NCBI RefSeq assembly: GCF_009498455.1
Contig: NZ_CP045644.1
Coordinates: 6,017,001 to 6,081,000, forward strand
Reading direction: 5' to 3'
Source: Variovorax paradoxus
Lineage (GTDB): Bacteria; Pseudomonadota; Gammaproteobacteria; Burkholderiales; Burkholderiaceae_C
DNA length: 64,000 nucleotides
In this document: piece by piece, positions 1-64,000 of the stretch
How the letters are laid out: each line of letters begins with the position of its first letter
Numbering within the stretch: the first letter of the stretch is position 1
The notes under the pieces: generated by a model
What the model was told of the DNA's origin: nothing
Databases searched by the model: none
What the model saw: the letters and a program-made list of their open reading frames with translations, nothing else
Position numbers and translations under genes: made by a program

Positions 1-273
1 CACCCGCTGGCCGCGAACGAACTGGCGCGCGCCTGCGGCGCCGACACCGCCTGGGTCGTGCAACTGGTCGAAGTGGGCATCGTGCAGGTCACCACGACCG
101 ACGCACCGCCCGAGCGCTGGGAGTTTTCGAGCAACGACCTGCAATGCGCGCTCGAAGCGCGTCGGCTCGAACGCGACTTCGGCGTGAACCTCGACGCCGC
201 TGCGCTGATCCTCGACCTGCAGCACGAGGTGCGGCGGCTCAAGGCGGTGCTGCGCGCGAACGGCGTAGGCTGA
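1..273 (+). CDS. cbpM: Chaperone modulator CbpM-like protein (5' end cut off)
   Basis: The frame is open from the first base, so the N-terminus lies outside the window; 90 residues are visible. The fragment has a MerR-like layout: a short winged-helix region, a DLQCALEARRL-type helix, then an Asp-rich linker and a helical tail ending in LDLQHEVRRLKAVL. This resembles CbpM, which binds the J domain of the DnaJ-like co-chaperone CbpA and inhibits it. In that case a cbpA gene should lie just upstream, outside the window. A generic MerR-family protein is the alternative. The GTG at 58 is internal and unlikely to be the real start, because the homologous region continues upstream of it. Confidence 0.65.
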   Translation, partial: HPLAANELARACGADTAWVVQLVEVGIVQVTTTDAPPERWEFSSNDLQCALEARRLERDFGVNLDAAALILDLQHEVRRLKAVLRANGVG

Positions 274-447
274 CGCGCCGCGCGCGTGGCGCTTGAACTG
301 CGCCCCGGTCGCCCGTACCATCGGCCGGCGCACGAGGGCGCGTGCAGCCAATGCGGCAGCAACACAGGCAAGGGCAGGCGATCCGATTTTGAGTCCCGGA
401 AGGCCCAGAGCGGTGACTTCACGGACGACTCGGAGGGCTCCCGAAAT

Positions 448-1440
448 ATGACCACCAAAGAACTACTTGGCCTGGCGATGCTCGCGCTCGTCATGTCTCA
501 GACAGCCCGGGCCGCCGATCCTTGCTCTTCGAGCACCGGGCAACCCGGCATCATCCTGTTCCCGATCGTCGGGCCGGTGACGGTCGATCCATCGGTGGCA
601 GTCGGCACGACGCTGGTGCGACCGGCCACCCCGCTCAGTGCGACACCGCCGGTGACCATTACCTGCGCTGCACAGGGCACCACGAAAGTGAGCCTCCAAT
701 GGGCCGGCTCCGGCCCCTACCTTGGCAACAACATCTACGCCACGAGCGTCCCCGGCGTGGGCGTGAGACTGTTCTGGGACGGAGGCACGACGGTGCCTTT
801 TGCCACGACGGGCCCAGCCTCCTTCGAGTCGGCATCGTCGTGGACGGGCACCATCTCGATGGCCGTGGTGAAGACCGGCTCCATCACGCGCGGCGGTTCG
901 ATTACAGGCGAAGTGGCGAAGCTGACCTACCCGACGCTGGGAGGCTTCCAGATCGGTTCGATTCGCATCAACGGAAGCATCGAGATCAACCCCGGTCGCC
1001 CTACCTGCGCGGTGACGACGCAGTCGGTATCGGTGCGGCTGGGCAACGTCTCGAAGGACAAGTTCAAGGGCGTGGGATCGACGTCGCAAGGCGAACCTTT
1101 CAACATCGGCTTGAACTGCGCGGGCGGCATCACGGGGATCACCACCGCCATCTCCGTCACGCTGACCGATCCGACGAATCCTGACAACCGCTCCAACACG
1201 CTGTCGCTGAGCCCTGCCTCGACGGCATCGGGGGTCGGCATCCAGATCCTGAAAGGCGCAACGGTGCTGTCGTACGGCCCGGACTCGAACACACCGGGCA
1301 CGCAGAACCAGTGGAGCGCCGGCTCGAGCGGCAACGGGCTGTTCGATGTGCCGCTGATCGGCCGCTATGTGCAGACCTCACCGACGATCAAGCCCGGGAG
1401 CGCCAGCGGACGCGCCACGTTCACGCTGAGCTACCAGTAG
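448..1440 (+). CDS. Fimbrial tip-adhesin-like protein
   Basis: 330 residues. The start at 448 was chosen because an SD-like GGAGGG lies just upstream and a good Sec signal peptide begins there (cleavage after SQTARA). An in-frame ATG-free extension back to 286 has no signal sequence. The mature protein has two Cys pairs (ADPC with ITC; PTC with LNC), and its C-terminus GRATFTLSYQ is the classic terminal beta strand of chaperone-usher pilins. The two-domain length fits a tip adhesin: an N-terminal binding domain plus a C-terminal pilin domain. No chaperone, usher or major pilin gene is next to it, so it is an orphan here. The precise ligand cannot be told. Confidence 0.72.
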   Translation: MTTKELLGLAMLALVMSQTARAADPCSSSTGQPGIILFPIVGPVTVDPSVAVGTTLVRPATPLSATPPVTITCAAQGTTKVSLQWAGSGPYLGNNIYATSVPGVGVRLFWDGGTTVPFATTGPASFESASSWTGTISMAVVKTGSITRGGSITGEVAKLTYPTLGGFQIGSIRINGSIEINPGRPTCAVTTQSVSVRLGNVSKDKFKGVGSTSQGEPFNIGLNCAGGITGITTAISVTLTDPTNPDNRSNTLSLSPASTASGVGIQILKGATVLSYGPDSNTPGTQNQWSAGSSGNGLFDVPLIGRYVQTSPTIKPGSASGRATFTLSYQ

Positions 1441-1450
1441 CCGCGCAGCG

Positions 1451-3190
1451 CTACTGCATCTGCTGCAGGTTCCCGATGCGCACCAGCATCTCGGTGAACA
1501 TCTGCATGTCGGCGTCGAGGTCGGGCACTTCCTTGTATTCCTTGGCGTTGTGCGCGGTGTACTTCTTGCCGGGCATCGCGGGGCCGAAGTTGATGGCGTT
1601 GGGCATCAGCTTGGCCGTGGTGCTGCCGGCGGTGGGCACGGGCTTGGCCTCGAGGCCGGTGGTGTCGCCGAAGATGTTGAGCAGGGTCGAGAGCCACGCG
1701 CCCTTCGGGTCGCGCGCCATCCAGTTGCCCTGGTCGTAGGCCAGCTCGAGCTTCACCTGGCTGGCCGTGGCCCAGCCGTTGACCTTGGCCGCGATCTGCG
1801 CCTTCAGTTCGTCGGGCGTGCGGCCGCGCGGCATGCGCACGTTGGTGGTCACCTCGAGGCGGCCGTCGGCGCCCATGCGCACCAGCGTGGGCGACATCGT
1901 GAGCGGGCCCATGAAGTCGTCCTGGTAGCCCAGCCCCATCTTCTCGCCAAGGTAGCCGGTGCCGTAGAGCGCGTCGATGTAATGCACGGCCCGCAGGTAA
2001 GGGTTGGCCGCCAGCGGCACGCCCGACTCCTTGAGGAACAGCGCCAGGCGCGGCACGGGGTTCACGCCTTCTTCGGGCCGCGAGCCGTGGGCCGAGGTGC
2101 CCGTGACCTTCAGCTCGATGGCTTCAGCGCCGCGTGCGATGTCGATCGCGAACTTGCCGCCCTGGCCTTCGTACTTGCGCACGAAGGCGGCCTTGGCAGC
2201 TTCGAGCTTCGCGGCCACGGCCGCGAGGTCGCCGCCCTTGAGCGTGGCGGTCGCGGTCTGCGGGATCGCGTTGGCCGACGCGGCACCGCTCATCGCGGTG
2301 ATGGCCGTGGCGGCAGGGTCGGTCGCTTCCGCCGGGAAGAACACCTTGAGCGCGCCCGAGCCCTTCTCGGCCACGACCGCGGGGTACTTGCTATCGAGCA
2401 CGATGTTGTAGGCCGGCAGCGGCGTCTTGTTGCGGTAGTACTGCATCGCGTCGCCGCCGGTTTCCTCGGTGGTCTCGATCATCAGGCGCACGCCGCGCTC
2501 CACCGGCAGGCCGCTGTCTTTCACGGCCTTCATGGCGTAGAGCACGGCGGCGATGGAGCCCTTGTCGTCGATGGTGCCGCGCCCGTAGAGGAAGTCGCCC
2601 ACGCGCGTCATGGCGAAGGGATCAAGGCGCGTGCCGTCGTCGAGCACCCATTCGGACAGCACGGCCGGCACCACGTCGGCGTGCGTGAGGATGCCGAACT
2701 CTTCGCTGCTGCGGCCCTTGAGGCTCACTTCGAAGATGCGGCCGTCGACGTTGCGGTAGCCGAGCCCGAAGTCCTTCGCCATCTTCTCGACCAGCTGGCC
2801 GAACGCGACCATCGGCGGGCTTTCGTGCGGCGGCACCTGCACGTTGCGCACCGTGGGCAGCGCCACCATCGTTCCGATGCTGGCGATCACGGCCTGCTGG
2901 TTCTGCAGCCGGTTGTACAGGCCGAGCAAGCGCGCGATGTTGACGAGGTCGTCGCCCGGCAACGCCTTGCCGCCGGTGTAGGCCGCCACGCTGGGCTGCA
3001 GCGCGGGCTGGGCCTGCACCGCCTGCGCCAGGAAGGCCTTGAAATCGGGCGCCGTGCGACCGCCCTTCCAGGCGGCGGCGAGCTGGTCGAGCGCGGGCTT
3101 TTTCAGCGTCTCGGCACCGGCCGGAACACCGACGGCGAACGCCGTGAGGGCCAGTGAAAGCGCCGACAATGAAAAACGAAACTGCTGCAT
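1451..3190 (-). CDS. Exported M20-family metallopeptidase (dipeptidase-like)
   Basis: 579 residues from the ATG at 3190, which opens a signal peptide (MQQFRFSLSALSLALTAFAVGVPAGA). An upstream in-frame start would add 17 residues ahead of it. M20 zinc-peptidase features are in order: HADVVP (first metal ligand region), GTIDDKGS (bridging Asp), ETTEETGG (catalytic Glu pair), VLDSKYP, and SAHGSRPEEG late in the protein (His ligand). The dimerisation domain sits between the two halves of the catalytic domain. The family hydrolyses dipeptides or N-acyl amino acids, and the signal peptide places this one in the periplasm. It ends 10 bp from the convergent adhesin gene. The substrate is unknown. Confidence 0.85.
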   Translation of the reverse strand: MQQFRFSLSALSLALTAFAVGVPAGAETLKKPALDQLAAAWKGGRTAPDFKAFLAQAVQAQPALQPSVAAYTGGKALPGDDLVNIARLLGLYNRLQNQQAVIASIGTMVALPTVRNVQVPPHESPPMVAFGQLVEKMAKDFGLGYRNVDGRIFEVSLKGRSSEEFGILTHADVVPAVLSEWVLDDGTRLDPFAMTRVGDFLYGRGTIDDKGSIAAVLYAMKAVKDSGLPVERGVRLMIETTEETGGDAMQYYRNKTPLPAYNIVLDSKYPAVVAEKGSGALKVFFPAEATDPAATAITAMSGAASANAIPQTATATLKGGDLAAVAAKLEAAKAAFVRKYEGQGGKFAIDIARGAEAIELKVTGTSAHGSRPEEGVNPVPRLALFLKESGVPLAANPYLRAVHYIDALYGTGYLGEKMGLGYQDDFMGPLTMSPTLVRMGADGRLEVTTNVRMPRGRTPDELKAQIAAKVNGWATASQVKLELAYDQGNWMARDPKGAWLSTLLNIFGDTTGLEAKPVPTAGSTTAKLMPNAINFGPAMPGKKYTAHNAKEYKEVPDLDADMQMFTEMLVRIGNLQQMQ

Positions 3191-3239
3191 CAGGGTCACT
3201 CTCTCATTCCGAAAAACATCTCCCGACGATAGCCGAGCC

Positions 3240-3824
3240 ATGCCTCACGACGACAGCCATTCTTCGACCCAGCGATGCGCCTGGGCCCGCACTGATCCGC
3301 TGCTGGCCAGCTACCACGACGCCGAATGGGGCGTGCCCGAACGCGACAGCCGCGCGCTGTGGGAAAAGCTGATGCTCGACGGCTTCCAGGCCGGCCTGTC
3401 GTGGCTCACCATCCTGCGCAAGCGCGACGCCTTCCGCGCGGCCTTCGAGGGCTTCGTGCCCGAGACGGTGGCGCGCTTCACGCCGGCCGATGTCGAGCGC
3501 CTCATGCAGGACGCGGGCATCGTGCGCTCGCGCGCGAAGATCGAAGCGGCCATCGGCAATGCCAAGGCCTACCTGACCATGCAGGCGGCGGGCGAAGATT
3601 TCTCTGATTTCGTCTGGGGCATCGCGGGCGGTCAGCCGGTCGTCAACACCACGGGCACCGTGCCCACGCAGACGCCACTGTCCGAAGCGATGTCGAAGGC
3701 GCTGAAGCAGCGCGGCTTCAAGTTCGTCGGGCCGGTGATCGTCTATGCCTGGATGCAGGCCACGGGCATCGTCGACGACCACGCGCCCGACTGCCACTGC
3801 CACCGCAGCAACCACCGCGCCTGA
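3240..3824 (+). CDS. tag: DNA-3-methyladenine glycosylase I
   Basis: 194 residues, the usual Tag length. Family signatures are visible: CAWA near the N-terminus, YHDAEWGVP, LDGFQAGLSWLTILRKR and GFKFVGPVIVYAWMQATG. The C-terminal HAPDCHCHR supplies zinc ligands together with the N-terminal Cys and His. The enzyme excises 3-methyladenine from alkylated DNA in base-excision repair. The ATG at 3240 is 49 bp from the divergent M20 peptidase start, so the two share a short promoter region. Longer in-frame upstream starts read into the peptidase signal sequence and were rejected. Confidence 0.93.
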   Translation: MPHDDSHSSTQRCAWARTDPLLASYHDAEWGVPERDSRALWEKLMLDGFQAGLSWLTILRKRDAFRAAFEGFVPETVARFTPADVERLMQDAGIVRSRAKIEAAIGNAKAYLTMQAAGEDFSDFVWGIAGGQPVVNTTGTVPTQTPLSEAMSKALKQRGFKFVGPVIVYAWMQATGIVDDHAPDCHCHRSNHRA

Positions 3825-3840
3825 AGACAGCACAGACGTG

Positions 3841-3878
3841 AAAAAACCGGACGGTGCTGTCGCACGGTCCGGTCTTTT
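3841..3878. terminator. Bidirectional rho-independent terminator after tag
   Basis: A 12-bp stem (ACCGGACGGTGC at 3846-3857 with GCACGGTCCGGT at 3862-3873, one mismatch) closes a 4-nt loop. A run of six A precedes it and TCTTTT follows, so it can work for tag on the plus strand and for the exported-protein gene that ends at 3923 on the minus strand. Confidence 0.88.
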
Positions 3879-3922
3879 CGGGTGGTGGTCTTTCTCACCG
3901 AGGCGGCTTGCGCCGCCATCGA

Positions 3923-4267
3923 TCACAGGCCGGCTTGGCGCGTGAAGCTGCGGGCTTGCGAGGGGATCACGCTGCCAGCGAACGATTCGCGGCGCAGGTT
4001 CTGACCCGGAGCGTGGGCAGCTGCCACGGCTTCGGCGCGGACGGTGGCGCGATCCACCGACGAGGCCAGCACGGGGGCCACGTTGGCCGACACGGCGTCG
4101 CTGTATTCGTTGCCGGCACGGGCGGCGGCCACGGCTTGCGGTGCCACGTCGGCACGGCTGTAGCCGGAGGTCACGGCGTGAACGCCTTCGTAGGTCTCTG
4201 CGTGGGCGGCGCCAGCGGCGGCGAGCAGGGAGAGAGCGGCGGCGGCGAGGATGTTCGAGGTCTTCAT
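3923..4267 (-). CDS. Small exported protein with DUF4148-like repeats
   Basis: 114 residues. A clear Sec signal peptide (MKTSNILAAAALSLLAAAGAAHA) is followed by a short Ala-rich mature part. The SRADVAPQAVAAAR and VDRATVRAEAVAAA segments are the SRAxVxxEaxAA pattern common in small Burkholderiales periplasmic proteins (DUF4148 type). An AAGAAGGAA Shine-Dalgarno sequence precedes the ATG. No function is known. It is monocistronic, with a strong shared terminator at its 3' end, and its own promoter should lie in 4268-4467. Confidence 0.75.
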   Translation of the reverse strand: MKTSNILAAAALSLLAAAGAAHAETYEGVHAVTSGYSRADVAPQAVAAARAGNEYSDAVSANVAPVLASSVDRATVRAEAVAAAHAPGQNLRRESFAGSVIPSQARSFTRQAGL

Positions 4268-4467
4268 TTCAATTCCTTCTTGTGTTCAGGCTTTGGATGT
4301 CCTGAAGTTTGCCGCAAATTCCTAGGGTAAACCCCAGTCATTCTGAATCGCAGTGTTCATGGAATTGAAACAATCACGGGGAACTTTCCGACATGCGGGG
4401 CCCACGTGAAACTTTTTCGTACAAACGCGCCGCTAGTTTGCAAACTTTTGCGCTCTTTCGTCAAGCC

Positions 4468-5322
4468 TCAGGGCCGGCCCCAGCTGCGCACCAGCGTGCG
4501 GATCGCGACCGAGCCGCTGCCCTTGACCTCGGCGCGGTAGCTGCCGAGCAGCGCCTCGCGCTCGGCGGCAGCCTGCGGTTCGTTGCGCCAGGCGAGCAAG
4601 GCGGCCACGTCGGCGTCGGGCAGCGCCAGCAGCAGCGCCTGCGTGATCAGCTTTTCGAACTCGCGCGCCACGGTCATCAGGTTGCGCGGACGCGGCGAGG
4701 TCACGCCGCGCGACCACAGCGAATCGAGCGCCGTGTCGAGCGTGCGATCGGGCAGCGAGCTGAACTGCGCGGCATTGCCACGCGCCAGCTGCTTGACCAC
4801 CGCGCTCATGAGCAGCTGGCTGGAAAAATCGACCTCGCGCGCCTCGGCCACCGTCATGCGCGCCAGCAGTTCGACGCGCGCCGGGTCGGCCGGCCGCGCG
4901 TGCTGTTGATGGAAGAAGGTCACCTTGCCGGGCTCGTCCATCGCGGCGTAGTCGGCGCGCAGCTTGGCGAAGCGCGCCACGGCCTCCAGCACCGGAGGCG
5001 TCGGCGCAGCGGCGCCCTGCCCGGCCGCCGCCACGTCCTGACGGATCGCGGCCACCGAAGCGTTCACGTCGAAAGCGCGACCTGCTGCCACGTCGAGCGA
5101 CTGCAGGGCCTTGTCGGCGATGGCGAGGTCCGGCGGCTCCAGCAGCTCGCGCGCACCGCGCGACACGGCACCGGGGCCGTAGGCGGCCTGGTAGCGCGCC
5201 TGCACGCCCTCGAACTGAAGCAGGGTTTGCGCGCGGTCCTGCGTCCACCCCGTCAAGGGGGCGAGAAGCAACGACAGCAACAAGAGGCAACGAGGCGACG
5301 ACAGGCGGGAAAGCAACGACAT
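4468..5322 (-). CDS. Exported hypothetical protein
   Basis: 284 residues, not recognised. The N-terminus [28 protein letters not shown] is a signal peptide, possibly preceded by a few basic residues. The rest is predominantly helical and Ala/Leu/Arg-rich, without Cys pairs, transmembrane helices or a catalytic motif I can name. It lies 33 bp downstream of metE on the same strand, so it could be read through from metE, although nothing in it suggests methionine metabolism. Confidence 0.6.
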
Positions 5323-5355
5323 CCCGCATTATTGGCACGCCGCGATCCGCGCCCT

Positions 5356-7701
5356 TCACACCTGCGCCAGCTCCTCGCGCAGCAGCTTCGCAGCCGCCAC
5401 CATGTTCGACAGCGCCGCCTCGGTCTCGGGCCAGCCGCGGGTCTTGAGGCCGCAGTCGGGGTTGATCCAGAGGTTCTCGCCCGGCACCACCTGCGCGGCC
5501 TTGCGCATGAGGCGCACCATCTCGTCGACCGACGGCACGCGTGGCGAGTGAATGTCGTACACGCCGGGGCCGATCTCGTTCGGGTAGCGAAAGCCGCCCG
5601 CGTTGTTCTCCCCACCGAAGCCGCGCAGCAGCTCCATGTCCGAGCGGCTCGTTTCGATGGTGATCACGTCGGCGTCCATCGCGGCGATCTCCGGCAGGAT
5701 GTCGTTGAACTCCGAATAGCACATGTGGGTGTGGATCTGCGTCTGGTCGCGCACGCCCGAGGCGCTGATGCGAAAGGCGCGTGTGGCCGCCTTCAGGTAC
5801 GCCGGCCAGCCCGCGCGGCGCAGCGGCAGGCCTTCGCGGATGGCCGGCTCGTCGATCTGGATGATGCCGATGCCCGCGCCCTCGAGGTCGTTCACCTCGT
5901 CGCGGATCGCCCACGCGATCTGCTCGCAGGTGGTGGCGCGCGGCTGGTCGTCGCGCACGAAGGACCACTGCAGGATGGTCACGGGGCCGGTCAGCATGCC
6001 CTTCATCGGCAGTGGGGTGAGGCTCTGCGCATACCCAGTCCATTCGACCGTCATCGGTGCCGGGCGCGCCACGTCGCCGAAGATCACCGGCGGCTTCACG
6101 CAGCGCGAGCCGTACGACTGCACCCAGCCGTTGGCGGTGAAGGCGAAGCCGTCGAGCTGCTCGCCGAAGTACTCGACCATGTCGTTGCGCTCGGCCTCGC
6201 CATGCACCAGCACGTCGATGCCGAGTTCTTCCTGCTTGCGCACGGCGAGTGCGATCTCCGCGCGCATCTTCTCGCGGTAGCCGGCCGCATCGAGTTCGCC
6301 GCGCTTGAAGGCAGCGCGGGCCGCGCGGATATCGGCGGTCTGCGGGAACGAGCCGATGGTGGTGGTCGGTAGCGCGGGCAGTGCGAAGCGCGTGCGTTGC
6401 ACCTGCTGGCGCAGCGGGAAAGCGGACACGCGGCGGTCGTCTCCCGTCACGCTGCGCGCCAGGCGCAACGCCACGTCTGCACGGTGCACGCGCGGGCTGG
6501 CGCGGCGCGCGGCCACCGCCGTACGCGCGGCCGCGAGTTCGGCGGCCACCGAGGCTTCGTTGCCATCCACAACAGCGCGCAGCACGCGCAGTTCATCGAG
6601 CTTCTCGATGGCAAAGGCGAGCCACGAGGTCAGTTCGGTGTCGAGCTTCGTCTCGGCCGCGAGGCTGAACGGCACGTGCAGCAACGAACACGACGGCGCG
6701 ATCCACAGCTCGCCCTGGTGCTTCTCGGCCACGGGCTTGAGCTTGCCCAGCGCCACATCGACGTCGGTGCGCCAGATGTTGCGGCCATCGACCACGCCGA
6801 CCGACAGCACCTTGTGCGCCGGCAGCCAGTCGGCCACGCCGGTCAGCTCCTGCGGCGCGCGCACGGCATCGACGTGCAGGCCCGCCACCGGCAGCTGGCA
6901 AGCCAGGCGCAGGTTCTCGGACAGCGGCGAGAAGTACGTGGCCAGCATCAGCTTGGGCGCGCTGCGGGCCAGTTGCCAGTAGGCACGCTCGAAGGCGTTG
7001 CGCCAGGCCTCGGGCAGGTCGAGGCCGAGGATGGGCTCGTCGATCTGGACCCATTCCACGCCCTGCTGTTTCAGGCGGTTCAGCACCTGCTCGTACACGG
7101 GCAGCAGCGCGTCGAGCAGCGAGAAGCGGTCAAAGCCGGCGGTCTTCTCCTTGCCCAGGTACAGGAAGCTCAGCGGCCCGAGCAGCACGGCCTTGACCGC
7201 ATGGCCGGCGTGCTGCGCCTGCGCCACCTCGTCGAACAGGCGCGTCGATGCGAGCTTGAACTGCGTGTCGGCCTTGAACTCGGGCACGAGGTAGTGGTAG
7301 TTGGTGTCGAACCACTTGGTCATCTCGAGCGCGAAGGTGCCTTCGGCGCCGTGGGTGCAGCTGTCGTCGTGCACGTGGCCGGCTTCGTCTTCCACGCCGC
7401 GCGCCATCTTGAAGTAGCGCGACAGCTCGGGCTCGTCGCCGCTGAAGTCGAAGCGCGCCGGCTCGCAGCCGAGCAGCTGGATGTGGTTGGCCACGTGGTC
7501 GTAGAAGGCGAAGTCGCCCACCGTCACGAAGTCGAGCCCCGCATCGCGCTGCGCCTGCCAGTGGCGCGCGCGCAAGGTGTCGCCGACGGCTTCGAGCGCG
7601 GCATGGTCGGTCTCGCCGCGCCAGTGCTTCTCGAGGGCGAACTTGAGTTCCCGGTGGGCGCCCATGCGCGGAAAGCCGAGGATGTGGGTACGGGTGGTCA
7701 T
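5356..7701 (-). CDS. metE: Cobalamin-independent methionine synthase
   Basis: 781 residues, full family length. It transfers the methyl group of 5-methyltetrahydropteroyl-tri-L-glutamate to homocysteine without B12. The N-terminal half starts with [15 protein letters not shown]. The C-terminal catalytic half has [23 protein letters not shown], the HTHMCYSEF zinc-site segment and the final Cys ligand in [11 protein letters not shown]. It is divergent from metR with a 99-bp gap, the standard arrangement for MetR-activated metE. Confidence 0.97.
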
Positions 7702-7788
7702 GCAGGTGGTCCGGTCGCTGATCTTGGAAACCGGTGATGGTCGGCGTTTGGTGCCTATGATTCAAACGAAACCTTTTGCCCATTCGCT

Positions 7789-7801
7789 TGAATAATTTTC
7801 A
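7789..7801. promoter_or_regulatory. MetR-type box overlapping the metR start
   Basis: TGAATAATTTTCA is a perfect TGAA-N5-TTCA match to the MetR consensus known from enterobacteria. Its last base is the first base of the metR ATG. It can serve both metE activation (the metE start is 88 bp away) and metR autoregulation. Confidence 0.7.
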
Positions 7802-8727
7802 TGATGCAGTCCATCCTCGAAATCCGCCACCTGCGCACGCTGGCCGCGCTGCGCGACACCGGCAGCCTGGTGCGTGCGGCGCAGCTGCTCAACCTCACGC
7901 AGTCGGCGCTGTCGCACCAGATCAAGCTGCTCGAGGACCGCTACGGCGCCCAGCTGTTCGAGCGCAAGTCGGTGCCGCCGCAGTTCAGCACCACCGGTCT
8001 GCGGCTATTGCAGCTGGCCGACACTGCGCTGCCGCTCATCGAAGAGGCCGAGCGCGACGTGGCGCGCCTCGCGCTGGGGCGCAGCGGGCAGTTGCGCATC
8101 GTGGTCGAGTGCCACACCTGCTTCGACTGGCTGATGCCCGCGATGGACGCCTTTCGCCAGCGCTGGCCCGAGATCGAACTCGACATCGTCTCGGGCTTCC
8201 ACCCCGACCCGATCGCGCTCGTGATGCAGAACCGCGCCGAGGTGGCGATCGTCTCCGAGGAAGACCCCGATGAAACCGTCGACTATCACGCACTCTTCCG
8301 CTTCGAGATCGTCGCGCTGCTGGCGAACGACCACGCGCTGACGGCCAAGCCGCACCTCACGGCCCGCCACTTTGCCGACCAGACGCTCATCACCTACCCC
8401 GTGCCCGACGAGATGCTCGACATCGTGCGCCAGGTGCTGGCGCCCGCCGGCGTCGAGCCCGCGCACCGGCGCACGACCGAGCTCACGGTGGCGATGCTGC
8501 AGCTGGTGGCGAGCGGGCGCGGCGTGGCAACGTTGCCGCTGTGGGCGGTGCAGAACTACCTCGACCGCGGCTACGTCACGGCGCGCCGCGTGGGCGCCAG
8601 GGGCCTCACGGGGCGGCTCTACATGGCCTGCGCGCAGGCGACCTCGGCGCGGCCCTGGCTGGACGACTTCGTGCGCGTCACGCGCGAGACATGCTTCAAG
8701 AGCCTGCCGGGGATCGAATTGCTGTGA
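7801..8727 (+). CDS. metR: LysR-family regulator of methionine synthesis, MetR
   Basis: 308 residues. The N-terminal winged HTH (about residues 4-63) reads LEIRHLRTLAALRDTGSLVRAAQLLNLTQSALSHQIKLLE, which is very MetR-like. The co-inducer domain follows, with VVECHTCFDWLMPAM (compare the homocysteine-binding region of MetR) and YPVPDEMLDI. It is divergent from metE and should activate it, with homocysteine as co-inducer. Two tandem ATG codons (7801 and 7804) are both possible starts. Confidence 0.93.
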   Translation: MMQSILEIRHLRTLAALRDTGSLVRAAQLLNLTQSALSHQIKLLEDRYGAQLFERKSVPPQFSTTGLRLLQLADTALPLIEEAERDVARLALGRSGQLRIVVECHTCFDWLMPAMDAFRQRWPEIELDIVSGFHPDPIALVMQNRAEVAIVSEEDPDETVDYHALFRFEIVALLANDHALTAKPHLTARHFADQTLITYPVPDEMLDIVRQVLAPAGVEPAHRRTTELTVAMLQLVASGRGVATLPLWAVQNYLDRGYVTARRVGARGLTGRLYMACAQATSARPWLDDFVRVTRETCFKSLPGIELL

Positions 8728-8810
8728 ACCCGGGCGGAGGATCACGTCCGAATCCGGCCAGTGCAGGCTGGTGCACGGCCTGAAGATCGACCACCACCAC
8801 GGATCGCCCC

Positions 8811-10076
8811 ATGACCTCTCCGAAGACGCTCGACACCCCTGCCATTCCGCGCCCCCGCTTCTTCCACGGCTGGCTCGTGGTCGCCGGCGCCTTCGCCGTG
8901 ATGTTCGTGGGCTTCGGCTGCGCCTACACCTTCAGCGCGTTCCTCGATGCGCTGCAGCGCGACTTCGGCGCCTCGCGCGGCGAGGTCTCGCTGGTGTTCT
9001 CCCTCGCGGGCTTTCTCTACTTCGGGCTCGGCGTGTTCAGCGGCCCGCTTGCCGACCGCTGGGGCGCGCGGCGGCTGGCGGTCGCGGGCATGGTGCTGGT
9101 CGGCCTCGGGCTGGCGCTCGCGAGCCAGGCGCGCAGCCTGACGCAGATCTTCTGGGCGTACGGGCTCGGTGTCGGCCTCGGCGTGGGCGCCTCGTACGTT
9201 CCGGTGCTGGGCGCGGTGCAGCGCTGGTTCGTGCGCCAGCGCGGCTTCGCCTCGGGGCTCGCCGTGAGCGGCATCGGCGTGGGCACGCTGGCGATGCCGC
9301 CGCTGGCCTCGTGGCTCATCGACACGCTGGGCTGGCGCGATGCCTACCTGGCGCTCGGTGTGCTCGCGGCCGTGGTCGGCGTGGGCCTGGCGCTGCTGGT
9401 CGAGAACGACCCGCGCGCACGCGGCCTCGGCCCTGATGGCGATCCGCCGAAGGCGCAAGCCTCCACCGCGTTGCCACCGGGCGCTTCGGTGCGCGAGGCC
9501 ATCGGCTCGGGCCGTTTCGCCGGGCTGTACGCGGCCTGCCTCATCAGCTCGTTCGGCTTGTTCGTGCCCTTCGTGCACCTGGTGCCCTACGCGCTCGACC
9601 ACGGCGTGGCCGCGTCGTCGGCGGTGCTGCTGCTCGGTGCGATCGGCGTCGGCAGCACGGCGGGCCGTTTCTTCCTGGGCGGGCTCGCCGACCGCATGGG
9701 CCGGCACTACGCGCTGCCGCTGATGTCGGCGGGCATGGCGCTGTCGCTGATGGTGTGGGCCGTGTCGGGCGGGTTCTGGGGGCTGGCCCTGTTCGCCTTC
9801 GCCTACGGCGTGTTCTACGGCGGCTTCGTGGCGCTGCTGCCCGCGCTGGTGATGGACTGGTTCGGCGGACGCCACATCGGCGCGATCATCGGCATCCTGT
9901 ACACCAGCGTGGCGATCGGCACGCTGATCGGGCCGAGCGCCGCGGGCTTCGCCCTCGACCTCACACGCAGCTACCTGCTGCCGATCCTCGTGGCGATCGG
10001 CGCCAACCTCGTGGCGGCCAGCCTGCTGCTCGCGATGGCGCGACGCGGCCGGCGCGCCGCTCAGCCGGCTTTCTGA
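8811..10076 (+). CDS. MFS transporter, monocarboxylate/oxalate-antiporter type
   Basis: 421 residues with 12 predicted membrane segments. The loop after helix 2 reads GPLADRWGARRL and the matching second-half loop GGLADRMGRHY, the MFS A-motifs. The N-terminus FFHGWLVVAGAFAVMF is typical of the oxalate/formate and monocarboxylate carrier branch. The substrate is unknown; a small carboxylate is likely by family. Its 3' end overlaps mmsB tail-to-tail by 16 bp. No strong Shine-Dalgarno is visible before the ATG. Confidence 0.85.
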   Translation: MTSPKTLDTPAIPRPRFFHGWLVVAGAFAVMFVGFGCAYTFSAFLDALQRDFGASRGEVSLVFSLAGFLYFGLGVFSGPLADRWGARRLAVAGMVLVGLGLALASQARSLTQIFWAYGLGVGLGVGASYVPVLGAVQRWFVRQRGFASGLAVSGIGVGTLAMPPLASWLIDTLGWRDAYLALGVLAAVVGVGLALLVENDPRARGLGPDGDPPKAQASTALPPGASVREAIGSGRFAGLYAACLISSFGLFVPFVHLVPYALDHGVAASSAVLLLGAIGVGSTAGRFFLGGLADRMGRHYALPLMSAGMALSLMVWAVSGGFWGLALFAFAYGVFYGGFVALLPALVMDWFGGRHIGAIIGILYTSVAIGTLIGPSAAGFALDLTRSYLLPILVAIGANLVAASLLLAMARRGRRAAQPAF

Positions 10077-10957
10077 ACCAGCTTCAGCACGCTCGAGAAA
10101 TCGAGCGCGCCGTGGCCCGCGAGGCTGTGCGCCGCATACAGGCTGCGCGCCAGGCCGCCCAACGGCGTGGACGCACGCACCGCGCTCGCGTTTTCCTGGG
10201 CCAGACCCAGGTCCTTGAGCATCAGGTCGGTGCCGAAACCGCCGGCGTAGTTCTTCGAGGCGGGCGACGTTTCCATCACGCCCGGCATCGGGTTGTACTT
10301 CTCGAGCGCCCAGTTGCCACCCGAGCTGCGGCGCATGATTTCCGACAGCACCTTCGGGTCGAGCCCGTTGGCCACGCCCAGTGCGAGCGCTTCCGAGGTG
10401 CCGATCATCAAAATGCCGAGCAGCATGTTGTTGCAGATCTTGGCGGTCTGGCCCGCACCGGCTGCGCCGGCGTGGAAGATGTTGGCGCCCATCTTCTCGA
10501 GCACCGGGCGCGCGCGTTCCAGGTCTGCCGTTTCGCCACCGACCATGAAGGTCAGCGTGCCGGCAATGGCGCCGCCGGTGCCGCCCGACACGGGCGCGTC
10601 GATCATCGCGATGCCCTTGGCAGCGGCGGCCTCGGCCACCTTGCGCGAGGTGGCGGCGGCGATGGTGCTGCTGTCGATCACGAGCGTGCCGGCCTGGATG
10701 CTGTCGAGCAGACCAGGCTTGCCGGCGCCGCCGAGGAACAGGCCCTCGACGTGCGCGCTGGCGGGCAGCATGCTGATGACGACTTCCGCGCCGGCCACCG
10801 TCTCGGCGGCCGACTTGGCGATCGGCAGGCCTTCGGCGCCGAACTTCTTGCAGGCGTCGGCCGAGAGGTCGAAGGCGCTGAGCGTGTGGCCGGCCTTGTG
10901 CAGGTTCAGGGCCATCGGGCCGCCCATGTTGCCCAGGCCGATGAATGCGATCTTCAT
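10061..10957 (-). CDS. mmsB: 3-hydroxyisobutyrate dehydrogenase
   Basis: 298 residues. The Rossmann motif FIGLGNMGGPMALNL is at the N-terminus, DAPVSGGTGGA is the substrate-binding segment, and GAGQTAKICNNML carries the catalytic Lys. It oxidises 3-hydroxyisobutyrate to methylmalonate semialdehyde with NAD+ in valine breakdown. It is the last gene of the valine operon, 40 bp after the hydrolase gene, with GGAGAC as ribosome binding site. Confidence 0.94.
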   Translation of the reverse strand: MKIAFIGLGNMGGPMALNLHKAGHTLSAFDLSADACKKFGAEGLPIAKSAAETVAGAEVVISMLPASAHVEGLFLGGAGKPGLLDSIQAGTLVIDSSTIAAATSRKVAEAAAAKGIAMIDAPVSGGTGGAIAGTLTFMVGGETADLERARPVLEKMGANIFHAGAAGAGQTAKICNNMLLGILMIGTSEALALGVANGLDPKVLSEIMRRSSGGNWALEKYNPMPGVMETSPASKNYAGGFGTDLMLKDLGLAQENASAVRASTPLGGLARSLYAAHSLAGHGALDFSSVLKLVQKAG

Positions 10958-10997
10958 GTGTCTTGTCTCCGTTGTTCTGTGCAGGGAATAGGTCGGG

Positions 10998-12116
10998 TCA
11001 GACCAGCGACGCCAGCTCGGCCGGCATCTCGCCGCGCGGGCGCAGGTGGTCTTCGACGAAAGCAGGCGTGATCTCTTCGAGCGTGGCCGGGCTCCAGCGC
11101 GGGTTGCGGTCCTTGTCGACCAGCACGGCGCGGATGCCTTCGGCGAAATCCTTGTTCGCGCAGAAGCCCAGCGAAGCCCAGTATTCGAGGCGGAATACCT
11201 CGGCCAGCGACATGCGCGGCACGCGCTGCCAGAGCTCGAAGCTCAGCGCGATGGAGCTCGGTGCGCCCTTGGTGAAAGTCTTCGATGCGGTCTGCAGCCA
11301 CGCGTCGTCGCTCTGCACGTCGCGCAGGCGCCTGGCAATGTCGAGCAGGTCGTCGCCGGCCATCAGCGCGTTGATGGTGTCGTAGTGCTCGCGCACCTTC
11401 GACGCGGGCATTTCGGTGCCCTCGCCCGCCTTGGCAAGGATGCGCGACAGCGTGGCGCGGTCGGCCCGGGCATCGCCGCCGGCCCATTGTGTGGACGCGA
11501 TGGCCGCGAGCACGTCGGCCTTGCGCTCCTGCGGCACCAGCACGTCGGCCAGGCCGCAGAAGATGGTGTCGTGCGCGTTGATGTTCGCGGCCGTGAGCGC
11601 CAGGAACAGGCCCGTGCGGCCCGGCGTGCGGCGCAGGAACCAGCTGCCGCCCACGTCGGGGTACAGGCCGATGTTGATCTCGGGCATGGCGATGCGGCTT
11701 TGCAGCGTCATCACGCGGTGCGAGGCGCCCGCCAGCAGGCCCACGCCGCCACCCATCACGATGCCGTGGCCCCAGCACAGGAAGGGCTTGGGGAAGGTGT
11801 GGATCAGGTGGTCGAGCTCGTACTCTTCGCGGAAGAAATCTTCGGCGTAGGTGTTGCGCTCGGGGCCGCAGTCGAGCAGCGTTTGATACAGCTGGCGCAG
11901 GTCACCACCGGCGCAGAAGGCTTTCTCGCCCGCCGCATCGAGCAGCACGCCGATGATGCCGGCGTCGGCGGCCCACTCGCGCAGCTTGGGCGTGAGCAGG
12001 CGCACCATGTCCACGGACAGCGCGTTGAGCGAAGCCGGCGCATTGAGCGTGGCCACGGCAAAACGCTGGCCGCCGGCGGTCTTGATTTCGTTGAAGAGAA
12101 CTACGTTGTCGGTCAT
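10998..12116 (-). CDS. 3-hydroxyisobutyryl-CoA hydrolase (enoyl-CoA hydratase family)
   Basis: 372 residues. The crotonase fold is marked by AFCAGGDLRQLY and the oxyanion-hole segment GIVMGGGVGLLAGASHRV. MPEINIGLYPDVGGSWFLRR contains the Glu and Asp expected in the HIBCH branch. The long C-terminal part (LSFELWQRVPRMSLAEVFRLEY) is also HIBCH-like. It releases CoA from 3-hydroxyisobutyryl-CoA. The frame is open far upstream (to 12806), but that stretch is antisense-like filler crossing the acyl-CoA dehydrogenase gene; the ATG at 12116 starts the real protein. A GTG at 12125 is an alternative. Confidence 0.9.
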   Translation of the reverse strand: MTDNVVLFNEIKTAGGQRFAVATLNAPASLNALSVDMVRLLTPKLREWAADAGIIGVLLDAAGEKAFCAGGDLRQLYQTLLDCGPERNTYAEDFFREEYELDHLIHTFPKPFLCWGHGIVMGGGVGLLAGASHRVMTLQSRIAMPEINIGLYPDVGGSWFLRRTPGRTGLFLALTAANINAHDTIFCGLADVLVPQERKADVLAAIASTQWAGGDARADRATLSRILAKAGEGTEMPASKVREHYDTINALMAGDDLLDIARRLRDVQSDDAWLQTASKTFTKGAPSSIALSFELWQRVPRMSLAEVFRLEYWASLGFCANKDFAEGIRAVLVDKDRNPRWSPATLEEITPAFVEDHLRPRGEMPAELASLV

Positions 12117-12151
12117 GTCATTCACGGAAAAGAAAACCCCAAAGGATACGT

Positions 12152-12245
12152 GCGCGGAATACCGCGGAACCGGCTTTGCCGGGCCGCTGGTATTGCCCCC
12201 TGCAAGGGGGTTGGAGGCCACACGAAGTGGGCAAGCCTGGGGGTG
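12152..12245. repeat. Candidate interspersed intergenic repeat (hairpin mosaic)
   Basis: A run of small GC stems (CCGGCTTTGCCGG, CCCCCTGCAAGGGGG) lies between the acyl-CoA dehydrogenase stop and the hydrolase start. This layout resembles short interspersed elements I associate with Comamonadaceae intergenic regions. Only one copy is visible here, so repeat status rests on recall and not on this sequence. It could act as an mRNA-stability or attenuation element inside the operon. Confidence 0.4.
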
Positions 12246-12253
12246 TGCCTTGT

Positions 12254-13408
12254 CTATCGGATGTCGCTGTCGCCTTCCAGCAATTTTCGCGCAACGATGA
12301 CGCGCATGATTTCGTTGGTGCCTTCCAGAATCTGGTGCACGCGCGTGTCGCGCACCAGACGCTCGAGCGGGAACTCGCTCAGGTAGCCGTAGCCGCCGTG
12401 CAGTTGCAGCGCGTCGTTGCAGACATTGAAGCCCGCATCGGTCGCAAAGCGCTTGGCCATCGCGCAATAGGTGCTCGCGTCCACATGGCCCGCGTCGAGC
12501 TTGCTGGCGGCCAGCCGCACCATCTGCCGCGCGGCGACCAGCTCGGTCGCCATGTCGGCCAGCTTGAACTGCAACGCCTGGAAGCTCGCGATCGGCTTGC
12601 CGAACTGCTGGCGCTCGTGCAGGTAGCGGCGCGCCGCGTCGAGCGCGCCCTGCGCCGCGCCCACCGAGCAGGTCGCGATGTTGATGCGCCCGCCGTCCAG
12701 GCCCTTCATGGCGATGCGAAAGCCCTCGCCTTCCTTGCCCAGCAGGTTTTGCGCGGGCACGCGCACGTTGTCGAAGTTGATGGTGCGCGTGGGCTGGCTG
12801 TTCCAACCCATCTTGTGCTCCTTCTTGCCGTAGCTCACGCCCGGGGCGTCGGCCGGCACCGCGAAGGCCGAGATGCCGCTCGCGCCCGCGCCGCCCGTGC
12901 GCGCCATGAGCACCAGCACGTCGGTCGAGCCGGCGCCGGAGATGAACGCCTTGTTGCCGTGGATGACGTATTCCGTCCCTTGCAATTCAGCCCGCGTCTT
13001 GAGCGAGCCCGCGTCGGAGCCCGCGCCCGGTTCGGTCAGGCAGTACGACGCCAGCTTGCGCCCGCTCGTGAGGTCTTCGCCCCACTGCTGCGCCACCGCG
13101 TCGGTGGCCCAGGTGCCGAGCATCCACGTCGCCATGTTGTGGATCGTGATGAAGGCCGTGGTCGAGGGATCGACCGCGGCCATTTCCTCGAACACCAGCG
13201 CCGAGTCGAGCCGCGGCAGGCCGAGGCCGCCGATGCGCTCGGGCGCATACAGGCCGCAGAAGCCCAGTTCGCCCGCCTTGGCGATGGCTTCCTTCGGAAA
13301 GATGGCTTCCGCGTCCCACTGCGCGGCGTGCGGCGCGAACTCGGCCTGCGCGAAATCGCGCGCGGTCTGCGCAAAGGCGTTCTGTTCTTCGGACAGTTCG
13401 AAATTCAT
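12254..13408 (-). CDS. Acyl-CoA dehydrogenase, probably isobutyryl-CoA dehydrogenase
   Basis: 384 residues, the normal ACAD length. Signatures are ASYCLTEPGAGSDAGSL (flavin contact region), LDGGRINIATCSVGAAQGAL, and near the C-terminus LEGTNEIMRVIVARKLL, which carries the catalytic Glu. The FAD enzyme converts isobutyryl-CoA to methacrylyl-CoA, an assignment that rests on its place between mmsA and the HIBCH gene. The ATG at 13408 overlaps the stop of the preceding gene as ATGA, so translation is probably coupled. No methacrylyl-CoA hydratase is visible in the operon. Confidence 0.92.
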   Translation of the reverse strand: MNFELSEEQNAFAQTARDFAQAEFAPHAAQWDAEAIFPKEAIAKAGELGFCGLYAPERIGGLGLPRLDSALVFEEMAAVDPSTTAFITIHNMATWMLGTWATDAVAQQWGEDLTSGRKLASYCLTEPGAGSDAGSLKTRAELQGTEYVIHGNKAFISGAGSTDVLVLMARTGGAGASGISAFAVPADAPGVSYGKKEHKMGWNSQPTRTINFDNVRVPAQNLLGKEGEGFRIAMKGLDGGRINIATCSVGAAQGALDAARRYLHERQQFGKPIASFQALQFKLADMATELVAARQMVRLAASKLDAGHVDASTYCAMAKRFATDAGFNVCNDALQLHGGYGYLSEFPLERLVRDTRVHQILEGTNEIMRVIVARKLLEGDSDIR

Positions 13409-13799
13409 TGGGAGCGACCCTTCCAGAGATCGAGCTTGGCGGTGCGTTTGCGGGTCGATTGTTCGAGGCAGCCGTAGAACTCCAGCGGCCAGATCGAACC
13501 GCCTTCGCTGTCCTTGGCGGCGGTCTTGCACCCCGGATCGCGGCCCTTGAGCCAGGCGCGCTGTTCGGTGCGCAAGGCGGTGCGCTGCTGCGGCGACAGC
13601 GATTTCATCACCTCGCCGTAGCGGATGTTGAGCGCCGCGTCGGCGGCGCGAAAGTCGCGCACCGCGCAGGCGTTCATCTGCTGCTGGTTGCCGTCGGGCT
13701 TGCAGTCCAGCGGACTCGCTTCATCGGCCGCCTGCGCGCCAAAGGCGAGCAGCAGCACGGCCGATGCCGCGACAGCGCGGAACGCGCACCTCACGCACT

Positions 13800-13803
<4 letters not shown>
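13405..13803 (-). CDS. Exported lysozyme-inhibitor LprI-like (DUF1311) protein
   Basis: 132 residues from a GTG start. The signal peptide ([20 protein letters not shown]) is followed by a DUF1311/LprI-type domain: [15 protein letters not shown], a YGEVMKSL helix, [16 protein letters not shown] and a late [17 protein letters not shown]. Four Cys suggest two disulfides in the periplasm. The GTG overlaps the mmsA stop as GTGA and its own TGA overlaps the next start as ATGA, so it is locked into the valine operon. Why a putative envelope protein sits there is unclear. GTG at 13794 is another possible start. Confidence 0.8.
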
Positions 13804-15323
<1,520 letters not shown>

Positions 15324-15430
15324 GGGGTTTGTCTCCTGTGATCCTGTGAAATTCGGTACCGGATTGAGCCGGTGCAGCCCGCATCCTAGCTTTGCAGATT
15401 TGCCATGACAATAGACAAATATGCGTCATC

Positions 15431-15450
15431 GCTTTGCAAAAATGCAAAGC
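15431..15450. promoter_or_regulatory. Perfect inverted repeat between mmsA and LysR gene
   Basis: GCTTTGCA (15431-15438) and TGCAAAGC (15443-15450) are perfect 8-bp arms around AAAA. A related TTTGCAGATTTGC half-element occurs near 15391. The site is 34-53 bp before the LysR start and about 110 bp before mmsA, a plausible LysR recognition site. Confidence 0.55.
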
Positions 15451-15483
15451 ACCGCATCCCACCGCACACAAGGCCGGACGCAC

Positions 15484-16392
15484 ATGGACTGGGACAACCT
15501 GCGCTACTTTCTCGAACTCGCCCGCTCGGGCACGCTGATGAGTGCGGCGCGCCGGCTGGAGGTCGACCACACCACCGTCGCGCGGCGCATCCAGGCGCTC
15601 GAAAAAGAGGTGGGCGCGCCCCTGTTTTCGCGCGAGTCCGGCGGCCACCGGCTCACCGAGGCGGGCCGCCGGCTGCAGCCACAGGTCGAGGCGATGGAGA
15701 GCGCCTTCCAGGCCGTGGAGAGCACCGCGCCGGCGTCGCAAGAGGGCCTGTCGGGGCTGGTGCGCATCGGCGCCACCGAGGGCTTCGGCACCGTGGTGCT
15801 GGCGCCGCAGCTCGCGCTGTTTGCGGTGCAGCACCCGAAGCTCACCATCGACCTGCTCGCGATGCCGAGGCTGGTGCACCTGTCGCGGCGCGAGGCCGAC
15901 ATCGTCATCTCACTCGAACGGCCGGCGCGCGGGCCGGTGGTGGTGACCAAGCTCACCGACTACACGCTGCGGCTCTACGCCTCCAAACAGTACCTGGCCG
16001 CGCACAAGCCCATCAAGACCCGCGAAGACCTGCGCGGCCACACCTTCATCAGCTACGTGGACGACCTGCTGTTCAGCAAGGAACTGCAGTATCTCGATGA
16101 GCTGCATCGCCCCGACAGCTTTGCGCTGCGCAGCACCAGCGTGCTGGCGCAGCACCGGGCGGTGGCGGCGGGTGCGGGGATTGCGGTGTTGCCGGCGTTC
16201 ATTGCGCAGGACGACCGCGCGCTCAAGCCGGTGCTGCCGGACGCGGCGAACTTCACGCGGACCTTCTGGATGTCGATGCCTGCGGAGACCAAGCACCTGG
16301 CGCGCATGCAGACCGTGTGGGAATTTCTGCGTGCGACGGCTGCGGCGCAACAGCAGGTGCTCTTGCCCACGAGCACGGCGAACACCCAGTGA
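15484..16392 (+). CDS. LysR-family regulator of the valine operon
   Basis: 302 residues from the ATG at 15484; the first residues MDWDNLRYFLELARSGTLMS start the HTH directly. An in-frame start at 15421 would add 21 residues running through the palindrome and is less likely. The wHTH spans residues 1-60 (AARRLEVDHTTVARRIQALE) and the effector domain the rest. Divergence from mmsA suggests it controls mmsA and its downstream genes; the effector is unknown. Confidence 0.88.
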   Translation: MDWDNLRYFLELARSGTLMSAARRLEVDHTTVARRIQALEKEVGAPLFSRESGGHRLTEAGRRLQPQVEAMESAFQAVESTAPASQEGLSGLVRIGATEGFGTVVLAPQLALFAVQHPKLTIDLLAMPRLVHLSRREADIVISLERPARGPVVVTKLTDYTLRLYASKQYLAAHKPIKTREDLRGHTFISYVDDLLFSKELQYLDELHRPDSFALRSTSVLAQHRAVAAGAGIAVLPAFIAQDDRALKPVLPDAANFTRTFWMSMPAETKHLARMQTVWEFLRATAAAQQQVLLPTSTANTQ

Positions 16393-16405
16393 CCGGTTCG
16401 CGCGC

Positions 16406-17467
16406 TCAGGAAAACAGGCGCTTCAGAAATCCAGGTTTGGCCGCTGGTGATGCAGCCTTTTCCAGCAGCTCGATCAGCCCGTCCACACGCGGCTTCTTGA
16501 GCCGGCGCGCGTAGTCGATGTAGCTCTCTTCCGTGTCCATGCGATAGAACTGCGGCGGCATCGGCAGCGGGCCTTCCACCGCCGCCAGCAACACGCGCAA
16601 TGCGTCGAGCTGGTTCATGCGGATGGCGCTCATGATGGCGGTCTCGCCGAGCGAGGGGATGATCTCGTTGGACTGCGCGAGCCCGCCGTCGAGCAGGGGC
16701 TGGATCGCCGCCGCATCACCTGCGACTGCGGCCGCGCCCAGTGCCTCGAGCGCCGCCAGCTTCTCGGGCGAAAGGCTGGCCAGGTAGGCGTCGCTGCGCT
16801 TGTCGTCCTCGTCGCGCGCGTCGCCGCCCTGCATGACCATGAAGTCGGTCACGAGCGCCACGGGTTCGCCTGCGGCGTCGAGCGCCCAGAAGCTCGGATA
16901 GCTGCCGTCGCCCCAGCCCGCGCTGAAGATCAGCACGTTGTTCGCGCTGCCCGCGCCCAGCGGGTAGTGGTCGGCGATGTCGGCCGAGGCGAGGTCGGCG
17001 CCGAGCACGTCGTCGTAGTAGCTCACGTACTCGGGGTTGGTGGCGGACTCGCGCGCCTCGCGCTCAGCCATGGCCTTGGCGCCGTCGGCGTCCATGAAGC
17101 AGCCGACGCCGGCATCGACCGGGTAGCCGTAGAACTCGTCGCTGCCGAGTTCGTCCTGCGATTGCCCTTCGAGCAGCGCCGCCTCCCAGTGCAGGTCGCT
17201 TGCCTGCAGGCTGCCGCGCTCACGCAGCCACAGCACGGCCAACGCATGGCGGCCGCCGCCCTGCAGCACCTCGACGGGGAACGCGCCCCGCCCGCTCACG
17301 CTGCGAACGAAGGGCTCGCGCTCGGGCTGTACCAGCGGATCGCAGGCCACGATGCGGCCGCTCGTGAGGTGCAAAGCGCCGCAAGGCTGGCGCTGCAGAT
17401 GCCGTGCGCGCAGCGCCTCGTCGTCAAGAAAAATACTCTGGAGGTTGTCGATGTCTAGGTAGGCCAT
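16406..17467 (-). CDS. DUF4241-domain protein with ankyrin-like tail
   Basis: 353 residues. The DUF4241 core is recognisable: FYGYPVDAGVGCFMD, then NVLIFSAGWGDGSYPSFWALDAAGEPVALVTDF. The C-terminal part (about 250-320: AAVAGDAAAIQPLLDGG, GETAIMSAIRMNQLDALRVLL) reads like two degenerate ankyrin repeats. The protein is soluble, with no signal peptide. DUF4241 proteins are poorly understood; some occur in polymorphic-toxin immunity contexts, but no toxin gene is adjacent here. The gene is convergent with the LysR gene, 13 bp apart. Confidence 0.7.
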   Translation of the reverse strand: MAYLDIDNLQSIFLDDEALRARHLQRQPCGALHLTSGRIVACDPLVQPEREPFVRSVSGRGAFPVEVLQGGGRHALAVLWLRERGSLQASDLHWEAALLEGQSQDELGSDEFYGYPVDAGVGCFMDADGAKAMAEREARESATNPEYVSYYDDVLGADLASADIADHYPLGAGSANNVLIFSAGWGDGSYPSFWALDAAGEPVALVTDFMVMQGGDARDEDDKRSDAYLASLSPEKLAALEALGAAAVAGDAAAIQPLLDGGLAQSNEIIPSLGETAIMSAIRMNQLDALRVLLAAVEGPLPMPPQFYRMDTEESYIDYARRLKKPRVDGLIELLEKAASPAAKPGFLKRLFS

Positions 17468-17479
17468 GCGCCCAGTTTC

Positions 17480-18877
17480 TCATTCCCCGGCAGCGGCGGG
17501 CCACACGGGCGGATGGCTGCCCGGCGGCATCGAAGGCCGCGGCCAGGCGGCCGGCGTGCGCGACAGCTGCGCGCTGTGGCGCACCGCCGTCAGTTCGCCG
17601 AAGCCTGAGGCCGTCGTCTCGACATAGGGCTCGACACCGGCTCGCGCGATCGACAGCCCGCCGTCCACGCGCCCCAGCCCGCGCAGCCACTGCCCCGTCT
17701 GCGCCAGCGACACCTGCACATGCCAGCTGCCGCCCTCCTGCTGCTGCCGCCACAGCGCCGCGGCGGCGCCGAGGGCGATCAGGTAGCCGCTGGCCTCATC
17801 GAGGATCTGCATCGGCATCGGGCGCGGCTTGCCGTCGCCCGCCGCTTCGCCTTCGGCGTGGTTGAAGCCCATGGCGGTCTGCACCAGCGAATCGAAGCCG
17901 CGCCGATCGGCCCACGGCCCTTGCGTGCCATAGGCCGTGAGCGACACACAGACGATGCCCGGCCGCTCGCGCGCCAGCGCCTCGGGGCCGAAGCCCAGCG
18001 CCGCGATGCCGCCGGGGCGGTAGCCCTGCACGAAGACGTGTGCATCGGCGACGAGGCCGTGCAGCACGGCGCGACCCTCGTCAGTGCACAGGTCGACATG
18101 CGTCGAGAGCTTGCCGCGGCTGGTGTCGGCGATGCATTCGATGTTCGGCAGGTTCGGCGAATTGACCAGCATCACGTCGGCGCCATAGGCCGCCAGCGCC
18201 CGGCAGCCGACCGGCCCCGCGAGGATGCGCGTGAGGTCGAGCACGCGCAGGCCTTCGAGCGGGCGCTGGTCGCCCTGCAACGGCGGCAGCGCGCGCGACG
18301 GTGCATCGCCGATGCGCTCGATGGTGAAGAGCGGCTGGGCCGCGACCGCCTGCCCCTGCGGCGTGGCGTCCCATTCATCGAAGCGGCGCAGCGCGGTGGC
18401 CACGAGGCCTTGCGCGGCGGCGGCCGATTCGAAATCGACCGCACGCCAGCCGGCCATTGCGGCCTCGGCATCGGCACGCGTGGCGCTGGCCGGGTCAAGC
18501 TGCATCAGGCGCAGCGCGCCTTCGCGGTGGTGCTTGAAGTTGGCGTGGATGCGCACCCAGCCGTCGGCGCAGCGGTACATGCCCGAGAAGGTGTCCCACA
18601 GCTCGGGTACGCGGCCGTCGATGCTGAACCAGCCCGTGCAGTCGAGCGCGGCATGCAGCGTGTCGACCGCCACCTCTTGCCGCGCCACGCCGCGCCGGTG
18701 CCCCAGTTCGCAGGCGGCGAGCGCGGCCGCAGCAATGCTGGCCTGCGCCGCGAGGCCGACCGCGAAGGACGATGGCAGCACCGGGTCGGCGCCCGTGAGC
18801 CGCGCGAAGGCCAACGCCTCGGCGGGCAGCCCCGCCAGTTGCCAGAGACCCGCCAGGACTTCTTCACTCGTTGCCAT
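17480..18877 (-). CDS. CaiB/BaiF family III CoA-transferase
   Basis: 465 residues. The second half has the family core LEGLRVLDLTRILAGPVGCRALAAYGADVMLVNSP and SLTAYGTQGPWADRRGFDSLVQTAMG. The N-terminal 200 residues form a second, divergent unit, so the protein resembles two-part family III transferases. These move CoA between carboxylic acids through an Asp-anhydride intermediate. The canonical Asp would be expected near THVDL/CTDEGR but I cannot fix it by eye. It follows the sco terminator and is probably transcribed on its own. The substrate is unknown. Confidence 0.82.
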   Translation of the reverse strand: MATSEEVLAGLWQLAGLPAEALAFARLTGADPVLPSSFAVGLAAQASIAAAALAACELGHRRGVARQEVAVDTLHAALDCTGWFSIDGRVPELWDTFSGMYRCADGWVRIHANFKHHREGALRLMQLDPASATRADAEAAMAGWRAVDFESAAAAQGLVATALRRFDEWDATPQGQAVAAQPLFTIERIGDAPSRALPPLQGDQRPLEGLRVLDLTRILAGPVGCRALAAYGADVMLVNSPNLPNIECIADTSRGKLSTHVDLCTDEGRAVLHGLVADAHVFVQGYRPGGIAALGFGPEALARERPGIVCVSLTAYGTQGPWADRRGFDSLVQTAMGFNHAEGEAAGDGKPRPMPMQILDEASGYLIALGAAAALWRQQQEGGSWHVQVSLAQTGQWLRGLGRVDGGLSIARAGVEPYVETTASGFGELTAVRHSAQLSRTPAAWPRPSMPPGSHPPVWPAAAGE

Positions 18878-18914
18878 GCGTCAACCCTTCAGGGACAAGA
18901 AGAAATGAACAGGA

Positions 18915-18951
18915 AATGAAAAAGGCAGGGTCCGCTTGCGCGGCCCTGCCC
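18915..18951 (-). terminator. Rho-independent terminator after scoB
   Basis: Read on the minus strand, a GGCAGGGCCGC/GCGGACCCTGCC stem (18924-18950, one bulge, TTGC-type loop) is followed by TTTTTC. It sits 41 bp past the scoB stop and separates scoAB from the CoA-transferase gene. Confidence 0.82.
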
Positions 18952-18991
18952 TTGTTGTGTGTCGTTGCGTTCGCGACCTTGTGCGGATGGC

Positions 18992-19630
18992 TTACTGGAT
19001 CAGCTTCGCACCGGTCTTGGCCTGCAGCGCGTCGAAGCTCACGCCCGGCGCGAGTTCGATCACCTTGAGGCCTTCGGGCACGACGTCCATCACGGCCAGG
19101 TCGGTGATGATGCGGTCGACCACGCCCACACCGGTCAGCGGCAGCGAGCACTGCTCGAGGATCTTCAGGTCTTCGGTGCCGTCCTTCTTCTTGGCCACGT
19201 GTTCCATCAGCACGATCACGCGCTTCACGCCGGCCACGAGGTCCATGGCGCCGCCCATGCCCTTGACCATCTTGCCGGGGATCATCCAGTTGGCAAGGTC
19301 GCCCTTGGCGCTGACCTGCATCGCACCGAGGATCGACAGGTTGATCTTGCCGCCGCGGATCATCGCGAAGCTGTCATGGCTGCCGAAGATGGCCGAGCCA
19401 GGCAGCGTGGTCACGGTCTGCTTGCCGGCGTTGATGAGGTCGGCGTCGACGTTGTCTTCGGTCGGGAACGGGCCGATGCCGAGCATGCCGTTTTCGCTCT
19501 GCAGCCACACTTCCTTGGTGCCGGTGTGGTTGGCCACCAGGGTCGGAATGCCGATGCCGAGGTTGACGTAGAAGCCGTCTTCGAGTTCTTGCGCGGCACG
19601 GGCCGCCATCTGGTCTTGGGTCCAGGGCAT
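18992..19630 (-). CDS. scoB: 3-oxoacid CoA-transferase subunit B
   Basis: 212 residues. The catalytic Glu lies in [15 protein letters not shown], and [11 protein letters not shown] and [21 protein letters not shown] are family signatures. With ScoA it transfers CoA from succinyl-CoA to acetoacetate, or the reverse, in ketone-body and butanoate metabolism. It starts 1 bp after the scoA stop, with AAGGAG as ribosome binding site inside the scoA end. Confidence 0.94.
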
Positions 19631-19631
19631 C

Positions 19632-20432
19632 TCAGGCTCCTTCTTTCTTGTTGACGGCCTTCACGGGCGCTTCGCTGCCGGCGGCGGCCTGGGCGATGGC
19701 GGTCTGCGCTTCGACCTTGGCGGCGGCGGCATCCACCGACGCGCTCAACGTGCGCTTCTCGATGCGCTTCTCAGGCGTGGCGTTGAGCACCAGGCGGTGC
19801 ACGTAGATGCCGGGCAGGTGGATGTCGTCGGGGGCCAGCTCGCCCACTTCGACGATCTTCTCGACCTCGACGATGCAGACCTTGCCGGCCATGGCAGCGG
19901 CCGGGTTGAAGTTGCGCGCCGTGAGGCGAAAGCGCAGGTTGCCGGCCTTGTCGGCCACGTCGGCCTTGACCAGCGCGACGTCGGGCACCAGCGAGTGCTC
20001 CATGACGTAGGTCTCGCCGTCGAACTCGCGCAGTTCCTTGCCTTCTGCCACTTGCGTGCCCACGCCGGTCTTCGTGAAGAAGGCCGGGATGCCCGCGCCG
20101 CCGGCGCGCAGCTTCTCGGCCAGCGTGCCCTGGGGCGTGAATTCGAGGGCCAGTTCACCGGCCAGGTACTGGCGCTCGAACTCCTTGTTCTCGCCCACGT
20201 ACGACGCGATCATCTTCTTGATCTGGCGCGTCTCGAGCAGCTTGCCGAGGCCGAAACCATCGACGCCCGCGTTGTTCGAGATGACGGTGAGGTTCTGCAC
20301 GCCGGAATCCTTCAGCGCGTCGATCAGCGCTTCGGGAATGCCGCACAGGCCGAAGCCGCCGACCGCGAGCGTCTGCCCGTCGGCCACGACCCCCTTGAGT
20401 GCCGCGTCTGCGGAGGGAAAAATCTTGTTCAC
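19632..20432 (-). CDS. scoA: 3-oxoacid CoA-transferase subunit A
   Basis: 266 residues from the GTG at 20432, which has AAGGAG 8 nt upstream; the longer ATG-type start at 20477 lacks one and would add 15 unrelated residues. Core motifs are [35 protein letters not shown] and [16 protein letters not shown]. After the conserved end (EKRIEKRT) there is an extra tail of about 35 residues, rich in Ala, Lys and Glu, which subunit A usually lacks. Confidence 0.93.
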
Positions 20433-20479
20433 TCGGGCTCCTTGATGGGTGTGGAGAGTGGGTGGGAAAGGCGTCAACG

Positions 20480-20505
20480 ATACTACCTACTCGTATACGT
20501 AGTAT
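20480..20505. promoter_or_regulatory. Palindrome between scoA and the LuxR-type regulator
   Basis: ATACTAC (20480-20486) and GTAGTAT (20499-20505) are perfect 7-bp arms around 12 bp that include CGTATACG. It lies 20-45 bp before the regulator and 48-73 bp before scoA, and is much AT-richer than its surroundings. It is a likely operator for the divergent pair. Confidence 0.6.
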
Positions 20506-20524
20506 TTCGTAATGGTGACTCCTG

Positions 20525-21091
20525 ATGCCCGAGATCGATTACCGGTTGGCTTTTGAGCATGCGCCCGTCGGCATGGTGGTGTCGAGCAACCGCACCATCG
20601 TCGCCTGCAACCAGCGCGTGTGCGAGATCTTCGGCGCGGAGCCCTCTGCGCTGGTCGGGCATTCGTTCAGCATCCTGTACCCCAGCGTGGCCGAGTTCGA
20701 GCGCATCGGCAAGCGCATGGAGCCCTTTCTGAACGCCAGCGGCCACTATGCGGACAACCGCATGATGAAGCGCCTGGGCGGGCTGCACGGGGCGCTGGCT
20801 GGCGAGACTTTCTGGTGCCACGTCACCGGGCACGCGATGAACCGCGCGGCGCCGCATGAGGCCGGCATCTGGACTTTTGAAGACCTGGGCTCGCGCCGCG
20901 CGGTGAAGGCGGAGCTCACGCCGCGCGAACGAGAGGTGGCGGCGCAGGTGATGCGCGGGCTGACGTCGAAGGAGATCGGGAAGGCGCTTGGGATCAGCCA
21001 TCGCACGGTGGAACTGCATCGGGCGCGGTTGATGCGCAAGTACGCGGCGGCGACGACTGCGGAGTTGGTGCAGAAGCTGATCGCGGGGTGA
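20525..21091 (+). CDS. PAS-domain LuxR-type transcriptional regulator
   Basis: 188 residues. Residues 5-115 form a PAS-like sensor (FEHAPVGMVVSSNRTIVACN, GHSFSILYPSVAEFERIG, FWCHVTGHAMN). Residues 127-185 are a LuxR/GerE HTH (LTPREREVAAQVMRGLTSKEIGKALGISHRTVELHRARLMRKY). It lacks a phospho-receiver domain, so the PAS domain probably senses a ligand. It is divergent from scoAB across the 20480-20505 palindrome and likely controls it. Confidence 0.88.
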   Translation: MPEIDYRLAFEHAPVGMVVSSNRTIVACNQRVCEIFGAEPSALVGHSFSILYPSVAEFERIGKRMEPFLNASGHYADNRMMKRLGGLHGALAGETFWCHVTGHAMNRAAPHEAGIWTFEDLGSRRAVKAELTPREREVAAQVMRGLTSKEIGKALGISHRTVELHRARLMRKYAAATTAELVQKLIAG

Positions 21092-21107
21092 TTCTTTTCA
21101 GGGCGCG

Positions 21108-21225
21108 TGCACAGGCCACCGGGTACTTCCCTCCGCGAATGTCCCCCGGGCTTCGCCCTCCTCCTTGATTTCGCTGCGGGAAGCACCCAGTGTCCTGCGC
21201 CCGCTGGGCGCTGTCGTCGTGCGGG
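21108..21225. repeat. Candidate intergenic repeat element
   Basis: A noncoding GC-rich stretch lies between the LuxR gene and the convergent acetyltransferase gene, with several short stems (CCCCCGGGCTTCGCC, GCGCCCGCTGGGCGC). The layout resembles short dispersed elements of this family, but only one copy is present here. It could simply be a transcription end region. Confidence 0.3.
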
Positions 21226-21229
21226 GCGA

Positions 21230-21691
21230 TCAGCCCGCGGCGCGCGACAGCACCATCTCCATGCGCACCAGGTCGCGCAGCGGGATGCCGTTCTGCTTCG
21301 TTGCCTTGCCCCAGCGGCGCACGAAGTAGTCGACATCGACGCCGACGATCCGAAAGCCGAAGCGCTGGTAGAAGGCCAGCTCGCGCAGGCTGCTATTGCC
21401 TGTGCCGACTTCGAGCCGGTGTGCGCCGCGCTGCTTGGCAAGGGCCTTTGCTTTCTTCAGCATTGCGGTGCCGATGCCCTGGCCCTTGTGCGACTCGGCC
21501 ACGGCGATGTTCATGATCTCCCAGGTGTCGACGCGCGTGGCCATGAGCACCATCTGCCCGACGACTTCGCCTGCCTTTTCGGCCAACCATTGCTCACCGC
21601 GCAGCAGGTACTTTTCGACTTCAGGGCGCGGGCCGTCCGCGTCGAACAGGAGCGTCCAGGGCACCGCGTCGGCCGGGGTCGCCCGGCGCAT
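21230..21691 (-). CDS. GNAT-family N-acetyltransferase
   Basis: 153 residues from the ATG at 21691, where the usual GNAT opening (MRRATPADA) begins; an ATG at 21733 would add 14 residues. The acetyl-CoA-binding motif A is IMNIAVAESHKGQGIGTAMLKKAKALAK (Gln-Gly-x-Gly), and motif B is LRELAFYQRFGFRIVGVDVDYF. The acceptor substrate is unknown. It is transcribed divergently from the small membrane-protein gene at 21895. Confidence 0.85.
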   Translation of the reverse strand: MRRATPADAVPWTLLFDADGPRPEVEKYLLRGEQWLAEKAGEVVGQMVLMATRVDTWEIMNIAVAESHKGQGIGTAMLKKAKALAKQRGAHRLEVGTGNSSLRELAFYQRFGFRIVGVDVDYFVRRWGKATKQNGIPLRDLVRMEMVLSRAAG

Positions 21692-21894
21692 CTTCAGACC
21701 TGTCGTGTGTGTGTTTCGTGCTTTCCTTTGCATGACCCTATTCTGAGTTCTGAGCAGAAGTTCCCTGCCAGGGACCCCGGATCGTTGCGAAAACGGAAAC
21801 GCCGTGTCGACAAAACCTGTGCGTCATCGCGCTGTGGGAGGCCTATCGTGGAACCACGCGAACACACCGTTCGCCCCACACAGGAGCAGACACC

Positions 21895-22041
21895 ATGTCC
21901 ACACCCCTTCACTCCGAAAAGAACCTTCTTCAGCAAACCAGGCTGACCGTCGCACAAGCCCGCGCGCTGGCCGGGCACCAGGTGCCCGTGGCGCTCGGCC
22001 TTGCGGCGGTGATCCTGTCGGTGCTGGGCGTCAAGCCCTGA
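21895..22041 (+). CDS. Small single-helix membrane protein
   Basis: 48 residues, unrecognised. The ATG is preceded by a good Shine-Dalgarno sequence (CAGGAGCAGACACC). The product has a polar N-terminus (MSTPLHSEKNLLQQTRLTVA) and one hydrophobic stretch (VPVALGLAAVILSVLGV) just before the C-terminus, like a tail-anchored micro-protein. A different, longer frame overlaps it but lacks a ribosome binding site. The gene ends 15 bp from the convergent Bug-receptor gene. Confidence 0.6.
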   Translation: MSTPLHSEKNLLQQTRLTVAQARALAGHQVPVALGLAAVILSVLGVKP

Positions 22042-22056
22042 GCCTGGGCATCTCGC

Positions 22057-23022
22057 TCACTCCGGCTTGATGTCGGCGCCCTTGATCACCTTCGACCAGG
22101 CCGCGAGTTCCTGGTCGACGAACTTGCCGAGCGTTGTTGGGTCCATGTAGGTCGCGAAGGCGCCCTGGTCGTCCACCTTCTTGCGGAAGGCCTCGCTCTC
22201 GACGATCTTCCTGATCTCGGCGCTGAGCTTGTTCACCACCTCGGGCGGCGTCTTCGCCGGCGCGAACACCGCGAACCACGACTCGACCTCGTAGCCCGGA
22301 AACCCGGCCTCGGCCGAGGTCGGCACGTTCGGCATCGACGCATGCCGCTTGCTGCCCGTGTACGCCAGCGCCTTGATGCGCCCACCCGCAAAGTGGCCGA
22401 TGACCGACGGCGGCGTGGTGATGAAGATGTCGACATTGCCCGCCACCAGGTCGTTGATGGCCGGCCCCGAGCCCTTGTAGGGCACGTGCGTGGCCGGCTG
22501 CTTGGTCTGGCGCGACAGCAGTTCGCCCGCGATGTGCTGGATCGAGCCGTTGCCCGACGAGGCGTAGAACAAACCACCCTCCTTCTTCTTGCCGTACGCG
22601 ATGAGTTCCTTCATCGAGGTCACCGGCAGCTTGCCGCTCACCGCGACCACGTGCGGCGCGCGCATCACCATCGCCACCGGCACGAAGTCTTTGGTCGGGC
22701 TCCAGCGCAGGTTCGGGTACAGAGACGGGTTGCCGACGTGGTAGCCCGAGTACTGCATCAGCAGCGTGTAGCCGTCGGGCGCGGCGCGGGCCACGAACTC
22801 GGTGCCGATGTTGCCGCTGGCGCCGGGCTTGTTGTCGATGACGACCGGCTGGCCCAGCGCGCGCTGCAGCGGGTCGGCGACCAGCCGCGCCATGATGTCG
22901 GTGGAACCCGCGGGCGCGGTCGGCACCACGAAGGTCAGGGGTCTGGCAGGCCAGGTGTCGGCATGCGAGGCAGTGGCAGCCAGCGCAAGGCCGACCGCGA
23001 GCAGGCGGTGAACGGGTTTCAT
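22057..23022 (-). CDS. Tripartite tricarboxylate transporter receptor (Bug/TctC family)
   Basis: 321 residues. A signal peptide (MKPVHRLLAVGLALAATASHA) is followed by WPARPLTFVVPTAPAGSTDIMARLVADPL, the Bug-family N-terminus. GQPVVIDNKPGASGNIGTEFVARAAPDGYTLL and HVPYKGSGPAINDLVAGNVDIF are further signatures. It binds a small carboxylate in the periplasm. No TctA/TctB membrane genes are near, as is usual for orphan Bug proteins. It ends a cluster with the VOC, HMG-CoA-lyase-like and CoA-transferase genes, hinting at a branched or dicarboxylic acid substrate. Confidence 0.92.
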   Translation of the reverse strand: MKPVHRLLAVGLALAATASHADTWPARPLTFVVPTAPAGSTDIMARLVADPLQRALGQPVVIDNKPGASGNIGTEFVARAAPDGYTLLMQYSGYHVGNPSLYPNLRWSPTKDFVPVAMVMRAPHVVAVSGKLPVTSMKELIAYGKKKEGGLFYASSGNGSIQHIAGELLSRQTKQPATHVPYKGSGPAINDLVAGNVDIFITTPPSVIGHFAGGRIKALAYTGSKRHASMPNVPTSAEAGFPGYEVESWFAVFAPAKTPPEVVNKLSAEIRKIVESEAFRKKVDDQGAFATYMDPTTLGKFVDQELAAWSKVIKGADIKPE

Positions 23023-23069
23023 GAATTTGTCTCCAGTGGTTTTTGTGAACTGTCTTCGGGCTGCATGTC

Positions 23070-23450
23070 TCAGGGTGCCAGCTCCGAAATCTCGATGAGA
23101 TTCAGGTCGGGGTCGCGCACATAGACCGAGCGGATGCGCGACGTGGCGCCCGTGCGCATCACGGGGCCTTCGATGATCGGCACGCTTTGCTCGATCAACC
23201 GCTCAATGACTTCTTCGAGCGGCACGCTGGCGATGAAGCACAGGTCGAGCGAGCCGGGCGTGGGCACGTCGGCCTTCGGCTCGAACTCGTGCCCCTTCAC
23301 ATGCAGGTTGATCTTCTGCTGACCGAAGCGAAAGGCCTTGCGGCCGGCGCCGAAGACTTCGAGCGTCATGCCCATCGTCTCCACATAGAAGCGCATGCAG
23401 GCTTCTTCGTTCGCGGTCGTGAGCACCAGGTGATCCAGGTGTTCGATCAT
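23070..23450 (-). CDS. VOC-family (glyoxalase-fold) protein
   Basis: 126 residues. Paired beta-alpha-beta-beta-beta units run from IEHLDHLVLTTANEEACMRFYVETMG to IRSVYVRDPDLNLIEI. The first His, the ELHVKGH-like region (INLHVKGHEF) and the final Glu in LIEIS are candidate metal ligands. The reaction is unknown; metabolite epimerase, lyase and dioxygenase all occur in the superfamily. Its ATG overlaps the HMG-CoA-lyase stop as ATGA, so it is translationally coupled to that gene. Confidence 0.85.
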   Translation of the reverse strand: MIEHLDHLVLTTANEEACMRFYVETMGMTLEVFGAGRKAFRFGQQKINLHVKGHEFEPKADVPTPGSLDLCFIASVPLEEVIERLIEQSVPIIEGPVMRTGATSRIRSVYVRDPDLNLIEISELAP

Positions 23451-24430
23451 GCGTTCTCCTTCTTGAGCGGGCGTGCCTTCGCGCGCTCGACGATCTCTTT
23501 GAAATCGGCCGGCGGCGCATGCCGCGTGAGCCGGTTACCGGCGCGCGAGACCTGGGCGGGCAGCTCGTGCTGCACGAGCGATTCGAGTTCTGCCGCAGCG
23601 CCGATCAGCCCGTCGAGGTCCATGCCGGTGTCGTAGCCCATGCACTGCAGCATGTGGACCACGTCCTCGGTCGCGACATTGCCCGTCGCGCCCGGTGCAT
23701 AGGGGCAACCGCCGATGCCGCCGAGCGACATGTCGAGCCGCTCGATGCCCGCCTCGACCGCGGCGATGGTGTTCGCCAGGCCCATGCCCCTTGTGTTGTG
23801 AAAGTGCGCCGTCCATTCCAGCGCCGGGTGCCGCGCACGCACGGCCTCGCACACGGATTGCACCTGCGTGGGATGCGCCATGCCGGTGGTGTCGCACAGC
23901 GTGATGCCCTGCACGCCCAGCGTAGCGAAGCGATCGATCCAGCCCTGCACCGTCTCGAGCGGCACGTCGCCTTCCATCGGGCAGCCGAACACGCAGGAGA
24001 GCGACACGTTCACCGGCACCCTCGCCTGCTGCGCCAACGCGATCACGTCGGTCAGCTGCGCGAACGACTGCTCGCGCGTCATCCGCAGGTTGCTGAGGTT
24101 GTGCGTCTCGCTGACCGACATGACGATGTTGAACTCGTCGATGCGGCTTTCCAATGCACGCTCCGCGCCGCGCACGTTCGGCACGAGTGCGGTGTAGACC
24201 ACGCCTGGTCGGCGCGCGATGCGCTGCATCACTTCTTCGCCGTCGCGCAGCGCGGGAATCGCCTTGGCCGAGGTGAACGAAGTCACCTCGATCTTGGCGT
24301 AGCCGAGCGTGCTGAGACGATCGATCAGCGCGACCTTGTCGTCGGTGGGAATGAAGCGGCTTTCCATCTGGAAGCCGTCGCGCGTGGCGACTTCGTTGAT
24401 GAACAGTCGGGTGCCGTTGCCAGTTTTCAT
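23447..24430 (-). CDS. Hydroxymethylglutaryl-CoA lyase family protein
   Basis: 327 residues from the ATG at 24430, which overlaps the CoA-transferase stop (ATGA). HMG-CoA-lyase/DRE-TIM features are INEVATRDGFQMES (Arg-Asp pair), VSLSCVFGCPMEGDV, LCDTTGMAHP, TAHFHNTRGMGLAN (HxH metal site) and GGIGGCPYAPGATGNVATED, which holds the catalytic Cys. HMG-CoA cleavage to acetyl-CoA and acetoacetate is the family reaction. Coupling to a CoA-transferase suggests it may instead cleave a related 3-hydroxy-3-methyl acyl-CoA formed from an imported acid. Confidence 0.9.
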   Translation of the reverse strand: MKTGNGTRLFINEVATRDGFQMESRFIPTDDKVALIDRLSTLGYAKIEVTSFTSAKAIPALRDGEEVMQRIARRPGVVYTALVPNVRGAERALESRIDEFNIVMSVSETHNLSNLRMTREQSFAQLTDVIALAQQARVPVNVSLSCVFGCPMEGDVPLETVQGWIDRFATLGVQGITLCDTTGMAHPTQVQSVCEAVRARHPALEWTAHFHNTRGMGLANTIAAVEAGIERLDMSLGGIGGCPYAPGATGNVATEDVVHMLQCMGYDTGMDLDGLIGAAAELESLVQHELPAQVSRAGNRLTRHAPPADFKEIVERAKARPLKKENA

Positions 24431-25599
24431 ACGGCCTCGCTTTCGGCGCCACGCACCGGCCAACCCGCGCTTTTCAGATCGGCCGTGTGTTCGCCCAGGC
24501 GCGGCGCCGCGTGGGCGATGCGCCCCGGTGTCGCGCTGAGCTTGGGCACCACGCCCGGCACCTTGAGCAGCGCACCGTCGGAGCCGCGCGCCTCGACGAT
24601 CATCTCGCGCGCCAGGTACTGCGGATCGGTGGCGATGTCGGCCACCGTGTAGATGCGCCCGACCGGCACGCCCGCCACGTCGAGCACGGCCAGCACATCG
24701 TCGCGGCTGCGCTGCAGGGTCCAGGCCTCGATCGCGGCGTCGATCTCTTCCACGCGCTGCACGCGGCCGTCGTTGTGCGCGAGGCCGGGGTCGTTCTCCA
24801 GGTCGGTGCGGTCGATGGCGCGCATCAGCCGGCGGAAGATGCTGTCGCCGTTGCCAGCCACCAGAACGTAGTGGCCGTCGCTGCAGCGGTAGGCATTGGT
24901 CGGCGCGATGCCGGGCAATGCGCTGCCGGCCCGCTCGCGCACGGCACCGAAAGCGTCGTACTCGGGCAGCAGGCTTTCCATCACGTTGAAGACCGACTCG
25001 TACAGCGCGACGTCGATGAACTGGCCTTCGCCCCCATGCGCCGTGCGGTGGTGCAGCGCCGTGAGCACGCCGATCACGCCATGCAATGCGGCCAGCGTGT
25101 CGCCCAGCGAGACGCCCACGCGCACCGGCACGCGGCCCGGCTCACCGCTGAGGTAGCGCAACCCGCCCATCGATTCGCCGAGCACGCCGAAGCCCGGCTT
25201 GTCGCGGTAGGGGCCGGTCTGCCCGTAACCCGAGATGCGCAGCATGATGAGCCGCGGGTTCAGCGCGTGCAGCTGCTCCCAGCCCAGGCCCCAGCCTTCG
25301 AGCGTGCCGGGCTTGAAGTTCTCGATGAGCACGTCGGCCTCGAGCGCCAGGGCGCGCACGGCCTCCTGCCCTTCGGCGCTGCGCAGATCGAGGCACACCG
25401 AGCGCTTGTTGCGCGACTGCACCTCCCACCACACCGAGGTGCCATCGCGCAGCAGCCGCCACTTGCGCAGCGGGTCGCCGACGCCGGCGGGCTCGACCTT
25501 GATCACGTCGGCGCCGAACTCGGCGAGCGTCTTGCCGGCGAACGGGCCGGCGATGAGCTGGCCGAGCTCCAGCACCTTCAGGCCTTCGAGTGCGTTCAT
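24427..25599 (-). CDS. CaiB/BaiF family III CoA-transferase
   Basis: 390 residues. ALEGLKVLELGQLIAGPFAGKTLAEFGADVIKVE is the classic N-terminus, SRNKRSVCLDLRSAEGQEA follows, and the catalytic Asp region is VLIENFKPGTLEGWGLG with RISGYGQTGPYRDKPGFGV. The ATG at 25599 is preceded by GGAG; a TTG at 25617 is the longer option. It is first in a four-gene cluster with the lyase, the VOC protein and the Bug receptor. Its likely role is to activate an imported acid as CoA ester for the lyase. Confidence 0.9.
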   Translation of the reverse strand: MNALEGLKVLELGQLIAGPFAGKTLAEFGADVIKVEPAGVGDPLRKWRLLRDGTSVWWEVQSRNKRSVCLDLRSAEGQEAVRALALEADVLIENFKPGTLEGWGLGWEQLHALNPRLIMLRISGYGQTGPYRDKPGFGVLGESMGGLRYLSGEPGRVPVRVGVSLGDTLAALHGVIGVLTALHHRTAHGGEGQFIDVALYESVFNVMESLLPEYDAFGAVRERAGSALPGIAPTNAYRCSDGHYVLVAGNGDSIFRRLMRAIDRTDLENDPGLAHNDGRVQRVEEIDAAIEAWTLQRSRDDVLAVLDVAGVPVGRIYTVADIATDPQYLAREMIVEARGSDGALLKVPGVVPKLSATPGRIAHAAPRLGEHTADLKSAGWPVRGAESEAV

Positions 25600-25677
25600 G
25601 TCTGTCTCTGTCTCCAAGTGGGTGGCCCCTACTCTAGAAACAGATCGCGATGAACGGAATTGCTCTGATGGCAGCAG

Positions 25678-25698
25678 GCCTTCGCGAAACGCGAAGGC
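25678..25698. terminator. Hairpin after the membrane-stress operon
   Basis: GCCTTCGCG and CGCGAAGGC are perfect 9-bp arms around AAA, lying 19-39 bp beyond the CorA-like stop. There is no clear U-run in the minus direction, so it may be an mRNA-stabilising 3' hairpin instead of an intrinsic terminator. It separates the operon from the CoA-transferase cluster. Confidence 0.5.
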
Positions 25699-25716
25699 GT
25701 GCCATGCGCCCTGCTG

Positions 25717-26490
25717 CTACTTCTTCTTCAGCGTGGACGCAGGCTTGGCAACCACCGGCGGCGCGGCCGGCGTCTTGACCCAGCCGCGCAGCATCACGCC
25801 CAGGCAGATGCCGGCCGCGAAGATCAGCCAGTACACCCACGACGGCAGGTTCTCCACGCCGCTGTGCAGATTCATGCCGAAGGCCGCGCCGACGGCCATC
25901 AGCGGAAAGGTCAGCGCGGCGATGGTGTTGAGCTTGTGCTGCGCGCGGCTCATGTCGAGGGCCGAGCCCGCCTGCGCTTCGGCGGCGCGTGCGAGCCGGT
26001 AGTCGAGCGACATGCGCGTGTCGGCCAGCAGCAGCTCGAAGCCGCGGGCAATCTCGACCGCCAGGTCGCGCTGGTCGATGAGCATCAGGTCGCCTTTGAC
26101 AGCATCGCGCGCGGCCTGCAGGGTGTCCTGCATGTTCCGCGCGGCGCGGGTGAGCGGGATCAGCGGGCCGAGGACCTGGAACAGGTCTTCCGAGGTCTCG
26201 GCGGCCTGGTGGCGGATCTCGAAGGTGCTGAACGCCGTGCGGTAGCTGTCGAGCAGCTTGGCGAGCGCGCGCTCGCCGGGGTTGTTGCCCTTGTGCAGCC
26301 ACGCGCCGTCGGGCTTGCGCAGGAACACCACGGGCTTGCGCTCGGCGCCGGTGCCCGAGGGCGGCTCGTGCAGGATCACCATCAGGTGCTCCTGCTCATG
26401 GATGATGCGCTGCGCACCGTAGGTGCTGCCGCCCAGCCGCTGCTGCATGGCAGCGGGCAGTTCCCAGTCGTAGTCGATTCGTCTTGCCAT
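25717..26490 (-). CDS. CorA-like divalent-cation transporter family protein
   Basis: 257 residues. The C-terminal third has the CorA pattern: an Arg-rich helix, TIAALTFPLMAVGAAFGMNLHSGVENLPSW with a GMN motif, and a second membrane helix (VYWLIFAAGICLGVML). The N-terminal soluble part is much shorter than in CorA (about 320 residues) and lacks the usual beta domain, so cation transport is uncertain. The ATG overlaps the PLD-protein stop by 1 nt. It is the last gene of the PspA/flotillin operon and may be a membrane anchor or channel of the system. Confidence 0.78.
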   Translation of the reverse strand: MARRIDYDWELPAAMQQRLGGSTYGAQRIIHEQEHLMVILHEPPSGTGAERKPVVFLRKPDGAWLHKGNNPGERALAKLLDSYRTAFSTFEIRHQAAETSEDLFQVLGPLIPLTRAARNMQDTLQAARDAVKGDLMLIDQRDLAVEIARGFELLLADTRMSLDYRLARAAEAQAGSALDMSRAQHKLNTIAALTFPLMAVGAAFGMNLHSGVENLPSWVYWLIFAAGICLGVMLRGWVKTPAAPPVVAKPASTLKKK

Positions 26491-27188
26491 CAGGGGGCCT
26501 GCAGTTCTTTCCACAAGGTGTCGAATTCGTCCGCGAAGCGGCGCACCAGCGACGGGTCGTTGCTCAGCACCAGGTTCTCTTCGTTGTACTCGCAGGCGCT
26601 GCGGGTCCAGTTGTAGCTGCCGTTGAGCAGCCGCGCGCCGTCGAAGAGCGCGAACTTGTGGTGCATGTGGGCCTCGGTGCGGTCCACCGCCACCGCAATG
26701 CCGGCCGCGCGCAGCTGGCCGACGTCGCTGCCGCGGTCGAACTCCTTGTCGTTGTCGGTGACGAAGCGCACCGTCACGCCGCGCCGGTGCGCGGCCAGCA
26801 CCTCGGCGGTGATGCGGTCGTCCGAGAGCGTGAACACGCACAGGTCGACCGCACGCTTGGCCGTTCGCAGTTGCTCGTTGATCGCCTGCAGGCAGGCGGT
26901 GCCGGGGCTGAAGTAGGCCTGGGAGCGCACCGTGACGCTGTCGGGCGACCGGCCGGTGTCGATCGCGCGCACCACGCCTTCGAGCCACTTGAGCAGCGAC
27001 AGCTGCTCGGGGTCGGCGGTGCGCGAGCGCACGAGGTCGAAGGCGCGGTTGCGCAACTGGCGCAGGCCGTCTTCGGGCGGCGAGGCTTCCCGCAGGGTGT
27101 GGACCAGCACGCGGCGCTCGTCGTCGCTCAGGCGCGCGTCAGCCATCGTGGCGTCGAGCTGGGCCAGCAGTTCGGGCAATGCGGACAT
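26490..27188 (-). CDS. Phospholipase-D-like protein with one HKD motif
   Basis: 232 residues. The PLD domain covers about residues 90-225. The HKD motif is His176-x-Lys178-x4-Asp183 followed by LLNGSYNWT. With a single HKD, activity would need a dimer, as in Nuc and mitochondrial PLD. The first 85 residues are helical with no known domain. No signal peptide is present, so it acts in the cytosol or at the inner membrane face, on phospholipid or nucleic acid. It overlaps the upstream ATPase stop and the downstream CorA-like start by 1 nt each. Confidence 0.86.
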   Translation of the reverse strand: MSALPELLAQLDATMADARLSDDERRVLVHTLREASPPEDGLRQLRNRAFDLVRSRTADPEQLSLLKWLEGVVRAIDTGRSPDSVTVRSQAYFSPGTACLQAINEQLRTAKRAVDLCVFTLSDDRITAEVLAAHRRGVTVRFVTDNDKEFDRGSDVGQLRAAGIAVAVDRTEAHMHHKFALFDGARLLNGSYNWTRSACEYNEENLVLSNDPSLVRRFADEFDTLWKELQAP

Positions 27189-30100
27189 CAGTGATCCTTG
27201 TCGGCTTTGGGTGAAGCTGGAGGTGCAGGCGCGCGCTTGGGTACGGCCCGCGAGGCCTGCACCTCGGCGGCGAGGCGCTCCATGTCCTGCTTGATCGAGC
27301 GGTCGAGTTCGAGCCGGCGTTCGGTGGCCGTCACCAGCGGCAGGATCAGTTCGCGGTAGGTCACGGCGATCTGCAGCATGGCGTCGGCCAGGCGCTGGCC
27401 TTCGCTCGGGCCTTCAACCGGCGGCGTGGGCTCGGGCTTGAGTGAATCGACCGCGCGCGCCACGTCGAGCATGCTGCTCGCGATGCGCTGGCTGCCGTCG
27501 ACGTCGGCGCCGCCGAGCTTGCGCTGGCGCACGAACTCGTCGCAGATGGCCGTCCAGCGCGCGCTTTCCTCGGGCGTGGGGCTGCCGAGCAGTTGGGCCA
27601 GGCGCAACAGGTTTTCTTCGGCGCCGGTGGTCAGCGTCTGGGCTTCGCCGCGGTAGTGGTCGCGCAGCAGCGCGTCGAGTTCATCGTCGCGCATCAGCGG
27701 CGTGATCTTGCCCGCGAGCTTGGTCATGTTGCGGTAGCTGCCCTGCAGCTTGAACGGCGGCGCGGTGCGGTAGTTCTCCTGCTGCGCGGCCGACGCGATG
27801 TAGGCCAGGTTGACCTTCAGCAGCAGGTCGCGCGCACGGAACAGCCGCTGCAGCAGCGCCTTGATCTCTTCCAGCTCGACCGAGCTGTAGGCGTGCGACA
27901 GCGCGCTGCTCGGCACGTCGTGGCCCTGCGCCATCTTCACCAGCAGCTGCACGTCCTTCGGATCGCGCGAGGCCAGGGGCATCAGCGTGGGGTTCGAAGT
28001 CAGGCTGTTCTCGATGTACGAGAGCGCGAACGCCGCTTCGCGGCCCGAGAGCACGTCGCCCAGGTTGTAGATGTCGGCGCGGTTGGCCAGCATGTCGGGG
28101 ATCTTGAACACGTCGCCCGACTCGGTGTACGGGTTGCCCGCCATCACGATCGCGAAGCGCTTGCCGCGCATGTCGTAGCTGCGCGGCTCGCCGTTCCACA
28201 CGCCCTCGATGCGGCGCGTGCCGTCGGCCAGCGCAATGAACTTCTGCAAAAACTCGGGGCTGGTGTGCTGGATGTCGTCCAGGTACAGCATCACGTTGCT
28301 GCCCATCGCCAGGCCCAGGTTGAGCTTCTCCAGCTCCTGCCGCGCGGCGCTGTTGGGCGCGTTGACCGGGTCGATGGCCGTGACGCCATGGCCCAGCGCC
28401 GGGCAGTTGATGCGCACGAAGATCAGGCCGAGGCGGTCGGCCACGTACTCCATCAGCGTCGTCTTGCCGTAGCCGGGCGGCGAGATCAGCAGCAGCAGGC
28501 CCATGCGGTCGGTGCGGCTGCCCTCGCCTGCCGAACCGATCTGCTTGGCAAGGTTGTCGCCGATGATCGGCAGATACAGCTCGTCGATCAGCTGGTTGCG
28601 CACGAAGGTCGACAGCGGCTTGGCCTGGAACTGGCCGAGCTTGAGCCGTGCCTTCTCGCGCTCGAGCAGCTCGTGGCGCAGGCTGTGCAGCGCCTCGTAG
28701 CCCGGCACCGCATGCAGGGTATGGAACAGGAAGCGGCGCCAGAAGTCGTTGAGGTTCAGCGTGAGGCGGCCCTCGACCACGCGCGGGTGCTCCCCGCGCA
28801 GGCCTTCGACCGTGCGGTCGAGTGCCGCATTCACGCGGGTGCGCTGCAGCGGCATCGCCAGCACGCTGGCCGCGTCGTCGATCCAGTCGATCGATTGCGG
28901 TGCCTGGTGCGTCGCGTAGGCGCGCACCCAGTCGCGCGCCAGGCGCCAGCGCTCGGCCGGCGGTGCGGCATCGAGGTCGTGCTGCCACGCGTCGCGTCGG
29001 CCGCCGCGCTCCAGCTCGCGCATCAATGCGGCCGCCAGGTCTTCGCCCGCGCCGGACACGGCCCAGGCGTCGCCGCCATGTTCGCTGGCCAGTTCGCGCA
29101 CGAGGTACGCGGCGGCCTGGTCGCACAGCGTGGTCACACGGCCGTCGTGCGCATCGCGCGTTTCATCGCTCGCGGTGTCGGCCAGCGGCAGCAGATCGGG
29201 CACCACGTCGCGGGCGAAGTGGTTCAGGGCACGTGCGATGTCGGCTTCGAGCTGTTCCAGCGCATCGCGCCGACCGAACAGCGCCAGCATCTGCATCGAA
29301 GCGCGCGCGCGGCGCAGCATCGATTCGCGGTGCGCAATGAGGTGGCCGTGCTGCCAGTAGAGCAAGGCCAGCGCGCGCTCGGTCGGGCCCCAGGCCAGCA
29401 GACCGGCCTGGTCCTGCATGCCGACGAGCGCGCCCAGCAGGCGCATCGCGTCGTCGTCGTGGATGCCCTTCTGGTAGCCCTCCTGATACCGCGCCGCGGC
29501 AAAGCGGCGGACCATGTCGAGCAGCTGCGGATGCAGTGGATCTTCGGTCAGCAGCGTGAGCACCTCGGCCCAGCTGCGCTCGGTCTTGCCGTCGAGCAAG
29601 GCCTCCAGCAGGCGGCCCGCCAGGTACTCGGCGCGCGACAGCTCGGGCGTTTCGGACACCAGCGACTGGTTCCAGTAGCGCTGCAGCGGCAGCAGCCGCG
29701 GCTCATCGACCGGGCTCTGGTAGTCGGTGCCCGTGACCTGGTAGGCCATGCCCTCGTCGCGGGCCACGAGCGTCAGGTCGACCGGCTGGCGGTGCACGGT
29801 GAAGGCATGGCGGCCGAGGCGCAGCGTGTCACCGCCTTCGCTCACCAGCTCGCGCTTGTCGCGGATGGAGCGCAGTGCCTGGTCGCGCGCGGTCTTCAGG
29901 CGCGTGTCGAGCTCGTCGGCCTGCACCGCGGCGCCCAGCGTGCGCAGGTCGGCGATCAGAGTGTGCAGCTTGCCGATCATCGGATCGGCCGCGAAGTAGC
30001 TGTGGACCTGCGTCAGGTCGCCGAACTGCGCAATGCGGCGCGGAATGCCGTCGAGGATGCGCCCCGCCGCATCGACCACGCCCTGCGCGCGGCGCTGGCG

Positions 30101-32455
30101 CGCTTCCACCAGGCTCTGGCGGCGCGCGGACAGCGCTTCGTAGACGGTCTCGCGCTTCTCGGCGATGTCGGCCAGAAAGCCTTCCTGCTCGGCAAAGCGG
30201 CCTTCGATCTCTTCGAGCTGGGCCAGCAGGCGCGTCAGCGCGTCGTCGCACTTCTCGGGCGTGTCGGCGAATTCCAGCGCGTTCTCGACCGCCTGGCTGA
30301 AGAGTTTGAACTGCGCACCGAATTCGGCACGCGCTTCGGTCGCGCCCAGCGACTTGCGCCGCATGCGCGCGTCGGCTCGCATGCGGTTGATGTCGGCATA
30401 GATGAGCGAGATGCGGTCGAGGATCGACGTGCGGATCACCGCGTCGCCGCCTGGCAGGCTGCCGAGCTGCTCGGTCAGCAGGTCGAGCCCGGCCGCCTGC
30501 TCATCGAGCGTGGCGAGCATCTGCCCGAGCGCGGGCGACGTGGCGAGGTTGGGCAGTTCGAGCGCGAGCTTGTCCAGTGCCTGGCGCTGGCCGTTGAAGG
30601 CGGTGTCGGCCGCCAGGAACTGCATGGCGCGCTCGCCGATGCGTTGCTGTTCGGCTTCGAGCGCGGCGTCCATGGCGGCGATGCGCGGCAGGTCGGCGTA
30701 GCGCAGCTCCTTGAGCATCTGCAGCGCGCCGCGCCGTTCGCGCAGCCGGCCCAGCGCCTTCACGAAATCGTCGGGGGCGCGCCAGAGCGTGCTGGCGATG
30801 TCGACCATCAGCGCGTGCTGCTCGTCTTCCGCACGGGCCAGCGCGCGCGCGGTTTCGCGGCGGATGGTGTCGACCTTTTCGAACTCGGCCAGCGTGCTGC
30901 GCGCCACCTCGGCGATGCTGCGCAGCTCGCCCATGAGGCCGGCGGCCTCGGGCGCGTCGAGCCAGAAGTAGGCGTCGCTCACGCGCGTGCACTGGCGGAT
31001 CAGGTCGTCGTAGGCCGCGCGCGTGGGCGCCTGCTCGCGCACCGCGCGGGCGATGCCCATGAGGTCGCTCACGCCGCGCACCAGTTCGGCATTGCCGATC
31101 TTGCCGAAGAAGCCGGTGGCGGGCGGCTGCGCGCTCACGTGCTCTTCGCTGGCGAAGGGCGTCTGCCACAGCTGCATCGGGTGCACGCGCGTGGGCTCGC
31201 CGTTGTCACCGTTGAACACCAGGATGCGGCCGTCGGCAAAGCGCGCGTAGCCGTTGGCGATGATCGGCGTGGCGAGCTTCTTGTCGATCAGGTTGTAGTT
31301 GAAGAGCGCGTAGCGCCCCGGCTTGCGGTCGTAGAACACATAGGCCACGTCCTCGCCGTTGGGCGAGCGCAGCATGCGCTTGAAGCGCAGGCTCTCGACC
31401 ACCTCGGCGGGCAGGTCGAAGCGCTTGTGCTCGCCCGACTGCAGGTAGTAGCCGCCGGGAAAGATGATGCCGTGGTCTTCGGGCAGCTGCACGCAGGAGC
31501 CGCCGATGGCGTCGATGCGCTCGACCTGCTGCGTGCGGATGTTGAACACCAGATAGCGCGTGGTCTGCTCGCGGTAGGGCTTCACGCGCAGCAATATCAG
31601 CATGCCGAGTTTGGCCCAGGCGATCTCGGCGTCGGTGAGCGACTGGCTCTTGTCTTCCACCGGCTCGCTGTAGATGCCCAGGCCGGTCTCGGTGTTGTTC
31701 TCGATCTTGATCGTGAGGTCGCCGCCCAGCGTCTCGACGAACACGGTGTCGAGCACGTTCACGTGCGGGTGCTTGCCGCCCACGTGGTCTTCGCGCGTGG
31801 CCACGGTCCATTCGAAGTCGTGGCTGGCGGGCAGCGCGATGTCGCGCTCGCCGCGGTTGTCGACGTAGTGGATGCTGCCGTCGCGCTCGATGGCCCAGCG
31901 GAACACGCGCACGTCGCTCAGTTGCTGGCCGATCTGGAACGAGGCGAGCAGCTTGTCCTGCGTGACGCGCAGCTGCAGCAGCGTGGCCTGCTTGTAGTAG
32001 GCGTAGAGCTCGCGGAAGTCGGAGACGAAGCGCGTGTCTTCCAGGAACGAGCCGGCCAGCGGCACGGGCTGCAGCTCGTCGTTTTCGGTGGCGGCTTCGC
32101 CCGGCGCTGCGAGCCGGTACAGGCCGAACACGTCGCCCACGGCCGTTTCCTTGCGCAGGCCGATGAAGACGTTGTAGCCGAACAGCAGCAGGTCGCCGAT
32201 GCGCACGATGTCGCGCGCCACGGCATTGTTCTCGGTGCGCGCGCGGGTGCGCAAAATCAGCGCCTGGTCGGAGCGACCGAACTCGGCGAGCCGCTGCTCG
32301 TTGAGCGCCTGCGTCTTCTTGAGCAGGCCTTCGCCCTGGGTTTCGAGTCGCTTCTTCAGCAGGTCGTAGCTGCCGCTGCCGGAGACCAGCGCTTCGGTGG
32401 CGTCGATGGGAGCCTGGGCGCCGGGCGGCGCGCCGGTGTCGTCAGTGGGTTGCAT
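27188..32455 (-). CDS. Giant AAA ATPase of the PspA/flotillin operon (DNA-repair-ATPase type)
   Basis: 1755 residues. The N-terminal 450 residues are beta-rich, possibly propeller-like (WAIERDGSIHYVDNRGERD, YARFADGRILVFNGDNGEP). Residues 480-1000 are mostly coiled coil, and 1000-1290 helical. The AAA module is C-terminal: Walker A SPPGYGKTT with Lys1331, Walker B VMLYLDDIQ with Asp1393-Asp1394, and sensor-1-like IVMAGNPYTES. The tail ends in a charged Pro/Lys stretch. Proteins like this are annotated as DNA repair ATPase in databases, but I know of no proof for that role. Company with PspA and flotillin favours membrane or protein remodelling. No membrane helix is evident. Confidence 0.88.
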   Translation of the reverse strand: MQPTDDTGAPPGAQAPIDATEALVSGSGSYDLLKKRLETQGEGLLKKTQALNEQRLAEFGRSDQALILRTRARTENNAVARDIVRIGDLLLFGYNVFIGLRKETAVGDVFGLYRLAAPGEAATENDELQPVPLAGSFLEDTRFVSDFRELYAYYKQATLLQLRVTQDKLLASFQIGQQLSDVRVFRWAIERDGSIHYVDNRGERDIALPASHDFEWTVATREDHVGGKHPHVNVLDTVFVETLGGDLTIKIENNTETGLGIYSEPVEDKSQSLTDAEIAWAKLGMLILLRVKPYREQTTRYLVFNIRTQQVERIDAIGGSCVQLPEDHGIIFPGGYYLQSGEHKRFDLPAEVVESLRFKRMLRSPNGEDVAYVFYDRKPGRYALFNYNLIDKKLATPIIANGYARFADGRILVFNGDNGEPTRVHPMQLWQTPFASEEHVSAQPPATGFFGKIGNAELVRGVSDLMGIARAVREQAPTRAAYDDLIRQCTRVSDAYFWLDAPEAAGLMGELRSIAEVARSTLAEFEKVDTIRRETARALARAEDEQHALMVDIASTLWRAPDDFVKALGRLRERRGALQMLKELRYADLPRIAAMDAALEAEQQRIGERAMQFLAADTAFNGQRQALDKLALELPNLATSPALGQMLATLDEQAAGLDLLTEQLGSLPGGDAVIRTSILDRISLIYADINRMRADARMRRKSLGATEARAEFGAQFKLFSQAVENALEFADTPEKCDDALTRLLAQLEEIEGRFAEQEGFLADIAEKRETVYEALSARRQSLVEARQRRAQGVVDAAGRILDGIPRRIAQFGDLTQVHSYFAADPMIGKLHTLIADLRTLGAAVQADELDTRLKTARDQALRSIRDKRELVSEGGDTLRLGRHAFTVHRQPVDLTLVARDEGMAYQVTGTDYQSPVDEPRLLPLQRYWNQSLVSETPELSRAEYLAGRLLEALLDGKTERSWAEVLTLLTEDPLHPQLLDMVRRFAAARYQEGYQKGIHDDDAMRLLGALVGMQDQAGLLAWGPTERALALLYWQHGHLIAHRESMLRRARASMQMLALFGRRDALEQLEADIARALNHFARDVVPDLLPLADTASDETRDAHDGRVTTLCDQAAAYLVRELASEHGGDAWAVSGAGEDLAAALMRELERGGRRDAWQHDLDAAPPAERWRLARDWVRAYATHQAPQSIDWIDDAASVLAMPLQRTRVNAALDRTVEGLRGEHPRVVEGRLTLNLNDFWRRFLFHTLHAVPGYEALHSLRHELLEREKARLKLGQFQAKPLSTFVRNQLIDELYLPIIGDNLAKQIGSAGEGSRTDRMGLLLLISPPGYGKTTLMEYVADRLGLIFVRINCPALGHGVTAIDPVNAPNSAARQELEKLNLGLAMGSNVMLYLDDIQHTSPEFLQKFIALADGTRRIEGVWNGEPRSYDMRGKRFAIVMAGNPYTESGDVFKIPDMLANRADIYNLGDVLSGREAAFALSYIENSLTSNPTLMPLASRDPKDVQLLVKMAQGHDVPSSALSHAYSSVELEEIKALLQRLFRARDLLLKVNLAYIASAAQQENYRTAPPFKLQGSYRNMTKLAGKITPLMRDDELDALLRDHYRGEAQTLTTGAEENLLRLAQLLGSPTPEESARWTAICDEFVRQRKLGGADVDGSQRIASSMLDVARAVDSLKPEPTPPVEGPSEGQRLADAMLQIAVTYRELILPLVTATERRLELDRSIKQDMERLAAEVQASRAVPKRAPAPPASPKADKDH

Positions 32456-32467
32456 GGATCGGCGCGG

Positions 32468-33013
32468 TCAGTCCGCGCGCAGCAGTGCGAGCAATTCGTC
32501 GCGGTGAGGCTGGGTGTCGAGCCAGGTGCGGATGCGGTCCAGCTCGTCGATGCAGTCGTCGCCGTAGCGGCGGCGCAGCGCGGCCAAGCGCGCCTCGCGC
32601 ACCTCCTCGGTCTGCAGGCGGCGCTGCCAGCCGTCGGACAGCAGCTCGTCGAGCCGGCCGGCCAGGCCGCGGCTCACGAGGGCGCGCCATTCGCCCTGGT
32701 CGAACCAGAGGTTCTGGCAGGCCACGCAGCGGTCGATGCGGAAGTCGGGCCCCGCACTCACGCGCAGGCGCTGCATCAGCCGTTCGCACTCGGGGCAGTG
32801 ACGCACAGCGGCGAGGTCGAACACCTCGATCACTTCGTCGTCGACCTCATGCGGCACGCGCTTCGGGTCGGCGGCTTTCCAGCTGCGCCAGTCGTCCATG
32901 TCCATCACCATGCCATGGCAGTCGCCGCACTGCACGCCCAGCAGCGCTTCGGCCAGCGCCACGGGCTGCATCGCCGCGCGCCCGGCGCAGCTGCACTTCA
33001 GATTCGGATTCAC
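32468..33013 (-). CDS. TFIIB-type zinc-ribbon protein
   Basis: 181 residues from a GTG that overlaps the flotillin stop as GTGA. Three Cys groups are visible: KCSCAG at the start, VQCGDCHG, and CPECERLM with RCVACQNLWFDQGEW, the last being the zf-TFIIB signature. The rest is helical and charged. The flotillin frame ends inside its start and the ATPase starts 12 bp after it, so it is firmly in the operon. It may be an adaptor for the ATPase. No enzymatic motif was seen. Confidence 0.85.
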   Translation of the reverse strand: MNPNLKCSCAGRAAMQPVALAEALLGVQCGDCHGMVMDMDDWRSWKAADPKRVPHEVDDEVIEVFDLAAVRHCPECERLMQRLRVSAGPDFRIDRCVACQNLWFDQGEWRALVSRGLAGRLDELLSDGWQRRLQTEEVREARLAALRRRYGDDCIDELDRIRTWLDTQPHRDELLALLRAD

Positions 33014-35196
33014 TGCGCGTTTCCGTTCAAGGGGCGGAAGGTGGAGATCAGGTTCTGCAGCGCCGACTTCTGGCTCTCGGTGCCGTCGTTGGCGATCTTG
33101 TTCATCAGCGAGGCGACGCTGAGGTTCTGGATTTCGCCCGACGAGTTGCCCAGCGCGCCGACGATGTCGCGCAGGTCCTTCACCACGTCGCGCTCACCCG
33201 AGAGCTGCTCCTTGAAGGCGACCTGCACCGCCTGGCTCTTGGAGATGACGCCGTCGATGCCCTTGCCCACCGAGAGCGAGCGCACGAAGCTGTCGAAGTA
33301 GTCGCCCGAGCCGCCCACGATGTCGATCTTGGCGTTGGCGAGCGCGGTGCCGAGCACGTCGGCCTGTTCCTTGGCAATGGACGTTTGCGCGTCGATGCCC
33401 TTCATGGTTTCGATGTGCGACTTTTCCAGGCGCATGCGGAACTCTTCGTGGTCGCGCGTCTCGGGGCTCATGGACTTCATGGCCTCGAACTTCTCGTGCA
33501 GGCCCTTCGCCTCGGCGTTGAAGCGCGCTTCGATCACCTGCGCATCGGCCTGGCCCGACTTGAGCGTGGCTTCGGCATCGGCCGTGCGCACGTTGACGTC
33601 GGCGAGGCCGAGCTTTTCCTTGCCCGAAGCTTCGGCGTCGAACTTGGCGCGCATGCCGGCGGCTTCGGCCTGTGAGCGCGCTTCGATGACCTGCGCGTCG
33701 GCCTGGCCGGCCTTGAGGATCGCGTCGGCATCGGCCTGGCGCACATGCACGTCGGCCAGGCCCAGCTTTTCCTTGCCCGAGGCTTCGGCCTCGAAGGTGG
33801 CCAGGCGCGCCTGCGCGGTGGCGATTTCGACCTTGGCAGCCGCGAGGCCCGGTGCGGCGGAGATGGCTTCCATGCCCTCGGCTTCGCGCTTCTTCGATTC
33901 CGCGTCGCGCTCGGCCACCTTCAGCTTGGCATCGGCCAGCGTGAGTTCTTCGGCCGCCTTGTGGCGTGCGCGCTTTTCTTGCGTTTCGGCCGCCTTCACG
34001 TCGATCACCATCTTCTCGTCGGCCTGGCCCTCGGCCATGATCACGACCGACTTCTTGGTGCGCTCGGCCTCGGCCACCACGCGCAGTTCCTTGATGGCTT
34101 CTTCCTGCTCGGCCACGGTGCGCTCGACCACGATGCGCTCGCGGATCACGTCGGCAATGGCCTTCTTCTGCACTTCGACGGCCTTGTCCTTCTCGATGCG
34201 CTGCAGGGTCACTTCCTTTTCGCGATCGACGATCTCGAGGTCGCGGGCACGCGTGACCTTTTCTTCCTCGACGGCCACCGCGCGCTTGCGGTTGTTCTCG
34301 GCCACTTCCTTTTCGCGCTGCACGTTCTCCTGCTGCACGGCCACGGTCTGCTCCGACAGCAGGCGCGCGGTTTCGGACTTGGTGCGCTCTTCGGACTGGA
34401 TCTTGGAAGTTTCGGCTTCTTCGCGGGCACGCACGCTGGCAATTTCGCGGTGCTGGCGCGAGGTGGCGTCGGCCTGCTGGCGCTCGAGTTCGAGCAGCGC
34501 TTCTTGCGTCTCGACGTTCTTCTTCTTGATCTGCATTTCCTCGTTGCGGCGCAGTTCGTTGGTGCGCACATGCTCGACCGCCGTCAGCTCGGTGATCTTC
34601 TTGATGCCCTGCGCATCGAGGATGTTGTTGGCGTCGAGCTCCGACAGCGGGGTCTGCTCGAGGTAGTCGATGGCGGCGTCTTCGAGCACGTAACCCGAGA
34701 GGTCGTTGCCGATCTGGCTGATGATCTGGTCACGGAAGCCGTCGCGCGCCTGGTACAGGTCGACGAAGTCCATCGACTTGCCGACCGTTTTCAGTGCTTC
34801 GGAGAACTTGGCCGAGAACAGCTCTTCGAGCGTCTCGTGATTCGATGCGCGCGCACAGCCGATGCCCTGTGCCACCTTCAACACGTCGTCGGCGGTCTTG
34901 TTGACGCGCACGAAGAACTTCACCTTGATGTCCGCGCGGATGTTGTCGCGGCAGATCAGGCCTTCGTTGCCGGAGCGGTCGATCTCGATGGTCTTGACCG
35001 AGATGTCCATCAGCTCGGCCTTGTGGATGATCGGGTAGACCATGCGGCCGGTGAAGGTCACCTCGGGCTCGGCGCGCAGCGTGTTCACGATGAGTGCGTG
35101 GCCCTGTTCGATCTTTCGATAGAACTTGGCGAACATCGCGAACAGGCCGAGGATGACCACGGCCAATATGACCACGGCAAAGATGATGGGCTCCAT
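33010..35196 (-). CDS. Flotillin-family protein, YqiK-like
   Basis: 728 residues. One N-terminal membrane segment (IIFAVVILAVVILGLFAMFA) is followed by an SPFH/Band 7 domain (about 28-200, starting YRKIEQGHALIVNTL). A long coiled coil rich in Glu, Lys and Ala (about 210-470) comes next, then two tandem 51-residue repeats (468-569) and a C-terminal domain (RSLSVGKGIDGVISK). Flotillins oligomerise on the inner membrane and organise microdomains; YqiK is the E. coli counterpart. The partner OB-fold gene (YqiJ type) is 69 bp upstream. The length exceeds typical YqiK (about 550) mainly by the duplicated coil. Confidence 0.92.
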   Translation of the reverse strand: MEPIIFAVVILAVVILGLFAMFAKFYRKIEQGHALIVNTLRAEPEVTFTGRMVYPIIHKAELMDISVKTIEIDRSGNEGLICRDNIRADIKVKFFVRVNKTADDVLKVAQGIGCARASNHETLEELFSAKFSEALKTVGKSMDFVDLYQARDGFRDQIISQIGNDLSGYVLEDAAIDYLEQTPLSELDANNILDAQGIKKITELTAVEHVRTNELRRNEEMQIKKKNVETQEALLELERQQADATSRQHREIASVRAREEAETSKIQSEERTKSETARLLSEQTVAVQQENVQREKEVAENNRKRAVAVEEEKVTRARDLEIVDREKEVTLQRIEKDKAVEVQKKAIADVIRERIVVERTVAEQEEAIKELRVVAEAERTKKSVVIMAEGQADEKMVIDVKAAETQEKRARHKAAEELTLADAKLKVAERDAESKKREAEGMEAISAAPGLAAAKVEIATAQARLATFEAEASGKEKLGLADVHVRQADADAILKAGQADAQVIEARSQAEAAGMRAKFDAEASGKEKLGLADVNVRTADAEATLKSGQADAQVIEARFNAEAKGLHEKFEAMKSMSPETRDHEEFRMRLEKSHIETMKGIDAQTSIAKEQADVLGTALANAKIDIVGGSGDYFDSFVRSLSVGKGIDGVISKSQAVQVAFKEQLSGERDVVKDLRDIVGALGNSSGEIQNLSVASLMNKIANDGTESQKSALQNLISTFRPLNGNAQ
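33490..33795 (-). repeat. Two tandem 153-bp units inside the flotillin gene
   Basis: The units are 33643-33795 and 33490-33642. Each encodes 51 residues with the shared core AEASGKEKLGLADV and GQADAQVIEAR. The two copies differ at scattered positions, so the duplication is not brand new. It lengthens the coiled-coil stalk by one exact unit. Confidence 0.9.
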
Positions 35197-35265
35197 TTTT
35201 TCTCCAGATGCTTTTTAAGAGCGAGCTAACGAACTTGGGTGAGGGGTGCGCGCGGTCAGAACTTC

Positions 35266-35910
35266 TCAGACGATGTCTTCGTGCGCCGCGATGAGGTAGC
35301 GCGCGGCCACCTCGTCGTATTCGAGGATGAGCGCGTGCGAGCCGCGCTTGAGGGCGTTGGGCGTGGGCGCCCAGACGCGGATGTTGAGGCTGGCGCCGCG
35401 GCGCGCCACTTCGGCGCGGCCGTCTTTCTCGTTCACCACGCCGGTGACGACGCGGCAGACCTGGCCCACCAGCGCCGCATTGCTCACGGCCGTGTGGCTC
35501 ACGAAGAGGCCCTTGAGCGGGCGAATCGCCACCGCCGTTACCGGAATGGCAAGCGCCGCGCTGACCACCAGCAGCACCGTGCCGGCCAGCAGCTTGAGCA
35601 CCATCGTCGGCACCAGCGGCAGCAGCCACTCGCCGCCCAGGCACGAGAGCGTCCAGGCCACCAGTACCAGCAGGCTCACGGCCACCGAGAACGGCACGCC
35701 GTTCAGGCCGAAGGCGACCACGTAGCTCGCGATCTGGCCCATGTCGCTGGTGTCGCCATCGGCATGCGTCTGCAGGTCGACGTCGATCCCGCTGCTCTCG
35801 AAGTCGACCATGCCGACCACCGCGAGCACCCAATAGATCACCACGACGCCGAGCAGCACCGTGTAGATCGCGGTGGGGTACCCCGTCACCGCTCCCATGA
35901 AATCGCCCAT
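35266..35910 (-). CDS. OB-fold membrane protein, YqiJ-like
   Basis: 214 residues. Hydrophobic helices are at about 10-35 (AIYTVLLGVVVIYWVLAVVGMV), 70-95 and 100-125. The C-terminal soluble part (about 140-210: ALVGQVCRVVTGVVNEKDGRAEV) reads as the NfeD/YqiJ-type OB fold that partners flotillins. It precedes the flotillin gene by 69 bp. Together they should form a membrane microdomain complex. Confidence 0.86.
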   Translation of the reverse strand: MGDFMGAVTGYPTAIYTVLLGVVVIYWVLAVVGMVDFESSGIDVDLQTHADGDTSDMGQIASYVVAFGLNGVPFSVAVSLLVLVAWTLSCLGGEWLLPLVPTMVLKLLAGTVLLVVSAALAIPVTAVAIRPLKGLFVSHTAVSNAALVGQVCRVVTGVVNEKDGRAEVARRGASLNIRVWAPTPNALKRGSHALILEYDEVAARYLIAAHEDIV

Positions 35911-35952
35911 TGATCCTCCCGCGTGCGGGTTGGTTGTTGTTCTCTTTTCTTC

Positions 35953-36318
35953 TTACCTGCCGCCCGGCTTTTTTGTGCCGGTGTTCTTCTTGTTCGCCTT
36001 GCCCGCAAAGGCAATCAGTTCGCGCGTGGCCTTCTCCTTGATGGCCAGGCGGTCGTCGGGTGCCAGACCATAACGCGCCGCCAGAAATTCGTAGTCGGCC
36101 GTGTTCAGCGACACCGTGAGGCGCGGCCGCTTCGGCTTCGAGGTGGTCGCCAGGCCCAGCACCTGCCGGATCTGGTCGGGCGTGGACACGTGCTGCTCGA
36201 AGGCCGCGGTGCGCACGGCCTCGAGCACGGCCTCTTCCACGTCGAAGGCCACCTGGACCGCGCGGATCGCCTCGTCCGAGCCTTGCCAGCGAACCGGCTT
36301 GACCCGCACCATCGTCAC
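35953..36318 (-). CDS. Small unknown protein of the PspA operon
   Basis: 121 residues, not recognised. The N-terminal half is acidic/helical (AIRAVQVAFDVEEAVLEAVRTAAFEQ), then comes PRLTVSLNTADYEFLAARYGLAPDDRLAIKEKATREL, a ribbon-helix-helix-like stretch, and a Lys/Gly-rich tail. The GTG at 36318 overlaps the PspA stop as GTGA; ATG at 36312 is an alternative start. A small DNA-binding or PspA-associated regulator is possible from the helix pattern and position. Confidence 0.7.
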   Translation of the reverse strand: MTMVRVKPVRWQGSDEAIRAVQVAFDVEEAVLEAVRTAAFEQHVSTPDQIRQVLGLATTSKPKRPRLTVSLNTADYEFLAARYGLAPDDRLAIKEKATRELIAFAGKANKKNTGTKKPGGR

Positions 36319-37037
36319 TCCGCAGCCGGTTCGGACGGCCCAGACGGCTTGGCCTGCCGGGCGCGGATGCGCTCCATCACCTTGCCGGTGCGGTCCGCGT
36401 CGTTGCCGATGCCCGCAGCGGCCAGTTTCTTTTCGAGCGCGCTATGGCCGAACTCGTCTTCGAGCTGCTGGCCCGCCGTCATGCGATCGGACAGGTCTTC
36501 GTGGCGCGAGCGGATGCGCTCCAGCGACTCGCGCGCGCTGGCCAGGCGCGAGCCGCCGCTGCCGATGTTCTCGGAAATCGACTGCGTGGCGCGGTAGACG
36601 CTCTCGGTGGTCTTGGCGATGCCGATCTCGCGCTCGTGCTCGCGGATGCGCGCCTCGGCCGACTTGATCAGGTCCTTGAGCCGCGACACCTGCAGCGCAT
36701 ACGAGGCGTGGGCCTTGGCCTGCTCCTCGAGTTCCTGCTCGAGCGTGCCGACCTTGGACGCCACGTCGAGCGCCAGGCCTTCCTGGGTCTTGTTGAGCGC
36801 TTCGAGCGCCAGGCCTTCGTAGCGCGTGACCTCGCCCTTCAGGCGTTCGATTTCGCGGGCCGACTGCATCTCCTTGGCCATGACGCCGGTGAGGTCGCCC
36901 TTGGCCTTTTCGATGCTGTGCTTGGCGTCGATGATTTCCTGCTCGTAGATGCGCGTGGCATTGCTGTCGATCACGCTCTCGCCGATTTCGCGGGCGCTGC
37001 CGCGCAGCAAGGTGACCAGCTTCTTGATGACTGTCAT
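36315..37037 (-). CDS. pspA: PspA/IM30 (ESCRT-III-like) membrane-stress protein
   Basis: 240 residues. The start VIKKLVTLLRGSAREIGESVIDSNATRIYEQEI is the amphipathic helix plus the conserved PspA opening, and the rest is a long helical hairpin of Glu/Lys/Arg heptads. PspA polymerises on damaged inner membrane and blocks proton leakage. Genes typical of a classical psp operon (pspB, pspC, pspF) are absent. Instead DUF2170, flotillin and a large ATPase surround it, the YjfJ-like arrangement. Confidence 0.93.
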   Translation of the reverse strand: MTVIKKLVTLLRGSAREIGESVIDSNATRIYEQEIIDAKHSIEKAKGDLTGVMAKEMQSAREIERLKGEVTRYEGLALEALNKTQEGLALDVASKVGTLEQELEEQAKAHASYALQVSRLKDLIKSAEARIREHEREIGIAKTTESVYRATQSISENIGSGGSRLASARESLERIRSRHEDLSDRMTAGQQLEDEFGHSALEKKLAAAGIGNDADRTGKVMERIRARQAKPSGPSEPAAE

Positions 37038-37049
37038 GGTGATCTCCGC

Positions 37050-37466
37050 TTAGTTCAGGAATTCGGACAAGGCGTCCAGGGCATCGAGCGCGTTGTCGCT
37101 GAGCACGGCCACTTCGCGTGCGATGTCTTCCACGCTCGCGTTGCGCCCGAGCGCCCCGGTGAGCACGTAGCGGCCACCGACGCGCCCGAAGGACGACAGC
37201 GGCACCGACGGGTTGAGGTCGAGCAGCGATTCGAGCAACTCGGTGCGCCGCTCGGGTTTCACTTCTTCCTCGGTCCAGAGGTAGCAGATGCAGATGATCT
37301 GCATGTCGGAACTGGTGACGAAGATCGGCAGCTCATCGCGCCCTTCGATGCTCACCTGGACCACGGGCGTGCTGCCCGGAATGGGCTGCAGCTGCACGGG
37401 CAGCCCGCCCATCGCCGCGCCGGCCAGCGCATCGAGGCCCTTGAGTTGATCGAGCAGTGATTGCAT
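37050..37466 (-). CDS. DUF2170 (YjfI-like) protein
   Basis: 138 residues. DUF2170 features are ITSSDMQIICICYLWTEEEVKPERRTELLESLL and NPSVPLSSFGRVGGRYVLTGAL, followed by an acidic helix (VAVLSDNALDALDALSEFLN). The fold is thought to resemble secretion-chaperone-like domains. It is first in the operon with an excellent ribosome binding site (AAAGGAGAGGT) and 12 bp before pspA. In E. coli yjfI likewise precedes the pspA-like yjfJ. Confidence 0.88.
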   Translation of the reverse strand: MQSLLDQLKGLDALAGAAMGGLPVQLQPIPGSTPVVQVSIEGRDELPIFVTSSDMQIICICYLWTEEEVKPERRTELLESLLDLNPSVPLSSFGRVGGRYVLTGALGRNASVEDIAREVAVLSDNALDALDALSEFLN

Positions 37467-37519
37467 ACCTCTCCTTTGGGTTGTCTACCGTTGGAAGCGC
37501 GCGATGCTTCGCTGGATTC

Positions 37520-37548
37520 ACTATAGGTGCAGCGACATAACATGTCAA
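37520..37548 (-). promoter_or_regulatory. Consensus-like sigma-70 promoter of the PspA/flotillin operon
   Basis: TTGACA (37543-37548) and TATAGT (37520-37525) on the minus strand are separated by exactly 17 bp. The start of transcription should be near 37513, giving a leader of roughly 47 nt before DUF2170. No GG-N10-GC sigma-54 element was seen, unlike classical psp operons. Confidence 0.8.
37534..37546. promoter_or_regulatory. Inverted repeat over the -35 box
   Basis: GACAT-AAC-ATGTC is a perfect 5-3-5 dyad overlapping the -35 hexamer and spacer. A factor bound here would block the strong promoter. The divergent LysR gene at 37608 or the small protein at 35953 are candidate binders. Confidence 0.5.
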
Positions 37549-37607
37549 AAATTCTTTTAGCCCATGCGCATGACTTTCGACACTGGCGCGCTCTCTAGAA
37601 TCCGCCG

Positions 37608-38525
37608 ATGCCCCGCACCATCAACCCCGCGCGTGTCGATTTCGTGACGCTTCGCCTCTTCTGCGCAGTGGCCCAGTCGGGCAGCATCACCAAGGGCGCG
37701 GAGGCGTGCCACCTCGCGCTCTCGGCGGCGAGCCGGCGCTTGTCCGACTTCGAAGCCGCCACCGGCTCGAAGCTGCTCGAACGCAGCGCGCAGGGCATCG
37801 CGCTCACGCCCGCCGGGCATGTCGCGATGCAGCATGCGATGCGGCTCTTCCAGGGCTTCGAGCAGTTCAGCAACGAGCTGGGCGACTACGCCAGCGGCGT
37901 GCGCGGTCATGTGCGGCTGTGGGCCAACATGTCGGCGCTGACGGAGTTCCTGCCGACCACGCTGGCCGCCTTCCTCGGGCAGCATCCCGACATCCGCGTC
38001 GAGGTCGAGGAGCAGCTGAGCGGCGACATCGTGCGCGCGCTGGTCGACGGCCTTGCCGACGTCGGCGTGTTCGCCGAGAACACGCCTGCCTACGGCCTGG
38101 ACGTCGCGCCCTTCCAGACCGACGAGCTCGTGGTGTTGTGCGCCAAAGCGCACCCGCTGGCACGCCTGCGCGTGAAGAAGATCGATTTCAAGACCTGCCT
38201 GGCGCACGAGTTCGTGGGGCTGAACCGCAGCAGCTCGCTGCTCGAGCTGACCTCGCGCGCGGCCGAGCAGGCCGGCATTCCGATGCGCCTGCGCGTGCAG
38301 GTGCGCAGCTTCGATGCGATGTGCCACATGATCGCGGCCAACCTCGGCATCGGCGTGGTGCCGCTGGCCGCCTGCAAGGCGCAGGTGGCCGCGCTCGACC
38401 TGAAGGTGGTGCACCTGAAGGACACGTGGGCCACGCGCCGCCTGCTGATGGCGACGAAGACGGGCGCGGCGCTGTCGCCGGCGGCGCAACTGCTGGTACG
38501 GCAGCTGCTCGCTTCGTCGAACTGA
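37608..38525 (+). CDS. LysR-family transcriptional regulator
   Basis: 305 residues. The wHTH is at about 10-70 (VDFVTLRLFCAVAQSGSITKGAEACHLALSAASRRLSDFEAATG). The effector domain contains VRLWANMSALTEFLPTTLAAFLGQHPDI and GIGVVPLAACKAQV. It is divergent from the PspA operon with 141 bp between starts, so it could regulate that operon, although LysR control of psp-type genes would be unusual. It is also convergent with the DUF779 gene. Confidence 0.88.
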   Translation: MPRTINPARVDFVTLRLFCAVAQSGSITKGAEACHLALSAASRRLSDFEAATGSKLLERSAQGIALTPAGHVAMQHAMRLFQGFEQFSNELGDYASGVRGHVRLWANMSALTEFLPTTLAAFLGQHPDIRVEVEEQLSGDIVRALVDGLADVGVFAENTPAYGLDVAPFQTDELVVLCAKAHPLARLRVKKIDFKTCLAHEFVGLNRSSSLLELTSRAAEQAGIPMRLRVQVRSFDAMCHMIAANLGIGVVPLAACKAQVAALDLKVVHLKDTWATRRLLMATKTGAALSPAAQLLVRQLLASSN

Positions 38526-38532
38526 AACGCGA

Positions 38533-38915
38533 TCAGCCCTGCTTCGCTGCCTCGGCCTCGAGCACCGCCCACTCCGCCGCCGTGAACAACCGCGAGCGCG
38601 TCAGGAAGCGCACGCCCAGCGGCCCTTCCAGCGAGAACATCCCGCCGCGCCCCGGCACCACGTCGATGATCAGCTGCGTGTGCTGCCAGTACGCGAACTG
38701 CGGCCCGCTGATGTAGAACGGCATGCCGCCGAGGTGCCCCAGCAGCCGGTCGTGGTCGCCCACGATGAACTCGCCCTGCGTGTAGCACATGGGCGCGCTG
38801 CCGTCGCAGCAGCCGCCTGACTGATGGAACAACAGCGGGCCGTGCCGGGCGGCGAGGTCGTCGATGAGCGCGAGCGCCGCATCGGTCGCGGTGACGCGCA
38901 GGACCTCGCCGGTCA

Positions 38916-38916
<1 letters not shown>
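38533..38916 (-). CDS. DUF779 protein
   Basis: 127 residues. It is Cys/His-rich around HQSGGCCDGSAPMCY, a DUF779 hallmark that may bind a metal, and ends with GVRFLTRSRLFTAAEWAVLEAEA. The start codon overlaps the aldehyde dehydrogenase stop by 1 nt. DUF779 genes are commonly linked to NAD-dependent aldehyde dehydrogenases under AcoR-type control, exactly as here. The function is unknown. Confidence 0.9.
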
Positions 38917-40436
<1,520 letters not shown>

Positions 40437-40507
40437 GGGTTGTCTCCGTTGGGTAGGTAAGGTGTGAACAGGCGGCGCCACGACATGCGGCGGCCCGCAC
40501 AGGTACC

Positions 40508-40521
40508 GCAAGCGGCATACC
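40508..40521 (-). promoter_or_regulatory. Possible sigma-54 promoter of the aldehyde dehydrogenase gene
   Basis: On the minus strand GGTATGCCGCTTGC gives GG-N10-GC with TTGC at the -12 element. It lies 72-85 bp before the aldehyde dehydrogenase start. The divergent regulator is a sigma-54 activator, which supports the call; the -24 part is only a partial match to TGGCACG. Confidence 0.5.
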
Positions 40522-40595
40522 CGCGCGGATCGGGACAATCCCCAAGCCCCGCGCCAGAGGGGCGCGGCCCGCGCAGAGGGTTTCCATTCGCAATC

Positions 40596-40635
40596 TGCGA
40601 CAGATGCGCGCGACGGCCGCGACTACGATGTCGCA
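40596..40635. promoter_or_regulatory. Paired TGCGACA/TGTCGCA elements, likely activator sites
   Basis: TGCGACA (40596-40602) and TGTCGCA (40629-40635) are exact inverted copies with centres 33 bp apart, about three helical turns. They lie 75-125 bp upstream of the putative sigma-54 promoter, the usual enhancer distance. Confidence 0.55.
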
Positions 40636-40677
40636 CAAGGCGAATCGCCGGCAATCCCGCCCACGGAGTTCCGCAAG

Positions 40678-42573
40678 ATGAGTGAAGCTTCCGCACCATC
40701 AACCAGCATCGCGCAGGCCCGCGAGCTGTTCTTCGCGCAGGGCCGCGACCCGGCGCCGTGGATCGCGCCGCACATCTCGCGCTCGTGGCAGCGCAGCCGG
40801 CCGGTCGACCCGCAATGCATCGACTCCACGCCGATGGCGCCGTCGCTGCTCAACGAACGGCGCGAACAGGCGATGCGCCTGCTCAGCTGCGCGCAGCCCG
40901 AACTCGACGGGCTCGCCGAGCATGCGGTCGGCAACGGCTGCATCGTCGCGCTGTCGGACGCGAGCGGCCTCATCCTCGAAGAAATCGGTAGCCCCGACTT
41001 CCTGCCCAAGGCGCAGCGCGTGGCGCTGCAGCCCGGCGTGGAATGGTCGGAGAGCCACCGCGGCACCAACGCCATCGGCACGGCGCTGGCCGAGCGTGTG
41101 GCGCTGATGGTGCTGGGCGGCGAGCACTACCTGGCGCAGAACGGCCGGCTGGGCTGCGCGGCGGCGCCCATCTTCAGCGGACGCGGCGAACTGGCCGGCG
41201 CGCTCGACATCTCGGGCGAAACCGCGCGCGTGAACCACCACGCGCTCGGCCTCGTGCGCATGGCGGCGCAGCAGGTGGAGCACCGCATGCTGCTGGCCGA
41301 GGCCTCGGGCCATGTGCTGCGCTTCCATGCGCGGCCGGCGCTGATCGGCACGGCGCGCGAAGGGCTGATGGTCATCGAGGGCGGGCGCATCGTCGCGGCC
41401 AACCGCGTGGCGCTCGACCTGTTCGGCCGTTCGTGGGAAAGCCTGTTGGACCTCGATGCCGAAGAATTCCTCGGCGCGCAATGGCCGCGCATGGAGCACC
41501 GGCGCAGCCTGCTCACGCTGCCGGGCGGACGGCAGATCGCGACCGTCATGGAGCGCACCGGCACGGCGAACAGCGGCGCGGGCCGCAGCACCGGTGCGCG
41601 GCAGGCGATGGCCGCCAACGCCGCCCCCGTCGACACCGGCGACGTGGTGGCCCCGCTGCTGGCGCGCGCCGTGCGCGTGCTCAACGAAGGCGTGCCGGTG
41701 CTGGTGAACGGCGAGACCGGCAGCGGCAAGGAGGTGTTCTCGCGCCGCCTGCACGCCACCAGCCGCCGCAGCGCGGGCCCGTTCGTGGCGGTCGATTGCG
41801 CCTCGCTGCCCGAGACGCTCATCGAGGCCGAGCTGTTCGGCTACGAAGAGGGCGCCTTCACCGGCGCGCGCCGCAAGGGCATGCCGGGCCGCATCCGCGA
41901 GGCGCACGGCGGCGTGCTGTTCCTCGACGAGATCGCCGAGATTCCGCTCGCGTTGCAGACGCGCCTGCTGCGCGTGCTCGAAGGCCGCGTGGTCACGCCG
42001 CTGGGCGGCGGCCAGGGCGTGGCGGTCGATTTCGACCTGGTCTGCGCCACGCACGCCGGCCTGCCCGCGCTGGTCGAGGCTGGGCGCTTCCGCGCCGACC
42101 TGATGTACCGCGTGGCCGGCTTCACCGTCGCCCTGCCCGCGCTGCACGAGCGTGCCGACCGGCGCGCACTCATCGCGCGGCTGTTCCTCGAATCGGGCGG
42201 TGCCGCCAAGCACCTGTGCCTGGAAAACGACGCGCTCGAGCGCCTGGCCGCCTACCGCTGGCCCGGCAACGTGCGCGAACTGCGCAGCGTGCTGCGCGCA
42301 CTCGTCGCGCTGGCCGACCCGGGCGATGCGGTGACGGCCGACGCACTGCCCGCGCACCTGCACGACGCCGCGCCCGTTGCCGACTTCAGCGAAGCCACAG
42401 CGTCGCAACCCAACGCGCCGCTGCAGACCATCACGCGCCACGCCATCGACGAAGCACTGCGCGCCTGCGACCACGACGTGGCGCGCGCCGCCCGCCGGCT
42501 CGGCGTGCACCGCAGCACCGTGTACCGCCACCTCGCGCGCCAACGGGCGCCCGCGGGCAACACCAAAGACTGA
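40678..42573 (+). CDS. Sigma-54-dependent activator, AcoR-like
   Basis: 631 residues. An N-terminal GAF-type sensor (about 60-200, GVEWSESHRGTNAIGTAL) and a PAS-like segment (220-270) precede the AAA+ domain. That domain has NGETGSGKE (Walker A), EGAFTGARRKG (sigma-54-contacting loop) and GGVLFLDEIAEIPL (Walker B). A Fis-type HTH closes it (ACDHDVARAARRLGVHRSTVYRHL). It is divergent from aldehyde dehydrogenase/DUF779 and should activate them in response to an aldehyde or related signal. An ATG-only start at 40678 was chosen. Confidence 0.93.
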   Translation: MSEASAPSTSIAQARELFFAQGRDPAPWIAPHISRSWQRSRPVDPQCIDSTPMAPSLLNERREQAMRLLSCAQPELDGLAEHAVGNGCIVALSDASGLILEEIGSPDFLPKAQRVALQPGVEWSESHRGTNAIGTALAERVALMVLGGEHYLAQNGRLGCAAAPIFSGRGELAGALDISGETARVNHHALGLVRMAAQQVEHRMLLAEASGHVLRFHARPALIGTAREGLMVIEGGRIVAANRVALDLFGRSWESLLDLDAEEFLGAQWPRMEHRRSLLTLPGGRQIATVMERTGTANSGAGRSTGARQAMAANAAPVDTGDVVAPLLARAVRVLNEGVPVLVNGETGSGKEVFSRRLHATSRRSAGPFVAVDCASLPETLIEAELFGYEEGAFTGARRKGMPGRIREAHGGVLFLDEIAEIPLALQTRLLRVLEGRVVTPLGGGQGVAVDFDLVCATHAGLPALVEAGRFRADLMYRVAGFTVALPALHERADRRALIARLFLESGGAAKHLCLENDALERLAAYRWPGNVRELRSVLRALVALADPGDAVTADALPAHLHDAAPVADFSEATASQPNAPLQTITRHAIDEALRACDHDVARAARRLGVHRSTVYRHLARQRAPAGNTKD

Positions 42574-42629
42574 CTTGCCCGCACGCGTGGGACCGGCCAG
42601 ACTTTGCGCATGGCCCTGTTCCCGCCTCC

Positions 42630-43460
42630 ATGACCACCGGCAAACCCGCGCGCAAGCTCTCGGCCGTGCCGTCCACCTTGCGGATTCCGCTGGCCGCGCG
42701 GGCCTCGGGCGATGCGCTCTTTCCGCAGATGGCCGTGCGCGACGCCTACGCCGCCGGCATCCTCGAGCAGATCCGCGACGACGACCACGCCCTGCCCGAC
42801 GACCGCACGACCATCTTCGGCATCCTTGCGCGCACGCGGCGCTTTCGCAGCCTGGCGCAAGACTTTCTCAAGGCGAACCCGGGTGCGCGCGTCGTGAACA
42901 TGGGCTGCGGCCTGAGCCACTACTTTCAGTGGCTGGACGATGGCAAGTCGCGCATGACCGACGCCGACCTGCCCGAGGTGCTGGACCTGCGCCGCGAGCT
43001 GCTGCCCGACACCCACCCGCGCCACGACGTGCGCGAACTCGACCTGACGGCGCCCGACTGGTGGGACCAGCTCGGCCTGCCGCGCAAGCGCCAGGCGCAG
43101 CCGGTCTTCCTGTTCACCGAGGGCGTGCTGATGTACCTCACGCCCGAACAGGTGAACGCCGTGCTCGCCACCTTCGGCGAACGCGCGCCCGCGGGCTCGG
43201 TGCTGGCCTTCGATGCGATGTGCTGGCTGGCCGTGGGCCGCGCGCGCCAGCACCCGTCGGTGCGCGCGACGGGCGCGGAGTTCCAGTGGGGTCTGCGTCG
43301 CTACGACGATCTCACGCGGCCGCATCCGCGCCTGCAGCTCGATGGCACCTACCGCGTGATGGAAGGCATCGGCTGGCCCTACACGCTGTTCGCGCCGGCG
43401 GTGCTGTTCTTTCTCGGCGTGCCGATCTATGCGGTGTACGCGCTGAGCGCGAAGGACTGA
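42630..43460 (+). CDS. Class I SAM-dependent methyltransferase, LCM/PPM1 family
   Basis: 276 residues. RVVNMGCGLSHYFQWLDD is the SAM-binding glycine motif, VFLFTEGVLMYLTPEQVNAVL the family signature, and TDADLPEVLDLRRELLPD follows the acidic strand end. These leucine-carboxyl-methyltransferase-like enzymes O-methylate various small substrates in bacteria. The frame is open far upstream through the AcoR gene, but that part is shadow sequence; the ATG at 42630 starts the real protein. Near its end it reads FAPAVLFFLGVPIYAVYAL, a possible hydrophobic tail. Confidence 0.85.
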   Translation: MTTGKPARKLSAVPSTLRIPLAARASGDALFPQMAVRDAYAAGILEQIRDDDHALPDDRTTIFGILARTRRFRSLAQDFLKANPGARVVNMGCGLSHYFQWLDDGKSRMTDADLPEVLDLRRELLPDTHPRHDVRELDLTAPDWWDQLGLPRKRQAQPVFLFTEGVLMYLTPEQVNAVLATFGERAPAGSVLAFDAMCWLAVGRARQHPSVRATGAEFQWGLRRYDDLTRPHPRLQLDGTYRVMEGIGWPYTLFAPAVLFFLGVPIYAVYALSAKD

Positions 43461-43475
43461 CGCGTCTTTGCCGGC

Positions 43476-44276
43476 TCAGGCAAAGGGCACGCTGCGCCAA
43501 GGGCTGCGCGCGTCGCTCAGCAGCAGGCGGTTGGTGCGCAGCAGGTGCTCTTCGCGCGCATCGGCGTACTGCCAGATCAGGCCGCCCGCGATGTATGCCG
43601 CGCTCACCTGCGACCAGTTGGCATAGGCCGCACGCACCTGCGATTCGAGGCCGCCCGCGAAGCCCGTGAACTCCGCGCGATCGATGTAACCCAGCTGCAC
43701 CGCCCAGCGCGACAGGTTGGCCAGTCGCACTGCATCCCAGGCTACGAGGCTCGTCAGCTGTTCCGGCGCCACGCCGAAGTGCTTGCGTAAAGCCTTGACC
43801 CAGCTCTGGCTGCCCGTCATCAACTGGCCCAGCTCGGCGTTCGAATGCCCGGTCTGCGCGGACAGCGCACGCATGTCCAGGTGCTCGCGCGCCTTGATCT
43901 GGAAGAACGCGGGGAACCACGCGTCCATGACCAGGCGCAGCACGCCCGGCGTGGACTGCACCGCCTTGTCGATCGCGCCGATGGCCTTCCACGACGGCAG
44001 GTACTTGGCGCGCTGCCCTTCTTCGGTCAGCCAGCGTGCGGTCTGCTCGAAGCTCGCGCGATCGGTCACGTTCCACACCTGCGCGACGCCTTCGCGCAGC
44101 GTGTCGTTGTCCCTGCCGGTGAGCACGGCATTCACACAGTCGCCGTTGAAGGCCGACAGCGGTGTGCTGAGCGCGACCAGCCATTGCTCCTGCGCGGAAA
44201 GCGCCGGTGCGGCGGCGTCGAACTTGAGCTTTTTGTTGTCGAGCATCGAGTGCGCGAGCGTGTCCTTGAACCCCAT
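43476..44276 (-). CDS. DUF1266 protein
   Basis: 266 residues. The C-terminal half matches DUF1266: LVAWDAVRLANLSRWAVQLGYIDRAEFTGFA, AAYANWSQVSAAYIAGGLIWQY. The N-terminal half is helical. E. coli YbeU and YbeR share this domain, and their function is unknown. Transcribed from upstream with the 44337 gene (60 bp gap), it forms a two-gene unit. No signal peptide is seen. Confidence 0.78.
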   Translation of the reverse strand: MGFKDTLAHSMLDNKKLKFDAAAPALSAQEQWLVALSTPLSAFNGDCVNAVLTGRDNDTLREGVAQVWNVTDRASFEQTARWLTEEGQRAKYLPSWKAIGAIDKAVQSTPGVLRLVMDAWFPAFFQIKAREHLDMRALSAQTGHSNAELGQLMTGSQSWVKALRKHFGVAPEQLTSLVAWDAVRLANLSRWAVQLGYIDRAEFTGFAGGLESQVRAAYANWSQVSAAYIAGGLIWQYADAREEHLLRTNRLLLSDARSPWRSVPFA

Positions 44277-44336
44277 GAAAACTCCTCCCGAAGTGTTGAC
44301 GTGTTGAAGTTGTCGAATGACTGACGCGCGAGCGGT

Positions 44337-45326
44337 TCAGGCCCGCGATTGCAGGCGCACGACTTCTTGCTGCAGGAACGCGAGGAACGGCGCACGCAGC
44401 GCTTCCGTCATGTGCGCGGGCAGGGCCATCGGCGGCGTCGAGCCGGTCAGCAGCTGATCGCCCTTCTCTGCGATCTGCAGCGAGCGCTCCTCCACGCGCT
44501 CCAGCGCGATGCGCAGCGGCGACTCCATCAGGTCCTTGCCGTACAGCGCCTGCGCCGTGAGCGCCACGCCGTAGGGGCCGCCGAACAGCGGAAAGTCGGC
44601 CAGCGCGAACTGCAAGGTTTCGCCCGTGGGAATCTGGAACTTGTCGCTCACCTTGCCCAGCTTCGGGTTGGCGGGGTCGAGCAAGGTGTCGGCCGCGCCG
44701 TACTCGGCCACGAGCTCGGCCAGCGTCCAGACGCGCTGCTGCGCCTGCCGCTGGCTGCCGTTCTCCGCGTGGTACGCGACCACCGCCGCGACCGCTGGCG
44801 CCAGCAGTTCGCCGCAGCGCTTGAGCAGCACCGGCTCGGGTTCGTCGGCCACGCCCGACCAGTCTTTCCAGGCCTTGTAGCGCGTGAGCAGCATCGAGAC
44901 GAACGACGGCGCGTCGTCCGCGCGCGCGGGCAAGGCATGGCCCTGTGCCGGCGGCGGCGCGGCCAACAGCACGGTGAAGTCGTCCTGCACGTACATCGCC
45001 TGGTCGGTCAGCAGCAGCCCTTGCGATGTGCGCTTGCCGCTGAGCCGGTTCATTGCGTGGTAGCCGAGGAAGAACAGCGGGATCTCGTCGCCCAGCCAGG
45101 GCTTGGGCAGGTACATCTGCTCGACCGCCTGCGCGAACACCTGCGGCGCATCGTCGTGGTCGGGATGGTCGGACTGGTCGGGCAGGAAAGCGAAGGCCGA
45201 CAGGTCGGCATGCAACGGTGCCTGCACCTGCTGCTGAACGCGTGCGCGCAAGGCATCGCCGTGGCGCGAGCGTTCGGGCGGCAGCGCGCCCAGGTGATCG
45301 GTGAACGACGAAAAAACGAATGACAT
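44337..45326 (-). CDS. Unknown protein paired with DUF1266
   Basis: 329 residues from ATG 45326 with GGGAGAG upstream. It is not assigned to a family. The segment PLFFLGYHAMNRLSGKRTSQGLLLTDQAMYVQD resembles the PH-like/YokE-type region where a newly made strand reads LLLTDxxxY. The rest is helical with VAAVVAYHAENGSQ. There is no signal peptide or membrane helix. It lies 60 bp before the DUF1266 gene on the same strand, so the two are probably co-transcribed. Confidence 0.65.
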   Translation of the reverse strand: MSFVFSSFTDHLGALPPERSRHGDALRARVQQQVQAPLHADLSAFAFLPDQSDHPDHDDAPQVFAQAVEQMYLPKPWLGDEIPLFFLGYHAMNRLSGKRTSQGLLLTDQAMYVQDDFTVLLAAPPPAQGHALPARADDAPSFVSMLLTRYKAWKDWSGVADEPEPVLLKRCGELLAPAVAAVVAYHAENGSQRQAQQRVWTLAELVAEYGAADTLLDPANPKLGKVSDKFQIPTGETLQFALADFPLFGGPYGVALTAQALYGKDLMESPLRIALERVEERSLQIAEKGDQLLTGSTPPMALPAHMTEALRAPFLAFLQQEVVRLQSRA

Positions 45327-45645
45327 GCTGAATCTCTCCCTGAAACCGTGGTTATGAATGGGTAAGCGGCCTGACATCTGCTTCCGTTGGCACTGCACGG
45401 CAGATCGGTCGTGATCGCGGCGTGTCCTGCAAGGACACCGCCGCAATGCCAGCCCAAGGGAAGTGTTCCCCGGCGGCTCACGGACTGGATGATCACGCGC
45501 CCCTTGTTCAGAGGCGCAGCCATGCGACTTGGAAGCGTCGCTTGGCATTCTGACGAATTCTGCGAGGGCGCGCGATCACGCTGTCGGGTCGCTAGCATCA
45601 CTGAATCTGCAAACCGTGGCCACGCCACACACGGGAGTCATACGA
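45327..45645. other. 319-bp intergenic region between divergent genes
   Basis: No convincing protein-coding gene is present. One hairpin is visible: GTGTCCT (45422-45428) and AGGACAC (45432-45438) around GCA, extended by a GCGGC/GCCGC pair with one bulge. It lacks a U-run. The region should hold the promoters of the unknown gene at 45326 and of the DUF4259 gene at 45646. Confidence 0.6.
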
Positions 45646-46032
45646 ATGGGTACATGGTCGACAGCAGGCTTCGGCAACGACGAGGCTCTCGATTGGCTGG
45701 CTGAATTGCAGGAAGCGAATGACGCGCTCGCGTTCATCCGGGAGACATTGGCATCCGGCTCGACGGAAGGCACCGTTGCCGCGGCCGAAGTGCTGGCGCT
45801 GCTTGCCGGCCAAGGCAGTGCCGACGTGCACCCGGAGGCCGTCGACTGGTGCGCCGGCAAGGCCGCGCCACCTGCCGACTTGCGCCATGCCGCCGCCGAC
45901 GCGCTGCAGGCCATCCTCGACGACCCCGATGCCGACGGGCACGACACCTGGGCCGAGCTGGGCGAGGACGACGAGGACTACCTCGCGTGGCTGGCGAACC
46001 TGAAAAGCCTGCGGGCGCGGCTGCGCAGCTGA
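45646..46032 (+). CDS. DUF4259 protein
   Basis: 128 residues from the ATG with GGGAG upstream. The opening MGTWSTAGFGNDEALDWLAEL is the DUF4259 signature (MGxWxxxxFxNDxAxDW). The rest is helical and acidic (DDPDADGHDTWAELGEDDEDYLAWLANLKSL). DUF4259 proteins are small, soluble and of unknown function; some sit in immunity-type settings. It stands alone here, upstream of the giant repeat protein. Confidence 0.88.
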   Translation: MGTWSTAGFGNDEALDWLAELQEANDALAFIRETLASGSTEGTVAAAEVLALLAGQGSADVHPEAVDWCAGKAAPPADLRHAAADALQAILDDPDADGHDTWAELGEDDEDYLAWLANLKSLRARLRS

Positions 46033-46251
46033 GCACCGACGAACGCCCTCGACGTTCCGGCAAGAAATTGCGCCGTGTTACGTAACGGGTGGCGACAGCT
46101 GCCCGTTTTGCACGACTGCCCCGACCGCGCCCTTCGAAAAAAATCGTTTTGAATCAACGAGATAAGGCGTTTTCAGCCGGGCACTGACAGCCGAAAACGA
46201 AGGCGGCACGCATGTTGCCCTCTGTAGTCATTTATTTGACGAGGAGGCCGC

Positions 46252-49200
46252 ATGACCACCACCGTATCGCCGATCGATTCGATCCCCGCAGCCGCCGAAA
46301 GCGGTGCTCCCGTGGTGCTTGCGCAGGCCAGCGTCACGCCCCTGGGCCCCGTCGGATCGGGCGCCGCCATGGCCGCGCCTGCCGCGCCGACCAGCCTGGG
46401 CACGCTGTCCAATGCCACGCCCGGCACGGTCGTCATGCGCGACGGATTTCGCATGCCGGTGGACGGCAACCAGAACCTCATTGCAGGCGACCGCGTGATC
46501 GTGCCCGACGGCGGGCAGGCCAACGTGCTCTTCCCTGGCTCGGCCACCAACAAGGCGCCGCTGGCCGGCGTGTTCGCGAGCGGCACCGACGCCACCATCA
46601 CCTCGACCAAGCTGTCCAGCGGCCTGGAGCAGGTGAATGTCGACGTGGCCGCGGGCAACCTCGATGTCACCTCGCCCGACAGCGACGCGGAAGCCGCAGC
46701 ACTCGCCGTCAGCAAGAAGACCGCGGCCGGCAGCGGCATCGGCCTGGGCGAATTCGCACTCGGCGCACTGGGCGCCATCGGCCTGGGCGCGGCGCTGGGC
46801 GGAGGGGGCGGCAGTGACGGCGGTGGGTTCCCCCTGTTCCTCTCGGGCGTCGGCGACGGTGACGCGGACGCCGACTCGGATGCCGATGCAGACGCCGATT
46901 CGGACTCGGATGCCGATGCGGACGCCGATGCCGATTCGGACGCGGACGCCGATGCCGATGCCGATGCCGATGCCGATGCGGACGCGGACGCGGACGCGGA
47001 CGCGGATGCGGATGCAGATGCAGATGCCGATGGCGACCACCTGCTCGATCCGGGCGACGGCCTTGCCGGCCAACTGGTCGAGGCCATCGACAAAGCGATC
47101 GGCCTGGGCGGCGGTGCGTCCGGTTCGTCGGGCACGCTGGCCTCGCTGATGCCCGTGGCCGATGGTCTCACCGACCTGGTCGACGACCTGCTCTCGCCGG
47201 TCACCGGCGAGGAGTTCACGGCCGACGACCCAAATGAATTCGAGCCCGTGGACAACGTGGTCGAAGACGTTGCCATTCACGTGGGCGGCGTGCTGACCCC
47301 CGTGGTCGACGGCGTGCTCGGCGAAGGCCTGACCGACGCCCTCGTCGGCTCGCTGATCGGCCAGGTCGACTACCTGACCGACGCACTGGGCAACGTGCTC
47401 GAGAACGTGCTGGGCGGCGAAGGCCTGCTCGGCGGCCTCACTGCGCCTCTGGGCCTGGACGGACTGGTGGACGACCTGCTCGGCACCGACGGCGTCGTCG
47501 GGCAGGTGCTCGAAGGACTGCTGGGCGAAGGCAGCCTGCTGGGCAGCGTGCTCGGAGAAGACGGCTTGATCGCGCAACTGCTGGGTGAAGACGGCCTGCT
47601 GGGCGGCGTCCTCGGCGATGACGGTTTGCTGGGTGGCGTCCTCGGCGGCGACGGCGGCCTGCTCGGCGGCGTGCTGGGTGACGACGGCTTGCTCGGTGGC
47701 GTCCTCGGCGGCGAAGGCGGATTGCTGGGTGGCGTGCTGGGTGACGACGGCTTGCTCGGTGGCGTGCTCGGCGGCGAAGGCGGCTTGCTGGGCGGCGTGC
47801 TGGGTGACGACGGCTTGCTCGGTGGCGTGCTCGGCGGCGAAGGCGGCTTGCTGAGCGGCGTCCTGGGTGACGACGGCTTGCTCGGTGGCGTGCTCGGCGG
47901 CGAAGGCGGCTTGCTGGGCGGCGTGCTGGGTGACGACGGCTTGCTCGGCGGCTTGCTCGGCGGAGAGGGCGGCCTGCTCGGGGGAGTCCTGGGCGACGAC
48001 GGCCTGGTCAACGGCCTCCTCGGCGACGAAGGCATCCTGGGCGGTGTGCTCGGCGGCGACGGCGCACTGTCCGGCCTGCTCGGCAGCGAAGGCCTCACCG
48101 GCGGACTGCTCGGCTGCGACGGGCTCGTCGACAACCTGCTCGGTCCTGACGGCGCCGTCGGCTCTCTGCTGAACGCAACCCCGCTGGCCGGCCTGCTCGG
48201 CGGCGAGGGCGGTCTGCTCAGTGGCGTGCTGGGCGACGACGGACTCCTGGGCGGCGTGCTCGGCGACGACGGCCTGCTCGGTGGTGTCCTGGGCGACGAC
48301 GGCATCCTCGGTGCCGAAGGCCCCGTCGGCGGCTTGCTGAATGGCGTTCTCGGCGGCGACGGTGATGGCCTGCTGGGCGGGTTGCTCGGTGGCGAGGGTG
48401 GACTGCTGGGCGGCGTCCTCGGCGGTGAAGGCGGCCTGCTCGGCGGCGTGCTGGGTGACGACGGCCTCCTGGGCGGTCTCCTTGGCACCGAAGACGGTCT
48501 GCTTGGCGGCCTGCTCGGCGATGAAGGCCTCTTGGGCAGCCTGCTCGGCGGCGGCGATGGCGGTTTGCTTGGTGGCGTGCTGGGTGACGACGGCCTTCTG
48601 GGCGGCGTCCTCGGCGGGGACGGTGGTCTGCTCGGCGGCGTGCTGGGTGATGACGGCCTGCTGGGTGGCGTCCTCGGCGGTGACGGTGGACTGCTCGGCG
48701 GCGTGCTGGGTGAAGACGGCCTCCTGGGCGGCGTCCTCGGCGGTGACGGTGGACTGCTCGGCGGCGTGCTGGGTGATGACGGCCTCCTGGGCGGCGTCCT
48801 CGGTGGCGACGGTGGCTTGCTTGGCGGCGTGCTCGGTGAAGACGGCCTGCTGGGCGGCGTCCTCGGCGGGGACGAAGGCGGCCTCCTTGGCGGCGTGCTC
48901 GGTGAAGACGGCCTGCTGGGCGGCGTCCTCGGCGGCGACGAAGGCGGTCTCCTTGGCGGCGTGCTCGGCGAAGACGGTCTGCTGGGCGGTGTCCTCGGCG
49001 GCGGCGAAGGCGGCTTGCTTGGCGGCATCGTCGGCGAAGACGGCCTCGTGGGCAGCCTGCTCGGCGGGCTGCTGGGCGGCTCGGGTCCGGCCGCGGCCAT
49101 CCTCGAGCCGGTCTCGTCGGTGCTCGACCATGCCGTCGAACCCGTCGTGGCCGAAGCGACGCAGGCCGCATCCGGCGCCACGGCGCCTGCGAGCGACATC

Positions 49201-49368
49201 CTGGCTGGCGCAGGCGCAGGGGTCGCCCCGGTGGTCGCAGAGGTGGTGCACACCGTCGAACACGTGGTGTGCGAGGTCGTGGCCCCGATCACCAGCCTGC
49301 TCGATCAGGGCACCGGCGGCTCCACGCTGGCGCCCGTGACGAACATCCTGCACGGCCTGCTGGGCTGA
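46252..49368 (+). CDS. Giant Asp-Ala/Gly-Leu repeat surface protein (BapA/LapA-like N-terminus)
   Basis: 1038 residues with a superb AGGAGG site. Residues 50-150 resemble the prefix or retention modules of LapA/BapA adhesins ([36 protein letters not shown]), then a Gly-Ala hydrophobic segment ([21 protein letters not shown]). Residues 204-260 are alternating Asp and Ala or Ser, and about 440-940 are Gly-Leu-Leu-Gly-Gly-Val-Leu-Gly repeats with acidic DD, GD or GE pairs. The tail (about 945-1038) is Ala/Val-rich. There is no Sec signal, so export by type I secretion is possible but no T1SS genes are nearby. Function unknown; fibre or matrix protein is an inference. Confidence 0.88.
46861..47031 (+). 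repeat. Asp-Ala dipeptide tract (6-bp GAYGCN units)
   Basis: 57 codons alternate Asp with Ala, or occasionally Ser. Third bases vary (GAC/GAT, GCC/GCG/GCA), so the protein pattern and not the DNA alone is maintained. Length changes by 6-bp steps would stay in frame. Confidence 0.95.
47575..49080 (+). repeat. 63-bp periodic coding repeats (21-residue double units)
   Basis: The protein alternates 10-residue [10 protein letters not shown] and 11-residue [11 protein letters not shown] (or GDG) units. GTGACGACGG recurs at 47678, 47741 and 47804, exactly 63 bp apart. Degenerate units fill 48000-48400, and near-identical units return from 48540 to 49000, so copies have been homogenised in two blocks. 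Confidence 0.93.
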
Positions 49369-49376
49369 TCGAAGGC

Positions 49377-49416
49377 GGGAGGGGCCGGCAACGGCGCCCT
49401 CCCCTTTGTTCCTTTT
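49377..49416 (+). terminator. Terminator after the giant repeat protein gene
   Basis: GGGAGGGGCCG and CGGCGCCCTCCC form a strong stem around GCAA, followed by CTTTGTTCCTTTT. It begins 9 bp past the stop codon. Confidence 0.78.
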
Positions 49417-49423
49417 CACGCAC

Positions 49424-49465
49424 GCGAAGGCGCAGCGCACCGGCCCCGGTGCGCTGCGCCTTCGC
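49424..49465. repeat. Perfect 20-bp-arm GC hairpin
   Basis: Arms 49424-49443 and 49446-49465 are exact reverse complements (GCGAAGGCGCAG...CTGCGCCTTCGC) around CC. It has no U-run and directly follows the terminator. It lies 66-107 bp before the RlmN-like gene. Confidence 0.9.
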
Positions 49466-49530
49466 ACGCCCGCCGTGCACAATCGGCGCTCCCGAGCCCT
49501 GAACCCTGAGCCCCTCTGCCCGCGCCGCGC

Positions 49531-50574
49531 ATGCGAATCCACGAACTGAAACGACGACTCCGCGAGGCCGGGGCCGGCCCGAGCCACGAGCAGCGCGTCC
49601 TGCGGCTGTGGTCGCATGCACTGCCACGCAACAGCGGCCGGCGCCTGCCGGGCACATTCTTTCCGTCGTCGCTGATGGAGGCCCTGCCGGGCATCGAAGC
49701 CGATCTCGCGGGCCTGGCGCGCATCCATGCGATTCATCCCGGCGCCGACGGCTCCGAGCGACTGCTCGTTGCGCTCGCTGACGGCCAGACCGTCGAAAGC
49801 GTGCTGCTGCCGCGCGACGGGCTGTGCGTCTCGTCGCAGGTCGGTTGCGCGGTCGGCTGCCAGTTCTGCATGACCGGGCGCGACGGCCTGCTGCGGCAGG
49901 TCGAAAGCGCCGAGATCATTGCGCAGGTCGCACTCGCCCGCCTGCGCCGGCCGGTGCGCAAGGTGGTGTTCATGGGCATGGGCGAGCCGGCCCACAACCT
50001 GGACAACGTGATCGAGGCCATCGAGCTGCTCGGCACGGTCGGCAACATCGGCCACAAGAACCTGGTGTTCTCGACCGTCGGCGACGCGCGCGTGTTCGAG
50101 CGCCTGCTGCAGGCGCGCGTGCGGCCCGCGCTGGCGCTCTCGCTGCACACGACCGATGCGGCGCTGCGCCGCAAGCTGCTTCCGCGCGCGCCGAACCTGA
50201 CGCCCGAAGCCCTCATCGACGCGGGCGAACACTACGCCCGCACCACCGGCTACCCCATCCAGTACCAGTGGACGTTGCTCGAGGGCGTGAACGACGGGCC
50301 TGAAGAAATCGAAGGCATCGTGCGGCTGCTCTCCGGCAAGTACGGCGTGCTGAACATGATCCCGTTCAACACCGTGGAGGGCGTGGACTTCGGCCGCCCG
50401 TCGCGCGAGCGTTGCGAGCAGATGGCGCGCACGCTGCACGAGCGCGGCATCCTGACCAAGCTGCGCTACTCGGCCGGCCAGGATGTCGACGGCGGCTGCG
50501 GCCAGCTGCGGGCGCGCGCCGCCGAGGTGCGGGTGACCGTGCCGATTCGCCGCGCCGACGACCGCGTCAGCTGA
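49531..50574 (+). CDS. RlmN-like radical SAM RNA methyltransferase
   Basis: 347 residues. The radical SAM triad is Cys106-x3-Cys110-x2-Cys113 (VGCAVGCQFCMTGRDG), KVVFMGMGEPAHN binds SAM, and STVGDARVFERL and LSLHTTDAALRRKLLP follow. The methyl-carrying Cys would be Cys323 in DGGCGQLRAR. RlmN makes 2-methyladenosine at 23S rRNA A2503 and in tRNA. At 347 residues it is shorter than E. coli RlmN (384), mostly in the N-terminal domain, so it may be a second, divergent copy. Its end overlaps the convergent hydrolase by 8 bp. Confidence 0.87.
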   Translation: MRIHELKRRLREAGAGPSHEQRVLRLWSHALPRNSGRRLPGTFFPSSLMEALPGIEADLAGLARIHAIHPGADGSERLLVALADGQTVESVLLPRDGLCVSSQVGCAVGCQFCMTGRDGLLRQVESAEIIAQVALARLRRPVRKVVFMGMGEPAHNLDNVIEAIELLGTVGNIGHKNLVFSTVGDARVFERLLQARVRPALALSLHTTDAALRRKLLPRAPNLTPEALIDAGEHYARTTGYPIQYQWTLLEGVNDGPEEIEGIVRLLSGKYGVLNMIPFNTVEGVDFGRPSRERCEQMARTLHERGILTKLRYSAGQDVDGGCGQLRARAAEVRVTVPIRRADDRVS

Positions 50575-51319
50575 GCGACGCCACCCAGTCCCACACCGCG
50601 TCGGGCGCCTCGACCATCACGTTGTGGCCGTGCGGGCCAAGGTCGCGTGCTTCGGGGTCGAGCGAGCGGGTCTGCGCGAGAGTGACCAGCGCATCGTGGC
50701 GGCCCTGGCCGAGGTGAACCGGGCAACGCGCCAATCCGACCAGTTCGGAGAGCGGCGGCTTGCCCACGGCATTGGCACGCGGGTCCATGGCTAGGCGCCA
50801 TCCCTCGGCATCGTGCGCAACGCCGCGCGCGACAACGGGCGACGCCGCCTCGACGATCCCCGCCAGGCCGGAAACCTTCAGGTAGCGGTCCCGCGCCTCT
50901 TCTTCGGTCGCGAAACGCTTGGCGGGCTGCGTCGCCAGTGCTTCCATGCGGCGGACCTCTTCATCGCTCCATGCGACCTTTATGCCGGCCGCGAACACCG
51001 CGTGCGGCGCGACGCCGAACCACCCGCTCGCAAGCGCAAGACCGATCACACCGCCCAATGAATGTCCGAGCACCACGAGCCGGCCTTCGGGCTGCAGATG
51101 CGGCAGCACCGCACGCGCCACGGTGGCGGCGTGCTGGCCGATGGCATACGAAGCCTGCCGGTCGGATGCACCGTGCCCGGGCAGGTCGAGCGCCAACCAG
51201 CGGCCGCACCATCGCACTCCCGCCGCGCCGCACAGCGGCGACCACACCGCGCCCGTCGCGCCCATGCCGTGCAGCAGCACCAGCAGGTCCGGGCCTTCGC
51301 CGCCTTGTTCCGTGTACAT
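50567..51319 (-). CDS. Alpha/beta-fold hydrolase
   Basis: 250 residues from ATG 51319. LLVLLHGMGATGAVWSPL is the oxyanion-hole region, VVLGHSLGGVIGLAL carries the nucleophile Ser, and RHDALV and GPHGHNVMVEAP supply the acid and His. The substrate is unknown; family choices are esters, lactones or C-C cleavage products. The open frame runs upstream past the start, but the part before MYTEQGGEG is not conserved-looking. Confidence 0.85.
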   Translation of the reverse strand: MYTEQGGEGPDLLVLLHGMGATGAVWSPLCGAAGVRWCGRWLALDLPGHGASDRQASYAIGQHAATVARAVLPHLQPEGRLVVLGHSLGGVIGLALASGWFGVAPHAVFAAGIKVAWSDEEVRRMEALATQPAKRFATEEEARDRYLKVSGLAGIVEAASPVVARGVAHDAEGWRLAMDPRANAVGKPPLSELVGLARCPVHLGQGRHDALVTLAQTRSLDPEARDLGPHGHNVMVEAPDAVWDWVASLS

Positions 51320-51567
51320 GTCCGTTGTCTCCAGGCACTTTCGATGGCGCGAGAATACCCGTCGCCGCCTCGAAACGGGCCTGATCGGCGCGCCCCGCCG
51401 CCAGTCAACGCGGGGCCTTGTCCGGCCCCGTTTGCGCGGAATGGCTGACGCGCCGTACCCTGTGGCCCGGGGCATGCTTGACGTTTTTCCGCGCCTCTCA
51501 CCCGCCCTCTCAACCGCCGCTTCTTTTCCCTTCTCCTCCAAAGGCTTTCGCCGCCCCTCAAGAACAC

Positions 51568-53166
51568 ATGCTTGATCGCCGATCCTTCCTCGCCGCCGGC
51601 AGTGCCGCCGCCGCACTCGCCGCCCTGGGACTGCCCGAAGAGGCGCTGGCCGCCAACGGCCTGCAACTGAGCCAGCCGGCGCCCTTCTCTTTCGACGCGC
51701 TCGTCGCGCAGGCCAAGCGCCTCGCCGCCCGCCCCTACAACGCCGGCGCGCCGCTGGCGCCGCAGGTGCTGGAACGCATCGACTACGACGCGCACGGCAA
51801 GATCCGCTTCGACCCTGCCAACGCCCTCTTCCGCGACGGGCCCGGCGCGTTTCCGGTCACCTTCTTTCACCTCGGCCGCTTCTTCCAGACCCCCGTGCGC
51901 ATGCACGTGCTGGAGACCGCCGGCGGCGACAGCTTTGCGCGCGAGGTGCTCTACAGCCCTTCGTACTTTTCGATGCCCACCGACAGCCCCGCGCGCTCGC
52001 TGCCCGAAGGCGCCGGCTTCGCAGGCTTTCGCCTGCAGGAAAGCCGCCTGGGCGACCAGGGCAAGCTCGACTGGCAGAAGAACGACTGGGTCGCCTTTCT
52101 CGGCGCTTCGTACTTCCGCGCCATCGGCGAGCTCTACCAGTACGGCCTGTCGGCGCGCGGCATCGCGGTCGACGTCGCGGTGCCCGACAAGCCCGAGGAG
52201 TTTCCGAACTTCACGCGCTTCTATTTCGAAACGCCCGCCGCGGGCAACACCACCTCGATGACCGTCTATGCGCTGCTCGAAGGGCCGAGCGTCACGGGTG
52301 TGTTCAAGTTCATCATGCAGCGCGGCAAGGCCGTGATCATGGACATCGACGCGCGCGTGTTCCTGCGCCGCGACGTGTCGCGCCTGGGCCTGGTGCCGCT
52401 CACGTCGATGTACTGGTACTCGGAAACCATCAAGCCCACCGCCATCGACTGGCGTCCCGAGGTGCACGACTCCGACGGCCTGGCGATCTGGAACGGCGCG
52501 GGCGAGCGCATCTGGCGACCGCTCAACAACCCCACGCAAACGCGCGCCTCCGCCTTCGCCGACACGAAGCCGCGCGGCTTCGGCCTGCTGCAGCGCGACC
52601 GCAGCTTCGACCACTACCAGGACGGCGTCAACTACGAGAAGCGCCCGAGCCTGTGGATCGAACCGCTGGGCGACTGGGGCGAGGGCTCCGTGCAGCTCAT
52701 CGAGATCCCGACCGACGACGAAATTCACGACAACACCGTCGCTTTCTGGGTGCCCAAGGCCGACGCCAAGGCCGGCTCGAGCTACAGCCTGCAATACCGG
52801 CTGCACTGGACCGACCAGGAGCCCTTTCCGTCACCGCTCGCACGCTGCGTGGCCACCCGCATCGGTCGCGGCGGCCAGCCGGGCCAGCCGCGTCCGCAAG
52901 GCGTGCGCAAGTTCATGGTGGAGTTCATCGGGCAACCGCTCACCACGGTGCCCTTCGGCGTGAAACCCCAACTGGTTCTCACCGCGCCGCGCGGCAAGTT
53001 CTCCTACGTCTTCGCCGAGGCCGTACCCAACGGCGTGCCGGGCCACTGGCGCGCCCAGTTCGACTTCACGCCCGAAGGCACGGAGCCGATCGACATGCGG
53101 CTGTATCTGAAGAACGGGGACCAGACGTTGACGGAGACCTGGCTGTACCAATACCAGCCGGGGTGA
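51568..53166 (+). CDS. opgD: Periplasmic glucan biosynthesis protein, OpgD type
   Basis: 532 residues. A twin-arginine signal (DRRSFLAAGSAAAALAALG) fits Tat-exported OpgD; the paralogue OpgG uses Sec. Body motifs are FSFDALVAQAKRLAARPY, YDAHGKIRFDPANALF, PTSMYWYSETIKPTAIDWRPEVHDSDGLAIWNGAGERIWRPL and GWGEGSVQLIEIPTDDEIHDN-like segments. OpgG/OpgD shape osmoregulated periplasmic glucans. OpgH is not in the window. The ATG at 51568 was chosen because the Tat motif begins right there. Confidence 0.93.
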   Translation: MLDRRSFLAAGSAAAALAALGLPEEALAANGLQLSQPAPFSFDALVAQAKRLAARPYNAGAPLAPQVLERIDYDAHGKIRFDPANALFRDGPGAFPVTFFHLGRFFQTPVRMHVLETAGGDSFAREVLYSPSYFSMPTDSPARSLPEGAGFAGFRLQESRLGDQGKLDWQKNDWVAFLGASYFRAIGELYQYGLSARGIAVDVAVPDKPEEFPNFTRFYFETPAAGNTTSMTVYALLEGPSVTGVFKFIMQRGKAVIMDIDARVFLRRDVSRLGLVPLTSMYWYSETIKPTAIDWRPEVHDSDGLAIWNGAGERIWRPLNNPTQTRASAFADTKPRGFGLLQRDRSFDHYQDGVNYEKRPSLWIEPLGDWGEGSVQLIEIPTDDEIHDNTVAFWVPKADAKAGSSYSLQYRLHWTDQEPFPSPLARCVATRIGRGGQPGQPRPQGVRKFMVEFIGQPLTTVPFGVKPQLVLTAPRGKFSYVFAEAVPNGVPGHWRAQFDFTPEGTEPIDMRLYLKNGDQTLTETWLYQYQPG

Positions 53167-53198
53167 GCGGAAGCGGCGGCATCTCGCTTGCAGCAGCC

Positions 53199-53693
53199 TC
53201 AGTTGATTCGCGCGTGGGTCAGTTGCATGTCCTCGAACTGACTGCCCGTGAAGTCGACCTGCTCGCCCTGCAGGCCCGTCGCACTCACCTGTGTGCCTCT
53301 GCAGTCGAGCAACTTCAAACGCGACCACTGGCTCGCATCGAAATTCAATGCGGTCCAGTTGCACCCGGTGAAAGTGCAATCGCTGAGCGTGCTGGCCTTC
53401 AACTGCGACGCGCTGAAAGTGCAGTCGACGAAGGTGCATCCGCTGATCGCGATGCGCTGCATGTCGCACTGGCTGAAGGAGCAACCGCTGAACTGGCATG
53501 CGGTCCAGACGGCGTTATGAAAAGTGGTCGATGTGAAGCTGCTGCCGTTGAAGGCGCTGGACGAGAAGGTGATCAGGTTGAGGTCGAGGCCGGCGTAGGC
53601 ATTGCCGTCGCTCTGGCCAGAAAGACCCGCCGGCGCACCGCCTGCGCCTTTTCGCCATTTGTCGTGGTCATCGATGATTTGTTTAGCGCTCAT
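53199..53693 (-). CDS. Pentapeptide-repeat protein
   Basis: 164 residues. After a short charged start (AKQIIDDHDKWRKGAGG) come A/S-x-F/L/C-x-x repeats from about residue 30 (NLITFSSSAFNGSSFTSTTFHNAVWTACQFSGCSFSQCDM), a right-handed quadrilateral beta helix. Central residues are often Phe, Cys and Trp. Proteins of this kind can mimic DNA or act in secretion modules. The start overlaps the preceding 41-codon gene by 11 bp. Some similar genes sit near type VI secretion effectors, but none is visible here. Confidence 0.82.
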   Translation of the reverse strand: MSAKQIIDDHDKWRKGAGGAPAGLSGQSDGNAYAGLDLNLITFSSSAFNGSSFTSTTFHNAVWTACQFSGCSFSQCDMQRIAISGCTFVDCTFSASQLKASTLSDCTFTGCNWTALNFDASQWSRLKLLDCRGTQVSATGLQGEQVDFTGSQFEDMQLTHARIN

Positions 53694-53808
53694 GGTGCAC
53701 CTCGACAAATGCGATTGCACATGAGAGCACCGGGCGGCCCGGGAACAGCAGCGAGGCGGTGCTGTTGATTTGAAGCGTGCGCGTTGGCGCAGCAATGAAT
53801 GCGGACAT
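53683..53808 (-). CDS. Short ORF with strong ribosome binding site
   Basis: 41 residues (MSAFIAAPTRTLQINSTASL...VHHER), unrecognised. GGGAGGAAT lies 4 nt before the ATG. It overlaps the pentapeptide gene start by 11 bp, so it may be a leader peptide that couples translation, or the remnant of a longer gene. Confidence 0.5.
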   Translation of the reverse strand: MSAFIAAPTRTLQINSTASLLFPGRPVLSCAIAFVEVHHER

Positions 53809-53978
53809 GTATTCCTCCCAGAAACCGCTCCTGTGGATCAGGAGTTGGGCGGCGGATTGTGGGAGGCCCATGCGCGCAAAAACGCGAGGAAAGAATCGGG
53901 CAACTATTGCGAAGCGGGCAGCGTGATGGACTGCACGCACCGCTCATTGCCCAGGCCGGCTCCAACCGGTCGCGATCG

Positions 53979-54389
53979 TTATTTCTTCGTGACGGACACC
54001 AGCTCGACCTCGAAATTCAGCGTCGCATTCGGCGGAATCACACCGCCCGCGCCGCGCGCGCCATAGGCAATCGACGGCGGGCACGTCAGCTTGGCCTTGC
54101 CGCCCGGCTTCATCTTCTGCACGCCTTCGGTCCAGCACGGGATCACGCCGTTGAGCGGGAACTCGGTGGGTTCACCGCGCTTGTACGAGCTGTCGAACTC
54201 CTTGCCGCTGTCGGGGAAGGTGCCGCGGTAGTGCACCTTGACCACGTCGGTGGCGGCGGGCGATGCGCCGGTGCCTTCCTTGAGCGACTGGTAGATCAGG
54301 CCGCTGGGCGTGGTCACGGCGGCGGATTGCGCAAAGGCGGCGGGGATGGCAAAGACGGACACGAGCGCAGCACAGACAAATGACTTCAC
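53979..54389 (-). CDS. Exported FKBP-type peptidyl-prolyl isomerase
   Basis: 136 residues from the GTG at 54389 with GAGGTG upstream. A signal peptide (VKSFVCAALVSVFAIPAAFAQ) precedes a full FKBP domain: VKVHYRGTFPDSGKEFDSSYKRGEPTEFPLNGVIPCWTEGVQKMKPGGKAKLTCPPSIAYG and GGVIPPNATLNFEVELV. It folds proteins in the periplasm. It is FkpA-like but lacks the N-terminal dimerisation domain, so it is a single-domain form. Confidence 0.9.
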   Translation of the reverse strand: MKSFVCAALVSVFAIPAAFAQSAAVTTPSGLIYQSLKEGTGASPAATDVVKVHYRGTFPDSGKEFDSSYKRGEPTEFPLNGVIPCWTEGVQKMKPGGKAKLTCPPSIAYGARGAGGVIPPNATLNFEVELVSVTKK

Positions 54390-54536
54390 GAAACACCTCG
54401 GTGGTTGAAAGAAGAAAGAAGAGCTGCCGATTATGGACAGCCCCCGTGAAGCCGCCTGTACGCCGATGTATCCGATGGAACGGCCCTTGCTTTGGGACAG
54501 ACGCACTGTCACCATCCACAAAGAGAGGAAGCCCCC

Positions 54537-55943
54537 ATGCGCTCCAACGACGCTTCGCCGGTCCCCGTCGCCGGCACCGGCCATCTCAAGAAAGTCCTCG
54601 GCCCCATCCAGTTGTGGGGCATCGCCGTCGGCCTCGTCATCTCGGGTGAGTACTTTGGTTGGAGCTACGGCTGGAACACGGCCGGCACGCTCGGCTTCCT
54701 GGTCGCCACGGTGCTGGTGGCGACGATGTACACGACCTTCATCTTCAGCTTCACCGAACTCTCGACCGCCATCCCGCACGCCGGCGGTCCCTTCGCCTAT
54801 GCGCGGCGTGCCTTCGGGCCGCGCGGCGGTTTCGTGGCGGGCTTCGCGACGCTGATCGAATTCGTCTTCGCGCCGCCGGCCATCGCGCTGGCCATCGGCG
54901 CCTACCTCAACGTGCAGTTCCCGGGCATCAACCCGAAGTGGTTCGCAGTGGGCGCGTATGTGATCTTCATCGGGCTCAACTGGATCGGCATCGGCATCGC
55001 GGCAGCGTTCGAGCTGTTCGTTACCGTGCTCGCGATCTTCGAGCTGCTGGTGTTCATGGGCGTGGTCGCACCGGGCTGGTCGATGGCGAACTTCGTGGCC
55101 AACGGATGGGCCGGCGGCAACGTGCTGAACGGCGCGGCCGTGTCGGGCATCTTCGCGTCGATCCCGTTCGCGATCTGGTTCTTCCTGGCGATCGAAGGCG
55201 CGGCCATGGCGGCCGAAGAGGCGCGCGACCCGCACCGCACGATTCCGCTGGCCTACACCACCGGCATCGTCACGCTGGTGCTGCTGGCCTTCGGCGTGAT
55301 GATCTTCGCGGGCGGCGTGGGCGACTGGCGCCAGCTCGCGAACATCAACGACCCGCTGCCGCAGGCCATGAAAGCGGTGGTGGGCGGCGACAGCGGCTGG
55401 CTGCACATGCTGGTGTGGATCGGGCTGTTCGGGCTCATTGCATCGTTCCACGGCATCCTCATGGGCTACTCGCGCCAAATCTTCGCGCTCGCGCGCGCCG
55501 GCTACCTGCCGCGCTATTTCGCCGGCCTGAGCCCGCGCTTCGACACGCCGCACCGCGCGCTGCTGGCGGGCGGCGTGGTGGGCATCGTCGCCATCTTCAG
55601 CGACACGTGGGTGCAGTTCGGCGGCCAGACGCTCACCGCCAACATCGTGACCATGGCCGTGCTCGGCGCGATCGTGATGTACCTGACTTCGATGGCCGCG
55701 CTGTTCAAGCTGCGCCGCACCGAACCGAACCTTCTGCGCACCTACCGCGCGCCCTTCTACCCCGTGTTCCCGGCCATTGCGCTCGGCCTCGGCCTGGTGT
55801 GCCTGGGCGCGATGGTCTGGTTCAACACCATGCTGACGGTGCTCTTCCTCCTGCTGATGGCGGCCGCCTACGGCTACTTCCTGCTCACCTCGGCGCAGCG
55901 CGATGCCGCCGCGCCGGACGAGATGCTGTCTTCCAAACCCTGA
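54537..55943 (+). CDS. eat: Ethanolamine permease (APC family)
   Basis: 468 residues, 12 membrane helices. PIQLWGIAVGLVISGEYFGWSYGWNTAGTLGFL opens the APC core and IPFAIWFFLAIEGAAMAAEEARDPHRTIP is typical of the Eat branch. It precedes eutB by 17 bp and eutBC follows, so it should import ethanolamine. AGAGAGGAAG lies before the ATG at 54537. Confidence 0.9.
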   Translation: MRSNDASPVPVAGTGHLKKVLGPIQLWGIAVGLVISGEYFGWSYGWNTAGTLGFLVATVLVATMYTTFIFSFTELSTAIPHAGGPFAYARRAFGPRGGFVAGFATLIEFVFAPPAIALAIGAYLNVQFPGINPKWFAVGAYVIFIGLNWIGIGIAAAFELFVTVLAIFELLVFMGVVAPGWSMANFVANGWAGGNVLNGAAVSGIFASIPFAIWFFLAIEGAAMAAEEARDPHRTIPLAYTTGIVTLVLLAFGVMIFAGGVGDWRQLANINDPLPQAMKAVVGGDSGWLHMLVWIGLFGLIASFHGILMGYSRQIFALARAGYLPRYFAGLSPRFDTPHRALLAGGVVGIVAIFSDTWVQFGGQTLTANIVTMAVLGAIVMYLTSMAALFKLRRTEPNLLRTYRAPFYPVFPAIALGLGLVCLGAMVWFNTMLTVLFLLLMAAAYGYFLLTSAQRDAAAPDEMLSSKP

Positions 55944-55960
55944 CCCCTTTCAAAGAGACG

Positions 55961-57355
55961 ATGCGCTACCGCACCACCATTGCCGGCCAGGTGTTCGCCT
56001 TCGACGATCTGTGCCAGGTGCTCGCCTGTGCCAGCCCGGCGCGCTCGGGCGACTACCTCGCGGGCCTCGGCGCCGCCACCGCCCAGCAGCGCATGGCCGC
56101 ACGCCACGTGCTGGCCGACACGCCGCTCAAGCGGTTCCTCACCGAGGCGCTGATTCCCTACGAGCAGGACAACATCACGCGGCTCATCATCGACACGCAC
56201 GACGCGCTGGCCTTCGCACCGGTTGCGCATCTCACGGTCGGCGACTTCCGCAACTGGCTGCTGTCCGAGCAGGCCACCACCGAAGCACTCGCCGCGCTGG
56301 CGCCGGGCCTCACGCCCGAGATGGTCGCGGCCGTGTCGAAGCTCATGCGCAACCAGGACCTCGTCGCGGTCGCGAAGAAGTGCCACGTGGTCACGCGCTT
56401 TCGCGACACCATCGGCCTGCCCGGCCACCTGGCCGTGCGCCTGCAACCCAACCACCCCACCGACGACTTGCGCGGCGTGGCCGCTTCCACACTCGACGGC
56501 CTGCTCTACGGCGCGGGCGACGCGGTGATCGGCATCAACCCCGTGTCCGACAGCCTGCCGGTGCTCGGGCGCCTGCTGCACATGCTCGACGAGGTGATCC
56601 AGCGCTTCGAGATTCCCACGCAGAGCTGCGTGCTCACGCACGTGACCAACACGCTGAAGCTCGCCGAGGCCGGCGCGCCGGTCGACCTGGTGTTCCAGTC
56701 GATCGCCGGCACCGAAAAGGCGAACCTGTCGTTCGGCGTGACGCCCGCGTTGCTCGACGAGGCCCACGCCGCCGCGCAATCGCTCGCGCGCGGCACCGTC
56801 GGCAACAACCTCATGTACTTCGAGACCGGCCAGGGCAGCGCGCTCTCGGCCAACGCCAACTTCGGCGTCGACCAGCAGACCTGCGAGGTGCGCGCCTATG
56901 CACTCGCACGGCGCTACCAGCCGCTGCTCATCAACACCGTGGTCGGTTTCATCGGCCCCGAATATTTGTACGACGGCAAGCAGATCATCCGCGCCGGCCT
57001 CGAAGATCATTTCTGCGGCAAGCTGATGGGCCTGCCGATCGGCTGCGACATCTGCTACACCAACCACGCCGAAGCCGACCAGGACGACATGGACACGCTG
57101 CTCGTGCTGCTGGGCACCGCGGGCATCAACTTCATCATGGGCATCCCGGGCGCCGACGACGTGATGCTCAACTACCAGAGCACCTCGTTCCACGACGCGC
57201 TCTTCCTGCGCGAAACACTGGGCCTGAAGCGCGCCCCCGAGTTCGAAGCCTGGCTGCAGCGCATGCAGATCACCGACACCGCCGGACGGCTCGCACCGCC
57301 CACGGCCAACCGGCTGCTGAGCGACATGGGCGGGCTGTCCGCGCTGGCACCATGA
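55961..57355 (+). CDS. eutB: Ethanolamine ammonia-lyase large subunit
   Basis: 464 residues, full length. Signatures include TEALIPYEQDNITRLIIDTHD, HLAVRLQPNHPTDDLRG, FETGQGSALSANANFGVDQQTCEVRAYALARRY and NHAEADQDDMDTLLVLL. With EutC and adenosylcobalamin it converts ethanolamine to acetaldehyde and ammonia. The frame is open into the permease gene, but the ATG at 55961 is the protein start. EutC overlaps it as ATGA. The acetaldehyde could feed the AldB/ExaC-like dehydrogenase at 38.9-40.4 kb. Confidence 0.97.
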   Translation: MRYRTTIAGQVFAFDDLCQVLACASPARSGDYLAGLGAATAQQRMAARHVLADTPLKRFLTEALIPYEQDNITRLIIDTHDALAFAPVAHLTVGDFRNWLLSEQATTEALAALAPGLTPEMVAAVSKLMRNQDLVAVAKKCHVVTRFRDTIGLPGHLAVRLQPNHPTDDLRGVAASTLDGLLYGAGDAVIGINPVSDSLPVLGRLLHMLDEVIQRFEIPTQSCVLTHVTNTLKLAEAGAPVDLVFQSIAGTEKANLSFGVTPALLDEAHAAAQSLARGTVGNNLMYFETGQGSALSANANFGVDQQTCEVRAYALARRYQPLLINTVVGFIGPEYLYDGKQIIRAGLEDHFCGKLMGLPIGCDICYTNHAEADQDDMDTLLVLLGTAGINFIMGIPGADDVMLNYQSTSFHDALFLRETLGLKRAPEFEAWLQRMQITDTAGRLAPPTANRLLSDMGGLSALAP

Positions 57356-58143
57356 GCGATTCGCCGGTCACTCCCAACCCCTGGGCCCAATGGCGCGCCG
57401 CCACGCCCGCACGGCTCGCTCTCGGCCGCGCCGGTGCCGGCATGCCCACCGACGAAACGCTGCGCTTCGGCTGGGCCCACGCGATGGCGCGCGACGCGAT
57501 CCATGCGGCACTGGATGTCGACGCACTCGACGCCGCACTGCGCGCCGATCAATGGGACGTGAGCCGCGTGCGCAGCCAAGCCGCCGACCGCACCACCTAC
57601 CTGCGCCGCCCCGACCTCGGCCGCCAACTCGACGCCGAAGACGCCGCGCACCTGCGCAACGAGCGCCCTGCAGGCGGCTGCGACGTCTGCCTCGTGATCG
57701 GCGACGGCCTCTCCTCGCTCGCCGTCGCGCGCCATGCCGTGCCGTTGCTCGCGGCGCTGCGCCCGCAGTTGCCGCCCGGCACACGCCTGTCGCCCGTGTT
57801 CATCGCCACGCAGGCGCGCGTGGCGCTGGCCGACGAACTGGGCGAAGCGGTCGGTGCCGGGCTGTCGGTCATGCTGATCGGTGAACGCCCGGGCCTCAGC
57901 TCCCCCGACAGCCTCGGCATCTACCTGACCCACGCGCCGCGACGCGGCCGGCATGACGCGGAGCGCAACTGCATTTCGAACGTGCGGCCCGAGGGGCTGT
58001 CGTACGCGCATGCAGCTTTCAAGCTCGCGTGGCTGGTGCGCGAATCGCTGCGCCGGGGGTTGAGTGGTGTGGGGCTCAAGGATGAGAGCGATCTGGCGGT
58101 GCTGGAGCCGCCCGAAGCAAAGCCGCCAGGCCTGACCGGATGA
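57352..58143 (+). CDS. eutC: Ethanolamine ammonia-lyase small subunit
   Basis: 263 residues. RLALGRAGAGMPTDETLRFGWAHAMARDAIHAAL and GGCDVCLVIGDGLSSLAVARHAVPLL, plus NCISNVRPEGLSYAHAAFKLAWLVRESLRRGLSGVGLKD, are all EutC. The ATG overlaps the eutB stop (ATGA). No microcompartment shell genes are present, the simple eut layout found in aerobes. Confidence 0.96.
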   Translation: MSDSPVTPNPWAQWRAATPARLALGRAGAGMPTDETLRFGWAHAMARDAIHAALDVDALDAALRADQWDVSRVRSQAADRTTYLRRPDLGRQLDAEDAAHLRNERPAGGCDVCLVIGDGLSSLAVARHAVPLLAALRPQLPPGTRLSPVFIATQARVALADELGEAVGAGLSVMLIGERPGLSSPDSLGIYLTHAPRRGRHDAERNCISNVRPEGLSYAHAAFKLAWLVRESLRRGLSGVGLKDESDLAVLEPPEAKPPGLTG

Positions 58144-58171
58144 GACGGGCTTCCCCAATGAGAAAATACGC

Positions 58172-58210
58172 AATAAAATGACTTTTAACCCGCTTAACAG
58201 TCACTTTATT
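58172..58210. promoter_or_regulatory. hipBA operator
   Basis: AATAAAATGACTTTTAA (58172-58188) and TTAACAGTCACTTTATT (58194-58210) are inverted arms matching at 15 of 17 positions around CCCGC. This AT-rich dyad abuts the hipB start and is the expected HipB autorepression site. Confidence 0.8.
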
Positions 58211-58211
58211 G

Positions 58212-58556
58212 ATGCCAAAGAGCAGCCGAAGCCTCTCAGCCCTGCCGTCGCAGACCGCCAAGCCTCTTGAGAGTCTTGGCCTGCGCCTGCGAGCACACCG
58301 GGTGCACCGCGCGTGGACGGTCGCTGAAATGGCCGAGCGGCTGATGTGCTCCCCCAACACGCTGCGGGCCCTCGAATCCGGCAAGCCCGGCACCAGCATC
58401 GGTCTGCTCGCCCATGCGCTGTGGCTGCTGGGCCAGATCGATTCACTCGACGGCGTGGCACCGGCTCCCGCGGAACTGGCGGCAAAGCGCCGTGTGCGCC
58501 GATCGGCCGCACAAGGCGCTGCGGGCGTGATCGCGGAGGGTGAACGTGACTTCTGA
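58212..58556 (+). CDS. hipB: HipB-type antitoxin (XRE HTH)
   Basis: 114 residues from ATG 58212. The HTH is about residues 26-78 (LRLRAHRVHRAWTVAEMAERLMCSPNTLRALESGKPGTSIGLLAHALWLLG). The C-terminal tail is basic. It neutralises HipA and represses the pair through the adjacent dyad. The hipA start overlaps its end by 11 bp. Confidence 0.88.
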   Translation: MPKSSRSLSALPSQTAKPLESLGLRLRAHRVHRAWTVAEMAERLMCSPNTLRALESGKPGTSIGLLAHALWLLGQIDSLDGVAPAPAELAAKRRVRRSAAQGAAGVIAEGERDF

Positions 58557-59799
58557 TCAGCCCGACGCCGAGCGCCGCATCTACGTCGGCCTCGCACACC
58601 GCACGGACGAACCGGTGCAGCCCGCCGGCCTGATGAAGGTGGTTCGTCGCGGGGTCGTGGAGTCCGGCGAATTCGCCTACGGCCGGCGCTACCTCGAAGA
58701 CCCGGCGGCCGCGCCGCTGAACCCCGAGACCCTGCCGCTGCGCGACGCCGCGTTCGTGCTGGCCGAGCAACGCATCCGCGACGGCGGCGCCATGCCACTC
58801 ACGCTGCGCGATGCGCTGCCCGACAGCTGGGGCCGCAAGGTGCTCGAAATCCGCCAGGGCCGCCCGCTGTCCGACATCGACGCGCTGCTGCTGACCAACG
58901 AGGACCGCGTCGGCGCGATGGTGTTCGCCGAAGCGCTGCCCATCCGCAGCGACGAGCCGCCCGTCACGCTCTGGTCGCTGCAGGAACTTGCGGAGGCTTC
59001 GCGCCGGATCGAGGACGGCCTGGACATCGGCCCCGACATGCACCTGCTGCTGCGCGGCGGAAGCCTGGGCGGTGCGCGCCCCAAGGCCGCCTTCGTGCAC
59101 GAAGGCCGGCGCTGCATCGCCAAGTTCGCGTCGCGCGGCGACGACCATGACGTGGAGGTGATCGAAGCGGCCACGCTCTGGCTGGCCGATGCCTGCGGCA
59201 TCACGGTGCCTCCGTTCCTGCTCCAACCTCTCGCCGCCGGGCACGCCTTGCTGGTCGAGCGCTTCGACCGGTCCGGGCCGGTGACCGACGAGCGGCGCTT
59301 TCACTACCTCTCGGCCTCGGCACTGCTCGACGTTCCCTACGAATCCAGCCGGGGCAGCTACGTCGAGCTGGCGCAACTGCTGCGCCGCATCTCCCGGCAG
59401 CCGCAGGAAGACCTGGCCGAGCTATTCCGGCGCCTGGTGTTCAACCTGGCGGTGGGCAACAGCGACGATCACGTCAAGAACCATGGCGCGCTGCGAGGCG
59501 AGGATGGCCTCTGGCAGCTGGCCCCGGCCTTCGATCTCGTCATGCAGCTGGGCGGCCATACCGGCTACCAGGAGCTCGCCATCCTTCCGGGACAGCACGC
59601 GTCGAGCCTCGAATTGGCGCGCGCTGCAGCGCCGCATTTCGGCCTGTCCGCTGCGCAGGCGGACGAAGTCATCCACACCATCGAAGAAACCGTCGGCGTG
59701 CAAGCCGCGGCCAGCGTCGAGGCGGCTGGAGGCAACCGCGACCTCGTGCGCCGGGTGGCAATGTTCATCGCGCAGCAGCACGAACGCATCCGCACCTAG
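58546..59799 (+). CDS. hipA: HipA-type serine/threonine kinase toxin
   Basis: 417 residues from the GTG at 58546, which has GGAGG at proper spacing; GTG 58540 is too close to it. The N-terminal HipA domain (GAMPLTLRDALPDSWGR) precedes the kinase. LRGGSLGGARPKAAF is the Ser-containing glycine loop, NLAVGNSDDHVKNHG the catalytic Asp loop, and LAPAFDLV the metal-binding motif. HipA phosphorylates GltX in E. coli and induces persistence; the target here is unknown. Confidence 0.94.
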   Translation: MTSDQPDAERRIYVGLAHRTDEPVQPAGLMKVVRRGVVESGEFAYGRRYLEDPAAAPLNPETLPLRDAAFVLAEQRIRDGGAMPLTLRDALPDSWGRKVLEIRQGRPLSDIDALLLTNEDRVGAMVFAEALPIRSDEPPVTLWSLQELAEASRRIEDGLDIGPDMHLLLRGGSLGGARPKAAFVHEGRRCIAKFASRGDDHDVEVIEAATLWLADACGITVPPFLLQPLAAGHALLVERFDRSGPVTDERRFHYLSASALLDVPYESSRGSYVELAQLLRRISRQPQEDLAELFRRLVFNLAVGNSDDHVKNHGALRGEDGLWQLAPAFDLVMQLGGHTGYQELAILPGQHASSLELARAAAPHFGLSAAQADEVIHTIEETVGVQAAASVEAAGGNRDLVRRVAMFIAQQHERIRT

Positions 59800-59854
59800 G
59801 CGCAGGGGCGGACGCTTGCCTATGATCTTGTCATTCCACCCAGGAGACAAAGAC

Positions 59855-60436
59855 ATGACCGCCCCCCGCTACCCCCTCGCCGAACTGAAAGACCTGCCCG
59901 ACGACATCCGCACCGCGATCCTCGCCGTGCAGGAAAAGGCCGGCTTCGTGCCCAACGTGTTCCTCGGCCTTGCGCGCCGCCCCGCCGAATGGCGCGCCTT
60001 CTTCGCGTACCACGACGCGCTGATGCTGAAGGAAGAAGGCTCGCTCACGAAGGGTGACCGCGAGATGATCGTCACGGTCACCAGCGCGGCCAACCAGTGC
60101 CTGTACTGCGTGGTGGCGCATGGCGCGCTGCTGCGCATCTACGAGAAGAAACCGCTGGTGGCCGACCAAGTGGCGGTGAACTACCGCAAGGCCGACATCA
60201 CGCAGCGCCAGCGCGCGATGCTCGACTTTGCGATGAAGGTCTGCGAACACTCGCACGAGATCGACGACCGCGACTTCGGACCGCTGCACGCGCACGGCTT
60301 CGACGACGAGGACATCTGGGACATCGCGGCCATCACGGCCTTCTTCGGCCTGAGCAACCGGCTGGCCAGCTTCAGCGGCATGCAGCCGAACCCGGAGTTC
60401 TTCCTGATGGGCCGGCTACCGCGCGAGAAGAAATAA
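59855..60436 (+). CDS. AhpD-like peroxidase-related protein
   Basis: 193 residues with CAGGAG upstream. The carboxymuconolactone-decarboxylase/AhpD fold has its redox pair in ANQCLYCVVAHGALL (Cys-x2-Cys-x3-His), a proton-relay segment LTKGDREMIVTVTSA, and DEDIWDIAAITAFFGLSNRLA. It is likely a thiol peroxidase or stress-related oxidoreductase. The gene is monocistronic and follows hipA by 55 bp. Longer in-frame upstream starts run through hipA and were rejected. Confidence 0.9.
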   Translation: MTAPRYPLAELKDLPDDIRTAILAVQEKAGFVPNVFLGLARRPAEWRAFFAYHDALMLKEEGSLTKGDREMIVTVTSAANQCLYCVVAHGALLRIYEKKPLVADQVAVNYRKADITQRQRAMLDFAMKVCEHSHEIDDRDFGPLHAHGFDDEDIWDIAAITAFFGLSNRLASFSGMQPNPEFFLMGRLPREKK

Positions 60437-60461
60437 GACGACGACGATTGCCGCAGCGGAC

Positions 60462-62225
60462 TCAGGCCTTGCCGCGGCACGAGGCCAGCGCGTCGAGCGC
60501 GGGCCTGTAGGTGGGCGTGGTCACGTCCATGAGGCCCAGCACCGTGTGATAGAGGTTGTCGTGCGTGAGCGGTGCGTCCAGGCCCGCTTCCATGCACGCG
60601 CGCGAGAGCTTGCGGCGTTCGCTCATGCCGTCGCCGAACCACGTGACCAGGGGCACGTGCTTCTGCGCATCGGGCGCGAAGCTGTACGGCACGCCGTGCA
60701 GGAACAGCCCGTACTCGCCCAGTGACTCGCCGTGGTCGCTCATGTAGAGCAGCGCCGGGTCGTACTGCTTCGACTGGGCCTGGAGCCAGTCGATGGTCAG
60801 GCCGAGGAAGTGGTCGGTCTGGGCGATCGAGTTGTCGTAGACGTTCATCAGCTCGGCATGCGCGCACTCGGCGAGCGCGTTGGTCTTGCACTCCGGTGCG
60901 AAGCGTTTCAGCTCGGGCGCCGAGCGCTTGTAGTAGGCCGGGCCGTGGCTGCCCATCTGGTGCATCACGAGCACGATGCCCTTGGCGCGGCGCTCCGCGG
61001 GCAGTGCGGCGATGCGTTCGTCGAGGCCCTTGAGCATCACGTCGTCGAGGCACTCTTCGCCGTCGCACAGCGACTTCTTCGTGGCGGCGTCGAGGCCGTC
61101 GAAAGCCGACGCATTCGGAACGCGCTCACACACGCCCTTGCAGCCGGCCTGGTTGTCGAGCCAGAACACCGCCAGGCCCGAGGCCTGCAGCACGTCCATG
61201 AGGTTCTCGTACTCGTCCTTGCGCGACTCGTAGCCGCTCTTGCCCAGGGGCGAGAACATGCAGGGCACCGAGGCCAGCGTGTTGGTGCCGCACGAGCGCA
61301 CCTCGCGGTAGCTCAGCACGTTGCGCTTCGCAAGCTCGGGCGTGGTGTCATGGGCGTAGCCGTTCAGGCCGAAGTGATCGGCGCGCGCGGTCTCGCCCAC
61401 CACCACGACGAACAGCGGCGGTCGCTTCTGCGCCGCGTAGCTCGGCCCCAGCGCGGTGCCGGCGGTGATCGGGATCAGCTTGCTGCTGCGCTTGAACATC
61501 GGCTTGAGCACCACGGCGCCGGCCGAGTAGAGGCTGGCGATCGGGTTCATCATGTAGCGCAGGTGCACGTTGTTGCGCATCAGCGGCGCAAGCTGCCGGT
61601 TCATGGCCACGCCTGTGCCCACGGCCACGACGGCGGCCAGCACCAGCAGCAACGCGTTGCGCCAGGCATGCGACAGCAGCCCCATCGGCACGATGCGCAC
61701 GCGCCACAAGGCCCAGGCCGCGGGCAGCACCACCACGAGCACGTTGAAGGCCATGCGCCCGCTCAGCAGGTCGCGCGCTTCGTGGGGGTCGGTCTGGAAC
61801 GCGTTGGCGATCATGCTCGGGTCCATCACCACGCGGTACTGGAGCATGTAGTGCTGCGCCACCGCGGCGATCACGACCACGAGCAGCCACAGCGGCTTCA
61901 TCCAGCGCGACCAGGCCGTGAGCGACAGCATCGCGACGGTGCCGCAGAAGGTGAGCATGCCCAGCGCGACGACGGTCGGCAGGTAGGTGCTGGGCGCGCC
62001 GCCCAGGCGGGCCAGGTCGTTCAACAGCGGCCAGTTGGCCGTGAGGCCGAGGTACAGGCTCAGCCAGACGATCGCCTGCCGGGTCGAGCGGGGCTGCGAG
62101 ATCCGGCGGTCGATGCGTTGCCACAGGGTGGCGTCGGCGCCGGCATCCGACAGCGGCGCGGGACCGGATTCAGAGCGGTGGATGGCACGCGCAAACAGCG
62201 CGGTGTCGAGACGCGAAACAGACAT
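60462..62225 (-). CDS. eptA: Phosphoethanolamine transferase (lipid A modifying)
   Basis: 587 residues. Five membrane helices (about 45-215) lead to a periplasmic sulfatase-like domain. GETARADHFGLNGYAHDTTP carries the Thr nucleophile, SCGTNTLASVPCMF and MSDHGESLGEYGLFLHG the zinc ligands. Many Cys (CKGVCERV, SLCDGEECLDD) suggest disulfides as in EptA. It moves phosphoethanolamine from phosphatidylethanolamine to lipid A and gives polymyxin resistance. It lies downstream of two PAP2 genes and opposite a response regulator, a PmrA-type setting. Confidence 0.94.
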   Translation of the reverse strand: MSVSRLDTALFARAIHRSESGPAPLSDAGADATLWQRIDRRISQPRSTRQAIVWLSLYLGLTANWPLLNDLARLGGAPSTYLPTVVALGMLTFCGTVAMLSLTAWSRWMKPLWLLVVVIAAVAQHYMLQYRVVMDPSMIANAFQTDPHEARDLLSGRMAFNVLVVVLPAAWALWRVRIVPMGLLSHAWRNALLLVLAAVVAVGTGVAMNRQLAPLMRNNVHLRYMMNPIASLYSAGAVVLKPMFKRSSKLIPITAGTALGPSYAAQKRPPLFVVVVGETARADHFGLNGYAHDTTPELAKRNVLSYREVRSCGTNTLASVPCMFSPLGKSGYESRKDEYENLMDVLQASGLAVFWLDNQAGCKGVCERVPNASAFDGLDAATKKSLCDGEECLDDVMLKGLDERIAALPAERRAKGIVLVMHQMGSHGPAYYKRSAPELKRFAPECKTNALAECAHAELMNVYDNSIAQTDHFLGLTIDWLQAQSKQYDPALLYMSDHGESLGEYGLFLHGVPYSFAPDAQKHVPLVTWFGDGMSERRKLSRACMEAGLDAPLTHDNLYHTVLGLMDVTTPTYRPALDALASCRGKA

Positions 62226-62247
62226 GCCGCCAATGTAGGCAGCGTGC

Positions 62248-62286
62248 CTGAAGAGAGCCTGAACACTTCATTCAGAGCGCGTTCAG
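62248..62286. promoter_or_regulatory. CTGAA direct repeats upstream of eptA
   Basis: GCCTGAA-GAGA-GCCTGAA gives CTGAA at 62248 and 62259 (11-bp period). On the other strand TTCAG at 62271 and 62282 is the same pair inverted. OmpR-type regulators bind direct repeats of this spacing. The site is 23-61 bp before eptA and overlaps the PAP2 stop. Confidence 0.55.
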
Positions 62287-62858
62287 GCTCGGCCGATGCG
62301 CGCGCGGCGCAACAGCCGCAGGCGCGGGCTGCGCGACACCGCACGGCCGGCGGGGCGGCTGATGCCACGCTCCACCACGATCGCGACCAGCGCCGCCAGG
62401 ATCGCGGCGGCCGTCACGTCGGTCGGGAAATGCAGGCCCAGGTACAGCCGGCTCCAGGCCACCGCCACCGCCGCCACGAGCGCCAGCCGCATGGGCGTGC
62501 GCCACGGCAGGCACCACAGCGAGAAGGCCGCGGCAAAGGTGCCGGCCGCGTGCAGGCTGGGAAATCCCGGCCGCACGCCCTGCGGCACCCACTGGATGCC
62601 AAGCCCGTAGAACGCCGGTCGCGGAAACGGCAGCACCGAACGGAACACGTTCACCACCAGCCACACCACGACCACGCTGACGAGTGCGGTGAAGAAGGCG
62701 TGGCGCCAGCGGCGATCGAAAGCTGCGGCGGCCGCGATCGACAGCGCCAGCAGCGTCGGCAACACATCGGACGCGAAGACCGCGAAGCGGATGCTCCACG
62801 CCGGCGCGGAGGCCGAGGCGTTGATCCAGCTGAACAGGGCGAAATCAAGGGCTTGCAT
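62283..62858 (-). CDS. PAP2-family phosphatase
   Basis: 191 residues with five membrane helices. The three PAP2 motifs are present: RSVLPFPRP (Lys/Arg-x6-Arg-Pro), PSLHAAG (Pro-Ser-x-His) and SRLYLGLHFPTD (Ser-Arg-x5-His-x3-Asp). It could remove a phosphate from undecaprenyl diphosphate or lipid A. The start overlaps the preceding PAP2 gene by 14 bp, so they are coupled. Confidence 0.88.
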   Translation of the reverse strand: MQALDFALFSWINASASAPAWSIRFAVFASDVLPTLLALSIAAAAAFDRRWRHAFFTALVSVVVVWLVVNVFRSVLPFPRPAFYGLGIQWVPQGVRPGFPSLHAAGTFAAAFSLWCLPWRTPMRLALVAAVAVAWSRLYLGLHFPTDVTAAAILAALVAIVVERGISRPAGRAVSRSPRLRLLRRARIGRA

Positions 62859-63555
62859 GCAGGGGCGAAGTGCGTTCGGTGGGAAGAGGTTTCCGGCGGC
62901 GCGTCACCGCCAACTCGATGGCAAAGCCGACCGTCCAGCAGACCCAGGCGGTCCACAGCGTGTGGCTCATGTAGTGCGCGCCGCGCAGCTGTTGCGCCAC
63001 GCCGAGCACGAGGCCGGCGACCAGCGCCGTGCCGAGCCACGCGAGGGCCGCGCGCGGCGCCACATGCCGCAGCACGAAGTAGCCTCCGATGAAGGCGAAG
63101 GCCGCCGAGGCATGGCCGGCCGGGAAGCAGCCGCCCGGTCCGCCGTCGCGCAGGCCCCAGGCCCAGTGCGATACGTGGCGCGCCACGCCGCCGAATTCCT
63201 TCAGGTCCCAGGGGCAGCTGGTGTCGCTCGCGTGCTTGAGCAGGCTCACGGCCAGCACCGAGGCCAGCACGCTGAGCGCGAGCTGCACGCGCGCGGCGGT
63301 GGGCAGCCGCCGCAGCACGCCCACGGGCCATCGGATGGCGGCGAACAGGCCGACGAGCAGCAGCCAGCTCAGGTTCTTGGCGCCCTCGTGCATCACGTGG
63401 ACCAGGAAGGGGTTGTCGCGCCACGGAAAGCCCATCGGCGTGCCGGCCAGGCGGGCCAGCGGCAGGTCGCCGCCGAGCGCATCCCAGGTCATCAACAAGG
63501 CCAGAGCAAGCAAGGTCAGGACTCCGGGACGGAGGTTCGGGAAACGACGGAACAT
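62845..63555 (-). CDS. PAP2-family phosphatase (LpxE-like possibility)
   Basis: 236 residues with about six hydrophobic segments. The PAP2 motifs are weaker but present: KHASDTSCPWDL, GCFPAGHASAAF and RGAHYMSHTLWTAW. PAP2 proteins of this size occur with EptA and two-component systems in beta-proteobacteria and may dephosphorylate lipid A or undecaprenyl lipids. It is the first gene of the three-gene minus-strand set and is divergent from the response regulator. Confidence 0.86.
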   Translation of the reverse strand: MFRRFPNLRPGVLTLLALALLMTWDALGGDLPLARLAGTPMGFPWRDNPFLVHVMHEGAKNLSWLLLVGLFAAIRWPVGVLRRLPTAARVQLALSVLASVLAVSLLKHASDTSCPWDLKEFGGVARHVSHWAWGLRDGGPGGCFPAGHASAAFAFIGGYFVLRHVAPRAALAWLGTALVAGLVLGVAQQLRGAHYMSHTLWTAWVCWTVGFAIELAVTRRRKPLPTERTSPLHASP

Positions 63556-63614
63556 GAAGAAGCAGGCCTCGGAACAGACTGGGCGCGAGCCTACGCACGC
63601 AGGATGAACCCCGT

Positions 63615-63640
63615 CTGAAGCAACCTGAACGATTCCTGAC
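63615..63640. promoter_or_regulatory. Three CTGAA/C direct repeats before the response regulator
   Basis: CTGAA at 63615, CTGAA at 63625 and CTGAC at 63636 have 10- and 11-bp periods. They lie 52-77 bp before the regulator start and 60-85 bp before the PAP2 start, matching the element in front of eptA. Confidence 0.55.
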
Positions 63641-63691
63641 GCAACGGCCAGGGAGGCGACGCTAGACTTCGAGTTTTTGTAAGGCCACCGC

Positions 63692-64000
63692 GTGCGAATC
63701 TTGCTGGTCGAAGATGACAGTTCGTTGGCAGACGCGGTCTGCAGCTACCTGGTCGCCAAGGCGTTCGTCGTCGATGTGGCCCCCAGCCTGGCCGAAGCGC
63801 GTGGTGCGCTGCTGTCGGTGCAGTACGCGGCGGTGCTGCTCGACCTGCACCTGGGCGACGGCGACGGCCTCTCGCTGCTGCCGCAGGTGCGTGCGCTGCG
63901 CGAGCCACCGATCGTCATCGTGCTCACGGCGCGCGACCAGGTCACCGACCGCATCCGCGGCCTCGATGCCGGCGCCGACGACTACCTCATCAAGCCCTAC
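63692..64000 (+). CDS. Response regulator, probably PmrA/QseB type (3' end cut off)
   Basis: 103 residues from GTG 63692 are visible. The receiver domain is complete to the Lys: VRILLVEDDSSLADAV (acidic pocket), LLDLHLGDGDG (phospho-Asp), VLTARDQ (Thr/Ala switch) and ADDYLIKPY. The DNA-binding domain lies outside the window, so the OmpR class is inferred from the receiver style and the genes opposite: PAP2, PAP2 and eptA. A sensor kinase should follow. Confidence 0.88.
   Translation, partial: MRILLVEDDSSLADAVCSYLVAKAFVVDVAPSLAEARGALLSVQYAAVLLDLHLGDGDGLSLLPQVRALREPPIVIVLTARDQVTDRIRGLDAGADDYLIKPY

Follow-up and report, generated by a model that had tools for sequence, protein, structure and literature searches.

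A movable PspA–flotillin operon in Variovorax and a candidate repressor dedicated to a proposed PSP–SPFH regulon

A 64,000-nucleotide stretch of the Variovorax paradoxus genome (the window) carries nine minus-strand genes, reading from 37466 to 25717, that are, judged from their sequence and layout, one unit behind one shared promoter. We consider it probable that a 121-amino-acid protein encoded in this unit and binding TTGACAT-N3-ATGTC is a dedicated repressor, and that PspA, the SPFH/flotillin systems, and a DUF3686 ATPase make up one undescribed regulon, which in Variovorax takes the form of a single movable operon with a parts list like that of mitochondrial inner-membrane quality control. 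The core of the operon is already in print, and most of the set was predicted earlier by others (Ravi et al. 2024, PMC11237479); the initial annotation's view that the combination is undescribed finds no support. What appear to be new here are the likely dedicated DNA switch and several extra members of the set.

Nine genes behind one promoter

The features of the operon are collected in Table 1. In gene order the junctions measure +12, -4, +42, +69, -4, +12, -1, and -1 nucleotides. The initial annotation had placed every gene of this same-strand set correctly, and its gaps of 12 to 69 bp recur at four junctions; the overlaps that it counted at five junctions are found at four of the eight. 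It had also proposed a single consensus-like promoter, and there is indeed one strong sigma-70-type match (11/12), the only other match between 25500 and 37700 reaching 9/12 within the AAA gene (shuffled sequences lead one to expect 0.6). TTGACA is conserved in the 18 listed Variovorax loci that carry the 121-amino-acid gene, and TATAGT is conserved in nearly all of them. The same interval holds 12 terminator-like matches (8.9 expected, both strands together), all on the plus strand and none on the operon strand.

Table 1. Features of the nine-gene operon (window coordinates)
Feature	Position	Strand	Evidence
Sigma-70-type promoter, TTGACA-17-TATAGT	37520..37548	-	consensus match 11/12
Putative palindromic operator, GACAT-N3-ATGTC, overlapping the -35 box	37534..37546	.	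tracks with the 121-amino-acid gene
DUF2170 protein, YjfI/BacA-type	37050..37466	-	PF09938, E 1.4e-28
PspA/IM30 protein	36315..37037	-	PF04012, E 2.4e-31
121-amino-acid gene (u121), candidate ribbon-helix-helix repressor	35953..36318	-	weak family signal, operator association
YqiJ-like protein, three hydrophobic segments	35266..35910	-	hydropathy, ATPase adjacency
YqiK-like flotillin/SPFH protein	33010..35196	-	annotated homologues, 44-49% identity
Zinc-ribbon protein	32468..33013	-	Zn_ribbon_TFIIB, E 1.2e-6
1755-amino-acid ATPase, DUF3686 + DUF7902 + AAA+	27188..32455	-	PF12458, E 1e-195
Single-HKD PLD-family protein, MitoPLD-like	26490..27188	-	PF13091, E 4e-28
CorA-like two-segment membrane protein, GMN motif	25717..26490	-	PF01544, E 4e-4, below cut-off

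For comparison, 100 loci were read; removal of 5 duplicates left 95, and removal of 12 of these with short flanks left 83. Across these loci the gene order is conserved far beyond what chance would predict, and the full nine-gene set occurs in 16 of the 83, all from the same genus, which bears out the proposal that the genes form one inherited unit.

A palindrome that tracks with the 121-amino-acid gene

Once loci truncated upstream had been dropped (6 of the 95), the exact palindrome GACAT-N3-ATGTC was found at all 40 testable loci that carry the 121-amino-acid gene and at 1 of the 49 that lack it. The association recurs among held-out loci (1/1 with the gene, 0/5 without) and when counted by genome (7/7 versus 0/6), kinship among loci and genomes being ignored in these tests. 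Because the palindrome was first noticed in the Variovorax loci and in three others (L030, L054, and L058), these are not independent; the other 19 of the 22 gene-bearing loci from outside Variovorax had played no part in its discovery, and the palindrome is present in every one of them. Eight further gene-bearing loci give the exact palindrome in four and a copy with at most one mismatch in five, while two of the eight, from one genus, have only two-mismatch copies, by eye in the expected place. The palindrome is absent at the last of the eight, whose 121-amino-acid gene does not adjoin PspA. Genome G233 has the gene on one contig and the operator on the PspA side on another.

The 7.29-Mb Variovorax genome has only one exact copy, at the operon promoter. 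Over the seven gene-bearing genomes there are 33 copies, of which 17 lie directly upstream of PSP/SPFH clusters, 13 lie inside open reading frames, and 3 lie elsewhere, with genes delimited by a simple longest-frame choice rather than by annotation. In one relative, each of the seven copies between genes stands ahead of a PspA or SPFH operon, and three more lie within genes. The six genomes without the 121-amino-acid gene hold 10 copies, none of them upstream of a PspA match.

In total, these observations give strong comparative support to a model in which the operator over the -35 box would hold the operon repressed at rest, and we infer that the 121-amino-acid protein is a candidate repressor dedicated to a PSP–SPFH regulon. 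Homologues of this protein occur in 45 of the 100 loci read. Its assignment to the ribbon-helix-helix (RHH) proteins originated as a judgement by eye. Two of 26 family members match FitA-like_RHH (best E 7e-4), and the copy in the window matches nothing in Pfam. Its AlphaFold model, of moderate confidence (pLDDT 75), has a long N-terminal helix in place of the expected RHH strand, and a Foldseek comparison with known folds returned no significant match and so did not confirm the RHH fold.

The ATPase and its steady partners

The ATPase comprises DUF3686 (residues 44-497), DUF7902 (619-702), and an AAA+ module (about 1270-1630) followed by C-terminal helices. Putative Walker A, Walker B, and sensor 1 motifs, assigned by eye, are invariant in 93 of 93 aligned rows, and Walker B reads DD instead of the usual DE. 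No PDB relative of the whole protein was found by sequence; the best fold matches of the AAA+ module are the solved MoxR-type proteins CbbQ and NorQ, by which the modeled module is MoxR-like. The 50 matches listed for the module include no chain of Vps4 type. The window ATPase shares the AAA+ fold with CbbQ and NorQ but, unlike them, is fused to DUF3686 and to long helical parts.

Its neighbors are unequal in constancy. The initial annotation had staked its reading on homologues of the ATPase keeping company with PspA or flotillin. For flotillin this stood throughout: the gene is next to the ATPase in 81 of the 83 relatives, in 12 genomes of a wider sample of 13, and in every one of the 12 ATPase-bearing records of a plasmid collection, spanning nine genera. 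For PspA it stood among nearer relatives (linked in 69/83) but not for most genomes of an even sample, where linkage is seen in 5 of 12 DUF3686 genomes (6/13 counting G365); one of the seven unlinked genomes (G500) has a contig end close by. The YqiJ-like gene is nearly as regular a neighbor of the ATPase (80/83). Because flotillin adjacency is near-constant and PspA linkage is variable, the steady partner of the ATPase is, by gene neighborhood, the flotillin/YqiJ pair, with PspA linked or in trans. Fewer than half of the loci (39/83) have the zinc-ribbon gene, which can occupy any of three positions in the cluster.

The flotillin itself has an N-terminal hydrophobic segment (residues 1-29), and its 44-49% identical homologues are annotated as flotillin family or SPFH domain-containing. 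It matches Pfam Flot only at E 0.005, under the cut-off, has no Band_7 Pfam match, and has no PDB relative that a sequence search could find. The YqiJ-like protein likewise has no convincing Pfam or PDB match; its name comes from the initial annotation and agrees with the description in the relevant passages of Ravi et al. (PMC11237479).

The DUF2170 gene adjoins that of PspA in the window. Its product matches PDB entry 8q8o, "DUF2170 family protein" (E 2.4e-6), and DUF2170 is described in the literature as a CesT/Tir-like chaperone or regulator. The window PspA is the sole Pfam match to the PspA/IM30 family in the Variovorax genome. PspA is found somewhere in all 13 of the more widely sampled genomes, and it is present in 7 of 7 DUF3686-positive genomes of the class versus 53 of 267 negatives (p 1.8e-5, uncorrected for genome size), an enrichment that suggests a real dependence of the ATPase on PspA.

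Could the ATPase instead be a MoxR-type chaperone that matures the flotillin–YqiJ complex or clients of that complex, with PspA only protecting the same membrane site? We give this reading a substantial chance, somewhat short of even: the MoxR-like fold, the flotillin adjacency across nine genera, and the 7 of 12 evenly drawn genomes with unlinked PspA all favor it, but the PspA enrichment speaks against it, as does the makeup of the operon. A VWA protein is the usual companion of MoxR ATPases, and Pfam scans covering the nine genes plus ten proteins from the flanks recognized none. An ESCRT-like machine, in which the ATPase would be a Vps4 analogue pulling PspA polymers off the membrane, strikes us as unlikely, even though it would fit with all 13 genomes having PspA, whether linked or in trans. 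Passages of Ravi et al. propose such PspA roles with AAA+ partners (PMC11237479).

Membrane effectors in a mobile unit

The PLD-family protein has a single, invariant catalytic motif, HxK(x)4D...GSxNW (16/16). It scores far better against the MitoPLD profile (E 7.6e-41) than against Nuc (E 3.5e-21), and MitoPLD is its best solved relative, with a gapless alignment over 134 residues (E 1.6e-28); by sequence, the protein is nearest to mitochondrial cardiolipin hydrolase.

The last gene is called CorA-like, not CorA, because its domain score of 20.2 bits falls under the Pfam cut-off of 27. Counted with a profile built from domain envelopes, it is present at 21 of the 100 loci read, or 18 of the 83 retained as non-redundant and with enough flank. 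Its GMN motif is invariant (9/9), the window copy has two C-terminal hydrophobic segments and a short N-terminal part, and a PDB comparison gave Mrs2 at E 0.42, one unrelated entry, and nothing else. A rhomboid protease gene is a further partner in many gammaproteobacterial versions. The CorA-like and rhomboid proteins are additional partners, new here, beyond the published set.

The operon is patchy, being found in 15 Variovorax genomes among 61 drawn. With the operon, LysR and CaiB lie 11,965-12,290 bp apart in 8 Variovorax genomes; without it, they lie 110-126 bp apart in 20 (except for one of these at 461 bp, with a partial LysR match). Two genomes without the pair on one contig (G280 and G332) were excluded from this comparison, and G280, whose ATPase frame is short (799 amino acids), was also left out of the region comparison. 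By these distances, the unit sits, complete or not at all, at one fixed site, which in strains without the operon is a gap of approximately 115 bp. In five genomes the nine genes lie away from the LysR and CaiB flanks seen in the window. We lean toward reading the operon as a horizontally moving, stress-inducible membrane-maintenance unit of the PspA–flotillin type.

Patchiness and mobility would also suit a phage-defense or abortive-infection island, with a PLD nuclease, an ATPase sensor, and membrane-protein effectors, and the PLD protein is weakly like DrmC and DpdK (PADLOC E 4e-9; NCBIfam DrmC 39.5 bits, where the cut-off is 133). We regard such an island as very unlikely. PADLOC matches in the operon are weak and mainly to the PLD and coiled-coil proteins (best DrmC, E 4.2e-9), and the PLD protein matches MitoPLD far better. 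No defense gene was found among 10 flanking proteins, the one strong match being a generic-looking sigma-54 activator, and those flanking genes that could be identified serve metabolism or regulation. Moreover, the operator groups PSP and SPFH genes in genome G139, and PspA is present in 13 of 13 genomes. The initial annotation's "envelope defense" therefore finds no support in the phage sense, while its broader reading, a membrane machine, agrees with every identifiable part. A role in DNA repair, suggested by the database name "DNA repair ATPase" and by the Pfam text for DUF3686 ("ATPase involved in DNA repair"), is most improbable: RuvB is among the Foldseek matches but not among the 50 listed for the AAA+ module, and the genes that stay with the ATPase encode membrane or PspA-type proteins.

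Proposed mechanism

We posit that the 121-amino-acid protein, by binding GACAT-N3-ATGTC across the -35 box, would keep the unstressed operon repressed, and that envelope stress would lift the repression. In at least one relative, the same palindrome would mark a regulon that takes in further PSP and SPFH genes. The steps downstream of the repressor are inferred from protein families. DUF2170 may serve as a chaperone or brake on PspA, which would coat damaged inner membrane, and YqiK and YqiJ would build a scaffold at the damaged site. Docked on this flotillin scaffold, the propeller-carrying MoxR-type ATPase could assemble or remodel complexes there. The PLD protein would edit anionic phospholipid, most likely cardiolipin, and the CorA-like protein (or the rhomboid protease in many gammaproteobacterial versions) would be a lineage-specific membrane effector. 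In this model, a role in envelope repair is likely, and the movable nine-gene set probably shields or repairs the inner membrane.

PspA and SPFH proteins have mostly been studied as two separate membrane-protection systems. If the model is true, some bacteria run PspA, several SPFH operons, and a large ATPase as one programme, and one gene together with one 13-bp site offers a direct handle on what that programme senses. It would also provide a context for bacE and bacF of Pseudomonas aeruginosa and call the name "DNA repair ATPase" into question.

Comparison with known systems

The closest published relative is the CesT/Tir–PspA–band-7 operon of Ravi et al. 2024 (PMC11237479), in which DUF2170–PspA, YqiJ, flotillin, and a propeller AAA+ ATPase are sometimes joined by a PLD protein. 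It shares with the window the DUF2170–PspA dyad and, in some Proteobacteria, the PLD protein. Its flotillin with a transmembrane segment and its YqiJ-type three-transmembrane protein have candidate counterparts in the YqiK-like protein, with its N-terminal hydrophobic segment, and in the YqiJ-like protein, with its three hydrophobic segments. Its ATPase is described there as propeller plus coiled coil, and that of the window has AAA+ plus DUF3686. Rhomboid and CorA are absent from the main text, in which the word "operator" has no match; neither the operator nor the regulon was found in full-text searches of one open-access library or in passages of the named papers. The RHH gene of Ravi et al. 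stands at the end of their spermidine-synthase operon group, whereas its presumed relative sits third in the flotillin group here.

The bacABCDEF genes of P. aeruginosa form one transcript by RT-PCR, and loss of BacA (DUF2170) raises the other five Bac proteins 6.1- to 13.5-fold (PMC10948618). As in the window, BacA is DUF2170 and BacB is PspA; BacC is a short NfeD-type protein and BacD is a flotillin, PaFlo3 (PMC10948618, PMC13086221). That operon has six genes and a proposed sigma-54 promoter (PMC10948618), whereas the window has nine genes and a sigma-70-type promoter. In a bac relative (L088), an ATPase and then a rhomboid occupy what would be the bacE and bacF positions of PA14, and the sampled Pseudomonas loci have neither the 121-amino-acid gene nor the operator. 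In Bacillus subtilis, the SPFH protein YdjI is needed to localize PspA at the membrane. The membrane partners of this SPFH protein that recruits PspA are different (YdjG/H); a DUF3686 ATPase is not named in the abstract of that paper (PMC8581546) or in section 19 of Ravi et al.

The window PLD protein has a single HKD domain in common with MitoPLD/Zucchini, from which it differs in a bacterial N-terminal part of about 95 residues and, by hydropathy, in having no hydrophobic anchor. MitoPLD itself has been reported both as a lipase and as a nuclease. Mitochondria also have an SPFH–rhomboid–AAA complex, "SPY," whose AAA component is a protease. As an analogy of parts, with no homology claimed, many gammaproteobacterial versions of the operon resemble it in combining an SPFH scaffold, a rhomboid, an AAA protein, and a cardiolipin-type lipase.

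Operon layout

The initial annotation described nine same-strand genes behind a single consensus-like promoter, and both were found (see table). Its overlapping junctions also stood, but the junction lengths give four overlaps and not five. Pfam matches above cut-off were DUF2170, PspA/IM30, a TFIIB-type zinc ribbon, DUF3686, DUF7902, AAA and PLDc_2, whereas Flot for the flotillin (17.3 bits) and CorA for the CorA-like protein (20.2 bits) fell below the cut-off of 27, and the window's 121-aa and YqiJ-like proteins gave no match. The CorA-like protein has two C-terminal hydrophobic segments and a GMN motif retained in 9/9 aligned sequences.

Features of the operon and of related loci
Feature	Position	Strand	Remarks
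Nine-gene operon	37466 to 25717	minus	junctions in order +12, -4, +42, +69, -4, +12, -1, -1 nt
Promoter TTGACA-17-TATAGT	37548-37520	minus	single strong promoter
GAF–sigma-54 activator	window 40678-42570		~3 kb from operon; adjoins aldehyde dehydrogenase gene
ATPase gene, G139	L029:4341-9431		single in-frame TGA; two ORFs of 89 and 1583 aa
ATPase, L078			two adjoining ORFs, 1459 and 287 aa
Diverged PspA-like coiled-coil protein, G513	L134:12999-14047		E 4e-5; between DUF2170 and 121-aa gene
121-aa gene copy, G757	L167:4540-4869		no PspA or palindrome nearby, then two large ORFs
Rhomboid intramembrane protease	L088:15214-15759		PF01694 E 3e-20; also 22 other loci; gammaproteobacterial versions
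Palindrome, G553	L160:2030		directly upstream of rpoH-looking sigma-factor gene
Palindrome, G240	L159:2324		near groEL- and cutA-like genes (names by eye)
Palindrome, G365	L176		5' edge of amidase-like ORF
G139 palindrome target			DUF350/spermine-synthase operon
G139 palindrome target			DUF2170–PspA–DUF4178–121-aa gene, preceded by two palindromes
G139 palindrome target			PspA–PspC operon
G139 palindrome target			Band_7 gene
G139 palindrome target			YqiJ–YqiK–ATPase
G139 palindrome target			NfeD–Band_7–Band_7

A candidate operator and regulator

Upstream of DUF2170, TTGACATGTTATGTC is conserved in Variovorax (one variant was observed) and includes GACAT-N3-ATGTC, a palindrome overlapping the -35 box. 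When an exact palindrome was required at most 250 bp from the first operon gene, it was found in 40/40 testable loci with the 121-aa gene versus 1/49 without it; mononucleotide shuffles, used as the control, gave zero. The 40 positive loci were 18 from Variovorax and 22 others, 19 of which were unseen before the test. Among held-out loci, the palindrome was present in the single one with the gene (L134) and missing in 5/5 without. Across 13 genomes, it stood directly upstream of a DUF2170/PspA cluster or lone PspA gene in 7/7 with the 121-aa gene and 0/6 without; among these seven, the PspA-like protein of G513 is diverged, and the 121-aa gene of G233 lies on a separate contig. The window's own genome (7.29 Mb, one contig) holds one palindrome, at the operon.

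Two exact palindromes stand 15 bp apart in at least seven loci. In Massilia/Duganella (L076, L077, L081 and L082), one covers the -35 box and the second lies just beyond the -10, which reads as a repressor layout. Eight further loci carry the 121-aa gene outside DUF3686 operons, with an exact palindrome in four and at most one mismatch in five; L168 and L169 have two-mismatch palindromes only, noticed by eye in the expected position. L167, whose 121-aa gene does not adjoin PspA, has no palindrome nearby, possibly reflecting a second role of the family. The Pfam signal for a ribbon-helix-helix (RHH) fold is weak in the 121-aa family (2/26 members, best E 7e-4), and the predicted structure model did not support it. 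Ravi et al. 2024 (PMC11237479) mention a spermidine-synthase operon group that ends with the gene for an RHH transcription factor; from gene position, we infer that it belongs to the same family as the 121-aa protein.

A predicted wider regulon

The sole exception to the pairing of palindrome and gene, ATPase locus L029 of G139, is resolved because the same genome carries the 121-aa gene at another place. Exact palindromes number 10 in G139, versus 4 with a backward-pattern control; seven are intergenic, all before PSP or SPFH genes, and the remaining three are within ORFs. Over the seven genomes with the 121-aa gene, 17 of 33 palindromes lie directly upstream of PSP/SPFH clusters, 13 within ORFs and 3 elsewhere; of the 10 palindromes in the six genomes without it, not one adjoins a PspA match, and inspection by eye recognised no PSP/SPFH neighbour. 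At L085, the operator precedes both DUF2170 and YqiJ. The site positions thus point to a wider PSP/SPFH regulon in G139 alone. The G553 site may tie heat shock to the regulator.

Linkage and mobility

The locus set comprised 100 ATPase-bearing loci (20 from one genome set and the best 80 among the matches listed), of which 95 were non-redundant and 83 had sufficient flank for counting partners. The expected neighbours were borne out: flotillin in 81/83, PspA in 69, PLD in 47 and zinc ribbon in 39, along with YqiJ (80), DUF2170 (69), the 121-aa gene (38) and the CorA-like gene (18). DUF2170 and PspA co-occur or are both missing in every gene pattern, and the full nine-gene set occurs in 16/83 loci, all from the window's genus. 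By gene content, the nine genes form one unit. Outside the genus, the CorA-like gene appears in Aquabacterium (L053) and Uliginosibacterium (L058), where it precedes PLD rather than following it. Most betaproteobacterial loci with a zinc-ribbon gene have it between flotillin and ATPase; in L027, L029 and L092 it is upstream and divergent, and in L112, L113 and L123 it lies downstream of the ATPase. Such shifts of position with retained linkage argue for a function.

In a wider sample of 13 genomes, namely G365 and 12 drawn evenly from class and phylum, the flotillin link held, with flotillin and YqiJ adjoining the ATPase in 12/13, but PspA lay within 10 kb in just 5/12 evenly drawn genomes (6/13 with G365), though present somewhere in 13/13. 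Among the unlinked, the G500 ATPase is near a contig end, and in G513 the diverged protein occupies the PspA place. PspA occurs in 60/274 class-sample genomes: 7/7 DUF3686-positive versus 53/267 negative (p 1.8e-5, ignoring genome size and kinship). In the plasmid collection, a flotillin match lies 66-265 bp from the ATPase in 12/12 ATPase records (Deinococcus, Streptomyces, Nonomuraea, Hymenobacter, Proteus, Pseudomonas, Halomonas, Photobacterium and Vibrio).

DUF3686 is patchy, in 7/274 class and 8/398 phylum genomes (own genome counted in both) and in 15 of the 61 genus genomes drawn as relatives. In the 28 of those 61 with both flanking genes measurable on one contig, the LysR–CaiB distance is 110-126 bp in 20 operon-less genomes (one 461, a partial LysR match) and 11,965-12,290 bp in 8 operon-bearing ones. 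Five further genus genomes have the nine genes without these flanks (L032, L033, L034, L035 and L037). The operon thus appears to move as one unit.

Function

The best interpretation of the membrane-repair or envelope-defence machine first proposed is envelope maintenance. The case for phage defence goes no further than the patchy distribution and a weak PLD similarity. The nearby activator matches the PADLOC profile RtcR_PspF2 (283 bits) and is probably generic NtrC-type. The interest of the operon lies in its candidate switch and predicted regulon.

Relation to known systems

The gene combination, first taken to be undescribed, is of a known kind, since Ravi et al. 2024 (PMC11237479) already describe the core group. 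Pseudomonas aeruginosa bacA-F is one transcript by RT-PCR, with the other five Bac proteins up 6.1- to 13.5-fold on BacA loss (PMC10948618), and Bacillus subtilis YdjI is an SPFH protein linked to PspA (PMC8581546). As far as our literature searches reach, the likely new elements are the operator with its likely regulator and regulon, the rhomboid and CorA-like genes as partners, the empty site, and the placing of the PLD with MitoPLD and of the ATPase with MoxR proteins. The rhomboid gene of the gammaproteobacterial versions, mostly between ATPase and PLD, probably sits at the position of bacF in the P. aeruginosa bac operon.
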